Position numbers and translations under genes: made by a program | Notes under the pieces: generated by a model | What the model was told of the DNA's origin: nothing | What the model saw: only the letters and a program-made list of their open reading frames with translations | Databases searched by the model: none | NCBI RefSeq assembly: GCF_002749975.1 | Contig: NZ_PEIG01000004.1 | Location: 186,001-250,000 of the forward strand | Source of the DNA: Gloeocapsopsis sp. IPPAS B-1203 | Lineage (GTDB): Bacteria > Cyanobacteriota > Cyanobacteriia > Cyanobacteriales > Chroococcidiopsidaceae | Direction of reading: 5' to 3' | Length of the DNA: 64,000 nucleotides | Part shown: piece after piece, positions 1 through 64,000 of the stretch | How positions within the stretch are numbered: the stretch's first letter is position 1 | How the letters are laid out: every line of letters begins with the position of its first letter

Positions 1-1
1 A

Positions 2-964
2 GGTTATCACACTCGCGATTTGATCGAAGCTGCAGAAGCAGGTAAAGTGGATACTCTGATTTGCGTTGGTGGTAATCTCTACGGTGCTAATCCTGACTCG
101 ACACAAGCAAAACGCGCTTTGGGTAACATCGACACGATTATTTATCTTGCGACGAAACCTAATATTGGACACTTTCACGGACTAGCAAAAACTAACACAA
201 TTATTATTCCTGTCCTCAATCGTTTTGAAAACCCACACAAAACCACAGTTGAATCAGGTAATAACTTTGTCAGACTTAATGATGAAGGTAAAACGCATTT
301 AAAAGATGCCGATCTGATTTCAGAAGTGGAATTTTTAACAGAACTAGCACATCGATTACTAGGCGACTATCCTGTTGAGTGGCGCAAGCTGCAAGATACT
401 CGCTATGTACGGCAATTGATTGCAAAAACCATTCCAGGGTATGAAAAAATCGGGACTATCGATGACACCAAAGAAGAATTTACCATCTCTGGGCGCATTG
501 TCACCGAACCTCACTTTAAAACCCCATCAGGAAAGGCACAGATGTTTGCAACACCTCTCCCTTATCTCACCCTACCTGAAGCCAAAGATTTTGCCAAAGA
601 TTTTAGTATTGAAGCTGTTAATAGTCTCGTTCTCGCTTTAATGACTGGGCGTAGCTACTCGCAACACAACACCGTTGTCTATAAAATTGGCGATCGCTAT
701 CGTGGAATGCCTCATCGCCACTGCATTCTGATGAACCGCAGCGATGCTGAAAAAATAAATTTGGCACAAGGCGATCGCGTCACTGTACAAGGTGATGCTG
801 GAAAATTAGACAACATAGAAGTCATTTACGGTGCAGTGCGAGAAGGTGCAGCGTTGATGTTTTATCCAGAAGTCAACGTCATCTTTAAGGCAAGAACTGA
901 AACGCGATCTGGGACACCTGCTTATAAGCGAGTACCAGTATTAGTTTATAACAATCAGAAATAA
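2..964 (+). CDS. Molybdopterin oxidoreductase alpha subunit (FdhF/YdeP-like), C-terminal part
   Basis: This is the C-terminal end of a large molybdopterin (bis-MGD) oxidoreductase, cut by the window edge. The frame is open back to base 2, so the TTG near base 20 is not the true start. About 320 residues are visible. They include the family's 'GGNLYGANPD' segment, where the enzyme fold binds the cofactor, and the C-terminal MGD-binding beta-barrel ('GRSYSQHNTVVYK' and 'LAQGDRVTVQGDAG'). The visible part agrees with the 'oxidoreductase alpha (molybdopterin) subunit' family (YdeP/FdhF-like), whose substrate is often unknown; formate is one possibility. The Fe-S-binding N-terminus lies outside the window. 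Two small genes follow in the same direction after 28 bases and probably share its transcript. Confidence 0.85.
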   Translation, partial: GYHTRDLIEAAEAGKVDTLICVGGNLYGANPDSTQAKRALGNIDTIIYLATKPNIGHFHGLAKTNTIIIPVLNRFENPHKTTVESGNNFVRLNDEGKTHLKDADLISEVEFLTELAHRLLGDYPVEWRKLQDTRYVRQLIAKTIPGYEKIGTIDDTKEEFTISGRIVTEPHFKTPSGKAQMFATPLPYLTLPEAKDFAKDFSIEAVNSLVLALMTGRSYSQHNTVVYKIGDRYRGMPHRHCILMNRSDAEKINLAQGDRVTVQGDAGKLDNIEVIYGAVREGAALMFYPEVNVIFKARTETRSGTPAYKRVPVLVYNNQK

Positions 965-992
965 AATCATAATTGACAAGCTAATCTATACA

Positions 993-1247
993 ATGGATAT
1001 TTCTAATCTAAGTTCTGATATTGACCGCATTATTGAAATGGCATGGGAAGATCGTACGCCTTTTGAAGCGATTACTCTTCAATTTGGGCTAACAGAACAA
1101 CAAGTAATTGCCTTGATGCGGCGTGAAATGAAAGAATCGAGTTTTAAGATGTGGCGTAAGCGCGTTAGTGGACGTCAGACAAAACACCTCAAGCAACGCG
1201 GTTTTGATCGAGGACGATTTAGATCTCAAAATCAAAAGGGATCTTAG
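993..1247 (+). CDS. DUF2805 / TIGR03643 family small protein
   Basis: An 84-residue protein with an acidic, helical N-terminus ('IDRIIEMAWEDRTPFEAI') and a second helix pair with 'FGLTEQQVIALMRREM', followed by a basic tail rich in Arg, Lys and Gln ('MWRKRVSGRQTKHLKQRGFDRGRF'). This matches the TIGR03643/DUF2805 family of short bacterial proteins as I remember it. The 'GLTEQQVIALMRREM' segment looks like a small helix-turn-helix, so nucleic-acid binding is plausible but unproven. It lies 28 bases downstream of the molybdopterin oxidoreductase in the same direction. The ATG at 993 is the first in frame. Confidence 0.75.
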   Translation: MDISNLSSDIDRIIEMAWEDRTPFEAITLQFGLTEQQVIALMRREMKESSFKMWRKRVSGRQTKHLKQRGFDRGRFRSQNQKGS

Positions 1248-1278
1248 TGCAATATCAAAAATTAGAGGAAACGTAAAA

Positions 1279-1572
1279 ATGACATCAGTTGATAACGAAC
1301 GCCCTGACAACTTAATGCCAACACTATTAGAGATTCGCGACAGTGGTCAGTGTCGTACACTAGAGTTTTCTTGTGTCGTTAATACACTAAAAACGACAGG
1401 TCATGAAGATGTCGCTGTTTGGTTAGAAAATCATCAAGCAAGCTATCATGAAATCGTGACGCAAGACTTTGCGCAATGGCTCAAAGATCATTTTCCTGAC
1501 GAACCAGAATCTATCGCCCAAGACGCAGCCGCAGCCACAGGCTTAGATATGCCAGAAGATTCTTTTAGTTAA
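1279..1572 (+). CDS. Hypothetical acidic protein
   Basis: A 97-residue acidic protein of unknown function. I chose the ATG at 1279 because AGAGGAAA lies just upstream as a ribosome-binding site; the open frame continues upstream but would overlap the DUF2805 gene. It contains a 'GQCRTLEFSC' segment with two cysteines eight residues apart, then 'VAVWLENHQASYHEIVTQDFAQWLKDHFPDE', which looks helical, and an Ala/Asp-rich end. No membrane segment or signal peptide is visible. It follows the two preceding genes by 31 bases and may be a third member of that operon, possibly an accessory protein of the molybdoenzyme (inference). Confidence 0.6.
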   Translation: MTSVDNERPDNLMPTLLEIRDSGQCRTLEFSCVVNTLKTTGHEDVAVWLENHQASYHEIVTQDFAQWLKDHFPDEPESIAQDAAAATGLDMPEDSFS

Positions 1573-1696
1573 TTGCAATAGTAGGAGTTGAGCGATCTCT
1601 TTTCAATTTGCCCAAATGCGATCTACTTCAGTTGCTAAACGCAGCCCAAATAGTACATAAATTTACTGAATAATCTTCTGTGTTAGTGTGCGCTCG

Positions 1697-1735
1697 TCAA
1701 CTTTGTTTGGATAGCCCCGACTTTAGTCGCAGGGC
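1697..1735 (+). repeat. Dispersed two-hairpin (REP-like) repeat, partial copy A
   Basis: Contains 'CTTTGTTTGGATAG' followed by the perfect hairpin GCGACT-like stem 'CGACTTTAGTCG'. It is related to the fuller copies at 4136, 5292, 39025, 41472 and 55374, but the first hairpin is decayed. Confidence 0.55.
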
Positions 1736-1874
1736 ACCTTATTAAGCAATATTACTTACACACTTTAGTAATTTTGTCAATCCCCATTCATCCTAATGAT
1801 AGATGTCCAAAGCTAAAAGTAAACAATAATATACAAAAGGTTGCATCTATAGCTTTGTAGTTATTTATCGCAGT

Positions 1875-1967
1875 ATGAATAAACTTTTGAATAACAGACT
1901 TTACTTGTGGATAGGCGTAGTGTCATTTCTAGTGCTGTACTGGGTTGCAGCTAATGTATTTTTGTAA
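1875..1967 (+). CDS. Possible 30-residue single-span membrane peptide
   Basis: A 30-codon frame beginning MNKLLNNRLYLW and continuing as one hydrophobic span (about residues 9-30) with no charged residue after Arg8. The shape is like the single-helix subunits of cyanobacterial photosynthetic complexes, but the sequence does not match any such subunit I can recall. No strong ribosome-binding site is visible. It may be a chance frame. Nothing else is known from its context. Confidence 0.25.
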   Translation: MNKLLNNRLYLWIGVVSFLVLYWVAANVFL

Positions 1968-2062
1968 TCTTTGATGAGGAGATGGAAGTACTAGCCTTTT
2001 TAATGAGTACTACTGCATCTCCCAAAAATGAACTCAAGATAGCTAGCCATACGTATCATTGG

Positions 2063-3925
2063 TTAGCTATTTTCATCTTTAGTCCAAATGCGCCCATAGT
2101 TACCAGGGATAGTTATCCAAGTTTCTTCAAGTTGAGGAACATCATTCAAGTTTTCGCCGTGTAGTTCCTCACGATAACTTCCACCGATAGGAAACCAAAA
2201 CGGTACAGTTTGCGCAGTGTCTCCAAAATTCAATGCAACTAAGCTAAAAGCATTTTGTTCGTAGCGCGAGAACAGCAAAACATTTTTAGCATGATAGCGA
2301 TCAAAATGATTGTAAAAGAAATGTTCCCCTGTGCGAAACTGCGATCGCTCTCGACGAAGTTTGACTAACTTGCGTACTAAAGAAATGACACTTTTACCGA
2401 TAGGATCGTAGAAGTAATCCCAACGAACAGGACGAAACAACATCACACGCCCAAAACCTTGATCGGGGATATAGTAATTTTCGCCAAACTCTTGTCCTTG
2501 CCATAACATGGGAATACCACTCGCCGTTAGCATTCCAATCAGATACGGTTGAACTTTGTACCACAGATTGCGATCGCCTTCTTTTAATAACTCATTATCG
2601 CGGTTGATTACTCCAAAATTGCAGACAAACCGAGGATGATCGTGATTCTCAATATATTGCAGCGCTGTTTTTTCGAGAGTGTCATCATTCGTTGTGACTG
2701 TTTGAGGATAATCAATCAAACCAAAGCGAAACCCCAAATTTGTTAATTCATCACGATTACCTGAAGCAACTCCTTTAACCGCACCCAGCGTTTCATTTTG
2801 CCAAGTACAGTTGCTATAAGTTTTTGCTAAAATTTCTTGCGGTCCTTCTAATTGTTCTGCACACTGAATCAAATTAATCTTGTCGTTATTAAAAAATCTT
2901 TGCCAGTATCCGCCAGCACTTTGCTTATCTTTGATTGTTTGATAGGTATTGAACGTTAAACTTGCATAACCTACACCTGTTGCACCATCCCAATAGTTAG
3001 GAACGCAATCGTAGCGAAAACCATCTAAGTGATATGTCTCAATCCAGTGATAATTAACTGTATAAAAGAAGTCTTGAGTAAACTGACGAGTGAAATCAGT
3101 ACTTTCGCCAAAATAATCTTTAGCAAAAGTTCCCATAAAAGGATTTTCGCGATAACCTAACTGGCGATAAACATAGCTGTAAGGAAAACTATCACTAGTA
3201 TGACCATAGACTGCATCTAAAATCACCGCAATCTTTCTTTGATGTGCAGCATCGATCAACCGTTGTAAATCTTTGCGATTACCAAATCTTTCATCTACCC
3301 CAAAATAACCAATAGGTAAAAATCCCCAATCAACAGTCATCCCCACATTAGAAACTGGCATGACTTCAATACAGTTAATTCCCAAATCTGCTAGATAATC
3401 AAGTTGAGCGATCGCACCATCAATATCACCGCCAAACTCATTAATCATCAGTTCATACAGAACCAAATCCTTTAATGCAGGTGTTTTCCAGTCTTTTTCT
3501 TCTTGACTCCATTCGTAAGGACGATATCCTAACGTAAATGCAGACAGTTTCCCAACACCAAATTCTCTAGCAAAAGGATCGATAATCCAATCAATTTCAG
3601 TGCGATCGGGATGTCTCAAGCAATAGCGATAAACATACGTTCCTTCACTTCCCCAAGCTGAAATAGGAATTCTTCTTTTTGTAAATGCTTCACTTTTGAT
3701 ATCTACTTTAACTGACCAATAATCACCGTATTCTGAATCTAATGAATGTGTTAATTCAAACTCATGGGGAGGAATATCTTGGAGAAATTGATCTTTCTCG
3801 TGAATAATTTTCAACCACAGCTGATAGCCATCATTTGCAGATACCCAAGGAAGAAATAGTCCAAAATCTACAACCCCACCAGCAATTTCTCTAGCACCTA
3901 GCTTATCCAATGGTAAAAGGTTCAT
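2063..3925 (-). CDS. GH13 alpha-amylase family glycoside hydrolase
   Basis: A 620-residue alpha-glucan-acting enzyme of family GH13. I start at the ATG at 3925 (MNLLPLDKLG) because AGAGGA precedes it; the frame is open 32 codons further upstream. The N-terminal ~120 residues form a beta-sandwich like that before branching enzymes and trehalohydrolases. The four GH13 motifs are present in order: 'DAVYGHTS' (about 233), 'GFRYDCVPN' with the nucleophile Asp (about 298), 'IQCAEQLEG' with the acid/base Glu (about 352) and 'ENHDHPR' with the transition-state Asp (about 428). No signal peptide is seen, so it is probably cytosolic and acts on glycogen or maltodextrin. Exact specificity cannot be read; it could be a hydrolase or a transglycosidase. 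Confidence 0.85.
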   Translation of the reverse strand: MNLLPLDKLGAREIAGGVVDFGLFLPWVSANDGYQLWLKIIHEKDQFLQDIPPHEFELTHSLDSEYGDYWSVKVDIKSEAFTKRRIPISAWGSEGTYVYRYCLRHPDRTEIDWIIDPFAREFGVGKLSAFTLGYRPYEWSQEEKDWKTPALKDLVLYELMINEFGGDIDGAIAQLDYLADLGINCIEVMPVSNVGMTVDWGFLPIGYFGVDERFGNRKDLQRLIDAAHQRKIAVILDAVYGHTSDSFPYSYVYRQLGYRENPFMGTFAKDYFGESTDFTRQFTQDFFYTVNYHWIETYHLDGFRYDCVPNYWDGATGVGYASLTFNTYQTIKDKQSAGGYWQRFFNNDKINLIQCAEQLEGPQEILAKTYSNCTWQNETLGAVKGVASGNRDELTNLGFRFGLIDYPQTVTTNDDTLEKTALQYIENHDHPRFVCNFGVINRDNELLKEGDRNLWYKVQPYLIGMLTASGIPMLWQGQEFGENYYIPDQGFGRVMLFRPVRWDYFYDPIGKSVISLVRKLVKLRRERSQFRTGEHFFYNHFDRYHAKNVLLFSRYEQNAFSLVALNFGDTAQTVPFWFPIGGSYREELHGENLNDVPQLEETWITIPGNYGRIWTKDENS

Positions 3926-4135
3926 GACAAATCCTCTTTTCAATGCATTTTTTTGGATAAAGACAAACTTATCTACCAAATGTATATGCAGTTTTTCGGA
4001 AGATTCATTAAAGATAAGCAAATTAAATCAAGACTTTAAATCATGTCCTTCTACACAATTGTACTATTTGTAAGTAGGGTCAACTATAAACACAAAACCT
4101 ATCTTTATATATTTTTATAAGTCTTTTTTTTAGTT

Positions 4136-4187
4136 AGTCCACGGAGGTAGACTTAGGTTATTAAGCTGCGACTTTAGTCGCCAAGCT
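4136..4187 (+). repeat. Dispersed two-hairpin (REP-like) repeat, copy B
   Basis: A first imperfect hairpin (AGTCCAC...GTAGACT), a T-rich linker, then the perfect hairpin GCGACT-TT-AGTCGC, ending in CAAGC. It sits about 10 bases beyond the arsS stop codon, so in the arsS mRNA the second hairpin would come first, directly after the stop. Confidence 0.7.
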
Positions 4188-4197
4188 TCTTAAATTT

Positions 4198-5199
4198 TTA
4201 CGACTCTTCAACCAAAGCACCACCACAACTGGAACCCGAACCAGCAGTACAACCATAGCAATAAGGTGCTGTTTGAATTTCATCAATCAAATCTAAAGTT
4301 CCAGCCTCAAGTAGTTTAGTAACAGTTAATACTTCACCATTACGAGTTTTTGCAGGTAGATTCATCATCTGATTAAAGTCACAATCATAAATATTTCCTA
4401 GATAATCTACTGATAATTCATTGCGGCACATTAAATGTTCTACAGTACTTGAATTAAAATTACCTTCCAAAAACTTTAGGTATGGAGTGTAGAGTTTTTG
4501 ACGTTGTAAATAACCAGCAGTTCTACCCACGGGTAAATTTGCGATCGTAAAGAGGTGATTAAACACAATATCAAAATGTTCTTGCAAGAACATTTTATAA
4601 GTTTGTTCTAGCTTACCTTGGTCTGGAGGCAAAGAAAATTTCTCTTCACTCGCAGGTAATTGTGGATTAAAGACTAAATCCAATATCAGATTTGACTCTT
4701 TACCATATCCTTGTTGATTGAGTTTTTGTAAAGCCCGAATTGATGCATCAAACACACCAGATCCACGCATCTTATCAACATTATCTGATAAATAGCAAGG
4801 CAATGATGCTACAACACGAAGTTGGTTTTTAGCAAAAAACTCTGGTAGATCTGCAAAGCCAGGTTCAAAATAGATCGTCAAATTAGAACGAACAATGACT
4901 TCTTTTCCTGTATTTCTTGCGGCTTGCACTAATCGCTTAAACCCATAGTTCATTTCTGGTGCACCACCAGTCAAATCGACAATTTCAATTTCAGGAAAAG
5001 TCTGAATCACTTGAATTAATTGTTCGCAAACTTCAAAAGAAAGTTCTTCAGTACGTTTTGGTCCTGCTTCAACATGACAATGCGTACAAGCTAAGTTACA
5101 ACGCTTACCTAAATTAATTTGTAGTACTTTGATTTCGCTTTTAGTTAAAGATGAGCAAAGTTTTGATTGAAATGGTGTTACTGATAGTGTCTGTGTCAT
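4198..5199 (-). CDS. arsS: Arsenosugar biosynthesis radical SAM protein ArsS
   Basis: A radical S-adenosylmethionine enzyme that acts after ArsM in arsenosugar biosynthesis: it attaches the 5'-deoxyadenosyl group to dimethylarsenite, by the known role of the family. The 4Fe-4S/SAM motif CxxxCxxC is at Cys34, Cys38 and Cys41 ('KRCNLACTHCHVEAGP'), followed by the 'DLTGGAPEMN' segment that contacts SAM. The C-terminal third is the DUF3641-type domain with several cysteines ('CRNELSVDYLGNIYDCDFNQ', 'CYGCTAGSGSSCGG'), likely a second metal or cluster site. The length of 333 residues is normal. It lies 157 bases downstream of arsM in the same direction, the usual order in cyanobacteria, with repeat copies both between the genes and after this one. 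Confidence 0.93.
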   Translation of the reverse strand: MTQTLSVTPFQSKLCSSLTKSEIKVLQINLGKRCNLACTHCHVEAGPKRTEELSFEVCEQLIQVIQTFPEIEIVDLTGGAPEMNYGFKRLVQAARNTGKEVIVRSNLTIYFEPGFADLPEFFAKNQLRVVASLPCYLSDNVDKMRGSGVFDASIRALQKLNQQGYGKESNLILDLVFNPQLPASEEKFSLPPDQGKLEQTYKMFLQEHFDIVFNHLFTIANLPVGRTAGYLQRQKLYTPYLKFLEGNFNSSTVEHLMCRNELSVDYLGNIYDCDFNQMMNLPAKTRNGEVLTVTKLLEAGTLDLIDEIQTAPYCYGCTAGSGSSCGGALVEES

Positions 5200-5291
5200 G
5201 GTAAATTGTGTTGATCGCTTGGCGATTAAAATTGCAGTTATATAAACAAAGTTCAGATGGTGCGTGGACTAACTAATAATAAAATTTCTAT

Positions 5292-5345
5292 AAACCTATG
5301 AAGATAGGTTTTATTTGTGTAGCTGCGGTTTCAACTGCTAAGCTC
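5292..5345 (+). repeat. Dispersed two-hairpin (REP-like) repeat, copy C (diverged)
   Basis: The first hairpin is perfect (AACCTAT-GAAG-ATAGGTT), followed by TTTATTTGTGTAG and a decayed second hairpin ending in TAAGC. It lies 11 bases past the arsM stop codon, inside the arsM-arsS spacer. Confidence 0.6.
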
Positions 5346-5356
5346 GTTTTTATAAT

Positions 5357-6325
5357 TTAGCAACAGCCACCGCCAACATAATGCCATGTTGAGTTGGTAA
5401 TCATAACTTGTTGTTGTAATAAAGAGCCAAGTTTTGTGGCTGTTTTATCACAGACAACTGCTGGTACACCACGTTGTAAAATGTGACCATTAGCATCATC
5501 AAACATTTCTTCATGACCGCAGTATATAGCAGTTTTACCTGTAAAAATACACGCTCCATCTTGGGGAATAGGTACTTTAAAAGCTACGGAGTCGAGACTT
5601 TCTAAGAGTAGATCTGTTTCCAAATTATATGTGTCCCGATCTAATAAACGATAAGGACGACGCGCTCGAATTTCTACTTGACCAAAGCCAGCATCAACAA
5701 TTTTGTCAATATACTGTTCGTAGGTAAGTGCGCCGGATAAGCACATTGCTCGCAATCTCTCATCTTGTTGTAGATGTGTCGGTATAGGGCGAGTAGCGAT
5801 CGGATCGCTCATTTGCAATCTTCCACCAGGTTTTAATACCCGAAAAGCTTCTTTGAGTGCCTGAGAAAGGTCGTCTGGTGCAAAAATATTGAATAAACAA
5901 TTTTGGGCAACAACATCAACCGCAGCATCTGCAATAGGTAAAGCGAAAGCATCACCTTCACGAATTTCAACAAAGCTAGGATCGAACCAAGGATTCTGTT
6001 GTGCAGCAACTTCTAGATTTTGCTTCGCAGCCGATCGCATCGCTGCAACAGGTTCTACTGCAATTACACCACCAGGACGGCGGGAGAAATAGGCAAATTG
6101 TAGTGCTTCTAAACCACCACCTACACCAACATATAGTACTGTTGGTTGATTCACAAGTTCAGCTGGATGAACAGTGGTTCCACAACCATAGTTCATCTGT
6201 TGCATTTGCAATGGAATCTGAAGTCCTGGAAATTGCAAAGGACTGCTTTGAACGCAACAAAGTCCAACTTGGGGAGTTTGCGCAACTTCACTGTAAAATT
6301 GCGCTGCAGTTTCTAAATAAGTCAT
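5357..6325 (-). CDS. arsM: Arsenite S-adenosylmethionine methyltransferase ArsM
   Basis: Methylates As(III) with SAM, giving dimethylarsenite for ArsS. The SAM-binding motif I is 'VLYVGVGGGLEAL' (about 63-75), with 'GDAFALPIADAAVDVVAQN' as the acidic/adenine-binding region. Cysteines suited to arsenic binding are at Cys23-Cys24, Cys48 ('NYGCGTT'), Cys143 ('QNCLFN') and Cys195 ('AMCLSGAL'). The C-terminal ~90 residues form the extra domain of the arsenosugar-type ArsM and end in a GGGCC motif. Length (322 residues) agrees with the 'arsenosugar biosynthesis arsenite methyltransferase' subfamily. Upstream lies an inverted array of heptameric repeats. No ArsR-type operator was recognised, and no arsB or arsC is nearby, so the pair here serves methylation and arsenosugar formation rather than extrusion. 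Confidence 0.92.
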   Translation of the reverse strand: MTYLETAAQFYSEVAQTPQVGLCCVQSSPLQFPGLQIPLQMQQMNYGCGTTVHPAELVNQPTVLYVGVGGGLEALQFAYFSRRPGGVIAVEPVAAMRSAAKQNLEVAAQQNPWFDPSFVEIREGDAFALPIADAAVDVVAQNCLFNIFAPDDLSQALKEAFRVLKPGGRLQMSDPIATRPIPTHLQQDERLRAMCLSGALTYEQYIDKIVDAGFGQVEIRARRPYRLLDRDTYNLETDLLLESLDSVAFKVPIPQDGACIFTGKTAIYCGHEEMFDDANGHILQRGVPAVVCDKTATKLGSLLQQQVMITNSTWHYVGGGCC

Positions 6326-6371
6326 GCACTTTCAACTGTTCCGGCGTTTTAATTCTAGCGAGAACAGCCAC

Positions 6372-6456
6372 AACTTTAAGTTGGGTAATGGGTAATCGGT
6401 AATGGGTAATAAATAATAGATATTCTTACCAATGACCAATTACCAGTTACCAGTTA
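6372..6456. repeat. Inverted array of heptameric repeats (TGGGTAA type)
   Basis: Four heptamers of the TGGGTAA/TCGGTAA type are followed after about 20 bases by the same kind of heptamers in the opposite sense (TTACCAG/TTACCAA). The two arms can pair into a long imperfect hairpin. Short heptameric repeats of this sort are typical of cyanobacterial intergenic DNA. It fills the gap between the ABC permease stop and the arsM start. Confidence 0.75.
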
Positions 6457-6464
6457 CCAATTTC

Positions 6465-7370
6465 TTAATCCGACTCTTCACTCCAAGTCCGTAACTGTAA
6501 ATAAACCAAAACGAGTGCGACTGCTAAGAGTACCGTAGCTGCTGCTGCTGCGTAACCAAAATCAAATTGGGCAAAAGCTTCTTGGTATATATAGTAAACC
6601 AATAAATTAGTCGAATTTAAAGGACCTCCCCCTGTAACAACATAAACTTGCTCAAAACTTCGTAGGGTGAAGATAACAGTTGTAATAGTTGCAAATATCA
6701 AAGTTGGTCGCAATCCTGGTAAAGTAATATGCCAAAACTGTTGCCAAGCATTAGCCCCGTCAATTTCAGCAGCTTCATAGCGACTTGATGGAATCGCCTG
6801 TAATCCCGCCAAGAAGACAACCATATTGAAACCTAATTGCTTCCAAACGCTGAGTAAAATTAAAATGGGCATTGCCCAAACCGTACTTCCTAGCCAAGGA
6901 ATTGGTTCAATTCCAAAAGAACTTAAAAAAGCGTTAATAGGACCATTCGTTTGAAATAACCAGCGAAATCCTAATCCTGCTGCAACTAAAGAGGTAATGG
7001 AGGGAAGAAAATAGGCACTGCGGAAGAAATCTCGTAGGATAAAAGCACGGTTTAGGAGTGCGGCTAGCCCTAGAGGAATGACTAAACTAGGAATAACTGT
7101 GGCAATAGTGAAGTAGGCTGTGTTTCCCAGAACTTGCCAAAAATCAGGTGTGAGAAGTAAACGCAAGTAGTTCCTCAAACCAACCCAGCGAATACCTGCT
7201 GAGGTAAAACTACCTGTGGTAAAGCTGAGATAAAACAAGTAAGCAATTGGGTATAGCAAGAATATTCCCAAGATAATCGCTGCTGGTGCGAGAAAAACCC
7301 ACGCGGCGATCGCCTGATTGTCCAACCACGATTTACTATATCGAGGAGTGTTTATCTTCTTCCCCTGCAT
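6465..7370 (-). CDS. Sugar ABC transporter permease (MalF/UgpA type)
   Basis: A 301-residue integral membrane subunit of a carbohydrate ABC importer. A short cytosolic N-terminus is followed by six predicted membrane spans (the first at about 23-45, the last near 275-292). The cytoplasmic EAA loop that docks on the ATPase is clear: 'EAAEIDGANAWQQFWHITLPGLRP'-like (about 198-221). This places it in the MalF/UgpA half of the permease pair. No partner permease, binding protein or ATPase is adjacent in the window, so it is an orphan that probably works with subunits encoded elsewhere, which is common in cyanobacteria. Its start codon is only 3 bases from that of divergent purN. Confidence 0.87.
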   Translation of the reverse strand: MQGKKINTPRYSKSWLDNQAIAAWVFLAPAAIILGIFLLYPIAYLFYLSFTTGSFTSAGIRWVGLRNYLRLLLTPDFWQVLGNTAYFTIATVIPSLVIPLGLAALLNRAFILRDFFRSAYFLPSITSLVAAGLGFRWLFQTNGPINAFLSSFGIEPIPWLGSTVWAMPILILLSVWKQLGFNMVVFLAGLQAIPSSRYEAAEIDGANAWQQFWHITLPGLRPTLIFATITTVIFTLRSFEQVYVVTGGGPLNSTNLLVYYIYQEAFAQFDFGYAAAAATVLLAVALVLVYLQLRTWSEESD

Positions 7371-7373
7371 TCG

Positions 7374-8030
7374 ATGTCCAGTAATTTAAATCAATTTAGC
7401 CTTGATTCTACTGTGAGTCTGGTTTCTCCCTCAGTATCTCTAAGTGACATAACACTAGAAGTCCCCCTAAAACTAGGAATTCTCGCCTCTGGTAATGGGA
7501 GTAATTTTGCAGCCGTTGCTGAGGCGATCGCGCAAGGTAAACTCAATGCTCACATCCAAGTTCTCATTTACAATAACCCAGAAGCTAAAGCCGCACAACG
7601 CGCTCAAGAGCGAGGAATTCCAGCTATATTATTAAATCACCGCGTTGCCTCTAGAGAAGACTTAGATGCGCAAATTGTCAAGACTTTACGCGAATACGAT
7701 GTCGAATGGGTAATTATGGCAGGTTGGATGCGAATTGTCACCCCAGTTCTCATTAATGCTTTCCCCAATCGAATAATTAACATTCACCCTAGTTTATTAC
7801 CCAGCTTTAAAGGTGTCCGCGCAATTGAACAAGCATTAGCTGCAAAGGTAAAAATTACGGGCTGTACTGCACACTTTGTCAGTCTTGAAGTAGACAGTGG
7901 TGAGATTTTGCTGCAAGCCGCCGTGCCAATTTTACCTGATGATACCCCAGAAACGCTTCATGCGCGTATTCAAGTTCAAGAACATCGAATCTTACCGCAG
8001 GCGATCGCACTAGCTGCCTATCAATATTAA
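7374..8030 (+). CDS. purN: Phosphoribosylglycinamide formyltransferase
   Basis: Catalyses the third step of purine synthesis, formylation of GAR using 10-formyl-tetrahydrofolate. After a variable ~30-residue N-terminal extension seen in other cyanobacterial PurN proteins, the core begins at 'KLGILASGNGSNFAAVAEAI' (phosphate-binding loop). The formyl-transfer signature is present: Asn and His in 'INIHPSLLPSFKG', and the Asp of 'VDSGEILLQ'. Length is 218 residues, as expected with the extension. The start at 7374 leaves only 3 bases before the divergent permease start, so one of the two starts may be further inside or both genes use promoters within each other's coding sequence. A later ATG does not exist before the core. 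Confidence 0.93.
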   Translation: MSSNLNQFSLDSTVSLVSPSVSLSDITLEVPLKLGILASGNGSNFAAVAEAIAQGKLNAHIQVLIYNNPEAKAAQRAQERGIPAILLNHRVASREDLDAQIVKTLREYDVEWVIMAGWMRIVTPVLINAFPNRIINIHPSLLPSFKGVRAIEQALAAKVKITGCTAHFVSLEVDSGEILLQAAVPILPDDTPETLHARIQVQEHRILPQAIALAAYQY

Positions 8031-8334
8031 ATGTTGGTGTAACTTAGACTAAATTAAGCCAAAAACTCAATCCAATCAGACTAGATACTCTTTTATCTGC
8101 TCACAAGTTCCTCAAATTGTTTTCATATCATTAAAGTGTTCGCAATAATGACTCAATAGTTAGATGCTAAGCAGCAAAAGATAGCACATTCAACCTAAAG
8201 ACATACAAGACAGAAATTACATTCGCAAGAAAGTTGAAGTATCTTGCAGAACTTATCGCAGATGATCTTAAATTGCCTCAATCATAACCTATGCATCATC
8301 TACCGCTAATCTCTTAAGTCAAATAGGAGGAAAT
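8031..8334. other. Intergenic region carrying the first copy of a 75-bp repeat
   Basis: Just over 300 bases upstream of the small gene at 8335. It holds repeat copy 1 at 8099-8175. No tRNA or terminator was recognised. Confidence 0.6.
8099..8175 (+). repeat. 75-bp upstream repeat, copy 1
   Basis: Shares its first 25 bases exactly with 10907-10931 (beginning GCTCACAAGTTCCTCAAATT), then matched blocks AAAGTGTT, AATAAT and ATGCTAAGCA in the same order and spacing. It starts about 236 bases before a small cyanobacterial gene, on the same strand. Confidence 0.75.
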
Positions 8335-8520
8335 ATGTTTGCCAGCAACAAAATTAAAGCTTTTTTGCAAGCTGTATTCCAAATTCCTGTGCAATTCGTT
8401 CGTTACCTCTGGGAAGGAGTAAGTAGAATTTTTAGCCCTAGTGACGATCGCTATCCATCCACTGGAGTTCAGCCCTTTGAAGGAGAACCGGCTGACGATA
8501 AAAGAAGGCATGAGTGGTAA
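8335..8520 (+). CDS. Conserved small cyanobacterial protein
   Basis: A 61-residue protein of unknown function with a strong ribosome-binding site (AGGAGGAAAT) ahead of its ATG. The N-terminal half is an amphipathic to hydrophobic helix ('IKAFLQAVFQIPVQFVRYLWEGVSRIF'), the C-terminal half is polar with 'YPSTGVQPFEGEPADDK'. The pattern suggests a peripheral membrane association. I believe similar short proteins occur in other cyanobacteria, but that is from memory. It stands alone downstream of the 75-bp repeat, and an IS element begins about 4 bases after its stop codon. Confidence 0.7.
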   Translation: MFASNKIKAFLQAVFQIPVQFVRYLWEGVSRIFSPSDDRYPSTGVQPFEGEPADDKRRHEW

Positions 8521-8690
8521 TATTTGAACCTCACACGACTATAAGTCGCATGATTCCTGCTTCATCGAGTCCTGCCTGAGTATTCCCAGGTCTTACAGAT
8601 TCTCCACAGGCGTTTTGAGTATCCGGCGCACCGACGGCTACTGTTAATAGTCTCAATCCCTCACGAAGAATATTGACTGCTGCCGTGCAA
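8504..8690 (-). ncRNA. Predicted omega RNA of the TnpB element (approximate limits)
   Basis: TnpB elements are known to make a guide RNA from the 3' end of tnpB, through the right end of the element, into flanking DNA. Here the tnpB stop codon lies inside the right-end hairpin (stem CGACT/AGTCG at 8536-8548). If the element ends at 8524, the guide would be the 20 bases at 8504-8523 read on the minus strand. The inner limit is a guess; the RNA itself is inferred, not seen. Confidence 0.35.
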
Positions 8691-9840
8691 TCTCTCAAAT
8701 GGTGAGTATTACACGCAGGACAATCCCATTCTCTAATACTCAAATCCTTGACTTCTGGGTTGATGAAGCCACAGCAGCTACAAGTTTGAGACGAGGGGAA
8801 AAACGGAGAAACTTTCTGCACAATTCGGTCATGCCATAGTGCTTTATATTCCAGCATGGCAACAAACTTTGACCAACTAGCATCCATAATACTGAGTGCT
8901 AATTTGTGGTTTTTTACCAGGTTAGCTACTCGTAAATCTTCAATACAGATAATGTTATTTTCTCTGATTAAACGAGTAGACAATTTGTGCAGAAAGTCAT
9001 CTCTGACATTCGTTATACGTTCGTGAATTCGAGCTAGTTTGGTTTTCGCTTTAGCTCTGTTCATGCTTCCTTTAACGCTATGAGAAAGCTTCTTGTTAGC
9101 TCTGCGTAATTTTCGTAAGTGTTGGCGATAATGCTTAGGGTTTTCAATCTCTTTCAAATCACTGGTAACAAGGTATGATTTTATCCCCAAGTCCAGCCCA
9201 ATACTTTTATCTACATAAGGATGTTTTTCTACCTCTATTTCGCACAAGATGCTAGCAATATACTTGCCTGTTTTTGTCCGAGTGACGGTAACGTTAATAA
9301 TAGAGCCGTCTATGTTTTGAGATCTGCGAAACTTTAACCAGCCTAACTTTGGGAGCTTGAGGTAGTTTTCTCTAACTTGAATGTTGCCGTTGGTGAAGTT
9401 GGTTTTATACGACTGCTTAAACCCATGCTTCTTTTTAAACTTAGGGAAACCAAACTGTCTTTTTTGTTTGGGCTTCTTCAAGTCGGCAAAAAAGTTTTTG
9501 TAAGCAGTCTCCAAATTCCTGAGTGAATTTTGAAGGGCGAACTTATCGACTTCTTTTAACCACTCTATTTCCTTCTTGAGTTGTGTTAATTCCTGACTGC
9601 ATCCACTGTAATTTAAAGTTTTCTGCTCGGATTCGTATACCTCTTTGCGTCTTGCTAAAAAGCGATTGTACACAAAGCGAGAGCATCCAATAGTCTTGTT
9701 GATTAAGACTTCTTGGTTACGGCTCGGAATTAGGATAACTTTAAATGCTTTTTGCACTTGAAAGAAGGTGTTTATTATACTCGATTATACCATCGGCGAC
9801 TAACTCATGTCTAGAAGACACGAGTGTGCGTCGCCTTTCC
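8524..9840 (-). mobile_element. IS1341-type (IS200/IS605 family) element carrying only tnpB
   Basis: The element contains tnpB without a tnpA. On the tnpB strand its left end has a strong subterminal hairpin (9795-9835: outer arms GGCGAC/GTCGCC, inner arms ACTCATGTCT/AGACACGAGT), as expected for the single-strand transposase of this family. Directly outside is TTGAT (9841-9845, minus strand), the same as the known target/TAM sequence of ISDra2. The right end has a small hairpin at 8536-8548 followed by GGTTCAA, giving a likely border at 8524. No inverted terminal repeats or target duplication are expected for this family. The exact borders are inferred. Confidence 0.7.
8531..9757 (-). CDS. 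tnpB: RNA-guided endonuclease TnpB
   Basis: A 408-residue TnpB that appears intact. The N-terminal HTH/wedge part begins '[22 protein letters not shown]'-like and is basic. The RuvC nuclease residues are all present: Asp in '[10 protein letters not shown]' (about 191), Glu in '[11 protein letters not shown]' (about 271) and Asp in '[13 protein letters not shown]' (about 361). The zinc ribbon lies between them ('[11 protein letters not shown]' and 'WDCPACNTH'). The family uses an omega RNA from its own 3' end to cut double-stranded DNA beside a TAM, which favours retention of the element. Without tnpA here, movement would need a transposase in trans. There is no sign of frameshift or decay, so nuclease activity is plausible. 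Confidence 0.92.
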
Positions 9841-9893
9841 ATCAACAGTTTTTTGAGTGCATCGACCTTGGTTCTACATCGCAGTGAGAGTAT

Positions 9894-10058
9894 TCACAGA
9901 TTAAAGTTGTAAGTTTCGCCGTGGCTGAGATACTGCACGCGATCGCGCAATCCTGCATCTTCTAGTGCTTGCATAAACTCTTCAACTGGCGACTTAAACA
10001 CAGTATAGTCGTTGTCATGAATGAGTATACTTAGCTGCGGCGCAATAATTTCACTCAT
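9894..10058 (-). CDS. Small hypothetical protein
   Basis: A 54-residue frame starting MSEIIAPQLSILIHDND and ending SHGETYNFNL. It carries a HIP1 site in frame and has normal codon use, and has a helical middle ('VEEFMQALEDAGLRDRVQYL'). I do not recognise the family. The sequence is complete as it stands but could be a fragment of a longer gene disrupted when the TnpB element arrived 50 bases beyond its stop. No strong ribosome-binding site is visible. Confidence 0.45.
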   Translation of the reverse strand: MSEIIAPQLSILIHDNDYTVFKSPVEEFMQALEDAGLRDRVQYLSHGETYNFNL

Positions 10059-10136
10059 ATACCACTGATGAGTCGATACACCTTAACTTAGCCATCTGTG
10101 ATTGCAGAAATACCCTATCTTCAAACTTAGATTCTG

Positions 10137-10166
10137 AATGAAGTTGCTCTCAATCTTCATTTTTTG
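10137..10166 (+). terminator. Hairpin followed by T run
   Basis: Perfect 7-bp stem AATGAAG/CTTCATT with an 11-base loop, followed directly by TTTTT. This has the form of an intrinsic terminator for plus-strand transcription, although no plus-strand gene ends just before it. Confidence 0.4.
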
Positions 10167-10305
10167 TATTTATGAGTACAACTTATAGACACATACAAAT
10201 CTATCTAGTGAATAGCTAATACACGCTACAAGGATGAAGTTGTGTCTTTTGGAACTATGAATAATTAAAGTATCATCTGTATTGGCATCAGGAGATCGGC
10301 ATCGT

Positions 10306-10566
10306 ATGTTTAGTATTGGAGACTATGTTTTTCATCAAAATACAGGTCACATAGGTAAAGTTATTGGATATGGATACGAAATCTTTGATAACGTTTACAC
10401 AACAACACTGAAAGTGCTGCTAACAAGTGACAGCAATTCTGAACATAAAGGAGTAGTAGAGGATGTGATATCAAATTGGGTTCAATATTTATCTCAATCG
10501 GATTCAAGTTTTGAAAATAAGAGTTCTCAAGCTAACAACATAACTAATAATTCAGCAGTTGCTTAA
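10306..10566 (+). CDS. Conserved hypothetical protein
   Basis: An 86-residue protein starting at ATG 10306 (MFSIGDYVFHQNTGHIGKVI), with GGAGAT upstream; the frame is open from a TTG eight codons earlier. The first half reads as a small beta-barrel: 'IGDYVFHQNTGHIGKVIGYGYEI' resembles the SH3-like or KOW-like start of DNA- and RNA-associated proteins. The second half is 'VVEDVISNWVQYL' and a polar Asn/Ser tail. Function is unknown; a nucleic-acid or protein-binding adaptor is only a guess from fold-like features. Confidence 0.55.
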   Translation: MFSIGDYVFHQNTGHIGKVIGYGYEIFDNVYTTTLKVLLTSDSNSEHKGVVEDVISNWVQYLSQSDSSFENKSSQANNITNNSAVA

Positions 10567-10680
10567 TAAGTAAGTTGGCGGTGCTTCTTTTCAAATTTCA
10601 GTGTTGAATGTAACAAATAGTTCTCCTAAATTTTTTGTAAAACTTGGTGTTGGGGAGTAGAAAATAGGAGATCGAGAAGA

Positions 10681-10728
10681 GGGAAATTGCTTGTCAGGAA
10701 AGCCTTTGTGCTGATTAAGCAGTTTCCC
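10681..10728 (+). other. Long stem-loop, possible structured RNA
   Basis: Arms GGGAAATTGCTT and AAGCAGTTTCCC pair over 12 positions with one G-T, and TCAG/CTGA extends the stem after a one-base bulge. The loop is about 13 bases. No T run follows, so it is not a simple terminator. Confidence 0.45.
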
Positions 10729-10906
10729 TGATTGCCGTAAACTCAGAAGAGTTTAGCGAAGTAAGTTTTATACTTCTATTAGAAATTCATAGTTGTGGTA
10801 GAAACGTCCAATATTAGCTAAAGCTTAAAACACATAAGTTCATATTATTTTATATAAGTTGACTTATTAGCTGGATTTTGGGCTGATTTCAACAAAATTA
10901 TTGCTT

Positions 10907-10980
10907 GCTCACAAGTTCCTCAAATTGTTTTTATAAGTTCAAAGTGTTAGCACAATAATCGCTTCTTTAATGCTAAGCAC
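10907..10980 (+). repeat. 75-bp upstream repeat, copy 2
   Basis: Matches 8099-8175: the first 25 bases are identical, with later blocks AAAGTGTT, AATAAT and ATGCTAAGCA conserved. It starts about 270 bases before the first gene of the ATPase/MetK-like operon, on the same strand. Confidence 0.75.
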
Positions 10981-11178
10981 AGAGGGAGGAAAAATTTAAG
11001 GATTAAGATAATGAGCAGCAGAACACAATAAAAAGTTTATAGCAACCATATTTGAGTTGTGTCATCTTTTTGCAACGAACTGCAAAGCACGCATAGGTGC
11101 ATCAGTAGTTTTTTGTAGAATATGACACACAAAAAAATCAATAGGATAACTATTCAATAAATCAAAGAAATACAGCCG

Positions 11179-11535
11179 ATGACTAAAACAATTGTGAATT
11201 TAACTTTGCCAATTCTCTTAGAAGAAATTGAGCTAGCACTCAATCAATATCCTCATCATCCATACCAACAAGCTTTTTCTAATCCTGACTTCCGTCAAGA
11301 ACTAATTGCTTATGTTTTGAGTAGGGTTTTTAGCAAGTATGTCGTTGTTGATGATGAAAAACGGCAGCATACTGATCTTAAAAAGATGTACTACAAACCA
11401 GATCAAAAACAAGAAAGAGAAGCTTACATTCATGAGGGAATTCATTATCTTGTTGATAAATATGCTGAATATGTCTATCACCATATTCCCTCCGAAGTAA
11501 ATTCGGGTTCTATCCCTTCTAATTGGTTTGGATAA
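11179..11535 (+). CDS. Conserved hypothetical protein, possibly ComFB-like
   Basis: A 118-residue protein and the first gene of the ATPase/MetK-like operon. 'LPILLEEIELALNQYPHHPYQQAF' is followed by 'RQELIAYVLSRVFSKYVVVDDE', which resembles the 'AYALNRLPPKY' core of ComFB-type proteins; several cyanobacterial ComFB-like proteins bind cyclic dinucleotides. The match is weak and lacks the usual cysteines, so this is a suggestion only. The C-terminal helix ('REAYIHEGIHYLVDKYAEYVYHHI') is rich in His and Tyr. The next gene starts 21 bases after the stop. No signal peptide or membrane span is seen. Confidence 0.6.
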   Translation: MTKTIVNLTLPILLEEIELALNQYPHHPYQQAFSNPDFRQELIAYVLSRVFSKYVVVDDEKRQHTDLKKMYYKPDQKQEREAYIHEGIHYLVDKYAEYVYHHIPSEVNSGSIPSNWFG

Positions 11536-11556
11536 TTGACAATGAGGAGTGAATGA

Positions 11557-12075
11557 ATGACATCAAATGAGTTACATCTTGAAATTTCAGACATGATTAC
11601 TGGATTAACAGCCGCGATCCTTGCGCCGATTGTTTTTCCTGCTGCGGCAACATTAAATCATCCAGTAACTAAAGCAATTCTTAAAGAGGGAATCATTTTA
11701 TCAGAGAAAGTCCAAGAAGCAACAGCACAAACAGAAGAAACAATCGCAGATTTAGTGGCAGAAGCAAAGACAGAATTAATTGCCCGACGTGAAAGTGAGG
11801 CGAATTCAACCTTGATAGGAAACACGCACAATTCACGAGCTACTGAGTACATTATTGATGCATTTACAGATATCAATACTCAAGTACGACAAGCTACTAA
11901 TAATATGGCTGATTTACAATTATTACTACCACTAGGATTAGGCGCGATTGCCTTGCGTCAACTACTCACAAAAGGGCTACAAATTGAAGAAATTCCTTGG
12001 TACGTTCTAGCTTGGTATGCTTTTGATAGTTTTATCAAACTCAATGAAGCAACAACACAGCGATCGCTTGAATAA
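11557..12075 (+). CDS. DUF5132-like membrane-associated protein
   Basis: A 172-residue protein. It starts with a hydrophobic segment ('MITGLTAAILAPIVFPAAATL', about 13-33), then a long helical, acidic stretch ('EKVQEATAQTEETIADLVAEAKTELIARRE'), and ends with a second hydrophobic segment ('LLLPLGLGAIALRQLL', 124-139) and an amphipathic tail. The N-terminal part fits the DUF5132 family as I recall it, often found next to HMA-domain proteins and P-type ATPases. It lies 12 bases upstream of the ATPase, so it probably is a partner or small regulatory subunit of that pump (inference). Confidence 0.65.
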   Translation: MTSNELHLEISDMITGLTAAILAPIVFPAAATLNHPVTKAILKEGIILSEKVQEATAQTEETIADLVAEAKTELIARRESEANSTLIGNTHNSRATEYIIDAFTDINTQVRQATNNMADLQLLLPLGLGAIALRQLLTKGLQIEEIPWYVLAWYAFDSFIKLNEATTQRSLE

Positions 12076-12087
12076 GAGGCAATTTTC

Positions 12088-14997
12088 GTGATTCAAGCAA
12101 TACACACAGTAGTTCCAGGAAGAGCAAGATATCGTATTGACAAGCTTTATCGCTGCGAAGATTTCAAACAGCACCTAGAATTTTATCTATCTCAGCAATC
12201 AGGCATCATTAGTGCTACTGCAAATACTTTAACAGGAAACATTTTAGTTCTCTTTGAGTTACAGCTTAGTGTCGATCGAGTACAAGAATTAATTGTAGAA
12301 GTTGCACAAAATTACAATCCACACGCTGTAAGCAATCAAGAATTGAGTACCAATCCGCAACAAAATGGTAGTTGGTATACACTCGACATCGATGCTGTTT
12401 TAGCACAGTTGCAAACATCAGATACTGGATTAACACAGGTAATTGCTCATCAATACTTACAAAAGTACGGTACAAACACTTTACCCGAAACAGTAACACG
12501 CTCAGAATGGAGCATTTTACTTGAGCAATTTCAATCATTACCTGTTGGTTTACTGTGTATTGCAGCAGGGTTATCAGTGGCGACTGGAGGACTTGCAGAT
12601 GCTGCGGTTATTATGGGTGTTGTTGGTATTAATGCAGCAATTGGTTATATTACCGAAAGTCAGTCAGAAAAAATTATTCATTCGCTCAAAAGCCGCGATC
12701 GCCCGTTAACTTCCGTCTTACGCGATCGCCAAATCGTTGAAATTAACACCGCCGAAGTTGTTCCAGGAGATGTTTTAGTTCTTAAAGCAGGAAACTATGT
12801 CGCCGCTGATGCAAGGTTAATAGCAACAGAAAATCTGAGTATCGATGAATCTGCACTGACAGGCGAAAGCTTAAGCGTGAGTAAAAGCACCGCATCACTG
12901 ATTGCTGCTGATATTTCTTTGGGCGATCGCATCAACATGGCTTACAAAGGAACGTTAGTGCTTGGGGGACAAGGTTTAGGAGTTGTTGTAGCAACAGGTA
13001 AGTTTACTGAAATCGGTAAAATTCAAGCGATGATTGGTGAAACTCCGGTAAAGTCAACACCTTTAGCGCGACAACTCGATGAAGTAGGTTCGCAACTCGT
13101 ACTACTTGCAAGTGGAGTTTGCACTCTCGTATTCGCTGCGGGATGGCTGCGAGGCTACGGTTTACTACAAATGCTTAAAACATCAATATCACTCGCTGTT
13201 GCTGCTGTACCTGAAGGTTTACCCACGATCGCAACAACAATTTTAGCGCTGGGTATCCAAGATATGCGCCAGCACAAAGTCATTGTCCGCAGTCTGAATG
13301 CAGTTGAATCCCTAGGTGCAGTCCAAAAAATTTGCCTGGATAAAACTGGCACAATTACGAAAAATCAAATGTCCGTTGTCGAGATTCACACCGACTCAAA
13401 ATTAATTTCTCTTGCAGACGGGCATCTTAATATAACAGATGCTAACACGCTCAAACTAATTCAAGTCGCAGTTTTATGTAATGAGAGCGTCGTCACGCGC
13501 GATGATAATGGCGAATATGTTGTCACAGGTTCAGCAACCGAGAATGCATTAGTTGATCTGGCGATCGCTGCTGGTATTGATGTTTTAGCACTCCGCGAAC
13601 AATACCCCTTAGTAGACACTAAGCCGCGTGCAGAAAATCGCAACTATATGAGGATGTTGCGTCGAGGTTCCCTCGACGCCCTGTCATCCGTGAGTACGCA
13701 ACTTTATCAGCATCACCAACCACTTTTTGCGGTTAAAGGTAGCCCTGGAGAAGTTCTTGATTTGTGTCATTGGCGGCTCGATAATGGTAAAAGAGTCCCG
13801 CTTACTGATGCCGAACGACTGGCGATCGCACTAGAAAATGATCGCATGGCAGGTAAAGCTTTAAGAGTACTCGGTGTTGCTTACGGATACGAAAGTACTG
13901 AGTTGGTTTGGTTGGGCTTAATCGGTATGGCAGATCCGGTGCGTCATGGTGTCAAAGATTTAATCACGCAATTTCATCAAGCAGGAATTGATACAGTCAT
14001 GATTACTGGCGATCAAACTCCTACAGCTTATGCAATTGGGAAAGAATTACAGTTAAGTCGTCACGATCAAATCCAAATTTTAGATGCGCAAGATTTAATT
14101 AACATTGACCGCGAAGCGCTGCAAGCTTTGTGTGATAAAGTCGATATCTTTGCGCGAATTAGCCCTGCAAATAAACTGCAAATCGTCCAAGCATTACAAG
14201 CAGTAGGTAAAGTGGTGGCGATGACGGGTGATGGTATTAACGATGCACCTGCTTTAAAAGCTGCCAATGTTGGTGTTGCGATGGGAACAGGAACCGATTC
14301 TGCACGGGAAGTTGCAGATATTATTTTAGAAGACAACAATCTCGCAACAATGATTGTTGCAGTCAGTCAAGGGCGGACAATTTACAACAATATCCGCAAA
14401 GCTGTCCATTTTTTACTCGCTACAAACCTCAGCGAAATTATGGTCATGGCGATCGCCACAGCAGGAGGTTTTGGTCAACCTTTAAATGCACTACAATTAC
14501 TCTGGCTCAATTTAGTCACAGATATCTTTCCCGCACTGGCTTTGGCGTTAGAACCTGCGGAACCTGATGTTTTACAAACACCGCCACGTAGTCCAGATGA
14601 GTCAATTATCAAAGCATCCGATTTTCAAAGAATTTTGTTTGAATCAACAACATTATCTGGCAGTACTTTAGCAGCTTACGCCTACGGAGTTACGCGATAT
14701 GGTATCGGAACGCGGGCAAGTACGATCGCTTTTATGAGCTTAACACTAGGACAACTTTTGCATTCCTTGAGTTGCCGCACTGAACATAGCATCTTTGAGC
14801 ATATCCCCCCTAATCAGTATTTAAATCTAGCGTTAGCTGGCTCAATGACTTTACAGTTCGTTGTTTTAGCCCCTGGATTGCGCAATTTATTAAAGCTTGC
14901 ACCATTGGATGGATGGGATTTAATTGTCATCGTTAGCAGTGCATTATTGCCGTTATTTGTCAATGAAAGTACAAAGCACCACGGTACAAATTTATGA
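12088..14997 (+). CDS. P-type cation ATPase (P2A, Ca2+-like) with N-terminal HMA-like domain
   Basis: A 969-residue ion pump with a GTG start. Residues 1-75 form an HMA-type ferredoxin-like fold ('VVPGRARYRIDKL') without a CxxC metal site. The core follows: TGES-type actuator loop ('LTGESLSVSK'), membrane motif 'VPEGLP' (about 375) as in SERCA, phosphorylation site 'DKTGT' (Asp418), 'KGSPGEV' in the nucleotide domain and hinge 'TGDGINDAPAL' (about 713). In the last spans 'NLSE' and 'LWLNLVTD' supply Asn, Glu and Asp as in Ca2+ site II of P2A pumps. Calcium is the best guess for the ion, Mn2+ is possible. An extra palindromic stretch (13656-13702) sits in frame just before 'AVKGSPGE'. The stop overlaps the next start (ATGA), so translation is coupled to the MetK-like gene. 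Confidence 0.88.
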   Translation: MIQAIHTVVPGRARYRIDKLYRCEDFKQHLEFYLSQQSGIISATANTLTGNILVLFELQLSVDRVQELIVEVAQNYNPHAVSNQELSTNPQQNGSWYTLDIDAVLAQLQTSDTGLTQVIAHQYLQKYGTNTLPETVTRSEWSILLEQFQSLPVGLLCIAAGLSVATGGLADAAVIMGVVGINAAIGYITESQSEKIIHSLKSRDRPLTSVLRDRQIVEINTAEVVPGDVLVLKAGNYVAADARLIATENLSIDESALTGESLSVSKSTASLIAADISLGDRINMAYKGTLVLGGQGLGVVVATGKFTEIGKIQAMIGETPVKSTPLARQLDEVGSQLVLLASGVCTLVFAAGWLRGYGLLQMLKTSISLAVAAVPEGLPTIATTILALGIQDMRQHKVIVRSLNAVESLGAVQKICLDKTGTITKNQMSVVEIHTDSKLISLADGHLNITDANTLKLIQVAVLCNESVVTRDDNGEYVVTGSATENALVDLAIAAGIDVLALREQYPLVDTKPRAENRNYMRMLRRGSLDALSSVSTQLYQHHQPLFAVKGSPGEVLDLCHWRLDNGKRVPLTDAERLAIALENDRMAGKALRVLGVAYGYESTELVWLGLIGMADPVRHGVKDLITQFHQAGIDTVMITGDQTPTAYAIGKELQLSRHDQIQILDAQDLINIDREALQALCDKVDIFARISPANKLQIVQALQAVGKVVAMTGDGINDAPALKAANVGVAMGTGTDSAREVADIILEDNNLATMIVAVSQGRTIYNNIRKAVHFLLATNLSEIMVMAIATAGGFGQPLNALQLLWLNLVTDIFPALALALEPAEPDVLQTPPRSPDESIIKASDFQRILFESTTLSGSTLAAYAYGVTRYGIGTRASTIAFMSLTLGQLLHSLSCRTEHSIFEHIPPNQYLNLALAGSMTLQFVVLAPGLRNLLKLAPLDGWDLIVIVSSALLPLFVNESTKHHGTNL
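13656..13702 (+). repeat. Palindromic repeat-like insert inside the ATPase gene
   Basis: Nested inverted repeats: outer arms GTTGCGT/ACGCAAC, inner hairpin CGTCGAG-GTTCC-CTCGACG. It is translated as about 15 residues (RMLRRGSLDALSSVST) that have no counterpart in related pumps as I recall them. It lies in the nucleotide-binding domain, and the frame is kept. Confidence 0.6.
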
Positions 14998-16178
14998 AAC
15001 AGGACTTTATGTTCACCTCAGAATCTGTCACTGAGGGACATCCTGATAAACTCTGCGATCGCATTAGTGACGCAATTGTCGATCGTTTTTTGCAACAAGA
15101 TCCTTATGCACGAGTGATTACCGAGTGTGCGGTTTCTACCGCAATTGTCTTTATTGCAGCAAGGTTTGAACCAAACACAAATGTTGATTTTACCAATATT
15201 GCCCGCCAGGTGATTGCACAAGTCGGTTACGACCAACCTGCATTTAATGCCAAAACGTGTAGTATCTTAACTAGCCTGAAAGAATTGCCCTGCGATCGCC
15301 TATATCATTTTGACGATCAGTTAACTGATGCAGACATCGAGCAAATTCCGGTCAAAAATCAAGTCACAGTTTTTGGTTTTGCTTGCAAACAAACTCCGGC
15401 TTTCATGCCATTACCCATTTGGCTAGCGCACAAACTAGCGAAGCAATTAAGTACTGTCAATCACAAAAACATTCTTCCCTATCTTGCGCCTGATGGTAAA
15501 ACCCAAGTAGGAGTAGAATATCGCGATCGCAAACCCGATCGCATTCACAGTATCACTATTGTTGCTAGTCAAGACACCATTCTACCTGATTTAGCACAAC
15601 TACAAGATGACATCCGTCAAACAGTCATTGATGCGGTATTTGCTGATGAAGAGATTCGTCCCGATGCTGCAACGAGAATTTTTATTAACCCTGAAGGTTT
15701 ATTTATCACAGGTGGTCCTTATGTCCACGCTGGATTAACAGGAAGAAAAAATGCAATTGATACTTACGGTGAATACTCTAAGCATAGCGGAGCAGCTTTA
15801 AGTGGTAAAGATCCGATCCGCATTGATCGCATAGGTGCATATATGGCACGATATGCAGCAAAAAATATCGTCGCGGCAAATTTGGCAGATGAGTGTGAAG
15901 TACAACTGAGTTATTCTATCGGTTTAGCTCGCCCAGTCAGCATCCAGGTTGAAACCTTTGGTACAGGCAAAATTTCTGACACTGAATTGACAACACTTCT
16001 AGAACAGCATTTTGATTTTCGCTTAGCGGCGATCGTGCGAGACTTTAAATTACGTTATCTCCCTGCACTCACCCCAGGTGGATTTTATACAAAACTTGCT
16101 GCCTACGGTCATGTCGGCAGAACAGATATAAATTTACCCTGGGAAGCAACCGATAAAGTTACGGCATTGGCACTGTAG
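14994..16178 (+). CDS. Divergent S-adenosylmethionine synthetase-like protein
   Basis: A 394-residue MetK-fold protein that overlaps the ATPase stop by four bases. ATP/triphosphate residues are kept: 'TEGHPDKLCDRISDAIVD' (His/Asp), 'DGKTQV' (Lys), 'GLTGRK' (Lys), 'SGKDP' (Lys) and the C-terminal 'AAYGHVGR' and 'LPWEATDK'. By alignment from memory with E. coli MetK, the methionine contacts are changed: the Glu of 'VGGEITT' is Arg in 'IAARFEP', the active-site loop with Gln98 is replaced by 'ELPCDRLYHFDDQLTD', 'GDQGLMFG' is 'KNQVTVFG', 'GDCGLTGRK' is 'VHAGLTGRK', and the Lys after SGKDP is Arg. It is therefore probably not the housekeeping enzyme; it may use another substrate, or act on ATP alone. 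Its tight coupling to a cation pump suggests a joint role. Confidence 0.8.
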   Translation: MKQDFMFTSESVTEGHPDKLCDRISDAIVDRFLQQDPYARVITECAVSTAIVFIAARFEPNTNVDFTNIARQVIAQVGYDQPAFNAKTCSILTSLKELPCDRLYHFDDQLTDADIEQIPVKNQVTVFGFACKQTPAFMPLPIWLAHKLAKQLSTVNHKNILPYLAPDGKTQVGVEYRDRKPDRIHSITIVASQDTILPDLAQLQDDIRQTVIDAVFADEEIRPDAATRIFINPEGLFITGGPYVHAGLTGRKNAIDTYGEYSKHSGAALSGKDPIRIDRIGAYMARYAAKNIVAANLADECEVQLSYSIGLARPVSIQVETFGTGKISDTELTTLLEQHFDFRLAAIVRDFKLRYLPALTPGGFYTKLAAYGHVGRTDINLPWEATDKVTALAL

Positions 16179-16197
16179 ACTTAAAATCTCAGTTCAT

Positions 16198-16425
16198 TCA
16201 TGCAGAACGAACACTAATCAATTGGTCTGAGACTACCCATGCAGCATAGTTAAGAGCTTGTTGAATGTCCTCATGCTCAAGTTCAGGGTACGCCTCAACA
16301 ATCTGCTGAATCGACATACTTGCTAGAAGTTTCAGAACGAAGGCTACTGTGATTCGCATGCCACGAATAGTAGGTTGTCCAAGACAGATGTTAGGATCGA
16401 TGACAATACGATTAACCTCTTCCAT
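16198..16425 (-). CDS. DUF433 family protein (antitoxin-like), orphan
   Basis: A 75-residue DUF433 protein: 'IVIDPNICLGQPTIRGMRITVAFVLKLLASM' is the typical start, followed by a winged-helix-like 'SIQQIVEAYPELEHEDIQQALNYAA'. These proteins usually act as the DNA-binding antitoxin partner of a PIN-like DUF5615 toxin. No DUF5615 gene is next to it, since the metK-like gene ends 19 bases away on the other strand, so it is an orphan or has lost its partner. Confidence 0.85.
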   Translation of the reverse strand: MEEVNRIVIDPNICLGQPTIRGMRITVAFVLKLLASMSIQQIVEAYPELEHEDIQQALNYAAWVVSDQLISVRSA

Positions 16426-16735
16426 AACGATGTAGTTTCGAGCATTAGAACTGCTGTCAGCAATAAGCTTGTAGCGCTAATACCAACTTAGCAAACAACA
16501 GGTTGCCCTAGCCATTTTTCTGCATAATCAAACAATTCTAAAAATCTGAGTGCTTTATTTGAGCAATTACTAGCCTATCAATAGAAGTTTCATCTTTGCT
16601 AGAGTACCCTGCAGAACTTTTACGATCAATCAGTAAGCATGTAAGTTGCTGTTTAATTAACAAAAAACTATATTTTGCTCCAAGCTTCCCTTAATTTTTT
16701 AAACTGAAGGTGAAGTCAACGGAGGGAGTTTCAGT
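16426..16735. other. Intergenic region, no recognised element
   Basis: About 310 AT-rich bases between divergent genes (DUF433 and the 84-residue repeat protein). I see no tRNA, repeat or strong hairpin; promoters for both neighbours should be here. Confidence 0.5.
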
Positions 16736-16990
16736 ATGAATACGGATCATATTGAACAAGAAGCTCGTGAGGCAATGGCACAACAGCGCCAGCATGAGGA
16801 GCATTTGCAGCAATCAATGTTGAGCCGTTCTGAGGCGGAAGTTGATACACCACCTGGTAGTCACACCGCAGAAGAAGCTAGGGAATTAATGATTGAGCAA
16901 CGCCAGCAAGAAGAGCAGTTACAACAGTCAATGCTGAATCGTTCTGCTGCTGAAGTAGGTTTGTCTCAGGATAAGTCTTCTCAGAAGTAG
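16736..16990 (+). CDS. Small protein with two internal repeats
   Basis: An 84-residue, charged, Gln/Glu-rich protein with a good ribosome-binding site (GGAGGG). It consists of two tandem ~28-residue repeats: 'EAREAMAQQRQHEEHLQQSM' at about 9-28, and 'EARELMIEQRQQEEQLQQSM' at about 47-66, each followed by LSRSEAEV or LNRSAAEV. Each repeat should form one long helix, perhaps a coiled-coil. No cysteine, membrane span or known domain is present. The function is unknown. The repeats suggest internal duplication. Confidence 0.65.
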   Translation: MNTDHIEQEAREAMAQQRQHEEHLQQSMLSRSEAEVDTPPGSHTAEEARELMIEQRQQEEQLQQSMLNRSAAEVGLSQDKSSQK

Positions 16991-17031
16991 CTTGAGTTTA
17001 ATTAGGATAACAAGTCTTACTGTTATTCATT

Positions 17032-17061
17032 GCCAAGGTAGCTATTGTGGGCTATCTTGGC
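17032..17061. terminator. Hairpin between convergent genes
   Basis: Stem GCCAAGGTAG/CTATCTTGGC (9 of 10 paired, one G-T) with a 10-base loop, placed 42 bases after the repeat-protein gene and 22 bases after the TPR gene end on the other strand. It has no T run, so termination is likely but unproven. Confidence 0.45.
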
Positions 17062-17082
17062 TTACGAGAAGAAAAATCACGT

Positions 17083-17514
17083 TTAAGCTACATTTTTTAG
17101 GCTTTCAGAATCTTGGATACCAAGCAGCTTGTTCCACACCTGAGTAATTTTTTGCCACCATGATTGACGATTGATTCCTAGTGCCTTGTTATAACTCACG
17201 TATGACTGTTGATAGCGCCCTAAATAATGCAGGGCTGCGCCGCGAATTAACCATGCTTCTTGATGCTCAAAATCAAGTTCTAGGGCTTTCTCGCAACTGA
17301 TAAGGGCTTCAGAGTACCTTTCTAAATGTACCAGTACAACTGCTCTTAATACCCAACTGCTAGGATCGTCATCTCGAATTGCTACAGCTTTGTTGATGTT
17401 TGCTAGTGCCTCTAAGTAGTGACCTGAGTTAGCTAACGCTGCACCCCTAGCAAACCAAACTTGGTAACTATTCATCGGTGTTGCTTTGTCGAAGCTTGTC
17501 ATTATCACAGCCAT
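17083..17514 (-). CDS. TPR repeat protein
   Basis: A 143-residue protein made of about three and a half tetratricopeptide repeats: 'WFARGAALANSGHYLEALANINKAVAI', 'WVLRAVVLVHLERYSEALISCEKALEL' and 'WLIRGAALHYLGRYQQSYVSYNKALGI', each about 34 residues. Such repeats form a scaffold for protein-protein binding. There is no signal peptide or catalytic domain. It stands alone, so its partner cannot be named. Confidence 0.85.
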   Translation of the reverse strand: MAVIMTSFDKATPMNSYQVWFARGAALANSGHYLEALANINKAVAIRDDDPSSWVLRAVVLVHLERYSEALISCEKALELDFEHQEAWLIRGAALHYLGRYQQSYVSYNKALGINRQSWWQKITQVWNKLLGIQDSESLKNVA

Positions 17515-17672
17515 ATGAGTATGTCAGATAAGCCCACAATTTAAAGGTAGTATATTTGTTGCTTTCCCATGCTGTAGAAATTACGGTAACAATTGTAAAT
17601 CTTTCGATAATATATTGGGGATGGCGATCGCACAAAAAATGTATTACTGTTCTACCAAGCGGCTAGAATTTA

Positions 17673-18500
17673 CTAAAAGCGTTGCGCTAAAATACCCTGA
17701 TGAGGGCTAAACAACAAAGCAAGCAGAAACAACCCTGAGACAACCAGGACTATCGCTGCACCTGAAGGGATATTCAAGTAATAACTAAGATACATACCAC
17801 TTACACTGCTGATCATTCCAAAAACTGCACCTACTATCATCATGTGATGAAGTTCTTTGACAAGCATGTAAGCTGTGATTCCTGGACCAACTAGTAGGGA
17901 AACAACGAGTATCACTCCTACAGCCTGCATACTAGCAATAATAGTTAAAGTAATTGCAGCATTTAACCCAAAATGAATGAGTTGTACAGGTAAACCTATA
18001 GCTTGCGCTCCTAAAGGATCAAAAGTATAAAATAATAATTCTTTATAAAAAAGCTTGACTAAAACTAAAACAAAAATAGTGATAATTAAAGTCTGCCAAA
18101 TATCTGTAGCAGTTACTCCTAAAATATCACCAAACAGAAATTGATGTAAATCAAGTTTACTCTGCAACACAGTAATTAAAGTAATTCCTAATGCTAAAAA
18201 TCCAGAGAAAACTAACGCCATAGCAACATCAACTTTAATCCGAGATTGAGATTCAATCCAAGTAATGACAAACGTACTCAGTGTTCCAGAAATAAATGCA
18301 CCGAGATAAATATCTATGCCAAAGAAAAAAGCGATCGCTAGTCCTGGTAAAACAGCATGAGCAATAACATCTCCTAATAAACCCATCCGCTGCACAATTA
18401 AATAAGTTCCCACAACCGCACACAAAACTCCTAGCAAAACTGCTGTGGCGATCGCATGACGCATAAATTCAAAAGTTAAAGGTTCAATTAACCAATTCAT
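17673..18500 (-). CDS. znuB: Zn/Mn ABC transporter permease (ABC-3 family)
   Basis: A 275-residue membrane subunit of the ABC-3 (ZnuB/MntB/TroC) family with about eight hydrophobic spans. Family hallmarks are the early 'GTYLIVQRMGLLGDVIAHAVLPGLAIAF' and later 'LGAQAIGLPV' and 'LLVGPGITAYML' regions. Its start overlaps the end of the ATPase gene by four bases (ATGA), which indicates an operon. The metal is probably zinc, from the His-rich binding protein next door and the Zur-like box, but manganese cannot be excluded since cyanobacterial mnt systems use the same family. Confidence 0.9.
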   Translation of the reverse strand: MNWLIEPLTFEFMRHAIATAVLLGVLCAVVGTYLIVQRMGLLGDVIAHAVLPGLAIAFFFGIDIYLGAFISGTLSTFVITWIESQSRIKVDVAMALVFSGFLALGITLITVLQSKLDLHQFLFGDILGVTATDIWQTLIITIFVLVLVKLFYKELLFYTFDPLGAQAIGLPVQLIHFGLNAAITLTIIASMQAVGVILVVSLLVGPGITAYMLVKELHHMMIVGAVFGMISSVSGMYLSYYLNIPSGAAIVLVVSGLFLLALLFSPHQGILAQRF

Positions 18501-19225
18501 ATAATTTGTTGATTCAAAAGTAGTACACTATCTCCATAAGCACGTTGAATATTTTCACTTGTAAAAACTTCTTTGAGCGATCCATGAGCAATAATTTTAC
18601 GATTCAATAGCAAGAGGCGATCGCACTGCGCTAATGCACCTCCTAAATCATGCGTAATCAGTAACAAAATTTTTCCTTGAAGTTTCAATTCTTCAAAAAC
18701 CTCAAACATAATCGATTCTGTCTTTTTATCAATCCCGACAAAAGGTTCGTCAAAAAAGAACAACTCAGCCTCTTGAGCTAGGGTACGAGCCAAAAATACC
18801 CGTTGTTGCTGTCCTCCTGAAAGTTCCCCAATCGAACGCCGCCGTAAATGAGAGATTCCTACACGTTCCATTGCTGCTGCAGCAATTTCTCTTGAGCGAC
18901 GGCTATGTTCGCGCAACCAACCTGTGTGCATGGTGCGCCCCATTAAGACAACACGCTCTACAGTAATGGGATAGTCCCAATCAATCGCCGATCTCTGTGG
19001 CACGTAGGCAACTGAGTGTAATTGCTGTTTAAGCGATCGCGCCCTATACCTCACTCTACCACTCGCTGTTGGTACTAAACCTAAAATGCCCTTGACTAGC
19101 GTACTTTTTCCTGCCCCATTTGGACCAATCACGCCAACAATTTGTCCTGGTTGTAAGCAAAAACTGACATCCTCAACAGCAGAAATTCCTTGGTAGTTGA
19201 CACCTAAGTGCTGAACCTCTAACAT
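18497..19225 (-). CDS. znuC: Zn/Mn ABC transporter ATP-binding protein
   Basis: A 242-residue ATPase of the ZnuC/MntA type. I start at ATG 19225 (MLEVQHLGVNYQGISAVEDV); the frame is open 18 codons upstream but that would cross the shared promoter. Walker A is 'GPNGAGKST', signature 'LSGGQQQRVFLARTL', Walker B 'LFFFDEPF', and the switch His is in 'LLITHDLGG'. It is the first gene of the two-gene operon with the permease and is divergent from the binding-protein gene 43 bases away. Confidence 0.92.
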   Translation of the reverse strand: MLEVQHLGVNYQGISAVEDVSFCLQPGQIVGVIGPNGAGKSTLVKGILGLVPTASGRVRYRARSLKQQLHSVAYVPQRSAIDWDYPITVERVVLMGRTMHTGWLREHSRRSREIAAAAMERVGISHLRRRSIGELSGGQQQRVFLARTLAQEAELFFFDEPFVGIDKKTESIMFEVFEELKLQGKILLLITHDLGGALAQCDRLLLLNRKIIAHGSLKEVFTSENIQRAYGDSVLLLNQQII

Positions 19226-19238
19226 GACATTTTTAGAA

Positions 19239-19253
19239 TGATAATGATAATCA
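19239..19253. promoter_or_regulatory. Zur/Fur-type operator in the divergent promoter
   Basis: TGATAAT-G-ATAATCA is a 7-1-7 palindrome differing by one base from TGATAAT-N-ATTATCA, the form of cyanobacterial Zur/Fur sites. It fills the 43-base gap between znuC and znuA, so one bound repressor could control both. Confidence 0.7.
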
Positions 19254-19268
19254 AAAAATAAATTGAAA

Positions 19269-20294
19269 ATGTTACACAAGCATTATCAGCAAATTGTCCT
19301 AACCATAACCTTGGGGTTAATCGGCTGTAATCCAACACCAACAGGACAAGATACAACAACACAACCTGCGGGCGATCGCCCCTCAGTGATTGCAACTACC
19401 AGTGTACTGTGTGACATGACACAACAAGTTGCCGCTGAGACTATTGATTTAACATGCATGGTTGCACCAGGAGAAGACCCTCATTTGTATCAACCTACAC
19501 CTGAAGACCGCAAAGCGATCGAACAAGCAGATTTAATTCTATACGGTGGTTACGATTTTGAACCAGCTTTAATCAAATTAGTTGAAGCTACTAGTAATCC
19601 TGCACCAAAAGTTGCAGTACATGAAGTTGCAGTTTCGCAGCCAATTATGGCAGAACCTCACAGTCACGGACACGATCATGAGCATTCTCATGACGACGGT
19701 AGTACAGCAGAGGAAAATGCACCAGATCCTCATGTATGGCATAGTGCCCAAAATGGTATTGCCATGGTAGAAACTATTCGCGATAACCTAGAGCAAATAG
19801 CACCAAATCACGCATCGCTCTACAACAGCAACGCCCAACAAGTGACTAGCGAATTAACTCAAATCGATACCTGGATCAAATCACAAATTGCCACAATTCC
19901 ACCCCAGCAACGCAAGTTAGTTACGACCCATGATGCGATGAACTACTATTCTCAGGCATATGGTATCCCTATTGAAGGAGCATTAGGAGGCATTAGTACA
20001 GAGGAAGCACCTACTGCTGCTAGAGTTAGCGAACTAGTCAAAGATATTCGCCAATCGAGTGTACCAACAATTTTTGCCGAAGCAACGATTAATCCGAGGT
20101 TGATTGAAACTGTTGCTAGAGAAGCCAATGTTCAAGTTTCAGAGCGTAAGCTTTTTGCCGATGGCTTAGGAGAACCAGGAACTGATGCTGATACCTACCA
20201 AAACAAGCTTATTGCTAATACTCGCACTATTGTAGAAGGACTAGGCGGTAACTACACACCTCCACAAGTAGCTAGTAAAAGGGGTGAGGGGTGA
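19269..20294 (+). CDS. znuA: Metal ABC transporter substrate-binding lipoprotein, His-rich (ZnuA-like)
   Basis: A 341-residue periplasmic binding protein. The ATG at 19269 begins a lipoprotein signal with lipobox 'LGLIGC' (Cys about 20). Metal ligands expected of the cluster A-I family are visible: His in 'GEDPHLYQPTPED', His in 'DPHVWHS', His in 'VTTHDAM' and an acidic residue in 'IFAEATINP'. A His/Asp-rich loop ('HSHGHDHEHSHDD', about 133-145) between the first two is characteristic of zinc-binding ZnuA rather than manganese-binding MntC. The last four residues before the stop come from a GGGGTGA tandem repeat, suggesting the original C-terminus was altered. Regulation through the shared Zur/Fur-like box is likely. 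Confidence 0.88.
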   Translation: MLHKHYQQIVLTITLGLIGCNPTPTGQDTTTQPAGDRPSVIATTSVLCDMTQQVAAETIDLTCMVAPGEDPHLYQPTPEDRKAIEQADLILYGGYDFEPALIKLVEATSNPAPKVAVHEVAVSQPIMAEPHSHGHDHEHSHDDGSTAEENAPDPHVWHSAQNGIAMVETIRDNLEQIAPNHASLYNSNAQQVTSELTQIDTWIKSQIATIPPQQRKLVTTHDAMNYYSQAYGIPIEGALGGISTEEAPTAARVSELVKDIRQSSVPTIFAEATINPRLIETVAREANVQVSERKLFADGLGEPGTDADTYQNKLIANTRTIVEGLGGNYTPPQVASKRGEG

Positions 20295-20308
20295 GGGGTG
20301 AGGGGTGA
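20281..20308 (+). repeat. Tandem heptamer GGGGTGA, four copies
   Basis: Four perfect copies. The znuA stop codon lies inside the second copy, so the repeat supplies the end of that protein. G-runs of four spaced by three bases could form a G-quadruplex. Confidence 0.85.
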
Positions 20309-20395
20309 GTTAATCTCATTATTCTTAATTTTGCGTAGTGGTAATGGGGAATATGCTATATTAACCACAATTCATTTACTCGTAATCTTTCAATA

Positions 20396-20728
20396 ATGGT
20401 CTATCAGGTTCGATTAGTGAATCCTGACATAGCACTTGATCGCACAATTTTAGTTTCTGAAGATCAATACATTCTTGATATAGCAGAAGAAGCAGGAATT
20501 CGTTTACCTGCGGGGTGTCGTCAAGGAAACTGTTCCGCCTGCGTTGCCAAAATTATTAGCGGAGAAGTCGATCAAAGCGAACAGAGATTTTTGCAAGCTG
20601 CAGAAATTGCAGCAGGTTACACTATTACTTGTGTAGCTTATCCATTATCGGATTGTATCTTACAAACGCATCAAGAACAAGTTTTGTATCATACTTCCTT
20701 GTATTATTCTGCTGAACAAAGTAGGTAA
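20396..20728 (+). CDS. Plant-type [2Fe-2S] ferredoxin
   Basis: A 110-residue ferredoxin. The cluster ligands follow the plant-type pattern CxxxxCxxC then a distant Cys: 'PAGCRQGNCSACVAKI' (41, 46, 49) and 'YTITCVAYP' (about 81). The fold start 'VYQVRLVNPDIALDRTILV' is standard. It carries electrons from photosystem I or a reductase to a partner oxidoreductase. The tail is about ten residues longer than in photosynthetic PetF, and 'QGNCSAC' differs from the usual 'AGACSTC', so it is an alternative ferredoxin. It sits 101 bases downstream of znuA and may be co-expressed with it, but no partner can be named. Confidence 0.92.
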   Translation: MVYQVRLVNPDIALDRTILVSEDQYILDIAEEAGIRLPAGCRQGNCSACVAKIISGEVDQSEQRFLQAAEIAAGYTITCVAYPLSDCILQTHQEQVLYHTSLYYSAEQSR

Positions 20729-20777
20729 TTGATAATAGTAATAAAATTGAAAATTTTTCAAGCAAAAGCAATTGTTA

Positions 20778-21230
20778 ATGGTTAAATTTAAATATTCTTC
20801 GCTAATTGATGCACCTGTAGAAGTTGTGTGGAATTTCCATGAGCGTCCTGATATACTCAACCTTTTAACTCCTCCTTGGCAACATATTCAAGTTATCCAT
20901 CGTGCAGGAGGATTAGAGGTAGGAGCATTATCTGAAGTGAGAATTTTTGTTGGTCCAATCCCCCTAAAATGGTTAGCTGTTCACACTGAATATGATAAAT
21001 ATCATTTCTTTACAGATGAACAGCGCGAAGGAATGTTTGAATATTGGAGACATCGCCATCAGTTTACAGCAGAAGATCATACAACTCTGCTTACCGATGA
21101 TATAGACTTTAGTTTACCTGGTGGATTTTTATCAGACTTCTTTGCTAGTTGGTCAGTCATGATGCAACTCGATCAAATATTTCGCTATCGGCATGAAGTC
21201 ACACAACGAGAATGTCGAATTCATCATTAA
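20778..21230 (+). CDS. SRPBCC (START-like) family protein
   Basis: A 150-residue protein with the SRPBCC ligand-binding fold: 'FKYSSLIDAPVEVVWNFHERPDILNLLTPPW' at the start, 'GALSEVRIFVGPIPLKWLAVHTEYDKYHFFTDEQ' in the middle and 'MQLDQIFRYRHEVTQREC' at the end. Such proteins bind hydrophobic ligands; some annotated as cyclase/dehydrase. The first ATG in frame is at 20778 (two codons after an in-frame TTG). It follows the ferredoxin gene by 49 bases in the same direction. The ligand is not predictable. Confidence 0.8.
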   Translation: MVKFKYSSLIDAPVEVVWNFHERPDILNLLTPPWQHIQVIHRAGGLEVGALSEVRIFVGPIPLKWLAVHTEYDKYHFFTDEQREGMFEYWRHRHQFTAEDHTTLLTDDIDFSLPGGFLSDFFASWSVMMQLDQIFRYRHEVTQRECRIHH

Positions 21231-21278
21231 ACTTATATAGCAAGTAGTGGAAGTATAAAAAAAATTAAGATTCTTCAA

Positions 21279-21300
21279 TTCAAAAATCAAAAATCAAAAC
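21279..21300. repeat. Short tandem repeat of CAAAAAT type
   Basis: Two to three copies of a 7-base unit between the SRPBCC gene and tldD; a small example of the cyanobacterial heptamer repeat class. Confidence 0.5.
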
Positions 21301-21441
21301 TTTCGAGACGTTATTTTCACACACTACTATTATATAAGTCATAAATATTCAAAAAGCTCTACCACCCAGCTCAATTAGAATAAAAAAAGAATTTGCTAGA
21401 CTTGAGAGTAGTCAATCAACCCACTGAAGGACGCTGCACCG

Positions 21442-22926
21442 ATGACGCTTTCCATGCATCCCAGTACGTTACTGCTAACTAGGGAATTACCAAACCTGCA
21501 ATATAGCTCAACACGCGATCGCTTCGATGAAACCTGGGAAGCGCCATTATCAACTCTTTTAGGTTTAGGACGTGCAGCAGGGGCTGATTTTGTTGAATTT
21601 TTCTTAGAGCGAGTCAACTATATCAACTGTCTAGCTGAAGACGACACAATTACTAGTATTTCTCCACGACTATCTACAGGTGCAGGAGTCCGAGTTTTTC
21701 GTGGCAAAGCCGATTGCTATGTTAGTACCAACGATTTATCATTTACAGGACTCAAAGCCGCCCTGGAAAAAGGATTATCGATTTTAGGGTTACAACTTCC
21801 AGCACCTAACGGTTATGTGCCAGAAATTAACTTAGAACTTCTGCGCGATTACGCCACCAAAAAAGACAAAGAGTCTTGGCTTGCAGGATGCAGTTCGATG
21901 CGCGAAATGGGCGAAATTCTCCTTGACGCTAATGCGCACCTTAAACAAAAAGCAACTCACGTCCAATCAAGACGCGCAGTATATTTCCGCGATTGGCAAG
22001 AAGTTTTAGTTGCAGCGAGTGATGGAACTTTCGCCAGAGACATCCGCCTAACGCAATCGGTAGGTTATAACCTTTTGTGTGCAGATGCTGCAAATCGTTC
22101 ATCGATTAGTAAGCGCGTTGGAAGCACCAGCGAACCCGACTTTTTAAGAAATTGGCACTATCAAACCGACGCGGAAGAAGTCGCCGACTCCGCCGGAAAA
22201 ATGCTCTACGCCGACTATGTAGAATCTGGTAATTACCCCATCATCATGGCAAATGAGTTTGGGGGCGTGATCTTCCACGAAGCTTGCGGACACTTGTTAG
22301 AAACTACCCAAATTGAGCGCAAAACAACTCCGTTTGCAGATAAGAAAGGTGAGAAAATTGCGCATGAAAGCCTAACAGCTTGGGATGAAGGACTTTCTCA
22401 AGATGCTTTTGGGACGATTGACATGGACGATGAAGGAATGCCTGCGCAAAGAACATTATTGATCGAAAATGGCATTTTGAAGAATTTTATCAGCGATCGC
22501 ACTGGTTCAATGCGTACCGGACACCCCAGAACAGGTAGCGGACGCCGCCAAAACTATACATATGCAGCAGCATCAAGGATGCGTAACACCTACATCGCCC
22601 CAGGAAATTACACCAACGACGACTTATTTGGCTCAATCGATAAAGGTATCTACTGCAAGAAAATGGGCGGTGGTAGCGTTGGTCCTACAGGACAATTCAA
22701 CTTCGCTGTCGATGAAGCGTACCTGATTGAAAATGGCAAAATCACCAAGCCCCTCAAAGGCGCAACCTTAATTGGTGACGCCAAAGAAATCATGAACAAG
22801 ATCTCGATGTGTTCGCAAGACTTGGGACTTGCAGCAGGATTCTGCGGTTCTGTTAGCGGTAGTGTTTACGTTACCGTAGGTCAACCTCATATCAAAGTCG
22901 ATTCGATTACCGTCGGTGGAAGATAG
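21442..22926 (+). CDS. tldD: Metalloprotease TldD
   Basis: A 494-residue TldD-family metallopeptidase. The zinc site HExxxH is present as '[10 protein letters not shown]' (about 278-283), with the C-terminal conserved block '[19 protein letters not shown]' and '[27 protein letters not shown]'. With TldE it forms a heterodimer that degrades peptides threaded into a closed cavity; in E. coli this matures microcins and removes antitoxins. It is followed by its partner gene with the stop at 22926 and the partner start at 22934, so the two are co-translated. In cyanobacteria the pair is often present without an obvious peptide substrate. Confidence 0.95.
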
Positions 22927-22933
22927 ATTAATT

Positions 22934-24274
22934 ATGCCTAATATTGATGAACTTGCAGGATATACGCAAGCGAGTGCAGAACGCCTGGGAATAGAAAAAT
23001 TTGATATTTACGGTTCATCTGTTGACGAAACCAGCGTTCAAGTTGATAGTGGAGAACCAAAACAAGTCAAAGCCTCGAATCGTTCCAGCGTCATTGTACG
23101 TGTTTGGAATAAAGATAATACCGTCGGAGTAACCAGCACTACCGATGTCGATCCTAATGGCATTGACTTGGCTTTAAAAACAGCTTATGAAGCAAGTACC
23201 TTTGGGGTAAAAGAAAATGTCCCTGACTTCAGCCCTGAAGCTACTGCTGAACTGCAAGCCAATACCGAAGCAACAGCCCCGCAAGCGCCCGTTTCACAAC
23301 TTATTGACACTCTGATTGCAGCTGAAAAAGAACTCTTACAAGCACATCCTGCGATTAAAGGCGTACCATACAACGGCTTGTCGCAAAGAGACCTTAGTCG
23401 CTTCTACCTCAACAGTCAAGGTGCGGTACGTAACGAAGCGCGATCGTATGCATCGATTTATCTTTACAGCAAAACCGAACAAGAAGGCAAAAAACCCCGT
23501 AGTGCTGGCGCTTTTCGGATCAATCGTAGTTTAGAACAAATTGATTTGCAAGGTTGCGTCCAAGAAGCCGCCGAGAAAACAATTAGCCATTTAGATTACG
23601 AAAAAGTTAAATCGGGTAAATATCGTGTTGTTTTCTCCCCCGAAGCTTTTTTAAGTTTATTAGGTGCTTTTTCCAACCTTTTTAACGCCCAAAATATCTT
23701 AGATAAGCAAAGTCTTTCGACACCAGAATCTTTAGGTAAACAAATCGCCTCACCACTGCTTTGTGTTTGTGATGATGCGCTGCATCCTGAAAATATTGCC
23801 GCAGAAACTTTTGATGGTGAAGGTACGCCAACCAAACGTATTTCATTAATTGATAACGGAGTTTTGAGGAATTTTATTCACAGCGCAGGTACCGCAAAAC
23901 GTTTCAATACGCAACCGACAGGACACGCGAATATTGGTGCGAAAGTTAGTGTAAGTTCGCATTTTTATCACGTATTTCCTGGAGAAACTGCATCACAGGA
24001 ATACAGTTTAGATGATGCCGAAAACGTCATTTTTATTGATGATGTGCAAGCGCTTCATGCCGGAGTTAAAGCGTTACAAGGTTCATTTTCACTGCCGTTT
24101 GACGGTTGGATTGTGAACAAGGGTAAAAAAACAAGTATTGAATCTGCAACGGTTGCAGGAGACTTTCTGGAATTATTGCAGTCAATTATCTTTGTCGAGC
24201 AAGAACCTGAACTAACACCAGCAGGGGTTTGTCCAAGGATTTGGGTTGATAATCTTTCAATTACTGGAGAATAA
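22934..24274 (+). CDS. tldE: TldE/PmbA family protein
   Basis: A 446-residue protein from the ATG at 22934 (MPNIDELAGYTQ); the frame opens slightly earlier inside tldD. It matches the PmbA/TldE family in the blocks 'SVIVRVWNKDNTVGVTSTTDVD', 'FDGEGTPTKRISLIDNGVL' and 'SIESATVAGDFLELL'. It lacks the HExxxH motif, as expected for the non-catalytic half that shapes the TldD cavity. It lies 7 bases behind tldD. No other partner is seen. Confidence 0.93.
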   Translation: MPNIDELAGYTQASAERLGIEKFDIYGSSVDETSVQVDSGEPKQVKASNRSSVIVRVWNKDNTVGVTSTTDVDPNGIDLALKTAYEASTFGVKENVPDFSPEATAELQANTEATAPQAPVSQLIDTLIAAEKELLQAHPAIKGVPYNGLSQRDLSRFYLNSQGAVRNEARSYASIYLYSKTEQEGKKPRSAGAFRINRSLEQIDLQGCVQEAAEKTISHLDYEKVKSGKYRVVFSPEAFLSLLGAFSNLFNAQNILDKQSLSTPESLGKQIASPLLCVCDDALHPENIAAETFDGEGTPTKRISLIDNGVLRNFIHSAGTAKRFNTQPTGHANIGAKVSVSSHFYHVFPGETASQEYSLDDAENVIFIDDVQALHAGVKALQGSFSLPFDGWIVNKGKKTSIESATVAGDFLELLQSIIFVEQEPELTPAGVCPRIWVDNLSITGE

Positions 24275-24293
24275 AGAAATACCTAATTTCGAG

Positions 24294-25577
24294 CTATATA
24301 GTATGGTTATCGCGATTTGGTTTGATATCTTCTAATTCTTGTAATTCTCGGTAGGCGAAGCCGCCACAGCCGACTAGGAATAAACTGATGGCAGTGATCA
24401 CATACAAAACTGCCATCCCAGCCCCAGAACCGCTGCTAAAGATACTACCTAGGATAGTTGCTATGCCTCCAGGTGACATAGCGGGTTCAAATACTCGATC
24501 TGCTAAAGGACCAGCAATAAAAATTGCGATCGCCGAAACAATTTGTAAAACTAAAGCATTGGCGGCAAATACCCGCCCTTGCTTCTCTGGAACTACGTTT
24601 GCCATCCAAAGTGCCGTTTCAGCGCTACTCAGCAATGGGAAATTTAACGAGGAGCAAAATTGTGCAGGAATCCATACGAATGTTGTACGTCCTAAGCCAA
24701 AGACGGTTTTACTCAATCCTGCCCCAATAAATCCTAGCAGCATGCCGTTGATTCGCCGCTGAGGACCACCCCAAACACTAACAATAACTGCACCTGTGAC
24801 GCCTCCAATCCCAGCAGATGCCGCAACACTGCCTAAAACTTGAGCACTACCATCAGTACGCGCGAGAATCATCGGGTCGTAAATGGCTCCTCCAAGGTCA
24901 TGCGCAAACCAAAATAGTGCAGTTGTCACTAATAAAGCACGTAAACCTCGGTGATTCCAAATATAGCGCAGTCCAAAAGTTAGAGTCTCTAAAACTTGCT
25001 GATCGGCATCAGGACGCGATGGCTGGGGAATATTAACAGCAATCAAGGTGGCGATTGCAACGGTAAAAGTTGTTAAGTCAATTAAGAGAATACCTAACAG
25101 TCCAACGACAGGATAAAGACTACCAGCCAACGCTGGAGCAAAGATTGCAGAGCCATAGTGTACCATTGAACCCATACTGCTAGCACGGGTATAGTGCTGT
25201 TGTGGCACAATCATTGCAATTGAGGTTGAGTAGGCAAGCTGCTGAATTTGTCCAAAACTACCATTAACCGCACTTGTTAAGTAAAGATGCCAGATTTGTA
25301 AGTTATCAGTAAGGTACAGTAGCAAGATAGCTATAGTAGAAAGTGCAGCAATTGCATCTCCTAAGATCATCAAACGTTTGCGGTTAAAGCGATCAACAAT
25401 GATACCTGCAAACAGAGTAATCGGAATGCGCGGTAATTGCGAGAAAAAGCCGACAAGTGCCAAAGCTGTCGCTGAACCTGTCAGTTCCCAAGCCCAAATT
25501 ATTAAGGCAAACTCGGTCATATAAGTGCCGATGGTAGAGACAAGTTGACCAAGCCAGATAATGGTAAAGGTACGCAC
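24294..25577 (-). CDS. MFS exporter (MFS_3 type)
   Basis: A 427-residue major facilitator with about 11-12 hydrophobic spans and a GTG start. The opening 'RTFTIIWLGQLVSTIGTYMTEFALIIWAWELTGSATAL' and the loop 'RFNRKRLMILGDAIAAL' are typical of the MFS_3 branch (EntS/macrolide-efflux type). The N-terminus may extend or shorten slightly. It lies near the siderophore-uptake genes with a Uma2 gene between, and related proteins export siderophores such as schizokinen. Export of a siderophore is therefore a reasonable guess but not established. Confidence 0.85.
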   Translation of the reverse strand: MRTFTIIWLGQLVSTIGTYMTEFALIIWAWELTGSATALALVGFFSQLPRIPITLFAGIIVDRFNRKRLMILGDAIAALSTIAILLLYLTDNLQIWHLYLTSAVNGSFGQIQQLAYSTSIAMIVPQQHYTRASSMGSMVHYGSAIFAPALAGSLYPVVGLLGILLIDLTTFTVAIATLIAVNIPQPSRPDADQQVLETLTFGLRYIWNHRGLRALLVTTALFWFAHDLGGAIYDPMILARTDGSAQVLGSVAASAGIGGVTGAVIVSVWGGPQRRINGMLLGFIGAGLSKTVFGLGRTTFVWIPAQFCSSLNFPLLSSAETALWMANVVPEKQGRVFAANALVLQIVSAIAIFIAGPLADRVFEPAMSPGGIATILGSIFSSGSGAGMAVLYVITAISLFLVGCGGFAYRELQELEDIKPNRDNHTI

Positions 25578-25605
25578 AGGATAATACTATGTTGAAGAGG
25601 AATTG

Positions 25606-26289
25606 ATGATGGAGATACAATCTGCAAGTCAAGTGGTTACTCCTCCATTAGAAAGTGGCGATCGCATGTCGCGATTTGAGTTTGAACGCCGCTATCAAGC
25701 CATGCCGCACATTAAAAAAGCAGAATTGATCGAGGGAGTTGTGTACGTGGCATCGCCATTACGCTTTAGAAGCCATGCTAGACCGCACGGACGTATAGTC
25801 ACTTGGTTAGGCACTTACGAAGCCTCTACACCTCAAGTAGCATTAGGTGACAACGCTACAGTACGCCTAGACTTAGATAACGAACTCCAGCCCGATGCGA
25901 TTTTGTTGATTCAAAGCGCGGGAGGACAAGCACGACTAACAGAAGACGATTATGTCGAGGGTGCGCCCGAATTGGTCGTAGAAGTTGCCGCAAGTAGCGC
26001 TGCCAACGATTTGTATGATAAGAAAAATGCTTATCGCCGCAATCAAGTTCAAGAGTATATTGTTTGGCAGATTTTTGAGAATAAACTCGACTGGTTCTGT
26101 CTACAAGCGGGAGAATACGTATCGCTAGTACCCGATGCTGATGGAGTCGTTCGCAGTCAGGTTTTTCCAGGATTATGGTTGGCTGTTCCAGCATTATTAC
26201 AGCAAGATATGGTGCAAGTGTTAGCAGTTTTGCAAGCAGGATTGAATTCAGCAAAACACGCGGAGTTTGTTCAGAAGTTGTCAGGGTAG
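25606..26289 (+). CDS. Uma2 family (DUF820) PD-(D/E)XK-type protein
   Basis: A 227-residue Uma2 protein with AAGAGG before the ATG at 25606. It shows the family's nuclease-like core: 'KKAELIEGVVYVASP', 'HARPHGRIVTWLGTY', 'ELQPDAILLI' (Asp) and 'APELVVEVAASSAANDLYDKKNAYRRNQVQEYIVW' (Glu-x-Lys side). These proteins are very abundant in cyanobacteria, and their natural substrate is unknown. It starts 28 bases from the divergent MFS exporter. Confidence 0.9.
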   Translation: MMEIQSASQVVTPPLESGDRMSRFEFERRYQAMPHIKKAELIEGVVYVASPLRFRSHARPHGRIVTWLGTYEASTPQVALGDNATVRLDLDNELQPDAILLIQSAGGQARLTEDDYVEGAPELVVEVAASSAANDLYDKKNAYRRNQVQEYIVWQIFENKLDWFCLQAGEYVSLVPDADGVVRSQVFPGLWLAVPALLQQDMVQVLAVLQAGLNSAKHAEFVQKLSG

Positions 26290-26336
26290 GAACTGGAGAA
26301 TGCAATTTTTAATTTAAAACTCATAACTCCTAAAGA

Positions 26337-27290
26337 CTAGCTTTTTTCAACTAAATACTTGAACAGATCGTCAATAACTGCATCAGCAGCTAGAGGATTA
26401 CCCCCTCTCCAAGTTGGATAATTAACTGGATACACCCGATTGTGTTGAACGGCTTTCAACTTCTGCCATAGTGGGTTTTGTTTGAGTTGTGCTAATTTTT
26501 GCGCAGATTCATCGCCGTCTGTTGCCACAAAGAGGATATCACCATCAATATCCATCAATCGTTCCTCAGATAGCGAAGTAATACCTCCTGCGATGGGAGA
26601 AGCTTGAGCAGGTGGACGACGCAATCCTACATCTGCAAGAATGCTGCCATTGAAAGAATTTTGTAAATCAATATCGATTGTGCCGCAGCAAATATGCACG
26701 AACGAAACTTCCAGATCTTGAACGCGATTTCCTAGTGCTTTTTTTAAAGCTTGAATGCGTTGCTCGTAATTTGCCCAAACTTGCTTGGCTTCCTCAGTTT
26801 TCCCCAGCACTTCGGCAACAAAATTAAAGTGATTTCTCCATGACGGATATCCTTCCCAATCATCTAGAACAGTGGGCGCAACTTGCGAAAGTTGGTTGTA
26901 GATTGCTTCAGCAGAATATTTGAGACCAATAATCAGATCGGGTTGCAACACTAGTATTTTCTCAATATTGGGTTGTTCTTCTTTCCCAATAACCTTGATG
27001 TCTGCGATTAGCTGGGCGAGATACGGAGGAGGATCGTCAAAGTATAAAATTGAACCAATCGGCTTGACACCTAATGCTAGTGCATTACCTAGTGTAGGAA
27101 CGCCTAAAACAACAACACGTTGAGGCTGAAGCGGAACGCAAGTTTCTCCTACTGCGTGCTGAATCATACGACAATTAGCAGCCGCATCCAGTGTAGGGGC
27201 GATTTGAGCAGAGCGGCTACTACAGGCTGACACGATACCAAAGGACATGACGACCAACAATACGAATCGCAGCCAACGGACGATGTTCAT
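26337..27290 (-). CDS. Iron-siderophore ABC transporter substrate-binding lipoprotein
   Basis: A 317-residue periplasmic binding protein of the FhuD/FecB (cluster A-II) type. The N-terminal signal ends in a lipobox 'FGIVSAC' (Cys about 23). The fold starts 'PQRVVVLGVPTLGNALALGVKPIGS' and continues 'LQPDLIIGLKY', ending with 'HNRVYPVNYPTWRGGNPLAADAVIDDLF'. It delivers ferric siderophore to an inner-membrane permease that is not in the window. It is 25 bases downstream of the TonB receptor in the same direction and so probably one operon with it. Confidence 0.9.
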   Translation of the reverse strand: MNIVRWLRFVLLVVMSFGIVSACSSRSAQIAPTLDAAANCRMIQHAVGETCVPLQPQRVVVLGVPTLGNALALGVKPIGSILYFDDPPPYLAQLIADIKVIGKEEQPNIEKILVLQPDLIIGLKYSAEAIYNQLSQVAPTVLDDWEGYPSWRNHFNFVAEVLGKTEEAKQVWANYEQRIQALKKALGNRVQDLEVSFVHICCGTIDIDLQNSFNGSILADVGLRRPPAQASPIAGGITSLSEERLMDIDGDILFVATDGDESAQKLAQLKQNPLWQKLKAVQHNRVYPVNYPTWRGGNPLAADAVIDDLFKYLVEKS

Positions 27291-27315
27291 GGTGTTGTGA
27301 ATGGTGCTGATATCA

Positions 27316-29832
27316 TCAAAACTCTACAGAAATATTTGCTAGTACGGTAAAGGGAGCTTGAGGCGTAATAAAAGAGCCTTGCGTGTTGTAATATTTCACA
27401 CTAAAAAGATTTTTGAAATTTACAGCAGCACGCCAATTGTCACGGCGGTAGAAAAAGCTGGCATCGGTGCGGAAATACGAGGGTAACGTAACATTGGTAT
27501 TTGGTAGTCGTGCTTCGCGTTCATCGACGTAGACTAAACCTAGACCAAACCCCAAGCCTTGAAAATCACCCGATTGAATCTCATAAGTGCTCCATAAACT
27601 GGCAGTGTTTTTGGGAATTCCCGCCAGGCGATCGCCCTCTGGAATATCATTATCTTCGCTAACAAACGCATCAGTAAGCGCATAAGTTGCGATCGCATTC
27701 CAACCAGGCAAAATTTCTCCTCTAACATCTAATTCAATTCCTCGGCTGGTTTGTTCTCCCGTTTGAATACTAAAATCGGGATCTTCTGGGTCAGGAGTGG
27801 AAACGTTTTGACGGGTAAGATAATAGAGCGCTAAGTTAGCCGAAAGGCGATCGCTCAAATCTTGTTTGAATCCAATCTCGAATTGTTGTCCGCGTTCAGG
27901 TTCAAAAAGTTCTCCAGTACGTGTTGTGCCACCGAAAAGAGTTGGTGTAAAGGCATTTGCCCAATTAAAATACAGTGCTGTGCGATCGCTGGGTTGATAA
28001 ACAATTCCCAATCGCGGTGAGAAGGATGTCTCTGATCGTTCGCTGTTAGTTGTGTCGTTGAGTGTGTCGCGGTAAAACGAGTCGTTGAAATCAAGCCTTC
28101 CTCCCGCGAGAACAATCAAGTTGCGGGTGAGATACACTAAATCTTGTAGATAGATACCGATGTTTCGCGTGCCATATTCTTCAAAAAATCCAGGAACATA
28201 GGCACTAGGTCTAGCACCATAAACTGGATTAAAAATATCAATAGGTCCTAGTGTGGCATCAAAGAAATCGTAGGCAAAGCGATAGCGGGCATATTCGACT
28301 CCAAACAGGAGATTGTGATTGATAGAACCTGTACTGAACTCACCAATGATTTCTGTTTGTACTGAAAAGTTTTCTTGCTGTTCATCGCTTCTTTGGGCAT
28401 CGCGTTGTAACGTCCGACCATCATCATCGACAAACGGTGGAGAGTAATTACCAAGAACAGCAGCTTCGGTTTCTCCGTTAATAATCAGCCCAGCAAATCC
28501 TTGGCGAACTTTCCAGCGATCGCTTAATTCATGTTCGAGGTTGTAGCCAAAGTAGTAGGAATTAAACTCGGCTCGATTGACATCAGGTTCAAACAGAAAG
28601 CGATCGCGTGGTAACTGTAAAAACACTTCCCCTGATGGAAAGCCGCGATCAAACACGTAGTCGTAATTTTGATATTCAAACTCAGTCGTCAGCGTTGTTC
28701 GTGGTCCAATGTTCCACGTCAGTACAGGCGCAACAAAGATGCTTTGATTCTCGTTAAAGTCACGAAAACTATCCGCATTAGTATAAGCAATATTGAGTCG
28801 GTATAACAACGAGCCATCATCGACAAGTGGTCCTGTCAAGTCAACAGCCGACCGATAAAATCCGTAACTACCAACTGTACCATTGACTTCGGAGCGGGGA
28901 TCTGCTAAAGGACGTTTTGTAATCGTATTGACAGCGCCAGTGAGGTTGAATCCACCCCCATAAAGCACAGAAGCAGGACCTCTTAAGAATTCTACTTGCT
29001 CAATATTGGCAGGATCGCGCGGGCTGATAAACGTAAAATCTCGAAATCCATTGCGAAAGCTTTCCCCAGCATTAAATCCTCGGATGTAGTAATCATTAGA
29101 AGCAAGCCCGCCATACCCCGAAAAAGGTTCTACCCCAGGAACATTATCAGCAAGTTCAGTTAAACGGACGATTTGACGATCTTCAATAACCTGGCGCGGA
29201 ATTGCTTGCAGAGTGAGAGGTACATCACGTAAAGGTGCTTCAATTCGGGTTCCGGTGGTTGCGGCTGAGGGATTATATCCTTCGTCTTGCGTTTCTGTGA
29301 CGGTAATTTGAATCGTATCGTCTTCAACCGCTTCAGTTTCTGCGACTCCTGGTGTTACGCTGAGGACAATGGCTGTTTCTTCTGCTTGAATGCTGGCTGT
29401 TGGTGGTGCATTTACCCCAGTTATGGTAACTCGAACGCGATTTTGTAAGTTGATAACAGATGTGAAAGCAATTCCTTCTCCTGGATTCGCTGTCTGGAGT
29501 TGACCATCAGGCGATACCAGCACTGCATTAGGAATATCTATAAGTAGCGCATTACCAACAACCGAAGTTCCAGGTGACACGAGTTGTCCTGTGGTTTCTA
29601 AAACTACCTCTAACCCAGTTTCGGTAGCATTGAGTCGGACTTCAGTGACTTGAATGGGTGATTCTGAAGATTGCGCTAGCCATTCCTTAACGGTAGTTGC
29701 GGGACGATTGATCTCTTCCAAACGTATTAGCTTATTTGCAGATTGTTCTAATACTACCTCCTTCGCTTGTACCGTTTGAGACACCAGTACAGTCACGAGC
29801 GCTGCAATTGATATTGATACTGACTGTTGCAT
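27316..29832 (-). CDS. TonB-dependent siderophore receptor with N-terminal AMIN domain
   Basis: An 838-residue outer-membrane receptor. A signal peptide (about 1-23, ending 'VSQTVQAKE') is followed by an AMIN domain (about 60-160, 'IQVTEVRLNATETGLEVVLETTG'), which binds peptidoglycan and is typical of cyanobacterial receptors. The plug domain ('DVPLTLQAIPRQVIEDRQIVRL', 'RGFNAGESFRNGFRDF', 'QVEFLRGPASVLYGGG') and the 22-strand barrel ('TEFEYQNYDYVF', 'GLGLVYVDEREARLPNTNVTLPSYF') follow; the protein ends in Phe as required for outer-membrane insertion. The AGGAGG site is just ahead of the ATG. It imports a ferric siderophore with energy from TonB/ExbBD. A strong regulatory palindrome (GATCCGGATC at 29951) lies upstream. 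Confidence 0.94.
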   Translation of the reverse strand: MQQSVSISIAALVTVLVSQTVQAKEVVLEQSANKLIRLEEINRPATTVKEWLAQSSESPIQVTEVRLNATETGLEVVLETTGQLVSPGTSVVGNALLIDIPNAVLVSPDGQLQTANPGEGIAFTSVINLQNRVRVTITGVNAPPTASIQAEETAIVLSVTPGVAETEAVEDDTIQITVTETQDEGYNPSAATTGTRIEAPLRDVPLTLQAIPRQVIEDRQIVRLTELADNVPGVEPFSGYGGLASNDYYIRGFNAGESFRNGFRDFTFISPRDPANIEQVEFLRGPASVLYGGGFNLTGAVNTITKRPLADPRSEVNGTVGSYGFYRSAVDLTGPLVDDGSLLYRLNIAYTNADSFRDFNENQSIFVAPVLTWNIGPRTTLTTEFEYQNYDYVFDRGFPSGEVFLQLPRDRFLFEPDVNRAEFNSYYFGYNLEHELSDRWKVRQGFAGLIINGETEAAVLGNYSPPFVDDDGRTLQRDAQRSDEQQENFSVQTEIIGEFSTGSINHNLLFGVEYARYRFAYDFFDATLGPIDIFNPVYGARPSAYVPGFFEEYGTRNIGIYLQDLVYLTRNLIVLAGGRLDFNDSFYRDTLNDTTNSERSETSFSPRLGIVYQPSDRTALYFNWANAFTPTLFGGTTRTGELFEPERGQQFEIGFKQDLSDRLSANLALYYLTRQNVSTPDPEDPDFSIQTGEQTSRGIELDVRGEILPGWNAIATYALTDAFVSEDNDIPEGDRLAGIPKNTASLWSTYEIQSGDFQGLGFGLGLVYVDEREARLPNTNVTLPSYFRTDASFFYRRDNWRAAVNFKNLFSVKYYNTQGSFITPQAPFTVLANISVEF

Positions 29833-29972
29833 ATCCTCCTACACCACATGACTACAGTTACCGTGCGTTCTTAAGAGAAGTTCGCAAGTAGTATTGAGAA
29901 TATGCGGTTTAGGCGATCGCATTTTGTCGCAAACGGATTTTTTTTTGTCCGATCCGGATCTTTTAGTATTGA

Positions 29973-30977
29973 CTAGACTCTACGATATGTACTAGGAGTC
30001 ATCCCAAATTGCCGCTTGAAGGCATGACAAAAGCGACTCTGGCTGGCGTAACCAACGGCGTGAGCTACTCCTGCAATACTTAAACTGCGTTCATTCAAAA
30101 GTTGCTTTGCGTGTTCCATTCGACAAGCTTGTAAGTAACCATATACTGTTGTGCCAAAAAGTTGCCGAAAACCCATCTTTAATTTGTAATCGTTTACTCC
30201 CACTTGGCGGGCTAAGTTCATCAATGATGGTGGATTGTCCAAATTACGGCTTAAAATTTCTCTAGCATAATGGAGTCGCTCAATGTCCTCACGCTGCAAG
30301 GTGCGAGTTAAAGTAGAGTTGCGATCGTCATTCCATTGATTGAGTTGTAAAACGAGTAATTCTAAAGTTTTGCTTTCAAGATACATTCTTTTCATCATCC
30401 CGTGATAGGGACAGTTAAGAATTTCCCGAAGCGTATCGCGCATTTTAGCGGTTATTTTACCCACAGCTTGATGAAAACGTGGTGCTGATTTACCTGCTTT
30501 CAATAGCTGTAGTTCATCGGGCAAAATATCAAAATCGGTGCTAAAAGCGCAAAAAAGGTCAAGTTCTAGAAAAATTCTTAAGAATTGCAATCGTTGGTTA
30601 GCTGGTGAAATCTCTATTTCCTTGATATCCGGTAGAAAAAATAGATAATTATATCCAGCCTTTTCTTCATAGTCTTCTTTAACGCCTTTGATACCTGGAG
30701 TGAGTACCCGATGCACTCCTGAAAGGTAAAACTTCGACACCAACACTGTCATCGAGTCATCGTGATGGTTTTCCTTGTTTAAACATCGGTGATAGTCATC
30801 TTCGATAAACTCCACCATCAGTCCAGGGCGTAGCTGAATTTCCCAAAAGTAATCTTTGCTATATTGATTCTGGCATCTTCCTACTCTATCAAAACCATCC
30901 ACATTGTAAGCAAGATAGTGCTTGTGCAAGCTGGCTTCCCACTGTTCTGTGTATTCCGCTTCTGTAATCGTTTTCAT
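29973..30977 (-). CDS. AraC-family regulator (PchR-like)
   Basis: A 334-residue regulator with an N-terminal effector domain and a C-terminal pair of helix-turn-helix motifs ('SLMNLARQVGVNDYKLKMGFRQLFG' and 'SIAGVAHAVGYASQSRFCHAFKRQFG', ending 'TPSTYRRV'). PchR-type activators respond to ferric siderophore and switch on the matching receptor. It lies upstream of the TonB receptor with 140 bases between, all on the minus strand. A Fur-like box in its own upstream region (31018-31032) suggests iron repression. Confidence 0.9.
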   Translation of the reverse strand: MKTITEAEYTEQWEASLHKHYLAYNVDGFDRVGRCQNQYSKDYFWEIQLRPGLMVEFIEDDYHRCLNKENHHDDSMTVLVSKFYLSGVHRVLTPGIKGVKEDYEEKAGYNYLFFLPDIKEIEISPANQRLQFLRIFLELDLFCAFSTDFDILPDELQLLKAGKSAPRFHQAVGKITAKMRDTLREILNCPYHGMMKRMYLESKTLELLVLQLNQWNDDRNSTLTRTLQREDIERLHYAREILSRNLDNPPSLMNLARQVGVNDYKLKMGFRQLFGTTVYGYLQACRMEHAKQLLNERSLSIAGVAHAVGYASQSRFCHAFKRQFGMTPSTYRRV

Positions 30978-31017
30978 CAGTTACTGTAGTGCAAGAGATA
31001 CTAGCTTTATGATTAAA

Positions 31018-31032
31018 TGAGAATATTTATCA
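31018..31032. promoter_or_regulatory. Fur-like box upstream of the AraC regulator
   Basis: TGAGAAT-A-TTTATCA matches the 7-1-7 Fur consensus TGATAAT-N-ATTATCA with two mismatches, about 40 bases before the AraC start codon. Confidence 0.55.
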
Positions 31033-31266
31033 TCATTGCAGTATACAAAATAGCATCAGGTTTTGTTAATACAGTACGAAGTAAGTTAGAAAAAGATACC
31101 GTTTTACCTTCTAACTACAACATCTAAACCGTCAAAATCACAACCAAAATGGGATATGCGATCGCAGCAGCAACTATCTTTTTTATTCATGGAAGCTATT
31201 CACATAGATTTTTGCAAACTAAAACGCAAGTTGATATGCTGTTAAATAAAAAAAATTCAATAAATA

Positions 31267-32592
31267 ATGGATTTAATAATCGCTATACTTATTTCGTTTC
31301 TTTGTATCATAATTAGTCTTACCAAAGGTTACTTTATAGCTTATCCCCTTTTATTTTCTTTAATCATATTTACTCTTGTTCTTTGGCGTAGAGGCTTTCC
31401 TTTAAAGACAATACTATTTTTAGCTTTTCATAGTAGCCAGAAGTCTTTTGCAGTTATCAGCATTCTCTTACTAATTGGTGTAGTGACAGCAGTTTGGATG
31501 GCAGCGGGAACTGTACCTGCACTCGTTTATTACGGCATCCAATTTCTTAACCCGCGCTACTTTATTTTATCAGCCTTCATCTTAACTAGCATGGTTTCAG
31601 TGCTACTTGGTACTTCGTTTGGAACTGTCAGCACCGTTGGCGTTGCGTTGATGATTATTGCTAGAGAAAGTAATATCAATTCTAATTTAGTTGCAGGGGC
31701 AATTATTGCGGGTGCGTATTTTGGCGACCGCGCATCTCCGATGTCTTCGAGTGCTAATCTTGTCGCCACTATTACTCAAACTAAACTGTATGTAAATCTA
31801 AAAAATATGATGATAACTGGTTGGCTACCTTTTTTAGCTGCTAGTTTTGTTTATTTAGTTTTATCAATAAGTAATCCGATCGCAGTAACAGACAACATTT
31901 TACTTACTGAAATTCCCAAAGTTTTTAATCTTGATTTATTTGTTTTACTACCAGCTTTTATAATTTTACTGCTATCTTTATTACAAATTGAAGTCAAAGT
32001 AACTTTATTTTTTAGTATTATCACTAGCCTAATTATAGGAATAGTTTTACAAAAATATTCACTGGTTCAATTACTAAATTATGCTGTCTATGGATTTAAT
32101 TTAGATATCTCATCTCCCCTTACATCTATATTAAAAGGAGGTGGAATTATTGATATGCTGAAAGTTTCAATTGTTGTGATTATCTCCACGGCTTTAGCAG
32201 GTATGATTGCTGGAACTAGAGTTTTAGAGTTTGTTGAAGTTTTTCTAGAAAAATCTAAAAGTAGAAGCCGCTTATTTTTAGGAACAATTGTTATAGGAAC
32301 AGCAGCAGCGGCTTTTGGTTGCACTCAAACAATTGCAATTCTGCTAACTCAGCAACTTGTACAAGAAAGCTATCATCAGAAGCTAGATAATTATCAACTA
32401 GCACTTGATTTAGAAAACACGGTTGTTGTAATTTCTCCTTTAATTCCTTGGAATATTGCGGGACTTGTACCAGCAACCGTTTTAATGACTGACTGGAAAT
32501 TTATTCCATATACATTTTATTTATACTTTCTGCCAATTTTTAGCTTGATTCATTTTCAGAAGAATTATTCTAAAAAAGTGTTTGGTTTTTAA
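31267..32592 (+). CDS. NhaC-family Na+/H+ antiporter
   Basis: A 441-residue membrane protein of the NhaC/ArsB-like superfamily with about 11 spans. 'VWMAAGTVPALVYYGIQFLNPRYF' and 'VLLGTSFGTVSTVGVALM' match the first repeat, and 'AGAYFGDRASPMSSSANLVA' is the conserved transport-site region containing Asp and Ser residues. The second repeat has 'ISPLIPWNIAGLVPATVL'. It exchanges Na+ (or an organic anion such as malate) for H+. No upstream AraC site was seen. A plausible role is ion homeostasis; a siderophore link is not supported. Confidence 0.8.
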   Translation: MDLIIAILISFLCIIISLTKGYFIAYPLLFSLIIFTLVLWRRGFPLKTILFLAFHSSQKSFAVISILLLIGVVTAVWMAAGTVPALVYYGIQFLNPRYFILSAFILTSMVSVLLGTSFGTVSTVGVALMIIARESNINSNLVAGAIIAGAYFGDRASPMSSSANLVATITQTKLYVNLKNMMITGWLPFLAASFVYLVLSISNPIAVTDNILLTEIPKVFNLDLFVLLPAFIILLLSLLQIEVKVTLFFSIITSLIIGIVLQKYSLVQLLNYAVYGFNLDISSPLTSILKGGGIIDMLKVSIVVIISTALAGMIAGTRVLEFVEVFLEKSKSRSRLFLGTIVIGTAAAAFGCTQTIAILLTQQLVQESYHQKLDNYQLALDLENTVVVISPLIPWNIAGLVPATVLMTDWKFIPYTFYLYFLPIFSLIHFQKNYSKKVFGF

Positions 32593-32606
32593 ATATGTTG
32601 TGAACT

Positions 32607-33368
32607 ATGAGTAAAGAACTGTTTGATTTAACAGGTAAGGTTGCAATTGTCACAGGTGCAGCGCGGGGATTGGGAAAAGCGATCGCACGAGGTTTAGCTG
32701 ATGCTGGTGCTAGTGTAGTTATTGCCGATATTGATCGTGTCACAGCTGAAAATACCGCAAAAACAATTGGTAATGCATTCGCCTTGAGTGTTGATGTCAC
32801 TAGGCGCGATCAGTGTTTGCAATTAGTAGAACAGACGGTAACGCACTACGGCAAGCTTGATATTATGGTTTGTAATGCGGGAATTGACATTATTAAATCA
32901 GCAGAAGATTTAGAAGAATCTGAATGGGATGCAATTATTAACGTTGACTTGAAAGGTTATTTTAATTGCGCTCAAGCGGCTGCAAAACAGATGATAAAAC
33001 AAGGTACAGGTGGTTCAATTATTATGAATTCATCGATTGCAAGCGTTGTCGGAATTCATGGATTGGTTGCTTATGCAGCGGCTAAAGGTGGTGTGAATCA
33101 ATTAGTCAAAACAATGGCGATTGAATGGGCAAGTAAAGGAATTCGCGTCAATGGTTTTGCACCAGGATACTTTGAAAATATCATGCAAGGCGCGGGTGAT
33201 ATTCACGCTGATCTTAAAAAGCAAGAACAAATTAAAACGTTTACACCAATGGGGCGTCGAGGAAAACCAGAAGAACTTGTAGGACCAGTTATTTTCTTAG
33301 CCTCGCAAGCTTCTTCTTACGTTACAGGGACGATTTTAATGGTTGATGGTGGATATAGTGCGATGTAA
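32607..33368 (+). CDS. Short-chain dehydrogenase/reductase
   Basis: A 253-residue classical SDR. The cofactor motif is 'TGAARGLGKAIA' (about 16-27), the 'NAG' motif in 'VCNAGID', the Ser of 'MNSSIAS' and the active-site pair in 'YAAAKGG' (Tyr-x-x-x-Lys); the C-terminal end 'GTILMVDGGYSAM' is standard. The acid after the second strand in 'VIADIDR' favours NAD(H). It starts 14 bases after the antiporter stop. The substrate is unknown. Confidence 0.9.
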   Translation: MSKELFDLTGKVAIVTGAARGLGKAIARGLADAGASVVIADIDRVTAENTAKTIGNAFALSVDVTRRDQCLQLVEQTVTHYGKLDIMVCNAGIDIIKSAEDLEESEWDAIINVDLKGYFNCAQAAAKQMIKQGTGGSIIMNSSIASVVGIHGLVAYAAAKGGVNQLVKTMAIEWASKGIRVNGFAPGYFENIMQGAGDIHADLKKQEQIKTFTPMGRRGKPEELVGPVIFLASQASSYVTGTILMVDGGYSAM

Positions 33369-33376
33369 ATCAGGAA

Positions 33377-34471
33377 CTAACCCAAATAACAATGACAGTC
33401 GGGCTTTTCAATTAACGATTCGGCAAGTGCATTGAGTGCAACTGCTGCAAGTATTCCACCGCCTAATGTTCCTTCAGTAGTAATATATGGTATACGCGAT
33501 CGCATCAATCGACGTTTAGCTGCGGGCGCATGACTAAAACCGATAGGCATTCCGATAATTAAAGCTGGTTGTATGCCGTTTTCTACCGCGTTACACGCTG
33601 CCATTAAGACTGATGGGGCATATCCTATCACTAACACGCAACCATGTTCCAGTTCGTGCAATTTCGCTTGATTTTGATGCCAAAAAACTTGTTCAGCGTC
33701 AGCCGCACTGGTAATGTGCGGATCTTTAATGAGGGTTGTCACTTTACAACCGAGATGTTTTAGCCGAGTTTGATCGAGGGCTGCAACTACAGCAGGAACA
33801 TCGCCAACAACTTGGCAATTTGATGATAAAGCATTTCTAGCAGCAGCGATCGCTCGATTTCCCAACCGCACAAAGTTAACTAAACTCACATCACCACACG
33901 CTAACACGAGCTTAGAAAGTAGATCGGCTTCGATTTCAGATCGATCCGACAAATCGGGTAACAACCGCTGTAACGACTCGGCAAACGCCTCAGGATGGTT
34001 ATGCGTTGCAGCATCCCAACTATCCCACAACTGTTCTAATTGTCCTAATCCATCTTGCGTTTCGACTTCTAAAAGTCGTAATTGGGCAATTGCTTCGGCT
34101 TGTAAATTTTGACACGCGCGATCGCGTCCTAGCAATCCCTCTAATGCGGCGGCGGTTTGGCGTAACCGCGCTAGTTGTTGCATCACTGACTGATATTGTT
34201 GTTGCAGTTGCGTTGTCAGCGTATTAACTTCGCTACTCGCATCGGTTTCGAGTAATTGACGAATATGCGACAGTTGAAAGCCTTGTTGTTTTAAGGCGAC
34301 AATTCGTCGCAATTGTTGAACATCTTGCTGAGTATACAGACGATAGTTGCTGTGCGATCGCACGGGTTGCGGTAATAACCCCATTTGATGATAATGCCGT
34401 ACCATGCGCGGTGTCATATTACCACCCACACTTTCAGTCAGTTCTTTGATTGTTAAATACTCATTTGCCAT
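33377..34471 (-). CDS. coaR: Cobalt-sensing MerR-type regulator CoaR (MerR-CbiC fusion)
   Basis: A 364-residue fusion. The MerR HTH and dimer helix make up residues 1-130 ('YLTIKELTESVGGNMTPRMVRHYHQMG'). The C-terminal half is a precorrin isomerase (CbiC)-like domain. The catalytic His of CbiC is replaced: the 'RxIHATGD' segment reads 'KLVLACGD', so this is a sensor, not an enzyme. The protein ends 'CHCYLG', the Cys-His-Cys cobalt site known in Synechocystis CoaR. CoaR activates the Co2+ exporter gene coaT when cobalt rises. I use the ATG at 34471, since the 9 bases upstream start at a TTG. Four toxin-antitoxin genes now separate it from coaT. Confidence 0.93.
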   Translation of the reverse strand: MANEYLTIKELTESVGGNMTPRMVRHYHQMGLLPQPVRSHSNYRLYTQQDVQQLRRIVALKQQGFQLSHIRQLLETDASSEVNTLTTQLQQQYQSVMQQLARLRQTAAALEGLLGRDRACQNLQAEAIAQLRLLEVETQDGLGQLEQLWDSWDAATHNHPEAFAESLQRLLPDLSDRSEIEADLLSKLVLACGDVSLVNFVRLGNRAIAAARNALSSNCQVVGDVPAVVAALDQTRLKHLGCKVTTLIKDPHITSAADAEQVFWHQNQAKLHELEHGCVLVIGYAPSVLMAACNAVENGIQPALIIGMPIGFSHAPAAKRRLMRSRIPYITTEGTLGGGILAAVALNALAESLIEKPDCHCYLG

Positions 34472-34491
34472 TATTTTCAAAAAGATACTAA

Positions 34492-34722
34492 TTATACGTC
34501 TGAACCGCTAGGTAAATATGCATCAACGTCTCTCGCAATATCTATAAATATGCGTTCTGCTCCCATATAAAACTTTTGTAAATTCAAGGTTGCAGCATCA
34601 TAAAAATCATGATCTTGAGTTGTTTGAGCTTTTTGGATCTGCTGTATAACTTTTTGAACTGTACGCTCAATATTAGCAAGTTCTTGATTGAGTCGAGCAA
34701 TTAATAAGCTGTACTTGCTCAT
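34492..34722 (-). CDS. HEPN/HepT-like toxin, C-terminally truncated
   Basis: A 76-residue HepT-type protein: 'LIARLNQELANIERTVQKVIQQIQKAQ' then 'DHDFYDAATLNLQKFYMGAERIFIDIARDVDAYLPSGSDV'. In longer relatives the sequence continues after 'GSD' with a Trp-His helix and the RxxxxH RNase motif, about 70 residues that are missing. A stop follows directly and CoaR's start is only 20 bases away. The RNase site is therefore probably lost and the gene a relic. Its start overlaps the MNT stop by four bases, the usual arrangement of the pair. Confidence 0.75.
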   Translation of the reverse strand: MSKYSLLIARLNQELANIERTVQKVIQQIQKAQTTQDHDFYDAATLNLQKFYMGAERIFIDIARDVDAYLPSGSDV

Positions 34723-35123
34723 AACTCGATCCCTTGTGCGATCGCGTAGCGTGCGCGGAGCGCAATCGCATTTTTGATATACAAATAGGAATTGTCAATC
34801 TCCACCAAATCTACAGCAAAAGTAGAATCAATTTCCTGTAACCTAGCAACAGCTTGAAAGTAATATTTAGAGTTTAATCCCCCAACAGCCAAATCAACAT
34901 CAGATCGTAGATGAATGCGTTGCTGATCCAATAACGATCCAAACACAACTACGCGATCAGCCCCAAAACGCTTGAGAATCTCAGCCGCTTCCCGCGCCAC
35001 TTCCCAGCCACGTTGATAACGTTGTACCATTTGCTCAGCCAATAGCTGTTTTTGCTGTTGAGCAGTACGAATGTAGGCTTGCATTCGCTCATCGGTTAAG
35101 CTGGGCAATATTTCTGATATCAA
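34719..35123 (-). CDS. MNT-type nucleotidyltransferase antitoxin
   Basis: A 134-residue protein with the minimal nucleotidyltransferase signature 'VVFGSLLDQQRIHLRSDVDLAV' (GS then DxD about 10 residues later). In MNT-HEPN modules the nucleotidyltransferase AMPylates the HEPN RNase and neutralises it. It has a TTG start; an internal ATG (about 35084) is the alternative, but would lose the family's usual N-terminus. It overlaps the truncated HEPN gene. Confidence 0.82.
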   Translation of the reverse strand: MISEILPSLTDERMQAYIRTAQQQKQLLAEQMVQRYQRGWEVAREAAEILKRFGADRVVVFGSLLDQQRIHLRSDVDLAVGGLNSKYYFQAVARLQEIDSTFAVDLVEIDNSYLYIKNAIALRARYAIAQGIEL

Positions 35124-35272
35124 TTGCTTTACTCCTATTTTGCCTGACTAATGCCAATTTAAGAGATACGCGGAGTGGGAAAAGATTCCTCTATGTCCCC
35201 ACGTCAGCCATTGTTTTGGAAACTTCGCGGACGTGACAATCAATCCCCGCGTCAGCCATCTGTAGCAATTTA

Positions 35273-35575
35273 TCAGTAGTGATAACGAGCTTGTAAAAAG
35301 TCTACTCGGTCATGTCGAACTCGATAGATGAGGCGATGTTCTAAGTCTATCCGACGCGACCAAGTATCAGCATCTAAGTGCTTAAGAGCTTCGGGCTTAC
35401 CTATTCCCTCAAAAGGATGCTTCATCGTGTCTGTGATTAACTCAAAAATCTTGTCTACTTTACGAGGAGCCGTTTTGTACCACCACCCTAAATCTTCTTT
35501 AAATTGTGGACTAAAGTCAGGAAAGCGTACTATCTCTAATGGTGGTGACGGCGGTTCAACTTTCTTCTTTGCCAC
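35273..35575 (-). CDS. yoeB: YoeB/Txe-type toxin
   Basis: A 100-residue RelE-superfamily RNase of the YoeB branch, which cleaves mRNA on the ribosome. It shows 'FKEDLGWWYKTAPRKVDKI', 'MKHPFEGIGKPEALKHLD' and 'WSRRIDLEHRLIYRV' followed by 'FLQARYHY'; Glu, Arg, His and Tyr residues of the active site are all present. It has a GTG start, with an unusual ~17-residue N-terminal extension. The gene overlaps the antitoxin end by 20 bases. Confidence 0.9.
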   Translation of the reverse strand: MAKKKVEPPSPPLEIVRFPDFSPQFKEDLGWWYKTAPRKVDKIFELITDTMKHPFEGIGKPEALKHLDADTWSRRIDLEHRLIYRVRHDRVDFLQARYHY

Positions 35576-35858
35576 ATTGCTCCGCCTTTAACGAAGCGAT
35601 TGCCTCATCAACAGCTACTAGTTCTAAAATCTCCTCATCCCTTGATTTTGACCACTCTAAAGCACCCAGCAGACGTGCTGCATTTTTAGGGCTTCTCAGA
35701 AGGTAGGCTGTTTCTTTGAGACTTGCAAGTTCGTCTTCGGCAATTAAGGCAACGTTTGGTTTGTTACGACGCTCAATCACAATAATTTCTCGGTCGTTAA
35801 CAACTTTATCAAGAAGCGTAGCTAGGTTTTCACGAGCTTTGGTATATGTGGTTTGCAT
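35556..35858 (-). CDS. yefM: YefM/Phd-type antitoxin
   Basis: A 100-residue Phd/YefM protein. The DNA-binding N-terminus reads 'YTKARENLATLLDKVVNDREIIVIERRNKPNVALIAEDELASLKET', followed by a flexible C-terminal arm that should wrap the toxin. The module would repress its own promoter, which lies in the stretch before coaT. It is the first gene of the yefM-yoeB pair on the minus strand. Confidence 0.92.
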   Translation of the reverse strand: MQTTYTKARENLATLLDKVVNDREIIVIERRNKPNVALIAEDELASLKETAYLLRSPKNAARLLGALEWSKSRDEEILELVAVDEAIASLKAEQCGKEES

Positions 35859-35929
35859 ACTTAGCTGGCACTCTGTACAGTACTACTGTACATATTATAA
35901 CAAAGGATATTGCAAATTAGATTTAAAGC

Positions 35930-35961
35930 TTGACATTGACATTAATGTTAAGGTTTAGCGT
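35930..35961 (+). promoter_or_regulatory. Candidate CoaR-controlled coaT promoter
   Basis: A perfect -35 TTGACA (35930-35935) and TAGCGT (35956-35961) are separated by 20 bases, the over-long spacing that MerR activators require. The spacer contains an inverted motif (GACATTAATGTT, 35938-35949). The transcription start would fall near 35968. Confidence 0.5.
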
Positions 35962-35975
35962 AGGGTAGTCGCCTG

Positions 35976-37913
35976 ATGAAATTGACTACCGTGATGGCTC
36001 ATTCCTTTGCAATTCCTCGCCTCAAAACACTGACAGAACATCCTGATGCAGTTGCTGCGATCGCTTGTGGCGTTCTTTTATTCTGCGGTTGGCTGTCGTT
36101 GTACTGGGGTTGGCTGGGTTTAGGATTGTTACTGCTGTGTGCAGCGTATGTGATTGGCGGCTACGAAAGCGCTCGTGAAGGATTGACAACGCTATGGAAA
36201 GAAAGAGAACTCGATGTCGATTTACTGATGATTGTCGCCGCGTTAGGTGCGGCAGGATTGGGTTTGTGGCGACGCGAGTATTATTTAATTGTTGATGGGG
36301 CGGTATTAATATTAATCTTTGCCATCAGTGGGGCGTTAGAAGGCTATGCAATGCAGCGTACCGAACGTGATATTCGTAGCCTAATGAGTTTGAGTGCAGA
36401 TACCGCACGCGTATTATTGCACGGACAAGAACAAATGATTGCGGTGGCGAAATTACAAGTAGGCGATCGCATTCTTGTCAAACCTGGAGAATTGATTCCC
36501 ACCGATGGCATTATTGTTGAAGGTTACACGACGCTTAATGAAGCCGCGATTACCGGTGAATCGCTACCAGTCGAAAAAACAGTCGGCGATGAAGTTTTTG
36601 CAGGTACGCTGAATGGTTACGGTGCATTGCAACTACGAGTTCATCAGCCACCCGAAAGTAGTTTAATTCAGCGCGTGATTCAACTTGTCAAACAAGCACA
36701 AACCGAAGCCCCACCATCGCAGTTATTTATTGAGCGTTTTGAACGCGGCTATGCGCGGGTGATTGTCGTGTGTGGAATTCTACTCGCAATTTTACCACCG
36801 TTGATTTGGGGTTGGAATTGGGAAACAACGATTTATCGCGCTTTGATTTTTTTGGTTGTGGCTTCGCCGTGTGCGTTGATGGCGGCGATTATGCCTACTT
36901 TATTATCGGGAATCGCGAATGGAGCGCGTCAAGGGATTTTGTTTAAAAGTGGCGCACAGTTGGAAATGATGGGAAAAGTAAAAGCGATCGCATTTGATAA
37001 AACAGGTACGCTGACAACGGGGAAGTTGCAGGTTGTGGAGGTGATTCCGGCGGATGGGGTTTCCGAATCGGAGGTGTTGCAAGTAGCAGCGGCGTTGGAA
37101 GCTTATTCGGAACATCCAATTGGTGAGGCGATTGTTAAGGCGATGAAGCGAGGAAACGACACACAAAAAATAGAGAATGTGCGCTCGCATCCTGGATTGG
37201 GAATTAGTGGAGAAGTCAATAATCAGGAAGTTTTAGTAGGAAAAGCAACCTTTGTTTGTGAACAAAGTAGCGTTTCTCGAACAGATTTGGAGGAATCCAG
37301 CCAGCAACTCGAAGCCCAGGGTAAAACTGTGGTGTGGGTGGCGAGAGAAAATCAAGTATTGGGAATTATCGCGGTGGCGGATACGGTGCGATCGCAAGCT
37401 TTTCAAATTGTGGCGCACTTGAAGCATTTAGGAGTTCAGCAGGTTGTGATGCTGACGGGGGATAATGAACGTACTGCACGTAACATTGCGCAAGATATTG
37501 GTGTTGATCGAGTTTATGCGGGGCTTTTACCAGAAGATAAAGTCAATGCGATTCGTGACTTACAAAAACAATATCAAACTGTGGCAATGGTAGGTGATGG
37601 AATTAATGATGCACCTGCACTTGCTCAAGCATCAGTGGGGATTGCAATGGGGGTGGCGGGGAGTGATGTAGCGTTGGAAACAGCGGATATTGTCTTAATG
37701 GCGGATCGTTTAGATAAGTTAGTTGCAGCGATAAAATTGGGAAGGCGATCGCAATCGATTGTTAAACAAAACATTGTGTTTGCTTTGGGGTTTATTATAT
37801 TACTATTAATTGCGAATTTTGCGGGTAATATTACTTTACCTTTAGGCGTGATTGGGCATGAAGGTTCAACAGTTATTGTGACACTAAGCGGTCTGCGGTT
37901 ACTGCGGAATTAG
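35976..37913 (+). CDS. coaT: Cobalt-exporting P1B-4 ATPase CoaT
   Basis: A 645-residue heavy-metal P-type ATPase. Motifs in order: 'TGES' (193-196), 'SPC' in the transport span (297-299), 'DKTGT' (341-345, Asp341 phosphorylated), 'HP' ('EHPIGEAIV'), 'GDGINDAPAL' (about 535) and 'HEGST' near the end (about 628). SPC with HEG(G/S)T and no N-terminal metal domain mark group P1B-4, which exports Co2+. A 7-bp inverted repeat (35964-35990) encloses the ATG at 35976; the next ATG at 35994 is an alternative start. The gene's 3' end overlaps the convergent AI-2E gene by 41 bases. Confidence 0.93.
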   Translation: MKLTTVMAHSFAIPRLKTLTEHPDAVAAIACGVLLFCGWLSLYWGWLGLGLLLLCAAYVIGGYESAREGLTTLWKERELDVDLLMIVAALGAAGLGLWRREYYLIVDGAVLILIFAISGALEGYAMQRTERDIRSLMSLSADTARVLLHGQEQMIAVAKLQVGDRILVKPGELIPTDGIIVEGYTTLNEAAITGESLPVEKTVGDEVFAGTLNGYGALQLRVHQPPESSLIQRVIQLVKQAQTEAPPSQLFIERFERGYARVIVVCGILLAILPPLIWGWNWETTIYRALIFLVVASPCALMAAIMPTLLSGIANGARQGILFKSGAQLEMMGKVKAIAFDKTGTLTTGKLQVVEVIPADGVSESEVLQVAAALEAYSEHPIGEAIVKAMKRGNDTQKIENVRSHPGLGISGEVNNQEVLVGKATFVCEQSSVSRTDLEESSQQLEAQGKTVVWVARENQVLGIIAVADTVRSQAFQIVAHLKHLGVQQVVMLTGDNERTARNIAQDIGVDRVYAGLLPEDKVNAIRDLQKQYQTVAMVGDGINDAPALAQASVGIAMGVAGSDVALETADIVLMADRLDKLVAAIKLGRRSQSIVKQNIVFALGFIILLLIANFAGNITLPLGVIGHEGSTVIVTLSGLRLLRN

Positions 37914-38955
37914 TCGCTTCCGGTTCATCTTGCATATTATCTAATACGTCTTTTAAACAACTTGCTAAAGGTACAGCAACAAGTAACCCTAAAAGCCCTG
38001 CAAGTTTTGTGCCAATAGCTAAAGCTGCAATAATTCCTACAGGGCTAAGTCCGGTAAAACTTCCAAGCAACCTAGGTGCAATGATTTGATCGATAATTTG
38101 ATCGACAACAAGCGCAACAGCTAATGTTTTAACTCCTAGCCAAAAATCGTGCGAAGCGACTAACAAACTTACTAAACTAAAACTCAAAACATCGCCAAAG
38201 GGAATTAGTGTTAGAATTCCTACACCTAACCCAAAAATTGAACCAAAAGGAACATCTAAAAACAGAAATACTAAAGTCATCGCGATACCAACAATGACTG
38301 CTAAAGCAACTTGCCCGATAAAGTAGTTTTGAAAATTCTGTTTCAAAGATTGTTGTAAAGTAATACCAAAACGTGGTGGAAATAGTTTAATAATACCTTT
38401 CCAAATTCGTTCGCCATCTAGGAGAAAATAGAAACTAATAACGACTGTTACAATAAGTTCCGAAACGCTATCAATTGCCCCTAGTGCCACTCCTAAAAAG
38501 CGCTGTGCTAAAGATTCTAATTCGTCGGGTAGACGTGCGGTGATTTGACTGGCTAATTCAGTAAAATTAATTGGTAAATTTCGCGATGCAGCCCAATCAT
38601 CAACGGCGTGAAGTTTTTCACTTCCTGAATCAATCCACTGTGGTAGTAGTTTAGCACTTTCATTTAATTCTTCTAAAAATATCGGTATTAAAGTGATACC
38701 TAAACCAACTAAAATGACTAAAGCTGTGATAAAAACAATTCCCACAGCATATTTACGTTCTATTTGACGTTGTTGTAAAAAATCAACAGGATAGTTTAAA
38801 ATAAAAGCTAAAATAGCAGCCAAAACAAAAATACTCACTAATGGTTGAAAATACTCAAAAGCTTGTAATAGTAACCAACCATTTAAAATAACTAAAGGAA
38901 ACGGCAATCCGATTGATAACCATTGCTGTACTTTAGTTTTATGTGAATTAGTCAT
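37873..38955 (-). CDS. AI-2E family (PerM/TqsA-type) transporter
   Basis: A 360-residue membrane protein of the AI-2E/PerM family with about eight spans. Recognisable are 'LNYPVDFLQQRQIERKYAVGIVFI', 'FYFLLDGERIW', 'GVGILTLIPFGDVLSF' and 'LLGSFTGLSPVGIIAALAIGTKLAGLLGLLVAVPLASCLK'. Members export autoinducer-2 or act in ion transport; some cyanobacterial proteins of this family are not quorum-related. It overlaps coaT tail to tail by 41 bases. Confidence 0.9.
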   Translation of the reverse strand: MTNSHKTKVQQWLSIGLPFPLVILNGWLLLQAFEYFQPLVSIFVLAAILAFILNYPVDFLQQRQIERKYAVGIVFITALVILVGLGITLIPIFLEELNESAKLLPQWIDSGSEKLHAVDDWAASRNLPINFTELASQITARLPDELESLAQRFLGVALGAIDSVSELIVTVVISFYFLLDGERIWKGIIKLFPPRFGITLQQSLKQNFQNYFIGQVALAVIVGIAMTLVFLFLDVPFGSIFGLGVGILTLIPFGDVLSFSLVSLLVASHDFWLGVKTLAVALVVDQIIDQIIAPRLLGSFTGLSPVGIIAALAIGTKLAGLLGLLVAVPLASCLKDVLDNMQDEPEATNSAVTADRLVSQ

Positions 38956-39024
38956 AATGAGAGTATTTTTGAATATACAAATATTATCCTATGCTACGTA
39001 ATTAGAAGATTAAACCTCTTGCGT

Positions 39025-39081
39025 GAATGCGAGTGCGAATAAATTTGCTGCTAGACAAACGAAGTCCACCTTCGTGGACTT
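39025..39081 (-). repeat. Dispersed two-hairpin (REP-like) repeat, copy D
   Basis: On the minus strand it reads AAGTCCAC-GAAG-GTGGACTT (perfect 8-bp stem), CGTTTGTCTAGCAG, a second decayed hairpin, then TGCGAATAA-like bases ending in GCACTCGCA. It is directly fused to the 3' end of an SDR remnant. Confidence 0.7.
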
Positions 39082-39244
39082 AATCGGCAATTTCTTCAGG
39101 TTTCCCAATTTGCTTGACAGGAAGTCTTAGCGCGATCGCTTTCACAACCTCTGCAAGTTGTTCGCCAAATATTTTATTGAGCATTTCAGTATCAACTACA
39201 CCAGCACCAACTGTATTCACTCGTATAGAAGCTAATTCAAACCT
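39080..39244 (-). pseudogene. SDR family remnant (C-terminal fragment)
   Basis: The minus-strand frame reads 'ELASIRVNTVGAGVVDTEML', then 'NKIFGEQLAEVVKAIALRLP' and 'VKQIGKPEEIAD' before TAA. This is the C-terminal third of a short-chain dehydrogenase, missing its cofactor site, active site and extreme end. Its stop codon lies on the end of the hairpin repeat, and its front end meets the end of the GNAT gene. It was truncated on both sides. Confidence 0.8.
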
Positions 39245-39251
39245 GTTTTCC

Positions 39252-40193
39252 CTAGCGCCAATCGTCTAATACAAAAACGTCTGGTCGATTGTAACCAGGC
39301 TCGTTTGGCTTGTGCATGACGACACCGACGATCTCAGTGCGAAAATGGCGAGCAACCATTCTGGTATAGGCTGCATCATGGCTGGTATTCACGCCAGCAA
39401 CGAGACGCAACATTTTTTGAGACGCTCCATATGCTTCACACAGACTAAGTAACTTCTCAAACTGTTCTTCCGCTTGTATTCCTGGGCGCACTGCGCCAAA
39501 CTTGATATAGCATACATCGCTACCTGCTTCGCTGCCTGCACCACAATGACAAACAGCGAATCCTGTTAGACCTGTTTCATCCCACAGCAAAACGGTGTCA
39601 CCTAAATTTTGAGCATGAACGGCTTCAATCTCGCGCGATAAATCTAGCCCTGAATAAATCGCATCTGTGAGTTGAGAACACTCTTTGAGACAATGAGATT
39701 GTTCCTGTGGATCGAGTTGGGAGTACTTCGTTCCTGGTAATTCCTGCTGAATTGCTTGAATTGGTTTTGTCATAATAAAGGTCAGAAAGCGCGGGTAGAA
39801 TCCAAACTTCTGATAAAGAGTGTGATGCTTTGGGCTATTTGGAAAGGTAAACAACCCAGCCTGTTGCGTTCCCCACTGAGCAAACTGAGTCATTACAGGT
39901 TCAATCAAACGTTGAGCAATGCCTCGATCCCAGAAGTCAGGGTGAATAGTGAGCGGTCCAAAAGTACCGACGCTACCCCAACAAGTGGCAATATTCGAGC
40001 CTACTAGTTTCCCCTCAACCTCAGCAGCAAATGCCGCTGACGGCTCAACTTTCCAACGGGGTTGAACATAGTTCGCATCACCGCCAAAATCAGTGGGTTG
40101 AGGCAATCCGATAAAAGTACCGAAGGCAAGTCGAAAGATATGGTCAGCCGTTGCTAGCTCATTTTCTTGAAGGAGCCGAATCGAGGTGTTCAT
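39252..40193 (-). CDS. GNAT-family acetyltransferase
   Basis: A 313-residue protein starting at ATG 40193. The N-terminal half is a GNAT domain: 'SIRLLQENELATADHIFRLAFG', then 'FGPLTIHPDFWDRGIAQRLIEPV' with the acetyl-CoA loop (Gly-Ile-Ala). The C-terminal half is a second, diverged GNAT-like domain ('VLLWDETGLTGFAVCH', 'IKFGAVRPG'). Tandem-GNAT proteins of about this size are known. The substrate is unknown. The start is not near another gene; it is alone. Confidence 0.85.
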   Translation of the reverse strand: MNTSIRLLQENELATADHIFRLAFGTFIGLPQPTDFGGDANYVQPRWKVEPSAAFAAEVEGKLVGSNIATCWGSVGTFGPLTIHPDFWDRGIAQRLIEPVMTQFAQWGTQQAGLFTFPNSPKHHTLYQKFGFYPRFLTFIMTKPIQAIQQELPGTKYSQLDPQEQSHCLKECSQLTDAIYSGLDLSREIEAVHAQNLGDTVLLWDETGLTGFAVCHCGAGSEAGSDVCYIKFGAVRPGIQAEEQFEKLLSLCEAYGASQKMLRLVAGVNTSHDAAYTRMVARHFRTEIVGVVMHKPNEPGYNRPDVFVLDDWR

Positions 40194-40373
40194 AAGCGGC
40201 ACTCTCCGCTATTGGTGTAAAAAGTTTAGCAATAAATCCTTGCCAACTTGGAACAACGAATTCAATCTTCACTAAGAGCTATCAACCTCTAAAACTCAAG
40301 CGAGAAGGTTTAACTATGAATTGGTATAAAACTACTTGGTAATGCCATAGAAGTAATGAGGGTAGAGTAGTGA

Positions 40374-41061
40374 GGTAGTCGTTACTGATGGATTGTTCAC
40401 GTCCGATGCCGGCTTGTCCCAATTGCTCTGGGTACCGAAGTGTTAAAAATGGTCGGATTCATAACGCTAAGCAACGCTTTTGCCGTGAATGTGGTCGGCA
40501 ATTTGTGGAACATCGGGACAAAAGAGTGATTGACCAGAAGACGCGATTGGTTGATAGGTTGTTGTTAGAACGTAGATCCCAGGCGGGAATTGCCCGCGCC
40601 GTACAGATTTGTGAGCAATGGCTGCACACCTATGTCAACGACAAGTCTGCACGGGTGCCACGTCAAGTTGAGCTGAGCGCCAAAACAAGGGGAAACTGAC
40701 GATTCAATGCGATGAGTGATGGTCATTTGTGGAGCACAAGGCTGATAAACAGTGGGTGTGGTTGGCACTTGATGCCTCTACTGGTGAGATTATTGGTGTT
40801 TATCTTGGTGCCAGAGATGAAAAAGGCGCACCCACTGTTTATGGCACTCCTTACCACCTGCCTATCGCCAGTGTGCAGTTGCTCTAGGACAAGAGACCCG
40901 TAAGACTGGCGACATTGAACGATGAAACAACACACTTAGGCAACGAGTGTCTGGTTTGGTACGAACAACATTGTCTTTTTCCAAATCATGAGAGAATCAC
41001 ATTGGTGCGATTTGGTATTTTGTCCACTATTACAATGCATCATTACTTATTTAGCACTACC
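40374..41061 (+). mobile_element. Degenerate IS1-family insertion sequence
   Basis: 688 bases bounded by GGTAGT (left, 40374) and ACTACC (right, 41061) as short terminal inverted repeats. It holds a broken IS1-family transposase. No target duplication could be found, in agreement with a deletion at the left side: the truncated GMC gene lies only on the right. Confidence 0.65.
40388..41040 (+). pseudogene. IS1-family transposase, broken
   Basis: The N-terminus is intact in one frame: zinc-binding 'PACPNCSGYRSVKNG' and 'QRFCRECGRQFVEH', then 'HTYVNDKSARVP' (40388-40699). The catalytic part continues in other frames: 'KLTIQCDE' then 'SFVEHKADKQWVWLALDASTGEIIGVYLGARDE', and 'GQETRKTGDIE', 'NNTLRQRVSGLVRTTLSFSK' and 'IGAIWYFVHYYNAS' close to the end. 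Several frameshifts, an internal stop and an internal deletion make it inactive. Movement now would need a transposase in trans. Confidence 0.8.
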
Positions 41062-41370
41062 CCAAGAGCGGTATTCAAAATCAATGTCGTCAAGTGGTCG
41101 GCAAGTACCGCCCCAAAGATTAGTAGAACCACCAAAATATCGAGCGCGTGACTCACTTAAAGGAAAGTAGGGAACACCTACATTTGCACCCTGATAAAGT
41201 GATTGCGCAACTTCATCAAAGTCTAATCCGCCACTTTCTAGCAAGCAAATTTTGTATGGTTGACCGCGCAATTCTCGCGCTAGTGTAATGCCAGCAGCAC
41301 CGGCACCAACAATACACACATCACTCTCAATCAGCGTGTTTTCCGGTAACATCAATGTATCAATTAACAT
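41062..41370 (-). pseudogene. GMC oxidoreductase, N-terminal fragment cut by the IS element
   Basis: From ATG 41370 the frame gives 'MLIDTLMLPENTLIESDVCIVGAGAAGITLARELRG'-type FAD-binding sequence and 'GGSTNLWGGTCRPLDDIDFEYRSWG', the start of a GMC-type flavoprotein of about 500 residues. At 41061 the IS1-like element begins and three foreign residues and a stop follow. The rest of the gene is absent on the other side. Only the first ~100 residues remain. Confidence 0.85.
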
Positions 41371-41432
41371 AATTGTTTTTACTAAATGAATGACAAATGT
41401 CCTCCGACTCCCTTCGGGGCTACCCAGACAAA

Positions 41433-41448
41433 GTGTGCCTGCGCACAC
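41433..41448. repeat. Small palindrome in a G+C-rich repeat-like stretch
   Basis: Perfect stem GTGTGC-CTGC-GCACAC, within 41404-41455, next to 'CCCTTCGGGGCTACCC'. It looks like a dispersed cyanobacterial repeat but no second copy was found in the window. Confidence 0.4.
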
Positions 41449-41471
41449 TCTTAAGCTCAAGTTTTATTAGT

Positions 41472-41527
41472 AATTCCACGGAGGTAAACTATGTTTGTTT
41501 AGTAGCGAATTTACTCGCCAAGCTTTG
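41472..41527 (+). repeat. Dispersed two-hairpin (REP-like) repeat, copy E
   Basis: Reads TCCACGGAGGTAAACT, TTTGTTTAGTAG, then the hairpin GCGA-ATTTAC-TCGC and CAAGC, ending 6 bases past the acyltransferase stop codon. Confidence 0.7.
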
Positions 41528-41532
41528 TTTAT

Positions 41533-42261
41533 TTAGCTGCGCATAGCGATCGCCCGCGCTGGCACACCTACTGCGATCGCGCCATCAGGTACATCATTGG
41601 TGACAACAGCACCAGCACCAACTACAGCACCCTTGCCAATTCTGACTCCGTCTAAAACAACGACACCAAAACCCAACCAGGCGTCGTCATCAACGATAAT
41701 GCCTCCTTTTGTCTGCAACGGTTGTTGCTTAATTAACTCTCCTGGTGCTATGCCGTGAGCATAGGGATAGAAAGCGCAGTTTGGTGCAATTTGGACGCCA
41801 CAACCAATCTCAATGTATCCCTTATATGCGGAGAATTGGCAGCGGGGTTGAATGTGCGTATCAGAACCAATCTTGAGGCTGCCGCCATCACCTGTTTGAA
41901 TACAGGTATCATTATGCAAATGGACGCGTTCAGCTAATTCTACGAAACCGCCATTGGTGTCACGAAAAATAATGACGCGATCGCCAATAAAAATATGCGT
42001 GCCGAGTTGCAGATGAGAATGATGGATAGTTGCACTAGGCGCAACATAGCCTTTTGAGTTATAACGAGCCAAACGACGGCGTTCTTTGTAAGGTGGAGCA
42101 AACCAAGTTGCAATCCAAGTTGAAGTTCGTCCTAAATAACCTAATCCAGCAAATTGCATCCAAAACATCGACCATTTGGTTAAGACAATGCTGTGCACGC
42201 TAGCCAATCGCTTGGCATGGGAAAAACGAAACCAAATACGCTGAGGTAACGCAGGTATCAT
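41533..42261 (-). CDS. Hexapeptide-repeat acyltransferase (WcaF/maltose-acetyltransferase-like)
   Basis: A 242-residue left-handed beta-helix transferase. The hexapeptide repeats run from about 70 to 235: '[22 protein letters not shown]', '[36 protein letters not shown]', then '[27 protein letters not shown]' and '[11 protein letters not shown]'. The catalytic His is in the 'YPYAHGI' segment. It transfers an acyl group from acyl-CoA to a sugar or lipid, probably in surface glycan. The N-terminal ~60 residues form an extra domain. Its start is separated by 41 bases from the sulfotransferase gene. Confidence 0.88.
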
Positions 42262-42302
42262 AGTTAATTTCTAGATAGTCAGTAATATCTCGTCGTACGT
42301 AC

Positions 42303-43196
42303 TTATTGGTCGCAAGTTAACCACTGAGAAAGATCGTGCTGGATGAGTTCTTGAAGCTGTAAAATATCTACGCGATATTCTGCAATCAGCTGCTTTCGTA
42401 CTTTTAACGACAGTGGTACCAATGATTTCTTGAAGTTAGTGTGGTGCTGATTGATTGTGTTTGGAAGTAAGCGCTGAATAAAACTGATGAGATTTGCTTG
42501 AGTATGGATGGTATATAATTGATGATTTTTAGGAATAATGGTGACATTATGTTTTTTAGATACATCAGGGACAAAGCGATCGTCTACTCCTAAAAATTGG
42601 AAGATATCTTTAAGCAAGAAAAGCGGGCGATCGCACAACTCTTCATAAAGATAAATTCTGATCTGACTGCGCTCAAATAACTCAAAATAACGTTTTAGTT
42701 GAACATAATAAAATCCTAGTTGCTTATAATACTAAAAAGGTCTCCAGTTACTCTGCATTCGTATTTTCTCTTCGCGAAGTGCCAGAGCAAAATCAGTTAC
42801 TGGTTCAGCACCAAATCGACACTGATGCAAAAAATTAGAGTATGCTCTATCAATAGGATTGTGTAGAAGAGCAATTATTTTTACTTGTGGCACATATTTA
42901 TAAATTTGGATAGGAGCTTTTTGAAGGTAAAGATACCACGGAGATGCTTCACCAATTGCTATCTCATTTGAAACCCCTTGAAACAGTGATTGATATGTCT
43001 TGATATCAGTAATAATAGTGTGATTTTCCTTTGCATCGTCTGGTCTTTGAAAAATTATTTTTTCTCCTTCTAATCCAAAGAATTTAGGCTCTTTAATTGG
43101 ACTTGTATAAACCTGTGGATGAGCTTTCAAATATTCATAAAGTGAAGTTGTTCCAGACTTTGCTGCACCAATAATCAAAAAATTAGGTAGAGTCAT
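42303..43196 (-). pseudogene. Sulfotransferase interrupted by one in-frame stop codon
   Basis: A PAPS-dependent sulfotransferase that transfers sulfate to a glycan or small molecule. The start 'LPNFLIIGAAKSGTTSLYEYL' contains the 5'-phosphosulfate loop, with Lys, Ser and Thr, and 'KEPKFFG' follows. Codon 155 (42732-42734) is TAG after 'NWRPF'. Reading on in the same frame continues normally for 142 codons, starting 'YYKQLGFYYVQLKRYF' and including 'YLYEELCDRPLFLLKDIFQFLGVDD', to the normal end. Nothing else is wrong, so a single Trp-to-stop change (TGG to TAG) is likely. It could be a recent pseudogene, a sequencing error, or a case of stop readthrough. Confidence 0.85.
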
Positions 43197-43288
43197 AAAG
43201 CAATTTATTTTGATTTAGTACTAGTTTCATCTGTAAAAAATTAGATTTTGTTTTTTGTCTTTTCAAAGGTTTGGTTTACATTAATTAA

Positions 43289-44422
43289 CTAAAGTGTGTG
43301 CAAAATTTGACTGATAATGTCTTGATATTGAATAGGATTAAAAATTCTTAGTGCTTTCTGACGAGTTTGCTCCCAGTTAATTCTGGGAGCAGTGTTATTT
43401 GCAATTGTATATATTGCATGAGCTATAGATTCAGGTGAAGGTTCACACGTCCAGAAATCTTCTGGTTCAAAAAATTCCTCTAAAGCTGAGGATTTCATTG
43501 TTAAGCTTGGTATACCCATCGATAAGGCATCAATTAGTTTATTAGGCACAGCATTGTATGCTTTTTTTGTATTACCAAAAATACCTAATGCTAAGTCACA
43601 ATTATCAATTAAATACAAAGGTAAAGAATAATTTGAGAATTTCAAATCTTTTCTCAACACAACACAATCTTCAAGTTGATATGAATGAATTTTATTTTCA
43701 TATACTTCAAACAAAGGACTATCGACACCAAATAATGTGCAAGTAAAATGCACTTTTTTTATTAAAATTTGAAGAGCTTGAAGAATATTATCTAATCCAT
43801 GTAGAGGAATAAAGTTTCCCCACCAACAAATTTTTAACTGACCATCTTGCATGAATGCTCTTCTAGATTGCAATATATTATTACTAAAAATAGGAGCAAT
43901 ATAAACTTTATCTGGATTTACCTTAATATCTAATTGTTTTTCCCAGTGTTTAAGTTGGTATTTTGCTGGAGTAATAATATAGTCTGATTGTGTTAGAGCA
44001 AGCCTATCTATCTCGGCTATTCGTCTAGCTTGTGGGCTATTAGGTAAATATTTTTTCTTATCTTCTACAAAAGTGTCATACGATAATATGTACATTTCTA
44101 CAATTAATTTCTTGTTAAAAAAATCGGCTACTCGAATTGTCCTTTCGATAAAGTGGTTATTTATAGGTAGGACATAGATTACATCGGCAAAGTAAGCCTT
44201 TAAATAAAACTCAGCAGTTAGTAAGAATTCAAGAATACGTTTCTTGATGGAAGGTAGTTGGTATGGTCTTGAATAAAACTTTGGAGAAATTAATGAAACA
44301 CAGCAGCCAGAATCAAGTAAAAACTTAATCAGAGTTTGAGAACGATACGCTCCAATGACGTCGCCAATGAGTAAAATTCTGATTTTACTTGGTGCTAGCA
44401 TAAAGCATTGATCAAAGCTCAT
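43289..44422 (-). CDS. Glycosyltransferase (GT-B, GT4-like)
   Basis: A 377-residue GT-B enzyme. The N-terminal domain starts 'KIRILLIGDVIGAYRSQTLI'. The C-terminal domain starts with 'LKICWWGNFIPLHGLDNIL', a match to the GT4 'GNxxxxKG' segment, and has 'LGIFGNTKKAYNAVPNKLIDALSMGIPSLT', the nucleotide-sugar-binding E/K-x7-E-like region. An ATG at 44401 is an alternative start. It probably adds a sugar to a surface glycan together with the flanking genes. The donor cannot be read. Confidence 0.82.
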   Translation of the reverse strand: MSFDQCFMLAPSKIRILLIGDVIGAYRSQTLIKFLLDSGCCVSLISPKFYSRPYQLPSIKKRILEFLLTAEFYLKAYFADVIYVLPINNHFIERTIRVADFFNKKLIVEMYILSYDTFVEDKKKYLPNSPQARRIAEIDRLALTQSDYIITPAKYQLKHWEKQLDIKVNPDKVYIAPIFSNNILQSRRAFMQDGQLKICWWGNFIPLHGLDNILQALQILIKKVHFTCTLFGVDSPLFEVYENKIHSYQLEDCVVLRKDLKFSNYSLPLYLIDNCDLALGIFGNTKKAYNAVPNKLIDALSMGIPSLTMKSSALEEFFEPEDFWTCEPSPESIAHAIYTIANNTAPRINWEQTRQKALRIFNPIQYQDIISQILHTL

Positions 44423-44684
44423 ATTAACCTGCTTTACTTCAGTTCTAGATTAAGTATTTAAAGTATAAACTTATACTACGTCTGCCAAACATTAAGATTT
44501 TGCATCTGGTTTAGAACATCAGATAAGTTTTTAGATAATTTAATTTTAGTGTTGGGTATAGTAGAGTCACAAACCTTTGGCTCAGGGTTAGAAGTCAGTT
44601 AGGACAATAATTCTGAGCTTTTATGATAGAAGTGATTGCCAAGAGAAATCAAGCTTGCTTCTGCTTTAGTTTAGCCTACAAAAG

Positions 44685-45993
44685 CTATGCAACACGGGCA
44701 GGAGATTTTGATAGGGTATAAGCGTTTTGTTGGGCGCGTAAATTATCACAAAATCTACCTGAAGGTAATTCTACATCGTTGTAAGTAAGCACTTGATCTT
44801 TGGGGATATCTCGCAGCAAGCGACATCCTTCGGCTAAGCCCATAGGTAGTAAGTTTTGCTGTAGAGTAATGTTGGAGTTTTCACATTGCCCATAAGTCAT
44901 ATAGTAACCAATGCCATCAAGTACGTCTCCAGCTTTTAAGTTAGTTTTGGCAGTTGCAACGACATCTACTAAAGGTCCGCTGAGTGGAGTCATGACGGCA
45001 TCTTGAAATATAATAGCCCTCGCGACTGACAACGGCACTTCAAAGTGACACAAGTGATACGGCGTGTAGAAGCTATAAAGTGGACCTTCACCTAACTTAT
45101 ACAGGTTTAAATAGTGACATTGCTGAGGATCGTTATGAGTAGCAAACACAAATACACCAGGACTCGGTTTCGCACCAACAACATAATCTACAATTCCGCC
45201 CCATTCGAGTAGTTGCTCAACATTGTATATTTTGGTCATCTCATCAACATGACCATGGTAGTTGTAGCCCAGCATACCGCGCTTAGCTACTTTCATGCCT
45301 GTTGCATTAGCAACGATCGCTTGCTCAAAAGAAATTTTAGTACCATCAGCAAAACTCGTTACCATATGGTTTTTTTGCCCCCAGCGCTGAGCAAACGCTT
45401 CTTGGGTTGTCGGGTTGCGGTAAGGGTCTTGGAGTCCTTTGATGTTACCGCATAATAGTGGAGTGAGACCGATGCTTTTGACGAAGCGGTAGAGATTCAT
45501 TTGGAAGCCAGGCTGATCGCCATCACATGCACTGAGAATAACTCCAGCACGATCGGCATACACTTTAAGAATTGGACCAATTGTGCCGTCAAGTTCTGCA
45601 TTCATGAGAATAATTATGTTTGCGATGGGCGATCGCGGACATCACGATCTGCGCAGCAAACTCAATTGTGCCAGTTACTTCAATGAGTGCATCAATCCCT
45701 TCCGCTTGACACAGCAATAGTGCATCTTCAGTGACTGCATATTGTCCACCAGCGATCGCATCTTCTAACTTACTAACACATGAAACTACTTGGACATCCT
45801 CTACACCAGCCTCAGTATAAGCTTGTTGAGCGCCTTCTAGATGGCGATTAGCAATAGCGACTATCTCCATTCCAGGAACAAAGTTAACGATCTGATTGGT
45901 AATTCCTCGCCCCATAAAGCCAGCGCCAATCATACCAACTCTAATTGGATTATCAGCAGCAGCACGGGCTTGCAGCGCCCTATCGACAATCAT
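44685..45993 (-). pseudogene. SAF-domain NAD(P)-dependent oxidoreductase, frameshifted
   Basis: A homoserine-dehydrogenase-like oxidoreductase fused to a SAF domain, common in cyanobacterial and other glycan clusters. The N-terminal part (45993-45589) contains the Rossmann motif 'VGMIGAGFMGRGI' and 'EVTGTIEFAAQIVMSAIAHRKH'; its frame then runs into a stop. The C-terminal part (45605-44685) begins 'MNAELDGTIGPILKVYADRA' and carries the SAF domain ('GPLVDVVATAKTNLKAGDVLDGIG'). The two frames join naturally at 'HRKH-IILMNAELDG' if one base is restored near 45610-45625. Thus a one-base deletion (or two-base insertion) broke it. Its ATG overlaps the rfbC stop (TGATG). Confidence 0.85.
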
Positions 45994-46544
45994 CACGATT
46001 TAACTCCTATAAAAAAAGATTGAAATAAACACCAAGCCATATCTTTCTGGGAAATTTCACTAACAGGGAGAGGCCATGCAATACTAAAGGTTGGGTCGTC
46101 ATAGCGCAGACCACGCTCATGGTTTGGAGCATAAAATCCACTAACTTGATACACTACCTCAGTGTTATCAACGAGAGTTTGATAGCCGTGGGCACACATT
46201 GCTGGTACATATAAAGCCCGACGATTTTCAGCGGTTAGTTCTACGCCAATATGTTCTAAAAAAGTTGGAGAATCAGGACGCATATCGATAATGACGTCAT
46301 AGATCGCACCCTGAGTACAGCGAATCAACTTTACTTCGCGGGCTGGAGCAATTTGATAATGCATTCCCCGCACTGTTCCCTTTTTATAGTTGAAAGATAA
46401 ATTGCCTTGTGCAACAACTGGTTTAAGACCATGTGCTGCAAATTCCCGCGCACAGAAGGTTCGTGCAAAAAAACCTCGATGGTCTTGTCGTTGTTCTATG
46501 TCAATAATGAATGCATCTTTGAGCTTCGTTTTGATGAATTTCAT
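45993..46544 (-). CDS. rfbC: dTDP-4-dehydrorhamnose 3,5-epimerase family
   Basis: A 183-residue RmlC-type cupin. It has 'DHRGFFARTFCAREFAAHGL', 'KKGTVRGMHYQ' (His of the active site), 'GAIYDVIIDMR' and the general acid Tyr in 'NTEVVYQVSGFYAP'. It converts the 4-keto-6-deoxy-glucose nucleotide sugar into the 3,5-epimer; with an rfbF gene nearby, the substrate may be a CDP-sugar rather than dTDP. The protein is full-length. Its stop overlaps the start of the frameshifted oxidoreductase gene. Confidence 0.92.
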   Translation of the reverse strand: MKFIKTKLKDAFIIDIEQRQDHRGFFARTFCAREFAAHGLKPVVAQGNLSFNYKKGTVRGMHYQIAPAREVKLIRCTQGAIYDVIIDMRPDSPTFLEHIGVELTAENRRALYVPAMCAHGYQTLVDNTEVVYQVSGFYAPNHERGLRYDDPTFSIAWPLPVSEISQKDMAWCLFQSFFIGVKS

Positions 46545-46673
46545 GTGTGTAAAATTTATATACTAACTCTGACTTTTAAATGAGATTGTTCAATAATTTG
46601 CCTAGCGTTAGCGAAGATGTCGCTGCGGGAGAAGGTGCATTGCAGACATGGATTGCGTGTTGACTTTTCACAA

Positions 46674-46914
46674 TCAAGAAATCATCGCTGTCTTAGTAAA
46701 CGAGTGAATCATTTCTGCAATAGCTTGATCTGCATACTTTGCTGCTAGTTTCCAAAGACCTGGGTAGGTGATAATTTCAGTAAAATCGCGTAGGTCAAAA
46801 TCTGTTTTGATGTAACGCCCAACTATTTTCTTTTTCTAAAACTAGAATGCGTACACTTGGGTAGAGTTGACCTATACCAACAATACCTCCACCTATAATT
46901 GCGAAATCATACAT
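46674..46914 (-). pseudogene. L-2-hydroxyglutarate oxidase (LhgO) remnant
   Basis: It starts at ATG 46914 with 'MYDFAIIGGGIVGI', the FAD-binding loop of an LhgO-type enzyme, and has 'YPSVRILVLEKE', 'SWALHQN', then a frame break and 'DFDLRDFTEIITYPGLWKLA' and 'AKYADQAIAEMIHSFTK' from much further on in the family. Two or more deletions have reduced a ~400-residue enzyme to 80 codons. It overlaps the end of the next small gene by one base. Confidence 0.8.
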
Positions 46915-47075
46915 TATTCCCTTTCCTTTGACATATTCTTCCCTAAATACAGATGACGTTTTGATTCTTTAGGTACTTGAGAATTAAACCTCAATAAACT
47001 CATAATCAAGACAGAAAGTATAAACGAACTGATAAAAGCAGTAGCAAAACCAACCAAGAACCCTGTTATAAACAT
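46914..47075 (-). CDS. Small single-span membrane protein
   Basis: A 53-residue frame: a hydrophobic N-terminus 'MFITGFLVGFATAFISSFIL', then 'SVLIMSLLRFNSQVPKESKRHLYLGKNMSKERE', which is polar. The stop overlaps the LhgO remnant's start (TAATG). Function unknown; it may be a former partner in the glycan cluster, or its overlap with a pseudogene may mean it is residual itself. Confidence 0.4.
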   Translation of the reverse strand: MFITGFLVGFATAFISSFILSVLIMSLLRFNSQVPKESKRHLYLGKNMSKERE

Positions 47076-47148
47076 TGAATTTGCCTGCTAAGTTTAAAAG
47101 AAATGAGATCGCTTTATTAAAACTAAATCTTAAGATAGTGGTACTTTA

Positions 47149-47820
47149 CTACCAAACTTTCCAAGGAGCTTGACCATTTTTCCAGAGATTCTCTAAGTAG
47201 TTTTTATCTCGTAACGTGTCCATTGGTTGCCAAAAGCCAGTATGTTTAAAAGCAGATAGCTGTTGCATGTAAGCTAATTTTTCTAGTGGTTCTTTTTCCC
47301 AAACGGTAAAGTCATCTGCAATATAGTCAATAACTTCAGGTTCTAAGACAAAAAAACCACCATTTATCCAAGCACCATCCCCTCCAGGCTTTTCTTGAAA
47401 ACTAATGAGTTCTTCAATATTGACACTGCTGACTCCATCTCCATAAGTGAAACAAAATGTTTGGTTGCCAATATGTTCTCTGACTCGAAGAAGTCGTCCA
47501 CCAGTCATCGTTAGTTCACCCGTATCTACAAGCGTGCTTCGCCAAGGTTCAGCATAACCACAGTGAATATTCATTTGATTGAAACGTACATCGAGAGTAA
47601 TATCAGACATATGCAAAAAGTAATTTGCAAAGTATTCCTTAATTACATAGCCTTTGTAGCCACAGCAAATAATGAAATCATTAATGTTATAGGTGGAATA
47701 TATTTTCATAATGTGCCATAAAATAGGACGGCTCCCAATTTCTACCATGGGCTTTGGCTTAAGTGAAGTTTCTTCACTAATGCGAGTGCCAAGTCCGCCA
47801 GCAAGAATGACTGCTTTCAT
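47149..47820 (-). CDS. rfbF: Glucose-1-phosphate cytidylyltransferase with internal deletion
   Basis: From ATG 47820 ([20 protein letters not shown]) a 223-residue RfbF. It makes CDP-glucose from CTP and glucose-1-phosphate. Present are the nucleotide loop '[11 protein letters not shown]', '[15 protein letters not shown]', 'FTYGDGV' (Mg Asp) and '[16 protein letters not shown]'. In the family, about 32 residues lie between the 'YGDGV' helix and 'SFQEKP', including the 'PPGRFGAL' strand; here 'EELI' is directly followed by '[16 protein letters not shown]'. The frame is kept but the enzyme is probably inactive. Its usual length is about 257. Confidence 0.88.
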
Positions 47821-48430
47821 AAAACAAAAAGATTTAAATGAGTAGAGTTTTTTGTAAGTGGTATATTCAAAGTTTATAAATTTCAGTTCAAATAAAAAAA
47901 AATGTATCTCAGCCATTACAAAGTTACATGAAATTAATAGCTCGACATCAAAAATGAAGTTACAACGAGCAACCTGTCATGTATTTATAGAGTTAAGATA
48001 TTTCTATTTACAGTTCAAGTTTATCTAGCTCTAAGTTAAGATTAACAAAAAAAATCTCCTCCTTGACTACGTAGAAGCTTTAAATTATTCTATGTTGTTA
48101 AATTCCAACAGAATAAAGATGAAAATGATGAGTAGATGTGAGCTGCCTAAAAATTGTTTTTCATTCAAAAGAAACTAAAACTGAGTTACCAATAATAGGT
48201 CAGTCAATATTCTTAGAACATCACTATTGCTACCAAATACTGTTTCTTACTTGAATTAGCATCCTCCTTTGTACATCTCGGTTAGTAGTACTCTTAACGA
48301 TTCAAATCTAACCGGAAATCATTGCTCACATACTCTTTGAAAAACTGAAGCTTGTCGATACAGATAAGTTTAGGTTTTATTCAGTCCGAATAATCTTTTA
48401 TGACAAAAGCAGAGTAAAACGACCTTAACT
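47821..48430. other. 610-base stretch without a gene
   Basis: Between divergent genes. AT-rich. A shared motif (48352-48384) lies near the HTH gene. I saw no tRNA, no repeat of the two-hairpin family and no terminator. Promoters for rfbF and the HTH gene must lie here. Confidence 0.5.
48352..48384 (+). repeat. Shared motif, copy 1 (TTGTCGATAC ... TTTATTCAG)
   Basis: TTGTCGATACAGAT, 10 bases, TTTATTCAG. The same two blocks occur in the same orientation at 49748-49769. It lies about 50-80 bases before the HTH gene at 48431. Confidence 0.55.
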
Positions 48431-48928
48431 ATGCCAAAACGTTTAACACTTGCACCACATCTCAACTTAGAAGAGTTGGAACGTCACTATCGCCAAGCTT
48501 CAAATGTTACTGAAAGCCGTCACTATCAAGTAATTTTGCTACTAGCAAAAGGCTGGAAAAGTGAAGCAGTTGCTGCTGTAACAGGATATACTCGTACCCG
48601 TATTTATGGAATTGTCAAAGCCTACAACGATCGCGGTGCTGAAGCCTTAAGCGATCGCCGCCAACAAAACTCTGGTGCACCTACACTAATTAGTGATTTT
48701 CAGCAAGCACAGCTTTGGCAAGTTCTTCAAAGCAAGTCTCCTGACGAAAAATTGTGGAATGGGCGTGAAGTAGCCGATTATCTCAGTGAGTTAACTGGAA
48801 AACGGATCAGCCGTCAACGGGGATGGGAAATCTTGCGTCGCATAAACTTTGCGCAGACATCGACGCAGCAAAAACAGTGGAAAAAAGCGAACAAGCACAA
48901 CTGCACAGATCAAGAAAAGCTTATTTAG
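48431..48928 (+). CDS. Orphan helix-turn-helix protein (IS630-transposase-like N-terminus), copy 1
   Basis: A 165-residue protein with two HTH units like the DNA-binding part of IS630/Tc1 transposases: 'MPKRLTLAPHLNLEELERHYRQA', 'SRHYQVILLLAKGWKSEAVAAVTGYTRTRIYGIVKAYNDRG', and a winged helix 'LWNGREVADYLSELTGKRISRQRGWEILRRINF'. There is no DDE catalytic domain. Its paralogue (49190-49651) faces it. Such free-standing proteins may be regulators domesticated from a transposase. Confidence 0.8.
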   Translation: MPKRLTLAPHLNLEELERHYRQASNVTESRHYQVILLLAKGWKSEAVAAVTGYTRTRIYGIVKAYNDRGAEALSDRRQQNSGAPTLISDFQQAQLWQVLQSKSPDEKLWNGREVADYLSELTGKRISRQRGWEILRRINFAQTSTQQKQWKKANKHNCTDQEKLI

Positions 48929-49189
48929 AGTTAGCGCTGCGATACTTCTTTTATTTTACTTACAAATTTACAAGCTTAATTACAAATAATTTACCGGACT
49001 TTATATGTCCTCGAAGCTAATTTCAATTTTTTTTACATAAGTATTATGATCTTGCAAGAATTAACTATCAATGGTGTTTCCACAGTCACTTAGTTTTCGT
49101 TCTGTATTAAATAACAGATTTTGTTTGAGAAAGTGTGATTCTATTAGTGCCCAACTCTGTTAAATCTCAATTCAAAAGTTATTAAGTTT

Positions 49190-49651
49190 TTATGCTTCTG
49201 TCTTGTGACAAGGTTGGGCTACCTCTATGCTCTTTTGTAGAAGGCGTAAATACTCCCACCCTCGTTGAACTGCAACAGGACGCTTGAGAAGTTTGCTCAT
49301 CCATTCAGCTACCCTACGGCTATTCCATGCTTCTCCATCAGGCGCAGGTTTTTGCAAAGCTTGGGCTAGTTGAGCTTGTTGCCCTTTTGTGAGCAAAGTG
49401 GGTGCCCCAGGTTGGTTACGACGGCGGTTTCTGAGCACCTCTGGTCCATGTTGATTATACTGACGAGTAAGGCGACGAATTGAATTAGGAGTATAACCAA
49501 CTACAGCGGCAATGTCTTTTGTCTGCTTACCTTGTGCTAGTAACCAGATAGTTTGATAACGCGTTAGTTCGACACCATCTCGCGCTTGACGATAGCATCT
49601 TTCTAGTTCTTCTAGGGTGAGGTGGGCTTTTACAGTTAAGCGTTTCGGCAT
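49190..49651 (-). CDS. Orphan helix-turn-helix protein (IS630-transposase-like N-terminus), copy 2
   Basis: A 153-residue paralogue of the 48431 gene: 'MPKRLTVKAHLTLEELERCYRQA' and 'YQTIWLLAQGKQTKDIAAVVGYTPNSIRRLTRQYNQHG', then 'AWNSRRVAEWMSKLLKRPVAVQRGWEYLRLL'. The two share roughly half of their residues and the same domain order, but differ after the winged helix. They are convergent, 261 bases apart, with no inverted repeats around them, so this is not a plain insertion sequence. Confidence 0.8.
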   Translation of the reverse strand: MPKRLTVKAHLTLEELERCYRQARDGVELTRYQTIWLLAQGKQTKDIAAVVGYTPNSIRRLTRQYNQHGPEVLRNRRRNQPGAPTLLTKGQQAQLAQALQKPAPDGEAWNSRRVAEWMSKLLKRPVAVQRGWEYLRLLQKSIEVAQPCHKTEA

Positions 49652-49747
49652 AAAAGAAATTGCGTTCTTTGTCAGATGGCTGCACCAAAGTAATACTTCA
49701 ATCTACAGTACTACTTCAAACCACATTGTGCTTGTGATCGTCAAAAT

Positions 49748-49769
49748 TTGTCGATACGGATTTATTCAG
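49748..49769 (+). repeat. Shared motif, copy 2 (TTGTCGATAC ... TTTATTCAG)
   Basis: TTGTCGATACGGA directly followed by TTTATTCAG. It lies about 140 bases before uraH and about 100 bases before the second HTH gene, which reads the other way. Confidence 0.55.
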
Positions 49770-49910
49770 GAGTAGCGGATGAGCTACATTCACGCGAATC
49801 TAGCTTTGCGATCGCCTATTGACACAAAAAATGTATTACTCACTGCATTTTTATTCTTGTACTAAACTTAAATTCAGCAACATTGGCTGAATAGGGTTAG
49901 CTTCAAGATT

Positions 49911-50273
49911 ATGGCAGGTAAACTGACTACTCATGTTTTAGATACAGCCCACGGCTGTCCAGCTGCCAATGTAGGTGTTGAACTGTGGCTGGTGGATACT
50001 CAGTCTGGACAAAAAACACTGCTCAAAGCGATCGCAACTAACCATGATGGTCGCACCGACGTACCATTGTTATCTGATGAAGAACTCAAAGTCGGTACTT
50101 ATGAGTTAGTTTTCGTAGTACACGATTATTTTGCAAAAATTTTAGATAATTTACCAAATCCGCCTTTTCTCAATCGTATTCCTATTCAATTTGGTATTGC
50201 TGACCTTGCAGCACATTATCACGTTCCCTTACTAGTTTCTCCTTGGTCATACAGTACTTATCGCGGTAGCTAA
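49911..50273 (+). CDS. uraH: 5-hydroxyisourate hydrolase
   Basis: A 120-residue transthyretin-like enzyme that hydrolyses 5-hydroxyisourate, the product of urate oxidation. The active-site residues are present: His in '[14 protein letters not shown]', Arg in '[10 protein letters not shown]', His in '[21 protein letters not shown]', and the signature C-terminal Tyr-Arg-Gly-Ser. It begins the urate cluster, with the permease and HpxO downstream on the same strand; 513 bases separate it from the permease. No uraD (OHCU decarboxylase) or allantoinase is in the window. Confidence 0.95.
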
Positions 50274-50785
50274 TTTTTGAAAATCAATGCCAATGACGAT
50301 AAAGTCTTAATAATTTTCAAGCGATCGCAATTCCAATGCTTCGCCGAGGTAGTCGCTTCTAAACAACGAATTGCTATATCAGTCTTGAAATTAATTTGTT
50401 AGTTGGTTTGCTAGTATCTCTAAGCACTACTTCTAGCAAGGATTTGCACAATTAGTTTTATGAAGCAACGCAAGTTTTGTTATTTTAAATACAAAAAAAT
50501 AGGCAAACATAGTTATAACTTATGATCTGTACTGTTATAGCAGTATACAGAATACATTAAAACTTAAATCTGTTAAGTAACTTAATGATATGCATGCTCA
50601 GCAGAAAGTTCAGCACTGCTAAACATTGCTGACATTCAAATTACCATAATTTTGTAGATTTACAAAGTCAATAATTAGCTGAAAAATATTTTTTTTGTAA
50701 CCCAAAAATGCTAACAAAGCTACTAACATGTAGCCAATTAACAAAAAAAATCTCAATTTTGTTTTGATACATTGATTAATTTAAA
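50274..50785. other. 512-base gap in the urate cluster with an imperfect palindrome
   Basis: No gene-like frame. An imperfect inverted repeat (50527-50550, CTGTACTG...CAGTATACAG) and several TA-rich runs are present. It could hold the operator for the permease and hpxO. Confidence 0.45.
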
Positions 50786-52216
50786 ATGACAAAAGCTGAA
50801 GTTAGATCAGAAGAACGTGTTGACGTCAAACCTACGCACGGATTAATTTATGGTCTAAATGATAGACCTCCATTCGTTGAAGCTGCGTTAGCAGCAGCAC
50901 AGCACGTATTAGCTATCTTTGTCGGTATCATTACGCCACCACTATTGATTAGTAGCGCGTTGCAATTAAATCCAGTCGATACTGCTTATATCGTTAGCAT
51001 GTCGCTGTTTATTTCAGGAGTTGCAACATTTATTCAGGCAAAAAAAATTGGACCTATTGGTTCAGGTTTACTAAGTATTCAAGGCACAAGTTTCTCGTTT
51101 TTAGGGCCAATTATTGCTGCAGGAACAGCAGTCATTGAAGCTGGCGGTACGCCTGAGAATGCACTGAGTTTGATTTTTGGTTTATGTTTCTTCGGTTCAT
51201 TTATTGAAATTTTCTTGAGTCGCTTCCTGCATTTGGTAAAAAAAATTATTACTCCATTGGTTACTGGTACGATTGTCAGCATCATTGGTCTGACGCTAAT
51301 CAAAACAGCCATAATTAGTATTGGAGGAGGGGTAGTAGCGCAGCAGAATAATACATTTGGTAGCCCTCAAAATTTGGGAGTTGCAGTGCTGGTACTTTTC
51401 ACAATTATTGTGCTCAATATCAGCAAAAATCCGATGTTACGCATGAGTTCTGTTGTAGTGGGACTTATCGTAGGTTACGTTGTTGCTAGTTTCTTGGGAA
51501 TGGTTAACTTCAGTGGTTTGCAAGGACTACCTGTGATTGCAGCGCCCATTCCCTTTCGATACGGGCTAAGTTTTAACTTTGCCGCATTTATTCCATTCAT
51601 TCTGCTTTATCTCATTACAACAATTGAATCGATTGGCGATTTAACTGCGACATCGGCGGTATCAGGTGAGCCAATTAAAGGCAGCCTCTATATGCGTAGA
51701 ATCAAGGGTGGAGTACTAGGAGATGGAGTCAATTCCCTAATTGCTGCGGTATTTAATACATTTCCAAATACAACATTCAGTCAAAATAATGGTGTCATTC
51801 AAATTACAGGAGTCGGTAGCCGCTACATCGGTTATTTTATCGCTGCTATTCTAGCCTTACTAGGGTTGTTTCCATTGGTTGGCGGTATCTTTCGCAGCTT
51901 ACCTCAACCTGTCCTAGGTGGCGCTACTATCATTATGTTTGGCTCAATTGTGGTTGCAGGTATTAATATTCTTTCGTCGGTTCAGCTTGATCGCCGTGCG
52001 TTAATCGTCGTGGGAACATCTTTAGCAATTGGCTTAGGCGTGACGTATGTGCCTGAAATTCTTGATAATATGCCAACGCTAGTTAAGAGTATCTTTTCTT
52101 CGGGAATTTCAGCAGGTGGACTTACAGCGATCGTATTGAATTGGGTGCTTCCCCAAGAAGTGAACGAAAGTAGTGCAGAAGAAATGAGTTCTGAAGACTT
52201 AGCTTCAGAAGCTTAG
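50786..52216 (+). CDS. Urate/xanthine permease (NCS2 family)
   Basis: A 476-residue nucleobase:cation symporter with about 12-14 spans. NCS2/NAT features are visible: 'AAQHVLAIFVGIITPPLL' (QH of the first span), 'SIQGTSFSFLGPI', 'TTIESIGDLTATSAVSG' with the substrate-binding Glu, and the NAT-type motif 'TFSQNNGVIQITGVGSR'. The position between a 5-hydroxyisourate hydrolase and urate hydroxylase points to urate or xanthine as substrate. The tail is acidic. The next gene starts 90 bases after the stop. Confidence 0.9.
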   Translation: MTKAEVRSEERVDVKPTHGLIYGLNDRPPFVEAALAAAQHVLAIFVGIITPPLLISSALQLNPVDTAYIVSMSLFISGVATFIQAKKIGPIGSGLLSIQGTSFSFLGPIIAAGTAVIEAGGTPENALSLIFGLCFFGSFIEIFLSRFLHLVKKIITPLVTGTIVSIIGLTLIKTAIISIGGGVVAQQNNTFGSPQNLGVAVLVLFTIIVLNISKNPMLRMSSVVVGLIVGYVVASFLGMVNFSGLQGLPVIAAPIPFRYGLSFNFAAFIPFILLYLITTIESIGDLTATSAVSGEPIKGSLYMRRIKGGVLGDGVNSLIAAVFNTFPNTTFSQNNGVIQITGVGSRYIGYFIAAILALLGLFPLVGGIFRSLPQPVLGGATIIMFGSIVVAGINILSSVQLDRRALIVVGTSLAIGLGVTYVPEILDNMPTLVKSIFSSGISAGGLTAIVLNWVLPQEVNESSAEEMSSEDLASEA

Positions 52217-52305
52217 AACTTCATAAAGAGGATACCCGACGCGATCGCACCCGAATTCAATCATATAGAGACTACAAGAACTCATTGTCAGCGGAGGCAA
52301 ACACA

Positions 52306-53463
52306 ATGTATAACCTCAAGGTTGTCGTTATTGGTGCAGGAATCGGTGGTTTAACGACAGGAATTGCACTACGTCAAGCAGGATTCGAGGTAGAAGTTTA
52401 CGATCGCGTTAGGGAATTGCGTCCTGCAGGTGCAGGAATCTCGCTTTGGTCAAACGGAGTCAAAGTCCTTAATCGTCTTGGTTTGGGTGAGAAAATGGCT
52501 CAAATCGGCGGACAAATGGATCGCATGCAGTACCTAACTAAAACAGGAGAATTGCTCAACGATATCGATTTACAACCCTTAGTTGAAGAAGTCGGACAGC
52601 GTCCTTATCCTGTTGCGCGGACAGACTTGCAACAAATGCTGTTAGATGCCTATCCAGGTGAAGTGAAGCTTAATCACAAGTGCATTGGAGTAGAAGAAGA
52701 TGCGCAAGGTGTCACCGCCATCTTTGAAAATGGACATCGTGCTACTGGCGATCTGCTTGTTGCTGCAGATGGCATTCATTCAATGTTGCGGCAGTATGTC
52801 TTGGGAGAAGAAATTCAACCCAAGTATGGCACTTACGTTAACTGGAACGGTTTGGTACCTGCTAGCGAAGATTTAGCACCTAAGAATAGTTGGGCGATTT
52901 ATGTAGGAGATCACAAGCGCGTGTCGATGATGCCTGTAGCACGCGATCGCTTTTATTTCTTTTTTGATGTACCTCTACCAAAAGGCACGCCCGTCAACCC
53001 AGACTACAATAGTGACCTAGCAGAACACTTTCAGGGATGGGCAAAACCTGTTCAGTTACTCATCGAGCGATTAGATCCAGCAAAAACAAACCGCGTTGAA
53101 ATTCATGATGTTGGACCGATAAACGGTATGGTGCGCGGTAGAGTGGCTCTTCTAGGAGATTCTGCTCACGCAACCTGTCCTGATCTAGGGCAAGGTGGTT
53201 GTCAAGCAATGGAAGATGGACTTGTCTTAACGCAATATCTGCTCACAACTAATATGGGTGTAGAATATGCCTTGCAGCGATACGAAGCAGAACGCAAGGA
53301 ACGAACAAGCTCTGTTGTTCAAAAGGCGCGCAGACGAGCAGAAATGATTCACGGTGTCGATCCTGATATTACTCACAAATGGTATCAACAACTCGCGCAT
53401 GAAGACCCAACAGATGTCACCAGTGCAATTTCTAAGGTGATATTGGCAGGACCATTACATTAA
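52306..53463 (+). CDS. hpxO: FAD-dependent urate hydroxylase HpxO
   Basis: A 385-residue flavoprotein monooxygenase that oxidises urate to 5-hydroxyisourate with O2 and NADH. I start at ATG 52306 (MYNLKVVVIG), since a GCGGAGG site lies upstream, although the frame opens at 52285. The Rossmann motif 'VIGAGIGGLTTGIAL', 'YPVARTDLQQML', 'LVAADGIHS', 'RVSMMPVARDRFYFFFDVPLP' (Arg near the catalytic site) and 'ALLGDSAHATCPDLGQGG' agree with Klebsiella HpxO (384 residues). It needs no cofactor other than FAD and replaces urate oxidase. UraH acts on its product. Confidence 0.94.
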   Translation: MYNLKVVVIGAGIGGLTTGIALRQAGFEVEVYDRVRELRPAGAGISLWSNGVKVLNRLGLGEKMAQIGGQMDRMQYLTKTGELLNDIDLQPLVEEVGQRPYPVARTDLQQMLLDAYPGEVKLNHKCIGVEEDAQGVTAIFENGHRATGDLLVAADGIHSMLRQYVLGEEIQPKYGTYVNWNGLVPASEDLAPKNSWAIYVGDHKRVSMMPVARDRFYFFFDVPLPKGTPVNPDYNSDLAEHFQGWAKPVQLLIERLDPAKTNRVEIHDVGPINGMVRGRVALLGDSAHATCPDLGQGGCQAMEDGLVLTQYLLTTNMGVEYALQRYEAERKERTSSVVQKARRRAEMIHGVDPDITHKWYQQLAHEDPTDVTSAISKVILAGPLH

Positions 53464-53533
53464 ATTGCCTTGTTCCCTATGGTCGAGTCAACCAAAATAA
53501 TTTTTGCTCGAACGCACAAAATCCAACATAGAA

Positions 53534-54256
53534 TTACTTCAGTAATAGACTACTTTGAGAACCATTGCTATTTTGTTGTGAGTTGAAATAGTAGAAAATC
53601 CCAAGACCTAGCAAGCTGACTATTGCAATAGCAAGCATGATGAGCTGCCAATCTAGACCTGACGTAGTAGGTGGAACAGATATCGGATCGCTACTCTCCA
53701 CAGGTTGAATGTAAGGTTGTGCCTCATTTTGTGGTCGATATTTCACTTGAGAGTAATTTTGGCTTGATGCATCGGATGTTGCTCCTTGCGGACTAGCAGC
53801 CATTTCCGTATTTAGTTGAGGTACATTTGGTGATATCAATATTTTTTCAGTAGCTTCTGCTCCTTCCAACATCATCTCAGCAAGTACTCCATAAGCATCT
53901 GCCCACGCCTGCTTGACCTCTGGTGTCCAGTCTGTGCCCAAGTAAGATTCAAAGGTTTTTAACAGCGCTGCACCTACCATAGGATAGTGTTGCTGTAGTG
54001 TGCCATAACCTACGTGCCTTTCACCCAAGTTTTTGAGCGTGATCTTTAAATATTCGGGGTTACGAAGATTTCCAATCACTAATATCAAAGACATAATTAA
54101 TTTTTGGTGCTGCTGCTCCATATCAGTTTTGGCAAACAAATGCTGAAGTTGAGGATAGTCAGTCAGCAGATTATTATAAAAGCTAGCAGCAAACTCATTA
54201 GCATGAGGTTTAACACGTTCAAAACTTTGTTCTAAAACTTCAACCTGAAGAGACAT
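53534..54256 (-). CDS. Globin with C-terminal membrane anchor
   Basis: A 240-residue protein. The first ~135 residues are a globin: 'VLEQSFERVKPHANEFAASFYNNLLTDYPQLQHLF' (helices A-C), 'HQKLIMSLILVIGNLRNPEYLKITLKNLGERHVGYG' with the proximal His (about 79) and 'AWADAYGVLAEMML'. A proline- and Ser/Gln-rich linker follows (about 140-205), then one hydrophobic span 'LIMLAIAIVSLLGLGIFYYF' (about 210-228). It resembles neuroglobin/flavohaemoglobin-type globins but with no reductase domain, and a C-terminal anchor is unusual. It would bind O2 or NO at a membrane. It is convergent with hpxO, with 70 bases between the two stops. Confidence 0.85.
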   Translation of the reverse strand: MSLQVEVLEQSFERVKPHANEFAASFYNNLLTDYPQLQHLFAKTDMEQQHQKLIMSLILVIGNLRNPEYLKITLKNLGERHVGYGTLQQHYPMVGAALLKTFESYLGTDWTPEVKQAWADAYGVLAEMMLEGAEATEKILISPNVPQLNTEMAASPQGATSDASSQNYSQVKYRPQNEAQPYIQPVESSDPISVPPTTSGLDWQLIMLAIAIVSLLGLGIFYYFNSQQNSNGSQSSLLLK

Positions 54257-54646
54257 AGTTTATCACCAAACTTTATTTTTGTTAAAAAAATGGAATTATT
54301 TCAGCAAAAAGATTCTGTCAAATAAGCAATTAGGTTAAATCTAAATAGCCTTAATGTTTAGATGTCAATTTACCTATTTTAGTAATACCTCGATAAATTA
54401 CTAATAACCTCCTGAATTTTACGGATAAATTTTAAACGGTACGAATAAGAAAGCAAAATAACCGTATAAATAGCCACATGCAACACTAAATAAGTAAAAA
54501 GTCTCAGTATAATTCGCAAGACAAAGGCAAGCTTTTATGACTTAAACAACGCAACAGCGTAACAACGTTGTTAAGATATGAGTCAGTTGAGACGCCCGAA
54601 AAACAAGTTTATCAGTTGTAAGTGTGACTAGCTCAAGTAGAAAGTT
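54257..54646. other. 390-base intergenic region with a perfect palindrome
   Basis: Between the divergent globin and GATase genes. It contains TAACAACGTTGTTA, a perfect 14-base palindrome at 54560-54573, embedded in a larger imperfect inverted repeat. No gene-like frame. Confidence 0.55.
54560..54573. promoter_or_regulatory. 14-base palindrome, possible operator
   Basis: TAACAACGTTGTTA, about 75 bases before the GATase start and about 300 before the globin start. The flanking CTTAA and TTAAG extend the symmetry. Regulator unknown. Confidence 0.4.
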
Positions 54647-55345
54647 ATGAAAAATGCCACTGTAATTAGACATCTGGCTTTTGAAGATTTAGGAACTTTA
54701 GAATCAGCTCTACATCAGCACAACTATAAAATTAAATATGTAGAAGCTGGAATCGATAATATTAGCAGTATTGATGCAAATACTGATTTATTGATAGTTT
54801 TGGGTGGTCCCATCGGAGCCTATGATGAACAAGATTACCCTTTTATAGTTGATGAATTACACCTACTAGAACATCGTCTTCAAGCAGATTTACCGACATT
54901 GGGGATTTGTTTAGGTGCTCAATTAATGGCGCGATCGCTTGGTGCAAAAGTCTATCCTGGCGATTATAAAGAAATTGGTTGGTCTCCCTTAAAACTCAGT
55001 GTTGAAGGGATGAATTCGCCTCTAGCTCATTTAGCAGCAGAGCATACTTTTGTTTTACACTGGCACGGAGATACGTTTGACTTACCTACTGGTTCTCTTC
55101 ACTTAGCTGCTAGCTCAAAATACCAGAACCAAGCTTTCTCTTGGGGTAAATGTGGCTTAGCACTACAGTTTCACCCTGAAGTCACAGTTTGTGGGCTAGA
55201 ACGTTGGTTTATTGGTCATGCTTGCGAAATTAGTACAACTTCTGATGTCAGTGTTGCTCAGTTGCGTCAAGACACAGCACGATATGCTAAACAATTAGAA
55301 CAACAAGCCGCTAAGCTATGGCAAGCATGGTTGGAATCCTTTTAA
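54647..55345 (+). CDS. Class I glutamine amidotransferase-like protein
   Basis: A 232-residue GATase1 protein (GMP-synthase glutaminase-like, YfeJ type). The nucleophile Cys is in 'LGICLGAQLMARSLG' and the His-Glu pair in 'ALQFHPEVT'. No synthase domain is fused. Free-standing members hydrolyse glutamine or gamma-glutamyl amides for an unknown partner. Its role is unclear; location between the urate cluster and the guanidine transporter suggests nitrogen metabolism (inference). Confidence 0.85.
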   Translation: MKNATVIRHLAFEDLGTLESALHQHNYKIKYVEAGIDNISSIDANTDLLIVLGGPIGAYDEQDYPFIVDELHLLEHRLQADLPTLGICLGAQLMARSLGAKVYPGDYKEIGWSPLKLSVEGMNSPLAHLAAEHTFVLHWHGDTFDLPTGSLHLAASSKYQNQAFSWGKCGLALQFHPEVTVCGLERWFIGHACEISTTSDVSVAQLRQDTARYAKQLEQQAAKLWQAWLESF

Positions 55346-55373
55346 GACACAACAGCTTTCAAACACATGAGTA

Positions 55374-55431
55374 AGTCTACGGAGATAGACTTTGTTTGTA
55401 TAGTAGCGAATTCATTCGCACTCGCATCCTT
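55374..55431 (+). repeat. Dispersed two-hairpin (REP-like) repeat, copy F
   Basis: Best preserved: AGTCTA-CGGAGA-TAGACT, TTTGTTTGTATAGTA, then perfect GCGAAT-TC-ATTCGC and ACTCGCATCC. It ends 6 bases from the stop codon of the ABC ATPase (minus strand). Confidence 0.75.
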
Positions 55432-55436
55432 CTTAA

Positions 55437-56213
55437 TTAAGCTACAGCAGCAACTGCTTCCTGTCCGTGTCTGCGCAGTAACTCCATCAATTCGTCGCGG
55501 TAATCATGGAAGATTGAGTGGCGTTTTACCGTGTGGCTGCGATTGGGTAGGTTGATGACCATTTCTTTACGTACAGTACCAGGACGCGCACCTAGAGCAT
55601 AGATGCGGTTTGAGAGAAAGACAGCCTCTTCGACATCATGGGTAATCATAAAGATTGTCAGATTTGTTCGTTGCCAAAGATCGAGCATAAATTCGTGCAT
55701 CGATTCTTTAGTGTGAATATCCAACGCACCGAAAGGTTCATCCATCAACAAAACATCAGGTTCAGAAGCAAGCGCACGGGCGATCGCAACTCGCTGCTTC
55801 ATACCTCCTGAGAGTTCTTTGGGTAAAGCTCTAGCAAACTGTGTTAGTCCCACAACATTAAGATAGTAACTAGCTTGTTCGCGGCGTTCTTTTTTGGGTA
55901 CGCCTTGTAGTTTCAAGCCAAACTCTGTATTTTCCTGGACGTTCATCCACGGGTAAAGCGTATAGTGCTGAAACACCATACCGCGATCTGGTCCAGGTGA
56001 TGTCACTCGTTTACCATCAATTCTCACTTCTCCTGTGGTGGGAGTATCAAGCCCCGCAATCTGGCGCAACAATGTAGACTTACCAGAACCTGATGCACCG
56101 ACAGCACAAATAAATTCACCACGCTCAATTGCCATATTAATGTCTTTAAGAACAACTAAAGCGCCTTCTTTTGTACCAAAGTGCTTATTTAGATTATGAA
56201 TTTCCAAAAACAT
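55437..56213 (-). CDS. ABC importer ATP-binding protein (guanidine transporter, inferred)
   Basis: A 258-residue ATPase of the nitrate/sulfonate/taurine type. Walker A 'VGASGSGKSTLL', signature 'LSGGMKQRVAIARAL', Walker B 'VLLMDEPFGALD' and switch His 'IFMITHDVEEA' are all intact. The C-terminal end is short, so there is no substrate-binding regulatory domain. It is the third gene of an operon (binding protein, permease, ATPase) controlled by a guanidine-I riboswitch, from which the substrate is inferred. Confidence 0.93.
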   Translation of the reverse strand: MFLEIHNLNKHFGTKEGALVVLKDINMAIERGEFICAVGASGSGKSTLLRQIAGLDTPTTGEVRIDGKRVTSPGPDRGMVFQHYTLYPWMNVQENTEFGLKLQGVPKKERREQASYYLNVVGLTQFARALPKELSGGMKQRVAIARALASEPDVLLMDEPFGALDIHTKESMHEFMLDLWQRTNLTIFMITHDVEEAVFLSNRIYALGARPGTVRKEMVINLPNRSHTVKRHSIFHDYRDELMELLRRHGQEAVAAVA

Positions 56214-56249
56214 AGATTGAATTTCCTTATTGTATCTAGATAAATAAAA

Positions 56250-57101
56250 CTATCGTTTTTGACTTGCCCACCTACAAGAAACTCGCAATAGATATTGAAA
56301 CAGCAAGTCGAATGCTAACCCGATAACTCCAATCACAATCAATCCGACAAAAATTTCATCAGTTCGTAAGAATCGTCCCGCTACACTGATCCGACGTCCT
56401 AAGCCTTCATTTGCTGCAATTAATTCCGAGACAATCACAAGTTGCCACGCAGCTGCTAAGTTAATACGGCAAGCATCGATAATTCCTGGTAAAACATGAG
56501 GTAAAATGACTTGAGTCAGAGCCTCCCAGCGAGTACCTCCTAACATATAGGTAGCTTCAATCAGGTCTTTGGGGACGAACTTTACCGTATCCATCACCAT
56601 CAACGAGTTAAAGAAAAACACCCCGATAAAAATGAGTGTAATTTTTGGCTCCTCGCCAATGCCCAGGTATAAAATGAGTAGAGGAATAAACGCTGGAGCA
56701 GGCATGTAACGCATTAAGCCAAAGAGTGGTTCGAGCAAAGCGCGAATACTCGGAAAGCTGCCCATCAGTACCCCAACCGGAATCGAAAGCAGTGCAGCAA
56801 ATAGAAATCCGACTCCGACTCGCCATAAACTTGCTACTGTGTCTTTAAGCAGTTCGCGAGTACTCCAAAGTCGCCCAAAGGCTTCGAGGACATCCGCAGG
56901 CGAAGGTAAAAACGTAGGCTCAATATTGCCTAATGTTGTTACTAACCACCATAGTATTAATGGCAAGGCAATTGATGTAACCATTAATACAGTACTCAGG
57001 GATTTGGGAATGTCCTCAGTTAGTCGCCAGAAAACCGTGGGGCGCATTGTTTTAGGCTTGATTAGCGAGCGAATGGAGCGGTGATTAACGCTTTGACTCA
57101 T
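56250..57101 (-). CDS. ABC importer permease (guanidine transporter, inferred)
   Basis: A 283-residue permease of the SsuC/TauC/NrtB family with about six spans. The EAA loop is 'IEATYMLGGTRWEALTQVILPHVLPGI' (about 178-204). The N-terminus has the family motif 'FLPSPADVLEAFGRLW'. It lies between the binding protein (27 bases upstream) and the ATPase (36 bases downstream) in one operon. Confidence 0.92.
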   Translation of the reverse strand: MSQSVNHRSIRSLIKPKTMRPTVFWRLTEDIPKSLSTVLMVTSIALPLILWWLVTTLGNIEPTFLPSPADVLEAFGRLWSTRELLKDTVASLWRVGVGFLFAALLSIPVGVLMGSFPSIRALLEPLFGLMRYMPAPAFIPLLILYLGIGEEPKITLIFIGVFFFNSLMVMDTVKFVPKDLIEATYMLGGTRWEALTQVILPHVLPGIIDACRINLAAAWQLVIVSELIAANEGLGRRISVAGRFLRTDEIFVGLIVIGVIGLAFDLLFQYLLRVSCRWASQKR

Positions 57102-57128
57102 GGTTTTCCAGTGGTGAAGAGTGGATGA

Positions 57129-58175
57129 TTAGGATCTGTTAACTTGTGCAGCGTGGGCTTTGACAAAGCGATCGTCAAATAACCTGCTGGTATCAGGTGA
57201 GGCTGCGGCTAAACCAGTTTCGGTGAGAAATTCACTAAGTTGTTCTGCTGCAAACTGCAGCGAAGTCATGTCGTTTCCTGGTTGAAAGGCTTGTAAGTTT
57301 TCCTCAATCGTGAATAACTTAGTGCCATCGGCGTATTCTTTATATTCTTCAACACTGACACCAGCGCGTTGTGCCATAATTTCGTATGCTTCGTCTTGAT
57401 TTTTTTGGATGTAATCTAATGTGGCAAACCAAGAATCGACAACAGCTTGTACGCGATCGGGATTTTGCTCAACGAACTGACGTGTAAATACCAAATGATC
57501 CGAAATAGCCCCTGGAAAATCTGCGGAACTGAAGAGTTCTCTGCTACCTGGACGCTTTAATGCTTGGGTTGTAAAGGGCGCAAATACAGCAACAGCATCA
57601 ACTTGTCCGGCGACAAAAGCAGCAGCAGCCCTTCCTGTTTCTAAGGGGACAAACTGAATGTCTTGTGCTGATAGTCCTTCTCTTTCTAGCCCCAAGAGTA
57701 ACAAAAAGTGATCGACAGTACCTTCTTCAGCAGCAACTTGTCTACCTTTGAGATCGGCAACTGAGTTAATACCTTCTCGGACGATGACTTTATCATTACC
57801 AGTTGAGTTGTCATTAACAAGTACAATGACTTGATCGGCCCCACCGGATACTGAACTGACCGTATCGCCTAGCGTTTGACTGTTCGCATCAATTTGTCCA
57901 GCAGTTAAAGTATTAATAGATTCAAGATAGCCATCAAACCACCTCAAGGCTACGGGAACATTGTGTTTATCAAAGATTCCCTGTTCTTGGGCAACTTGCC
58001 AAGGAAACCAACCAGGCCATGCACTGAATCCTAAACGAACTGCACCCGCAACTGTTGAAGAGCCAGCATTACTTTCGGTTGTGGTTTTGATATAGATCGC
58101 AGGGTTGACGCATCCTACAACAATCAATGTGATGCAAAAGAGAATGCAATAGGATAAGAGCGATCGCTTCTTCAT
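57129..58175 (-). CDS. ABC importer substrate-binding lipoprotein (guanidine, inferred)
   Basis: A 348-residue NMT1/SsuA-type periplasmic binding protein. The signal 'MKKRSLLSYCILFCITLIVVGC' ends in a lipobox Cys (22). The fold shows 'VRLGFSAWPGWFPWQVAQEQGIF', 'LTAGQIDANSQTLGDTVSSVSGG', 'ADLKGRQVAAEEGTVDHFLLLLGL' and 'AAAFVAGQVDAVAVFAPF'. By family alone the ligand could be nitrate, sulfonate or taurine. Because the gene follows a guanidine-I riboswitch, and similar riboswitch-linked transporters exist in Synechocystis (sll1080-1082 in memory), guanidinium is the best guess. Confidence 0.9.
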   Translation of the reverse strand: MKKRSLLSYCILFCITLIVVGCVNPAIYIKTTTESNAGSSTVAGAVRLGFSAWPGWFPWQVAQEQGIFDKHNVPVALRWFDGYLESINTLTAGQIDANSQTLGDTVSSVSGGADQVIVLVNDNSTGNDKVIVREGINSVADLKGRQVAAEEGTVDHFLLLLGLEREGLSAQDIQFVPLETGRAAAAFVAGQVDAVAVFAPFTTQALKRPGSRELFSSADFPGAISDHLVFTRQFVEQNPDRVQAVVDSWFATLDYIQKNQDEAYEIMAQRAGVSVEEYKEYADGTKLFTIEENLQAFQPGNDMTSLQFAAEQLSEFLTETGLAAASPDTSRLFDDRFVKAHAAQVNRS

Positions 58176-58356
58176 GAGCTTTTTAATAAAGAAATTAACA
58201 ATCAGTTATTCAGAACTTTTATTAACTGCAATTAAGCTTTAATTTTGATTAATATACCTCTCGCTACCTGTACTTAAAAAATATTTCTCGTCATTATAAT
58301 TACCCTCAAAAATTTACACTGTAATGATTGAATCAGGACGTAAATAACCCAAAGAG

Positions 58357-58412
58357 AAAACCCGAAAGAAAAAGTCAGTTGCAATAAACAACTACAATTT
58401 CTCCCAGGTTTT
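58357..58412 (-). terminator. Terminator competing with the riboswitch
   Basis: On the minus strand, AAAACCTGGGAGAAA (58412-58398) can pair with TTTCTTTCGGGTTTT (58371-58357) over 15 positions with three G-T pairs. The first arm is also the conserved 3' strand of the guanidine-I aptamer, so both structures cannot form together. U-rich bases finish the stem and continue after it. Confidence 0.7.
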
Positions 58413-58545
58413 TCTCCCGCCGTGTGGCTAGCAAATTTCTAAATAAACTTGTGATATGGCACTAGCCTGCCTCTCTTGGACCAGACATTCAAATCACTAA
58501 CTCAATACCATGAGTAGCTTGAATCGGAACCCTAGAGGCAATTAA
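58400..58545 (-). promoter_or_regulatory. Guanidine-I riboswitch (ykkC-yxkD RNA)
   Basis: Read on the minus strand, the conserved blocks appear in order: CTAGGGTTCCG, GTCTGGTCCAAGAG, ACACGG, GGGAGAAAA and CCTGGGAGA, with stems GATTCAA/TTTGAAT and GGCTAG/CTAGCC between them. This is the known aptamer for guanidinium. It lies 182-370 bases before the binding-protein gene of the ABC importer and is followed by a competing terminator, so ligand binding should raise transcription. Confidence 0.92.
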
Positions 58546-58707
58546 GTTGTAGATATAAATAAGAGATACCAGTGGTTTAACTTCAAAGGTGTATCAACAG
58601 CTACGAAATTAAAGTTTGCTTAATAGTCTAGTCAAGATTTCCTGACACAATTGAATAATTTAAAACTCATTAAATTGTTTAGCTGAGTGATGTTTCTTAT
58701 CTTGTCC

Positions 58708-60945
58708 TCAACAAACAAGATTCATTGGATTTAGATTTTCTCTAAGTACTTTTACTTCACCAATTATTTGGCAGTTAGAATAACCTAGTTTCTGCAATGC
58801 AACCATACACTCATTAGCTTTGTGCTTTGGTAATGCTGCTAAAAGCCCTCCCGATGTTTGCGGATCGAACAGTAAAGGATAACAACGATGACTCTCAACC
58901 CGATCCAGGCTAGAGATATAGCGCGAAACTCGCAAATTCTCTGAATGTAGCGAACTAACAATTCCTTGCTGTGTTGTTTCAATTGCACCATCCAAAACTG
59001 GAATCGCTGACATCTGTAATTCAACAGCAACGTGAGAAGCTTGCACCATTTCCATCAAATGCCCTAGTAACCCAAAACCAGTAATATCAGTACAAGCAGT
59101 TGCTTCGTGTTCTAAAAAACAAGTTGCAGCAGCAGCGTTAGACAATAGCATAGACTCCACTGCAGTATCGATCCATTTAGCTTTAGCTTGCTGGCGCATT
59201 TGTGCAGCGAATAACGTTCCTGTTCCTAATGCTTTGGTAAGAATGAGGACTTGACCAGGTTGCATCCCACTTTTACGTAATAATTTATCAGGATGAACTA
59301 GACCGTTACACGATAAACCAAATGCAAGTTCTGCACCTTCGGTCGTGTGTCCGCCTACTAAGGGTGTATTAGATTCTGCTAAAATTTTGAGTGCACCTGA
59401 TAAAAGTTGAAACAGTGTTTCTGCGACTTTTGCTTCTAACGCATAGGGTAATGTAGCGATCGCCAACGCACTTTGCGGTACCGCCCCCATTGCAAAAATA
59501 TCACTCAAGCAGTGATTTGCACTAATCTGCCCAAACAGGTAGGGATCGTTAATCAAAGCACGAAAATAATCAATTGTATGCACCATTGCCATATTTGCAG
59601 GAACTTGCACCACCGCAGCATCATCCGGCGCATCTAAACCAATCAAAATATCTTGGCGATCTACCTGTGGTTGTTCGTGTTGAATTTGCGCTAAAATACG
59701 CGCTAAAACTGTACTTCCTACTTTAGAGCCACAACCAGCACAGCGCATTGTAGAGGAGTGAGGGGAAGATAGAGTGAGTTCTGGATTCATTTGTGGTAAA
59801 TCGCTAAAACGCTGCATAAAGCGGCGATCAATCCAGTCTTTCCAGTGCCATAGTAGTTGAGAAGGACCAAAGCCGAAAAGTCCTCTAGCGGCGATCGCTT
59901 TGCCATCACCTGTACCGATTAAACTTAAATATTGTTTTTGTGGCTTGTAAGGTTTTAGCGACTTCTGTTGTAAACTTCGCTGCAAGTTCTCAAACAGTGG
60001 TTTCCCTTGACGAACTGCAAACACGCCTGCTTTCGGGCGGGGATGATCAACCATTGTCGCCACATCACCAGCAGCGAAGACATCAGGATGCGAAATTGAC
60101 TGTAAATTGTCATTGACTTGCACAAATCCATCAGCATCTGTTGCAATTCCTGATTCGCGCAACCATTTCGGGGCGGATGCTTGCGTTACCCAAAAGATGC
60201 GATCGCATTCTACTTTTGATCCCGACTCACAGACGACTTTGTGGAGTTGAACTTCTGAGACAGTTTCTTGTAGATGTAACTGAACTCCTCGCTGTTGCAA
60301 AATTTTGTGAAAATGACGCCTGACCCACGCGTTATAGGTAGACATGACTTCTGCATCGCGATGAAACAAGTGAATTTCTAAATCCAAGCCATGCTGCTTG
60401 AGAATACTTTGTAAATGACTTTGCAGCGAAAGTGTTAATTCCACACCACCCGCGCCCCCACCAACAACACCGATGCGAATGGGTTGCTGAGGATTTTGCT
60501 TGACATTTTCAACAAAATGATCCCAGTGTGCGAGTAAGTGCGAAATTGGCTTAGCAGGAATTGCGTATTCAGTTGCACCAGGTACAGATACAGTTGCTGG
60601 AGTACTACCAATATCAATTGAGACGACATCAAACGCCACAGGTGGACGATGTGCACAAATCACCTGCTTGTTTTCTAAGTCTAAACCGATTGCTTGGTCA
60701 ATATATAGCTGTGCTTGGGAAAATTGCGCTAAGCGACGCAAATCAATATGGCATTCTTCTCGCGAGTAGAAACCGGCAACATGACCTGGTAACATTCCCG
60801 AATAAGGCGTATCCGATGCTTCTGTAAGTAATGTAATGCGGACTCCAGGAAGCGGTTTCATCCCAAACATCCTTAAGGCGATCGCATGGCTGTGTCCACC
60901 ACCAATCAACACCAAGTCTTTGACAATCGGATGCGATGCTTGCAT
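58708..60945 (-). CDS. selD: Selenide, water dikinase fused to an NAD(P)/FAD oxidoreductase
   Basis: A 745-residue fusion. Residues 1-390 are a pyridine nucleotide-disulfide oxidoreductase of the NDH-2-like type: 'LVLIGGGHSHAIALRMFG', 'RIGVVGGGAGGVELTLSL' and 'VFAAGDVATM'. Residues about 400-735 are SelD: 'MRCAGCGSKVG' (Cys and Lys of the active site), 'GLDAPDDAAVV', 'IGLVGGHTTEG'-type 'NTPLVGGHTTEGAELAFGL', and 'DPQTSGGLLAAL'. SelD makes selenophosphate from selenide and ATP; the oxidoreductase may supply or oxidise the selenium species. This fusion is known in cyanobacteria. No selA, selB or tRNA-Sec is in the window, so use for selenouridine in tRNA (via MnmH) is more likely than selenocysteine. 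Confidence 0.93.
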   Translation of the reverse strand: MQASHPIVKDLVLIGGGHSHAIALRMFGMKPLPGVRITLLTEASDTPYSGMLPGHVAGFYSREECHIDLRRLAQFSQAQLYIDQAIGLDLENKQVICAHRPPVAFDVVSIDIGSTPATVSVPGATEYAIPAKPISHLLAHWDHFVENVKQNPQQPIRIGVVGGGAGGVELTLSLQSHLQSILKQHGLDLEIHLFHRDAEVMSTYNAWVRRHFHKILQQRGVQLHLQETVSEVQLHKVVCESGSKVECDRIFWVTQASAPKWLRESGIATDADGFVQVNDNLQSISHPDVFAAGDVATMVDHPRPKAGVFAVRQGKPLFENLQRSLQQKSLKPYKPQKQYLSLIGTGDGKAIAARGLFGFGPSQLLWHWKDWIDRRFMQRFSDLPQMNPELTLSSPHSSTMRCAGCGSKVGSTVLARILAQIQHEQPQVDRQDILIGLDAPDDAAVVQVPANMAMVHTIDYFRALINDPYLFGQISANHCLSDIFAMGAVPQSALAIATLPYALEAKVAETLFQLLSGALKILAESNTPLVGGHTTEGAELAFGLSCNGLVHPDKLLRKSGMQPGQVLILTKALGTGTLFAAQMRQQAKAKWIDTAVESMLLSNAAAATCFLEHEATACTDITGFGLLGHLMEMVQASHVAVELQMSAIPVLDGAIETTQQGIVSSLHSENLRVSRYISSLDRVESHRCYPLLFDPQTSGGLLAALPKHKANECMVALQKLGYSNCQIIGEVKVLRENLNPMNLVC

Positions 60946-60961
60946 ACTCTAATTCAATAGA

Positions 60962-61939
60962 TTATCCCTGTACTTCCACGTTAAGACAATTTTCGGGTGG
61001 TTGACCTTGCGCTACGCGTAGAATATTTGCTACGACAGCCTTAGCAATTCCCGTTGCAGCAGTATCGGTGTGTCCGCCTAAATGCGGCGTCAGTGTTAAA
61101 TTCAAGTTTGCTTGCAATAGTGGGGAATCGGGTGCTAATGGTTCTTGTTGAAAGACATCAAGTCCCGCACCTGCAATGACTTTATTTTGCAAGGCTTTTA
61201 CCAATGCGTTTTCATCTATCCACGCACCGCGAGTCACGTTAATCAGATACGCATTAGATTTCATTTGTTGAAAGTCTTCCCAACCAAAAGGCTGCGTGAC
61301 ATTATCCGCTGAAGCCGCAATAATCACAAAATCGGAGTGTTGTAGTAAGTGCGATCGCTCTTTAGGTGTTCCCAACCACTCCAAACCAAGCGTATGCGCT
61401 AATTGTGGATCGAGTTGTCGCTTAATTCCTAATAATTGAACCTCAAAAGCCCGTAATCTGCGTGCAATTGCTTGTCCGATACCTCCTAAACCATATATAC
61501 CAACCCTTTTTTTCCACAAACTTTGTCCTTCAGGTTGATTCCAGTCAAGTTCACTACCGCGATAGTTACGCGCTAAAGCTAGCATATGTAATATTACAAG
61601 TTCTGCAACTGATTCAGCATTACCCGTACCAGGTGAAGGAACATTGGCAATATAAATCCCGCGCTGTGTCGCCGCAGCAATATCAACGTTTTCGACACCA
61701 ACTCCTGATCGCTGAACAAGACGCAACTGCGGTAAGCGACCCATCAGCGCAGCATCAACAGGTTGAATACCTGGAACTAAAACAAACGTATCTGGTGCAT
61801 CGAGAACAACGCGATCATGCGGTAATGTAATGACAGTCCCAGGAGAAAAATGATCAGCAATCCGCTGTGCTAAGTCATCAGAAGATGTAACAACAACACG
61901 CCCAGGAAGATTTTCAGACTCGTGTATGCGATCGCTCAT
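60962..61939 (-). CDS. D-isomer-specific 2-hydroxyacid dehydrogenase
   Basis: A 325-residue NAD-dependent dehydrogenase. The NAD motif is 'VGIYGLGGIGQAIARRL' (about 169-185). Substrate/catalytic parts: 'LVQRSGVGVENVDI' at the start, Arg in 'INVTRGAWIDENAL', Glu in 'LDVFQQEP' and His in 'TPHLGGHTD'. It reduces a 2-oxo acid (glyoxylate, hydroxypyruvate or phosphonate-type; not predictable). It overlaps no neighbour and lies 16 bases downstream of the GST promoter gap; divergent from the GST with 35 bases between starts. Confidence 0.9.
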   Translation of the reverse strand: MSDRIHESENLPGRVVVTSSDDLAQRIADHFSPGTVITLPHDRVVLDAPDTFVLVPGIQPVDAALMGRLPQLRLVQRSGVGVENVDIAAATQRGIYIANVPSPGTGNAESVAELVILHMLALARNYRGSELDWNQPEGQSLWKKRVGIYGLGGIGQAIARRLRAFEVQLLGIKRQLDPQLAHTLGLEWLGTPKERSHLLQHSDFVIIAASADNVTQPFGWEDFQQMKSNAYLINVTRGAWIDENALVKALQNKVIAGAGLDVFQQEPLAPDSPLLQANLNLTLTPHLGGHTDTAATGIAKAVVANILRVAQGQPPENCLNVEVQG

Positions 61940-61974
61940 TGTTAATTTAGCAAGACTTAACTTAATTTACTATC

Positions 61975-62577
61975 ATGATTGACTTGTATACCTTTACGAC
62001 ACCAAACGGACGCAAAGCTTCAATTATGTTGGAGGAAGTCGAACTTCCTTACAACGTCCATGTAATTGATATTACAAAAAACGATCAATTTACACCGGAA
62101 TATGTAGCGATTAATCCCAATAGTAAAATTCCCGCAATTGTGGATCAAGACACAGGTATAACAGTTTTTGAATCAGGAGCAGTACTGATTTATCTCGCTG
62201 AAAAAACCGGAAAACTGCTACCTACAGATCAAAAACAACGCTTTCAAGTTTTGGAATGGCTCATGCTACAAATGGGAAGTGTTGGACCGATGTTTGGTCA
62301 ACTTAATCATTTCAAAAAGTTTGCTCCCGAAAAAATTCCTTATGCAATTCAACGCTACGAAAAAGAAACTTTACGACTTTACGGAGTATTAGACAAACAA
62401 CTGGCAAGTCATGAATTTTTTTGTGGTGACTACTCGATTGCAGATATTGCCACATATCCCTGGGTCGCTATCTATGACTTTCAAGGCTTAACGCTAGACA
62501 ATCACCCGAATCTCAAACGCTGGGTAGAAACCATGCAACAACGTCCAGCAGTACAAAGTGGGATGTCAGTACCTTAA
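61975..62577 (+). CDS. Glutathione S-transferase (YfcG/Ure2p-like, Nu class)
   Basis: A 200-residue GST. The N-terminal thioredoxin-like domain starts 'MIDLYTFTTPNGRKASIMLEE', where Thr/Asn rather than Tyr or Ser sits at the GSH thiol, as in YfcG. 'NPNSKIPAIVD' (cis-Pro) and 'VFESGAVLIYLAEK' complete the glutathione site. The helical C-terminal domain is standard. YfcG-type enzymes reduce disulfides using GSSG or two GSH. The 3' end overlaps the M20 gene by four bases tail to tail. Confidence 0.92.
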   Translation: MIDLYTFTTPNGRKASIMLEEVELPYNVHVIDITKNDQFTPEYVAINPNSKIPAIVDQDTGITVFESGAVLIYLAEKTGKLLPTDQKQRFQVLEWLMLQMGSVGPMFGQLNHFKKFAPEKIPYAIQRYEKETLRLYGVLDKQLASHEFFCGDYSIADIATYPWVAIYDFQGLTLDNHPNLKRWVETMQQRPAVQSGMSVP

Positions 62578-63794
62578 CCAAAATTCTCCACACAACGCAC
62601 AAAAATTTCTACGCCCATACCCAACGCCGTTTCATCAAAATCAAAACGGGGATGATGGTGAGGATACGCTAAATTTCGACTTAAATTTGCCGAACCTAAA
62701 AAGAAATAGCACCCAGGAACTTGCTGCAAAAAGAATGACATATCTTCGCCGCCCATCGTTTGACACTCAGGGACAATTCCTAAAGGCGTTTCCACAACTC
62801 TGACAGCTTGCGATCGCACAAATTCTGCCATGTCAGGATTATTAATTACTGGGGGATACAGGTGCGAGTAATTTAATTCATACGTTGCGCCATGACTTTG
62901 ACAAATTCCCGCAATAATTTGCTCGATGCGTTGAGCAAAATATCCCTCTAACTTCGGGTTAAAATATCGTACTGTCCCACTCATGTTTGCTGTATCCGCA
63001 ATCACATTGAGTGCTGTTCCTGCATGAAGTTTACCGACAGTCACGACGGCTGATTCGATTGGATCGACATTTCGTGCTACGATTGTTTGCAATGCATTGA
63101 CAATTTGGGCAGCTACTACTATAGAATCAACAGTCTGATGTGGCATTGCACCGTGTCCGCCTTTACCCAAGATTGTGCAGCGAAAAGTCTCTACGGCTGC
63201 CATCAATGCACCGCTACGGATGCCTACTGTACCTATTGGTAAATTATTCCACAGATGTAAACCAATAATGGCATCAACATCGGGGTTCTTGAGCACCCCA
63301 GCCTCAATCATTGGCTTAGCGCCTCCTGGACCTTCTTCTGCTGGCTGGAAGATGATTTTTACAGTACCGCTAAACGTATCAGGGTGTTGCGAAAGATAGT
63401 AAGCTGTACCAAGGGCGATCGCGGTATGTCCATCATGTCCGCAAGCGTGCATGACACCATCATGCTGGGAACGATACGGAACCTCATTTTCTTCCTGAAT
63501 TGGTAATGCATCCATATCCGCCCGAATCGCCAACACAGGTAATTTTGAGCTAGTTTTCTTCCGACCTCTAATAACAGCAACAATTCCCGTTTTAGCAATT
63601 TCTGTTTGATGCTCAATTCCCCATTCTTGCAGTTTTTCAGCAACAAATTTAGCCGTCAAGTGTTCTTGAAAACCGAGTTCTGGGCGTTGATGTAACTTGT
63701 GCCGCCATGCAACTAATTGCGGCTGTAAAGCTTGAATATCTGAGCGAATGCGAGATAAATCAATGCTGAGGGGTTGTGAAGGAGTAGAAACCAT
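62574..63794 (-). CDS. M20 family amidohydrolase (hippurate hydrolase/IAA-amino acid hydrolase type)
   Basis: A 406-residue metallopeptidase-like hydrolase. Metal and active-site motifs are present: 'IRADMDALPIQEE' (Asp), 'MHACGHDGHTAIALG' (Cys, His, His), 'FQPAEEGPGGAKPM' (Glu-Glu), the dimerisation domain with 'HGAMPHQTVDSI' and 'MGGEDMSFFLQQVPGCYFFLG' near the end, with His in 'YPHHHPRFDFDE'. It hydrolyses an N-acyl amino acid or amino-acid conjugate. It is convergent with the GST gene. Confidence 0.93.
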   Translation of the reverse strand: MVSTPSQPLSIDLSRIRSDIQALQPQLVAWRHKLHQRPELGFQEHLTAKFVAEKLQEWGIEHQTEIAKTGIVAVIRGRKKTSSKLPVLAIRADMDALPIQEENEVPYRSQHDGVMHACGHDGHTAIALGTAYYLSQHPDTFSGTVKIIFQPAEEGPGGAKPMIEAGVLKNPDVDAIIGLHLWNNLPIGTVGIRSGALMAAVETFRCTILGKGGHGAMPHQTVDSIVVAAQIVNALQTIVARNVDPIESAVVTVGKLHAGTALNVIADTANMSGTVRYFNPKLEGYFAQRIEQIIAGICQSHGATYELNYSHLYPPVINNPDMAEFVRSQAVRVVETPLGIVPECQTMGGEDMSFFLQQVPGCYFFLGSANLSRNLAYPHHHPRFDFDETALGMGVEIFVRCVENFG

Positions 63795-63843
63795 TACTAC
63801 TGATTAATTAAATAAAATGTGCAAAGCATATAATTAATGCTGC

Positions 63844-64000
63844 TTACTCTATCTGTAGCCTAACCCATTCACGGAAAGCACGGCGCATTGCTTTTTTTCC
63901 TGAGGCTTGATGTTGCTGAATAAAAGGAATAATTTGCTGTACTCGAATCAGAGGAAAAGCAAGACTAATGTCTGTTTCAGTATATGTCTCGCCCTGAAGT
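63844..64000 (-). CDS. Uma2 family protein, C-terminal end (cut by window)
   Basis: The minus-strand frame reads 'LQGETYTETDISLAFPLIRV', 'QQIIPFIQQHQASGKKAMRR' and 'AFREWVRLQIE' and stops. This resembles the C-terminal tail of cyanobacterial Uma2 (DUF820) proteins, with a Pro-rich 'IPFIQ' helix and 'FREWVR' end. The catalytic core lies beyond the window. It ends 49 bases from the M20 gene start, in the same direction. Confidence 0.6.
   Translation of the reverse strand, partial: LQGETYTETDISLAFPLIRVQQIIPFIQQHQASGKKAMRRAFREWVRLQIE

Follow-up and report, generated by a model that had tools for sequence, protein, structure and literature searches.

MetK catalyzes a rare reaction, in which C5' of ATP is attacked and triphosphate is released, and the enzyme is highly conserved. 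Methionine in E. coli MetK is contacted by Glu55, Gln98, Ile102, Asp238, and Lys269, of which Asp238 also holds the ribose, and the triphosphate ligands are stated to differ among methionine adenosyltransferases (MATs) (PMC3853416). Eukaryotes have a MAT paralogue, MATX, which is described as mutually exclusive with MAT, with few exceptions (PMC3923989). From this exclusion, it is inferred that MATX probably makes S-adenosylmethionine (SAM).

The locus described here encodes a MAT-family protein, termed MetK2, next to a cation pump. Like bacterial MetK (TIGR01034; E. coli), MetK2 has the three-domain fold, the catalytic His, and most metal and triphosphate residues; unlike it, MetK2 has all five methionine contacts replaced, forms a separate clade, and has a pump as partner. 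Like MATX, MetK2 is a divergent MAT clade on a long stem, but it usually accompanies a normal MetK, and the pump. The best solved relatives of the pump, over about residues 104-950, are the P2A calcium pumps human SPCA1 (8iww), Listeria lmo0841 (6zhf), and SERCA. It shares with them PEGLP in M4, Asn-x-x-Glu in M5, and Asn-x-x-Thr/Ser-Asp in M6, and differs in its MetK2 partner and in an extra HMA-fold domain at the N-terminus, which carries an Arg motif. The ferrosome (Fez) pump likewise has an Arg-rich HMA-type N-terminus. Ferrosome clusters also join a membrane pump to small membrane proteins (PMC10979944, PMC12574912, PMC12748827), and they include FezC, a DUF4405-like cytochrome (PMC10979944). 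Unlike them, the present module has a P2A pump instead of the P1B-type FezB and includes a MAT-family enzyme; the parallel, organelle formation included, is an analogy.

The four-gene stretch and the MetK2 family

The window, a 64,000-nucleotide stretch of Gloeocapsopsis sp. IPPAS B-1203 DNA, contains at 11179-16178 four plus-strand open reading frames of 118, 172, 969, and 394 amino acids, in that order. The spacings are 21 bases, 12 bases, and then an overlap of 4 bases, in agreement with the original prediction, and a single transcript for all four genes is inferred from this spacing only. The first gene (11179..11535, +) encodes a ComFB-like protein that scored 20.4 bits with PF10719, below the cut-off of 25; ComFB is treated in PMC12313861. 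The second (11557..12075, +) encodes a protein matching DUF5132 with 33.6 bits, a family for which the literature search returned no match, and its C-terminal part matched HMA_2 with 18.2 bits, under the cut-off. The pump gene (12088..14997, +, GTG start) and the MetK2 gene (14994..16178, +) follow.

MetK2 matched PF00438, PF02772, and PF02773 with 122.1, 121.7, and 185.5 bits over its full length, and its TIGR01034 score of 382.8 bits was over the MetK cut-off of 309.4. It is 43% identical to E. coli MetK and 49% identical to the housekeeping MetK of its own genome. The structures nearest to its AF2 model were MATs (TM-score 0.84). This model covers a single chain and is of low confidence at 98-102, 248-270, and 370-380; site residues fall within two of these stretches, so the geometry of an active site formed by two chains is not resolved by it.

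The family was represented by the best 80 of 166 relatives retrieved with two short MetK2 peptide patterns. By the taxonomy of the draft genomes, it occurs in Cyanobacteria, Nitrospirota, Planctomycetota, and other phyla. MetK2 formed one clade on a separate long branch apart from housekeeping MetK, in a tree that, like the pump tree, was a quick build without bootstrap and with long-branch warnings. The idea of a recent duplication of the host metK was dropped in view of this separate branch. The second, normal metK that had been looked for was located in the same genome at G000:C2:542629-543843, and a further metK was present in 24 of the 26 other MetK2 genomes checked, two of these 24 having only fragments. 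In the draft genomes G248 and G263, MetK2 was the sole MetK found, as would be expected if it functions as a MAT or if the assembly is incomplete there. No published description of MetK2 or of a MetK-pump pair was found among the matches listed by the literature search; alr4124 is given as an S-adenosylmethionine synthetase in a FurC study (PMC10406281), and its identity with MetK2 is not established.

Exchange of the methionine site in MetK2

Alignment of the window protein with E. coli MetK placed Arg57 (codon 15162..15164, +) at Glu55, a methionine amino contact; Leu98 and Arg102 (codons of 98 to 102, 15285..15299, +) at Gln98, which holds the carboxylate, and Ile102, which contacts the side chain; His245 (15726..15728, +) at Asp238, which holds the amino group and ribose; and Arg276 (15819..15821, +) at Lys269, a second carboxylate contact. 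These exchanges were constant across the family. Not one of the five contacts was kept in any of 75 MetK2 members, whereas all five were kept in 38 of 38 housekeeping MetK rows: Arg, His, and Arg stood at the positions of Glu55, Asp238, and Lys269 in 75/75 members against Glu, Asp, and Lys in 38/38, and Gln98 and Ile102 were each found in 0/75 against 38/38. Before counting, six of 81 MetK2 rows, each shorter than 380 amino acids (L076, L083, L092, L119, L127, and L132), were left out, as were, from the housekeeping set, 3 of 39 loci in which the start motif was not found (L161, L170, and L171). The Ile102 column is less certain because of gaps in the alignment of the 98-102 loop. The replacement of methionine-holding residues had been predicted from the window protein; it now extends to Ile102 and to all 75 members. 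Housekeeping MetK is near-invariant at 134 columns; MetK2 has lost 28 of them, including the five methionine contacts (chance 3e-4).

Phe58, Asn253, Ala254, Glu260, Ser265, and Leu269 were also fixed in 75/75 members. Retrieval by peptide patterns builds in invariance within the patterns (e.g., Asn253, Ala254, and Glu260); the positions of Glu55, Gln98, Ile102, Asp238, and Lys269 lie outside them. Identical methionine-site changes were present in 11 cyanobacterial MetK2 sequences obtained by full-length similarity search.

The catalytic His14 and the metal, ribose, and triphosphate residues of MetK, nine in all, were retained in 71 to 75 of the 75 members, so that the predicted conservation of the ATP and triphosphate side holds for most of it: His14, Asp16, Glu42, Arg244, Lys245, and Lys265 in 75, Asp163 and Asp271 in 74, and Lys165 in 71. 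The ATP/triphosphate roles of Asp16/Asp271, Glu42, Lys165, Arg244, Lys245, and Lys265, His14 excepted, are assumed here. At the position of Asp118, singled out beforehand for inspection, 63 of the 78 rows with a letter carried Asn, and Asp was retained in 13. Phe230, at the adenine, was retained in only 60/75 members, and the position of Ser99, an adenosine contact in MAT according to PMC1282579, was Pro in 61/75; nucleotide binding in MetK2 may therefore differ. The position of Arg229 was mostly Pro, which weighs little because Arg229 of MetK acts via its backbone carbonyl, as stated in PMC3853416.

The pump and its pairing with MetK2

Profile matches place the 969-aa protein among the P2-type ATPases. 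In an alignment of 70 pumps (11 of the 80 loci had no pump row above 800 bits), the DKTGT, TGES, and TGDGIND motifs were present in 70/70. The same held for Glu376 of PEGLP in M4 (codon 13213..13215, +) and for Asn780, Glu783, Asn808, and Asp812 in the M5-M6 region (14425..14523, +); position 811 was Thr in 47/70, as in the window pump, and Ser in 23/70. These M4, M5, and M6 residues are presumably calcium ligands, as assigned by analogy with SERCA positions. At the position of the M8 Glu, judged by eye, the window pump has Thr886. The pump scored below all the equivalog cut-offs listed (PMR1 type, 595.3 vs 798.3 bits; SERCA type, 550.4 vs 703.4 bits). The pump is of type P2A, and its Ca/Mn-type ion is only inferred.

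The N-terminal domain (12088..12318, +) gave a weak HMA_2 match of 25.5 bits against a cut-off of 30, and residues 1-70 were modelled by AF2 with an HMA-like fold at pLDDT >90, which sustains the earlier description of an HMA-fused P2A ATPase. Foldseek aligned 62-64 columns of it with domains of RAN1 and MerP at an rmsd of 1.5; these matches were weak (E 4e-3 to 9e-3), nothing was below 1e-3, and the best match was an archaeal RNA polymerase subunit. The domain bears a His-x4-Gly-Arg-x-Arg motif, of which Gly-Arg-x-Arg (Gly11, Arg12, and Arg14) was present in 70/70 pumps and His6 in 69/70, and the sequence of the window pump domain contains no Cys-x-x-Cys metal ligand.

In 74 of the 80 loci, the best of the 166 relatives, the gene immediately upstream of MetK2 encodes the pump, so the expected neighbourhood of MetK2 homologues and P-type ATPases is general. 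This count includes L101, L111, and L129, in which the pump is truncated by the contig edge, and the gap lengths between the two genes rest on estimated start codons. Of the six unpaired loci, L092, L115, and L119 begin at a contig edge, L127 is decayed, and L123 and L126 have a pump elsewhere in the genome (59% identity); no close pump was found in the genome of L119 (G273), where the best match reached 38%. Of 244 evenly drawn cyanobacterial genomes, that of the window included, 13 had the pump (E<=1e-250), and all 11 genomes with MetK2 were among these; in one genome (G199) the pump stood without MetK2, and in one (G070) it had a more distant form.

The pump tree largely mirrored the MetK2 tree. 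In the genomes with two pairs each (L114/L117 and L105/L124), the pump and MetK2 subclades corresponded, and the unlinked pumps L176 and L177 grouped with the Fischerella relatives next to which the corresponding MetK2s also fell. L055 was discordant between the trees, and L076, assigned to clade B by default in the pump tree, had no row in the MetK2 tree. Collectively, the pump gene and the MetK2 gene are one co-inherited unit. The loss of all known methionine-holding residues, together with the near-constant ion-pump partner, points to an undescribed enzyme-and-pump system. The original notion, in which a MetK homologue has turned from methionine to another use and is linked to a cation pump, is supported, with the reservation that activity is not demonstrable from sequence. 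None of the three conditions named beforehand as refuting it applied: the methionine residues are not conserved, another metK is present in the genome, and MetK2 homologues do lie beside P-type ATPases.

Possible roles of the pair

Since the acidic and amide residues of the methionine pocket have given way to Arg, His, and Arg, the second substrate of MetK2 is probably an anion. The reading that we prefer, and to which we give about an even chance, is that MetK2 is a MAT-family enzyme that no longer accepts methionine and serves the Ca/Mn-type P2A pump, perhaps in phosphate-linked storage. MetK2 would still bind ATP, release triphosphate, and hydrolyze it, and candidates for the second substrate include phosphate, chains of it, and acidic thio compounds. 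In the pump, the arginine motif of the HMA-fold N-terminus would replace metal-binding cysteines. DUF5132 and HMA_2 membrane proteins would join the module, as would an amphipathic repeat protein in many non-cyanobacteria, and a divalent cation would be stored or handled with phosphate in a ferrosome-like manner. The activity, the substrate, the ion, and the storage role are all inferences here. The TIGR01034 score above the cut-off stands against this reading, and no activity, ion, or localisation data exist.

A bolder version, which we offer only tentatively, is that a MAT-family enzyme with a new reaction, which either passes the adenosyl group to an anionic acceptor or acts on phosphate chains, is dedicated to the pump as its partner in a cation-phosphate storage module across at least five phyla. 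A calcium-side counterpart of the ferrosome would then have been overlooked because the curated rule labels MetK2 a methionine adenosyltransferase.

It is also conceivable, with rather less support, that MetK2 is a polyphosphate or tripolyphosphate hydrolase that has lost the adenosyl half and whose positively charged pocket accommodates a phosphate chain spanning the former ATP and methionine site, supplying or removing phosphate for a cation store. The retained triphosphate side, the basic residues at the former adenosine-methionine junction, the change of the ribose-holding Asp238 to His in 75/75, and that of Ser99 to Pro in 61/75 are in keeping with it, whereas Asp163 (ribose, 74/75) and Phe230 (adenine stack, 60/75) argue that adenosine is still bound. 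Genes of the phosphate importer (Pst) near MetK2 speak for a hydrolase as well as for the preferred reading; they were present in 8 of 25 non-cyanobacterial loci (of 26, L092 on a 4-kb contig was left out). They were absent from the other 17, six of the eight positives were one arrangement in related Nitrospirota, the four loci tested contained two Pst types, and Pst was not among the 14 commonest neighbour families of MetK2 in cyanobacteria.

We doubt that MetK2 makes SAM under special conditions, as a regular isozyme of MAT whose methionine site is unusual. The full-length fold, the AF2 similarity to MATs, the score above the curated cut-off, and the two draft genomes without another MetK would suit an isozyme, and an archaeal MAT holds the methionine carboxylate by other residues; however, the T. 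kodakarensis MAT keeps the Asp238 equivalent, where MetK2 has His in 75/75 (both statements on archaeal MATs from PMC3853416). With the two acidic contacts of the amino group exchanged for bases, the site is ill-suited to an amino acid, and the other metK copies in 24 of 26 genomes, fragments in two, also speak against it.

Improbable, too, is a role of MetK2 as a subunit without catalytic activity that senses nucleotides and, bound to the pump, controls how fast it runs. The near-constant pairing and co-inheritance with one pump and the retained ATP and metal residues would be expected of such a sensor, but the conservation across phyla of the catalytic His and nearly all Mg and phosphate ligands exceeds its needs, and the ORF tables for the 80 loci brought no fusion of MetK2 with the pump to notice. 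That the two genes are neighbours by history only, as a co-transferred stress island without joint function, is very hard to maintain: cyanobacterial MetK2 sequences are interspersed with Nitrospirota and others in the tree, in keeping with transfer, and a pyridoxamine-oxidase-like gene lies upstream on the opposite strand in 25 of 54 cyanobacterial loci, but the pair is constant over several phyla while other neighbours vary, and the trees largely match, unlinked genes included.

A whole methionine site exchanged and fixed across several phyla would mean new chemistry on an old scaffold. Since MetK2 passes the curated MAT cut-off, it may be listed wrongly as a source of SAM in annotations and metabolic models. 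Its near-constant pairing with the pump provides a handle on the role of MetK2, and could link ATP/phosphate chemistry to bacterial cation handling.

The pump and MetK2 were thus the general part of the predicted four-gene order, and the four-gene operon was not: a DUF5132 gene lay upstream of the pair in 37/80 loci, and a ComFB-like gene lay beside it only in Gloeocapsopsis, namely in the window and in G. crepidinum (flanks inspected, not whole genomes). Cyclic-dinucleotide control via the ComFB-like protein was dropped as a general feature. In L084, a cluster of DUF5132, HMA_2, and P1B-pump genes adjoins the MetK2 pair.

Operon layout and the rebuilt methionine site of MetK2

The ORF coordinates bear out the original prediction of four closely packed genes: all read in the + direction, the first two intergenic gaps measure 21 and 12 bases, and the last two genes overlap by 4 bases. 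The first gene product matches ComFB weakly (11179-11535, +; 20.4 bits, cut-off 25). The second (11557-12075, +) belongs to DUF5132 and also hits the C-terminal part of HMA_2 below threshold; the third, the pump (12088-14997, +), is a P2-type ATPase whose N-terminus matches HMA_2 weakly; and the fourth, MetK2 (14994-16178, +), is a full-length MetK homologue. The host is closely related to the cyanobacterium Gloeocapsopsis crepidinum, whose MetK2 is 97% identical to the one encoded here. Since the TIGR01034 score of MetK2 (382.8 bits) exceeds the cut-off (309.4), the NCBI curated rule would name it methionine adenosyltransferase (MAT). A second, normal metK, whose absence would have spoken against a re-purposed enzyme, is present in the same genome, and its product is 50% identical to MetK2.

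According to PMC3853416, Asp238 and Glu55 of E. coli MetK bind the amino group of methionine, Gln98 and Lys269 its carboxylate, and Ile102 its side chain; the ribose is held on Asp163 and Asp238, the adenine is stacked by Phe230, and His14 is the presumed catalytic acid. The suspected loss of the methionine contacts was borne out when 75 MetK2 sequences were aligned with 38 of housekeeping MetK: no MetK2 row keeps any of the five, and every housekeeping row keeps all of them. Glu55 is replaced by Arg, Asp238 by His and Lys269 by Arg in 75/75 MetK2 sequences, Gln98 is Leu in 67/75, and at the Ile102 position polar residues predominate (Gln 18, Glu 17, Lys 7, others). Housekeeping MetK has 134 near-invariant columns, 28 of which are lost in MetK2; that these include all five contacts has a chance of 3 in 10,000. 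His14, Asp16, Glu42, Arg244, Lys245 and Lys265 are retained throughout (75/75), Asp163 and Asp271 in 74/75 each, Lys165 in 71/75 and Phe230 in 60/75; those of them not named above as E. coli contacts or catalytic acid have metal and phosphate roles. Given that three of the replacements are single fixed residues across several phyla and that the ATP side is mostly intact, this pattern does not stem from decay. Judged by its residues, MetK2 is not an ordinary MAT, and it is conserved as if active, the activity itself being inferred.

From this we infer a scheme in which MetK2 would, like MetK, bind ATP together with Mg and K; an anion would occupy the former methionine place near Arg57, His245 and Arg276 (window MetK2 numbering) and either attack C5' of ATP or join phosphate-chain chemistry; the retained site would cleave triphosphate; and the product or freed phosphate would be required at the site of ion delivery by the pump, perhaps within a membrane-bound store. 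One main rival is that MetK2 is a pure (poly)phosphatase. Ser99, an adenosine contact, is Pro in 61/75 MetK2 sequences, and some adenosine contacts (Ser99, Phe230) are weakened, which we count against the anion scheme.

Distribution of MetK2 and its partnership with the pump

One genome per species (84,980 species) was scanned with two MetK2 peptide patterns, and the best 80 of the 166 relatives were kept and read, a caveat on any family-wide claim. By the labels of the database records, 54/80 loci are cyanobacterial; the others belong to Nitrospirota, Thermodesulfobacteriota, Planctomycetota (including Brocadia), Myxococcota, Binatota, Methylomirabilota, a Chloroflexaceae fragment and one gammaproteobacterium. 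In a quick tree, one branch with support 100 parts MetK2 (75 rows) from housekeeping MetK (38 rows), and cyanobacterial MetK2 forms two subclades placed among non-cyanobacterial sequences, a topology consistent with transfer into cyanobacteria. The occurrence is sporadic: 11/244 cyanobacterial genomes (our own included) and 2/47 genomes in the order of a Nitrospirota genome (that of L106).

Two further main rivals are that MetK2 is an odd MAT isozyme or a silent regulatory subunit. Another metK accompanies MetK2 in 24 of the 26 other genomes checked (22 non-cyanobacterial, 4 cyanobacterial), extending what was seen in the host, with two of the 24 (G247, G250) carrying it as fragments only. MetK2 was the sole MetK found in the draft genomes G248 and G263, which counts against the anion scheme. 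MAT is considered essential, yet two cyanobacterial genomes (G051, G095; 99% complete, one and two contigs) yielded neither a bacterial metK (PF02773) nor an archaeal-type MAT (PF01941); masking, a gap or real loss are all possible.

MetK2 goes with this pump. The proposed tie to a cation pump was upheld in 74/80 loci, where the gene immediately preceding MetK2, in the same orientation, encodes the P2A pump. Three of the six exceptions (L092, L115, L119) start at a contig edge, one (L127) is decayed, and two (L123, L126) have no such pump upstream and encode one elsewhere in the genome (59% identity). Searching the genomes of these three contig-edge loci for the pump yielded identities of 61% (over part of the protein), 57% and only 38%; G273, with a contig-edge locus, had no close pump in the genome search (best 38%), which counts against the pairing. 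Among the 244 cyanobacterial genomes, the pump occurs in 13: all 11 with MetK2, G199 (61% identity, without MetK2, against strict pairing) and G070 (56% identity, without the HMA part). The MetK2 tree is largely mirrored by the pump tree, with L055 discordant. Hydrococcus rivularis (L114, L117) and Fischerella thermalis (L105, L124) each carry two pairs, one of each cyanobacterial subclade, and within each pair pump and MetK2 share the subclade. In the L123 and L126 genomes, where the two genes are apart, the pumps (L177 and L176, respectively) group with the Fischerella pumps, and the MetK2s take the same place in their own tree; a common history that outlasts linkage is the strongest evidence for a joint role of the two products. 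One copy is disrupted (L041:8006-13334): its pump and MetK2 genes are separated by an oppositely oriented 283-aa ORF that by eye resembles a transposase, and unrelated sequence takes the place of the MetK2 N-terminus.

Collectively, the pump-MetK2 system is real and conserved. A literature search revealed, among the matches listed, no experiment on any MetK2 member and no known system that it matches. Both the enzyme and the pump come from families of known kinds; what appears new is the rebuilt active site together with the near-fixed partnership, and there is a fair chance that the system is categorically new.

Pump features and neighbouring genes

Among solved structures, human SPCA1 and the Listeria calcium ATPase lmo0841 are the best relatives of the pump. 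All 70 of 70 aligned relatives share the phosphorylation and hinge motifs, and likewise Glu376, Asn780, Glu783, Asn808 and Asp812, which correspond to the Ca-binding positions in M4, M5 and M6 of SERCA. Since the pump scores below every equivalog cut-off listed, its ion (Ca, Mn or another divalent cation) is only predicted. The N-terminal region is modelled as an HMA-like fold (pLDDT > 90 over residues 1-70) and superimposes on copper-ATPase and MerP domains with an rmsd of 1.5 over 62-64 columns, at weak E-values (4e-3 to 9e-3); the top match in a structure search was an archaeal RNA polymerase subunit, and none fell under 1e-3. The metal-binding cysteines are missing, and a His-x4-Gly-Arg-x-Arg motif stands instead (Gly, Arg and Arg in 70/70, His in 69/70).

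A DUF5132 gene lies upstream in 37/80 loci (17 of the 25 non-cyanobacterial loci examined and 20 cyanobacterial). At 18 non-cyanobacterial loci, a gene for an amphipathic-repeat protein of 211-251 aa shortly precedes the pump (e.g. L106:5380-6060); a model was built from 13 of them, and two representatives had no Pfam match over the cut-off. This uncharacterised protein looks phasin- or LEA-like. At L084:46-5261, DUF5132 and HMA_2 proteins and a P1B heavy-metal ATPase adjoin the pair, and more DUF5132 or HMA_2 genes occur near L090, L097, L102 and L116. Ferrosome clusters combine a P1B6 pump carrying an arginine-rich N-terminal motif with small membrane proteins; the parallel with the MetK2 module is no more than a lead.

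Phosphate importer genes were found within the fetched flanks of 8/25 non-cyanobacterial loci, upstream on the other strand in six Nitrospirota loci and downstream, with a different Pst type, in L119 and L128 (type tested in L100, L106, L119 and L128, otherwise by clustering). The phosphate link is missing from most loci, which is counted against the storage reading. A CorA-like gene follows MetK2 in five loci, and in cyanobacteria a pyridoxamine-oxidase-like gene lies upstream on the other strand in 25/54 loci; the identity of each was tested in one.

An IS605-type OrfB/TnpB transposase with a Cas12f1-like TNB domain (8531-9757, -) lies about 1.4 kb upstream of the operon. Downstream, at 17673-19279 (-), are an ABC-3 family metal transporter permease (Pfam) and ATPase (by eye); a ZnuA-type binding protein comes next after these transporter genes in the sister genome (L034:12770-13801), the only one of ten compared loci with an ABC-3 transporter beside the pair. 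An 84-aa protein (16736-16990, +) has two matches to IF7A, the glutamine synthetase inactivating factor (47.5 bits, under the cut-off of 70), and is taken to be a doubled IF7-like protein.
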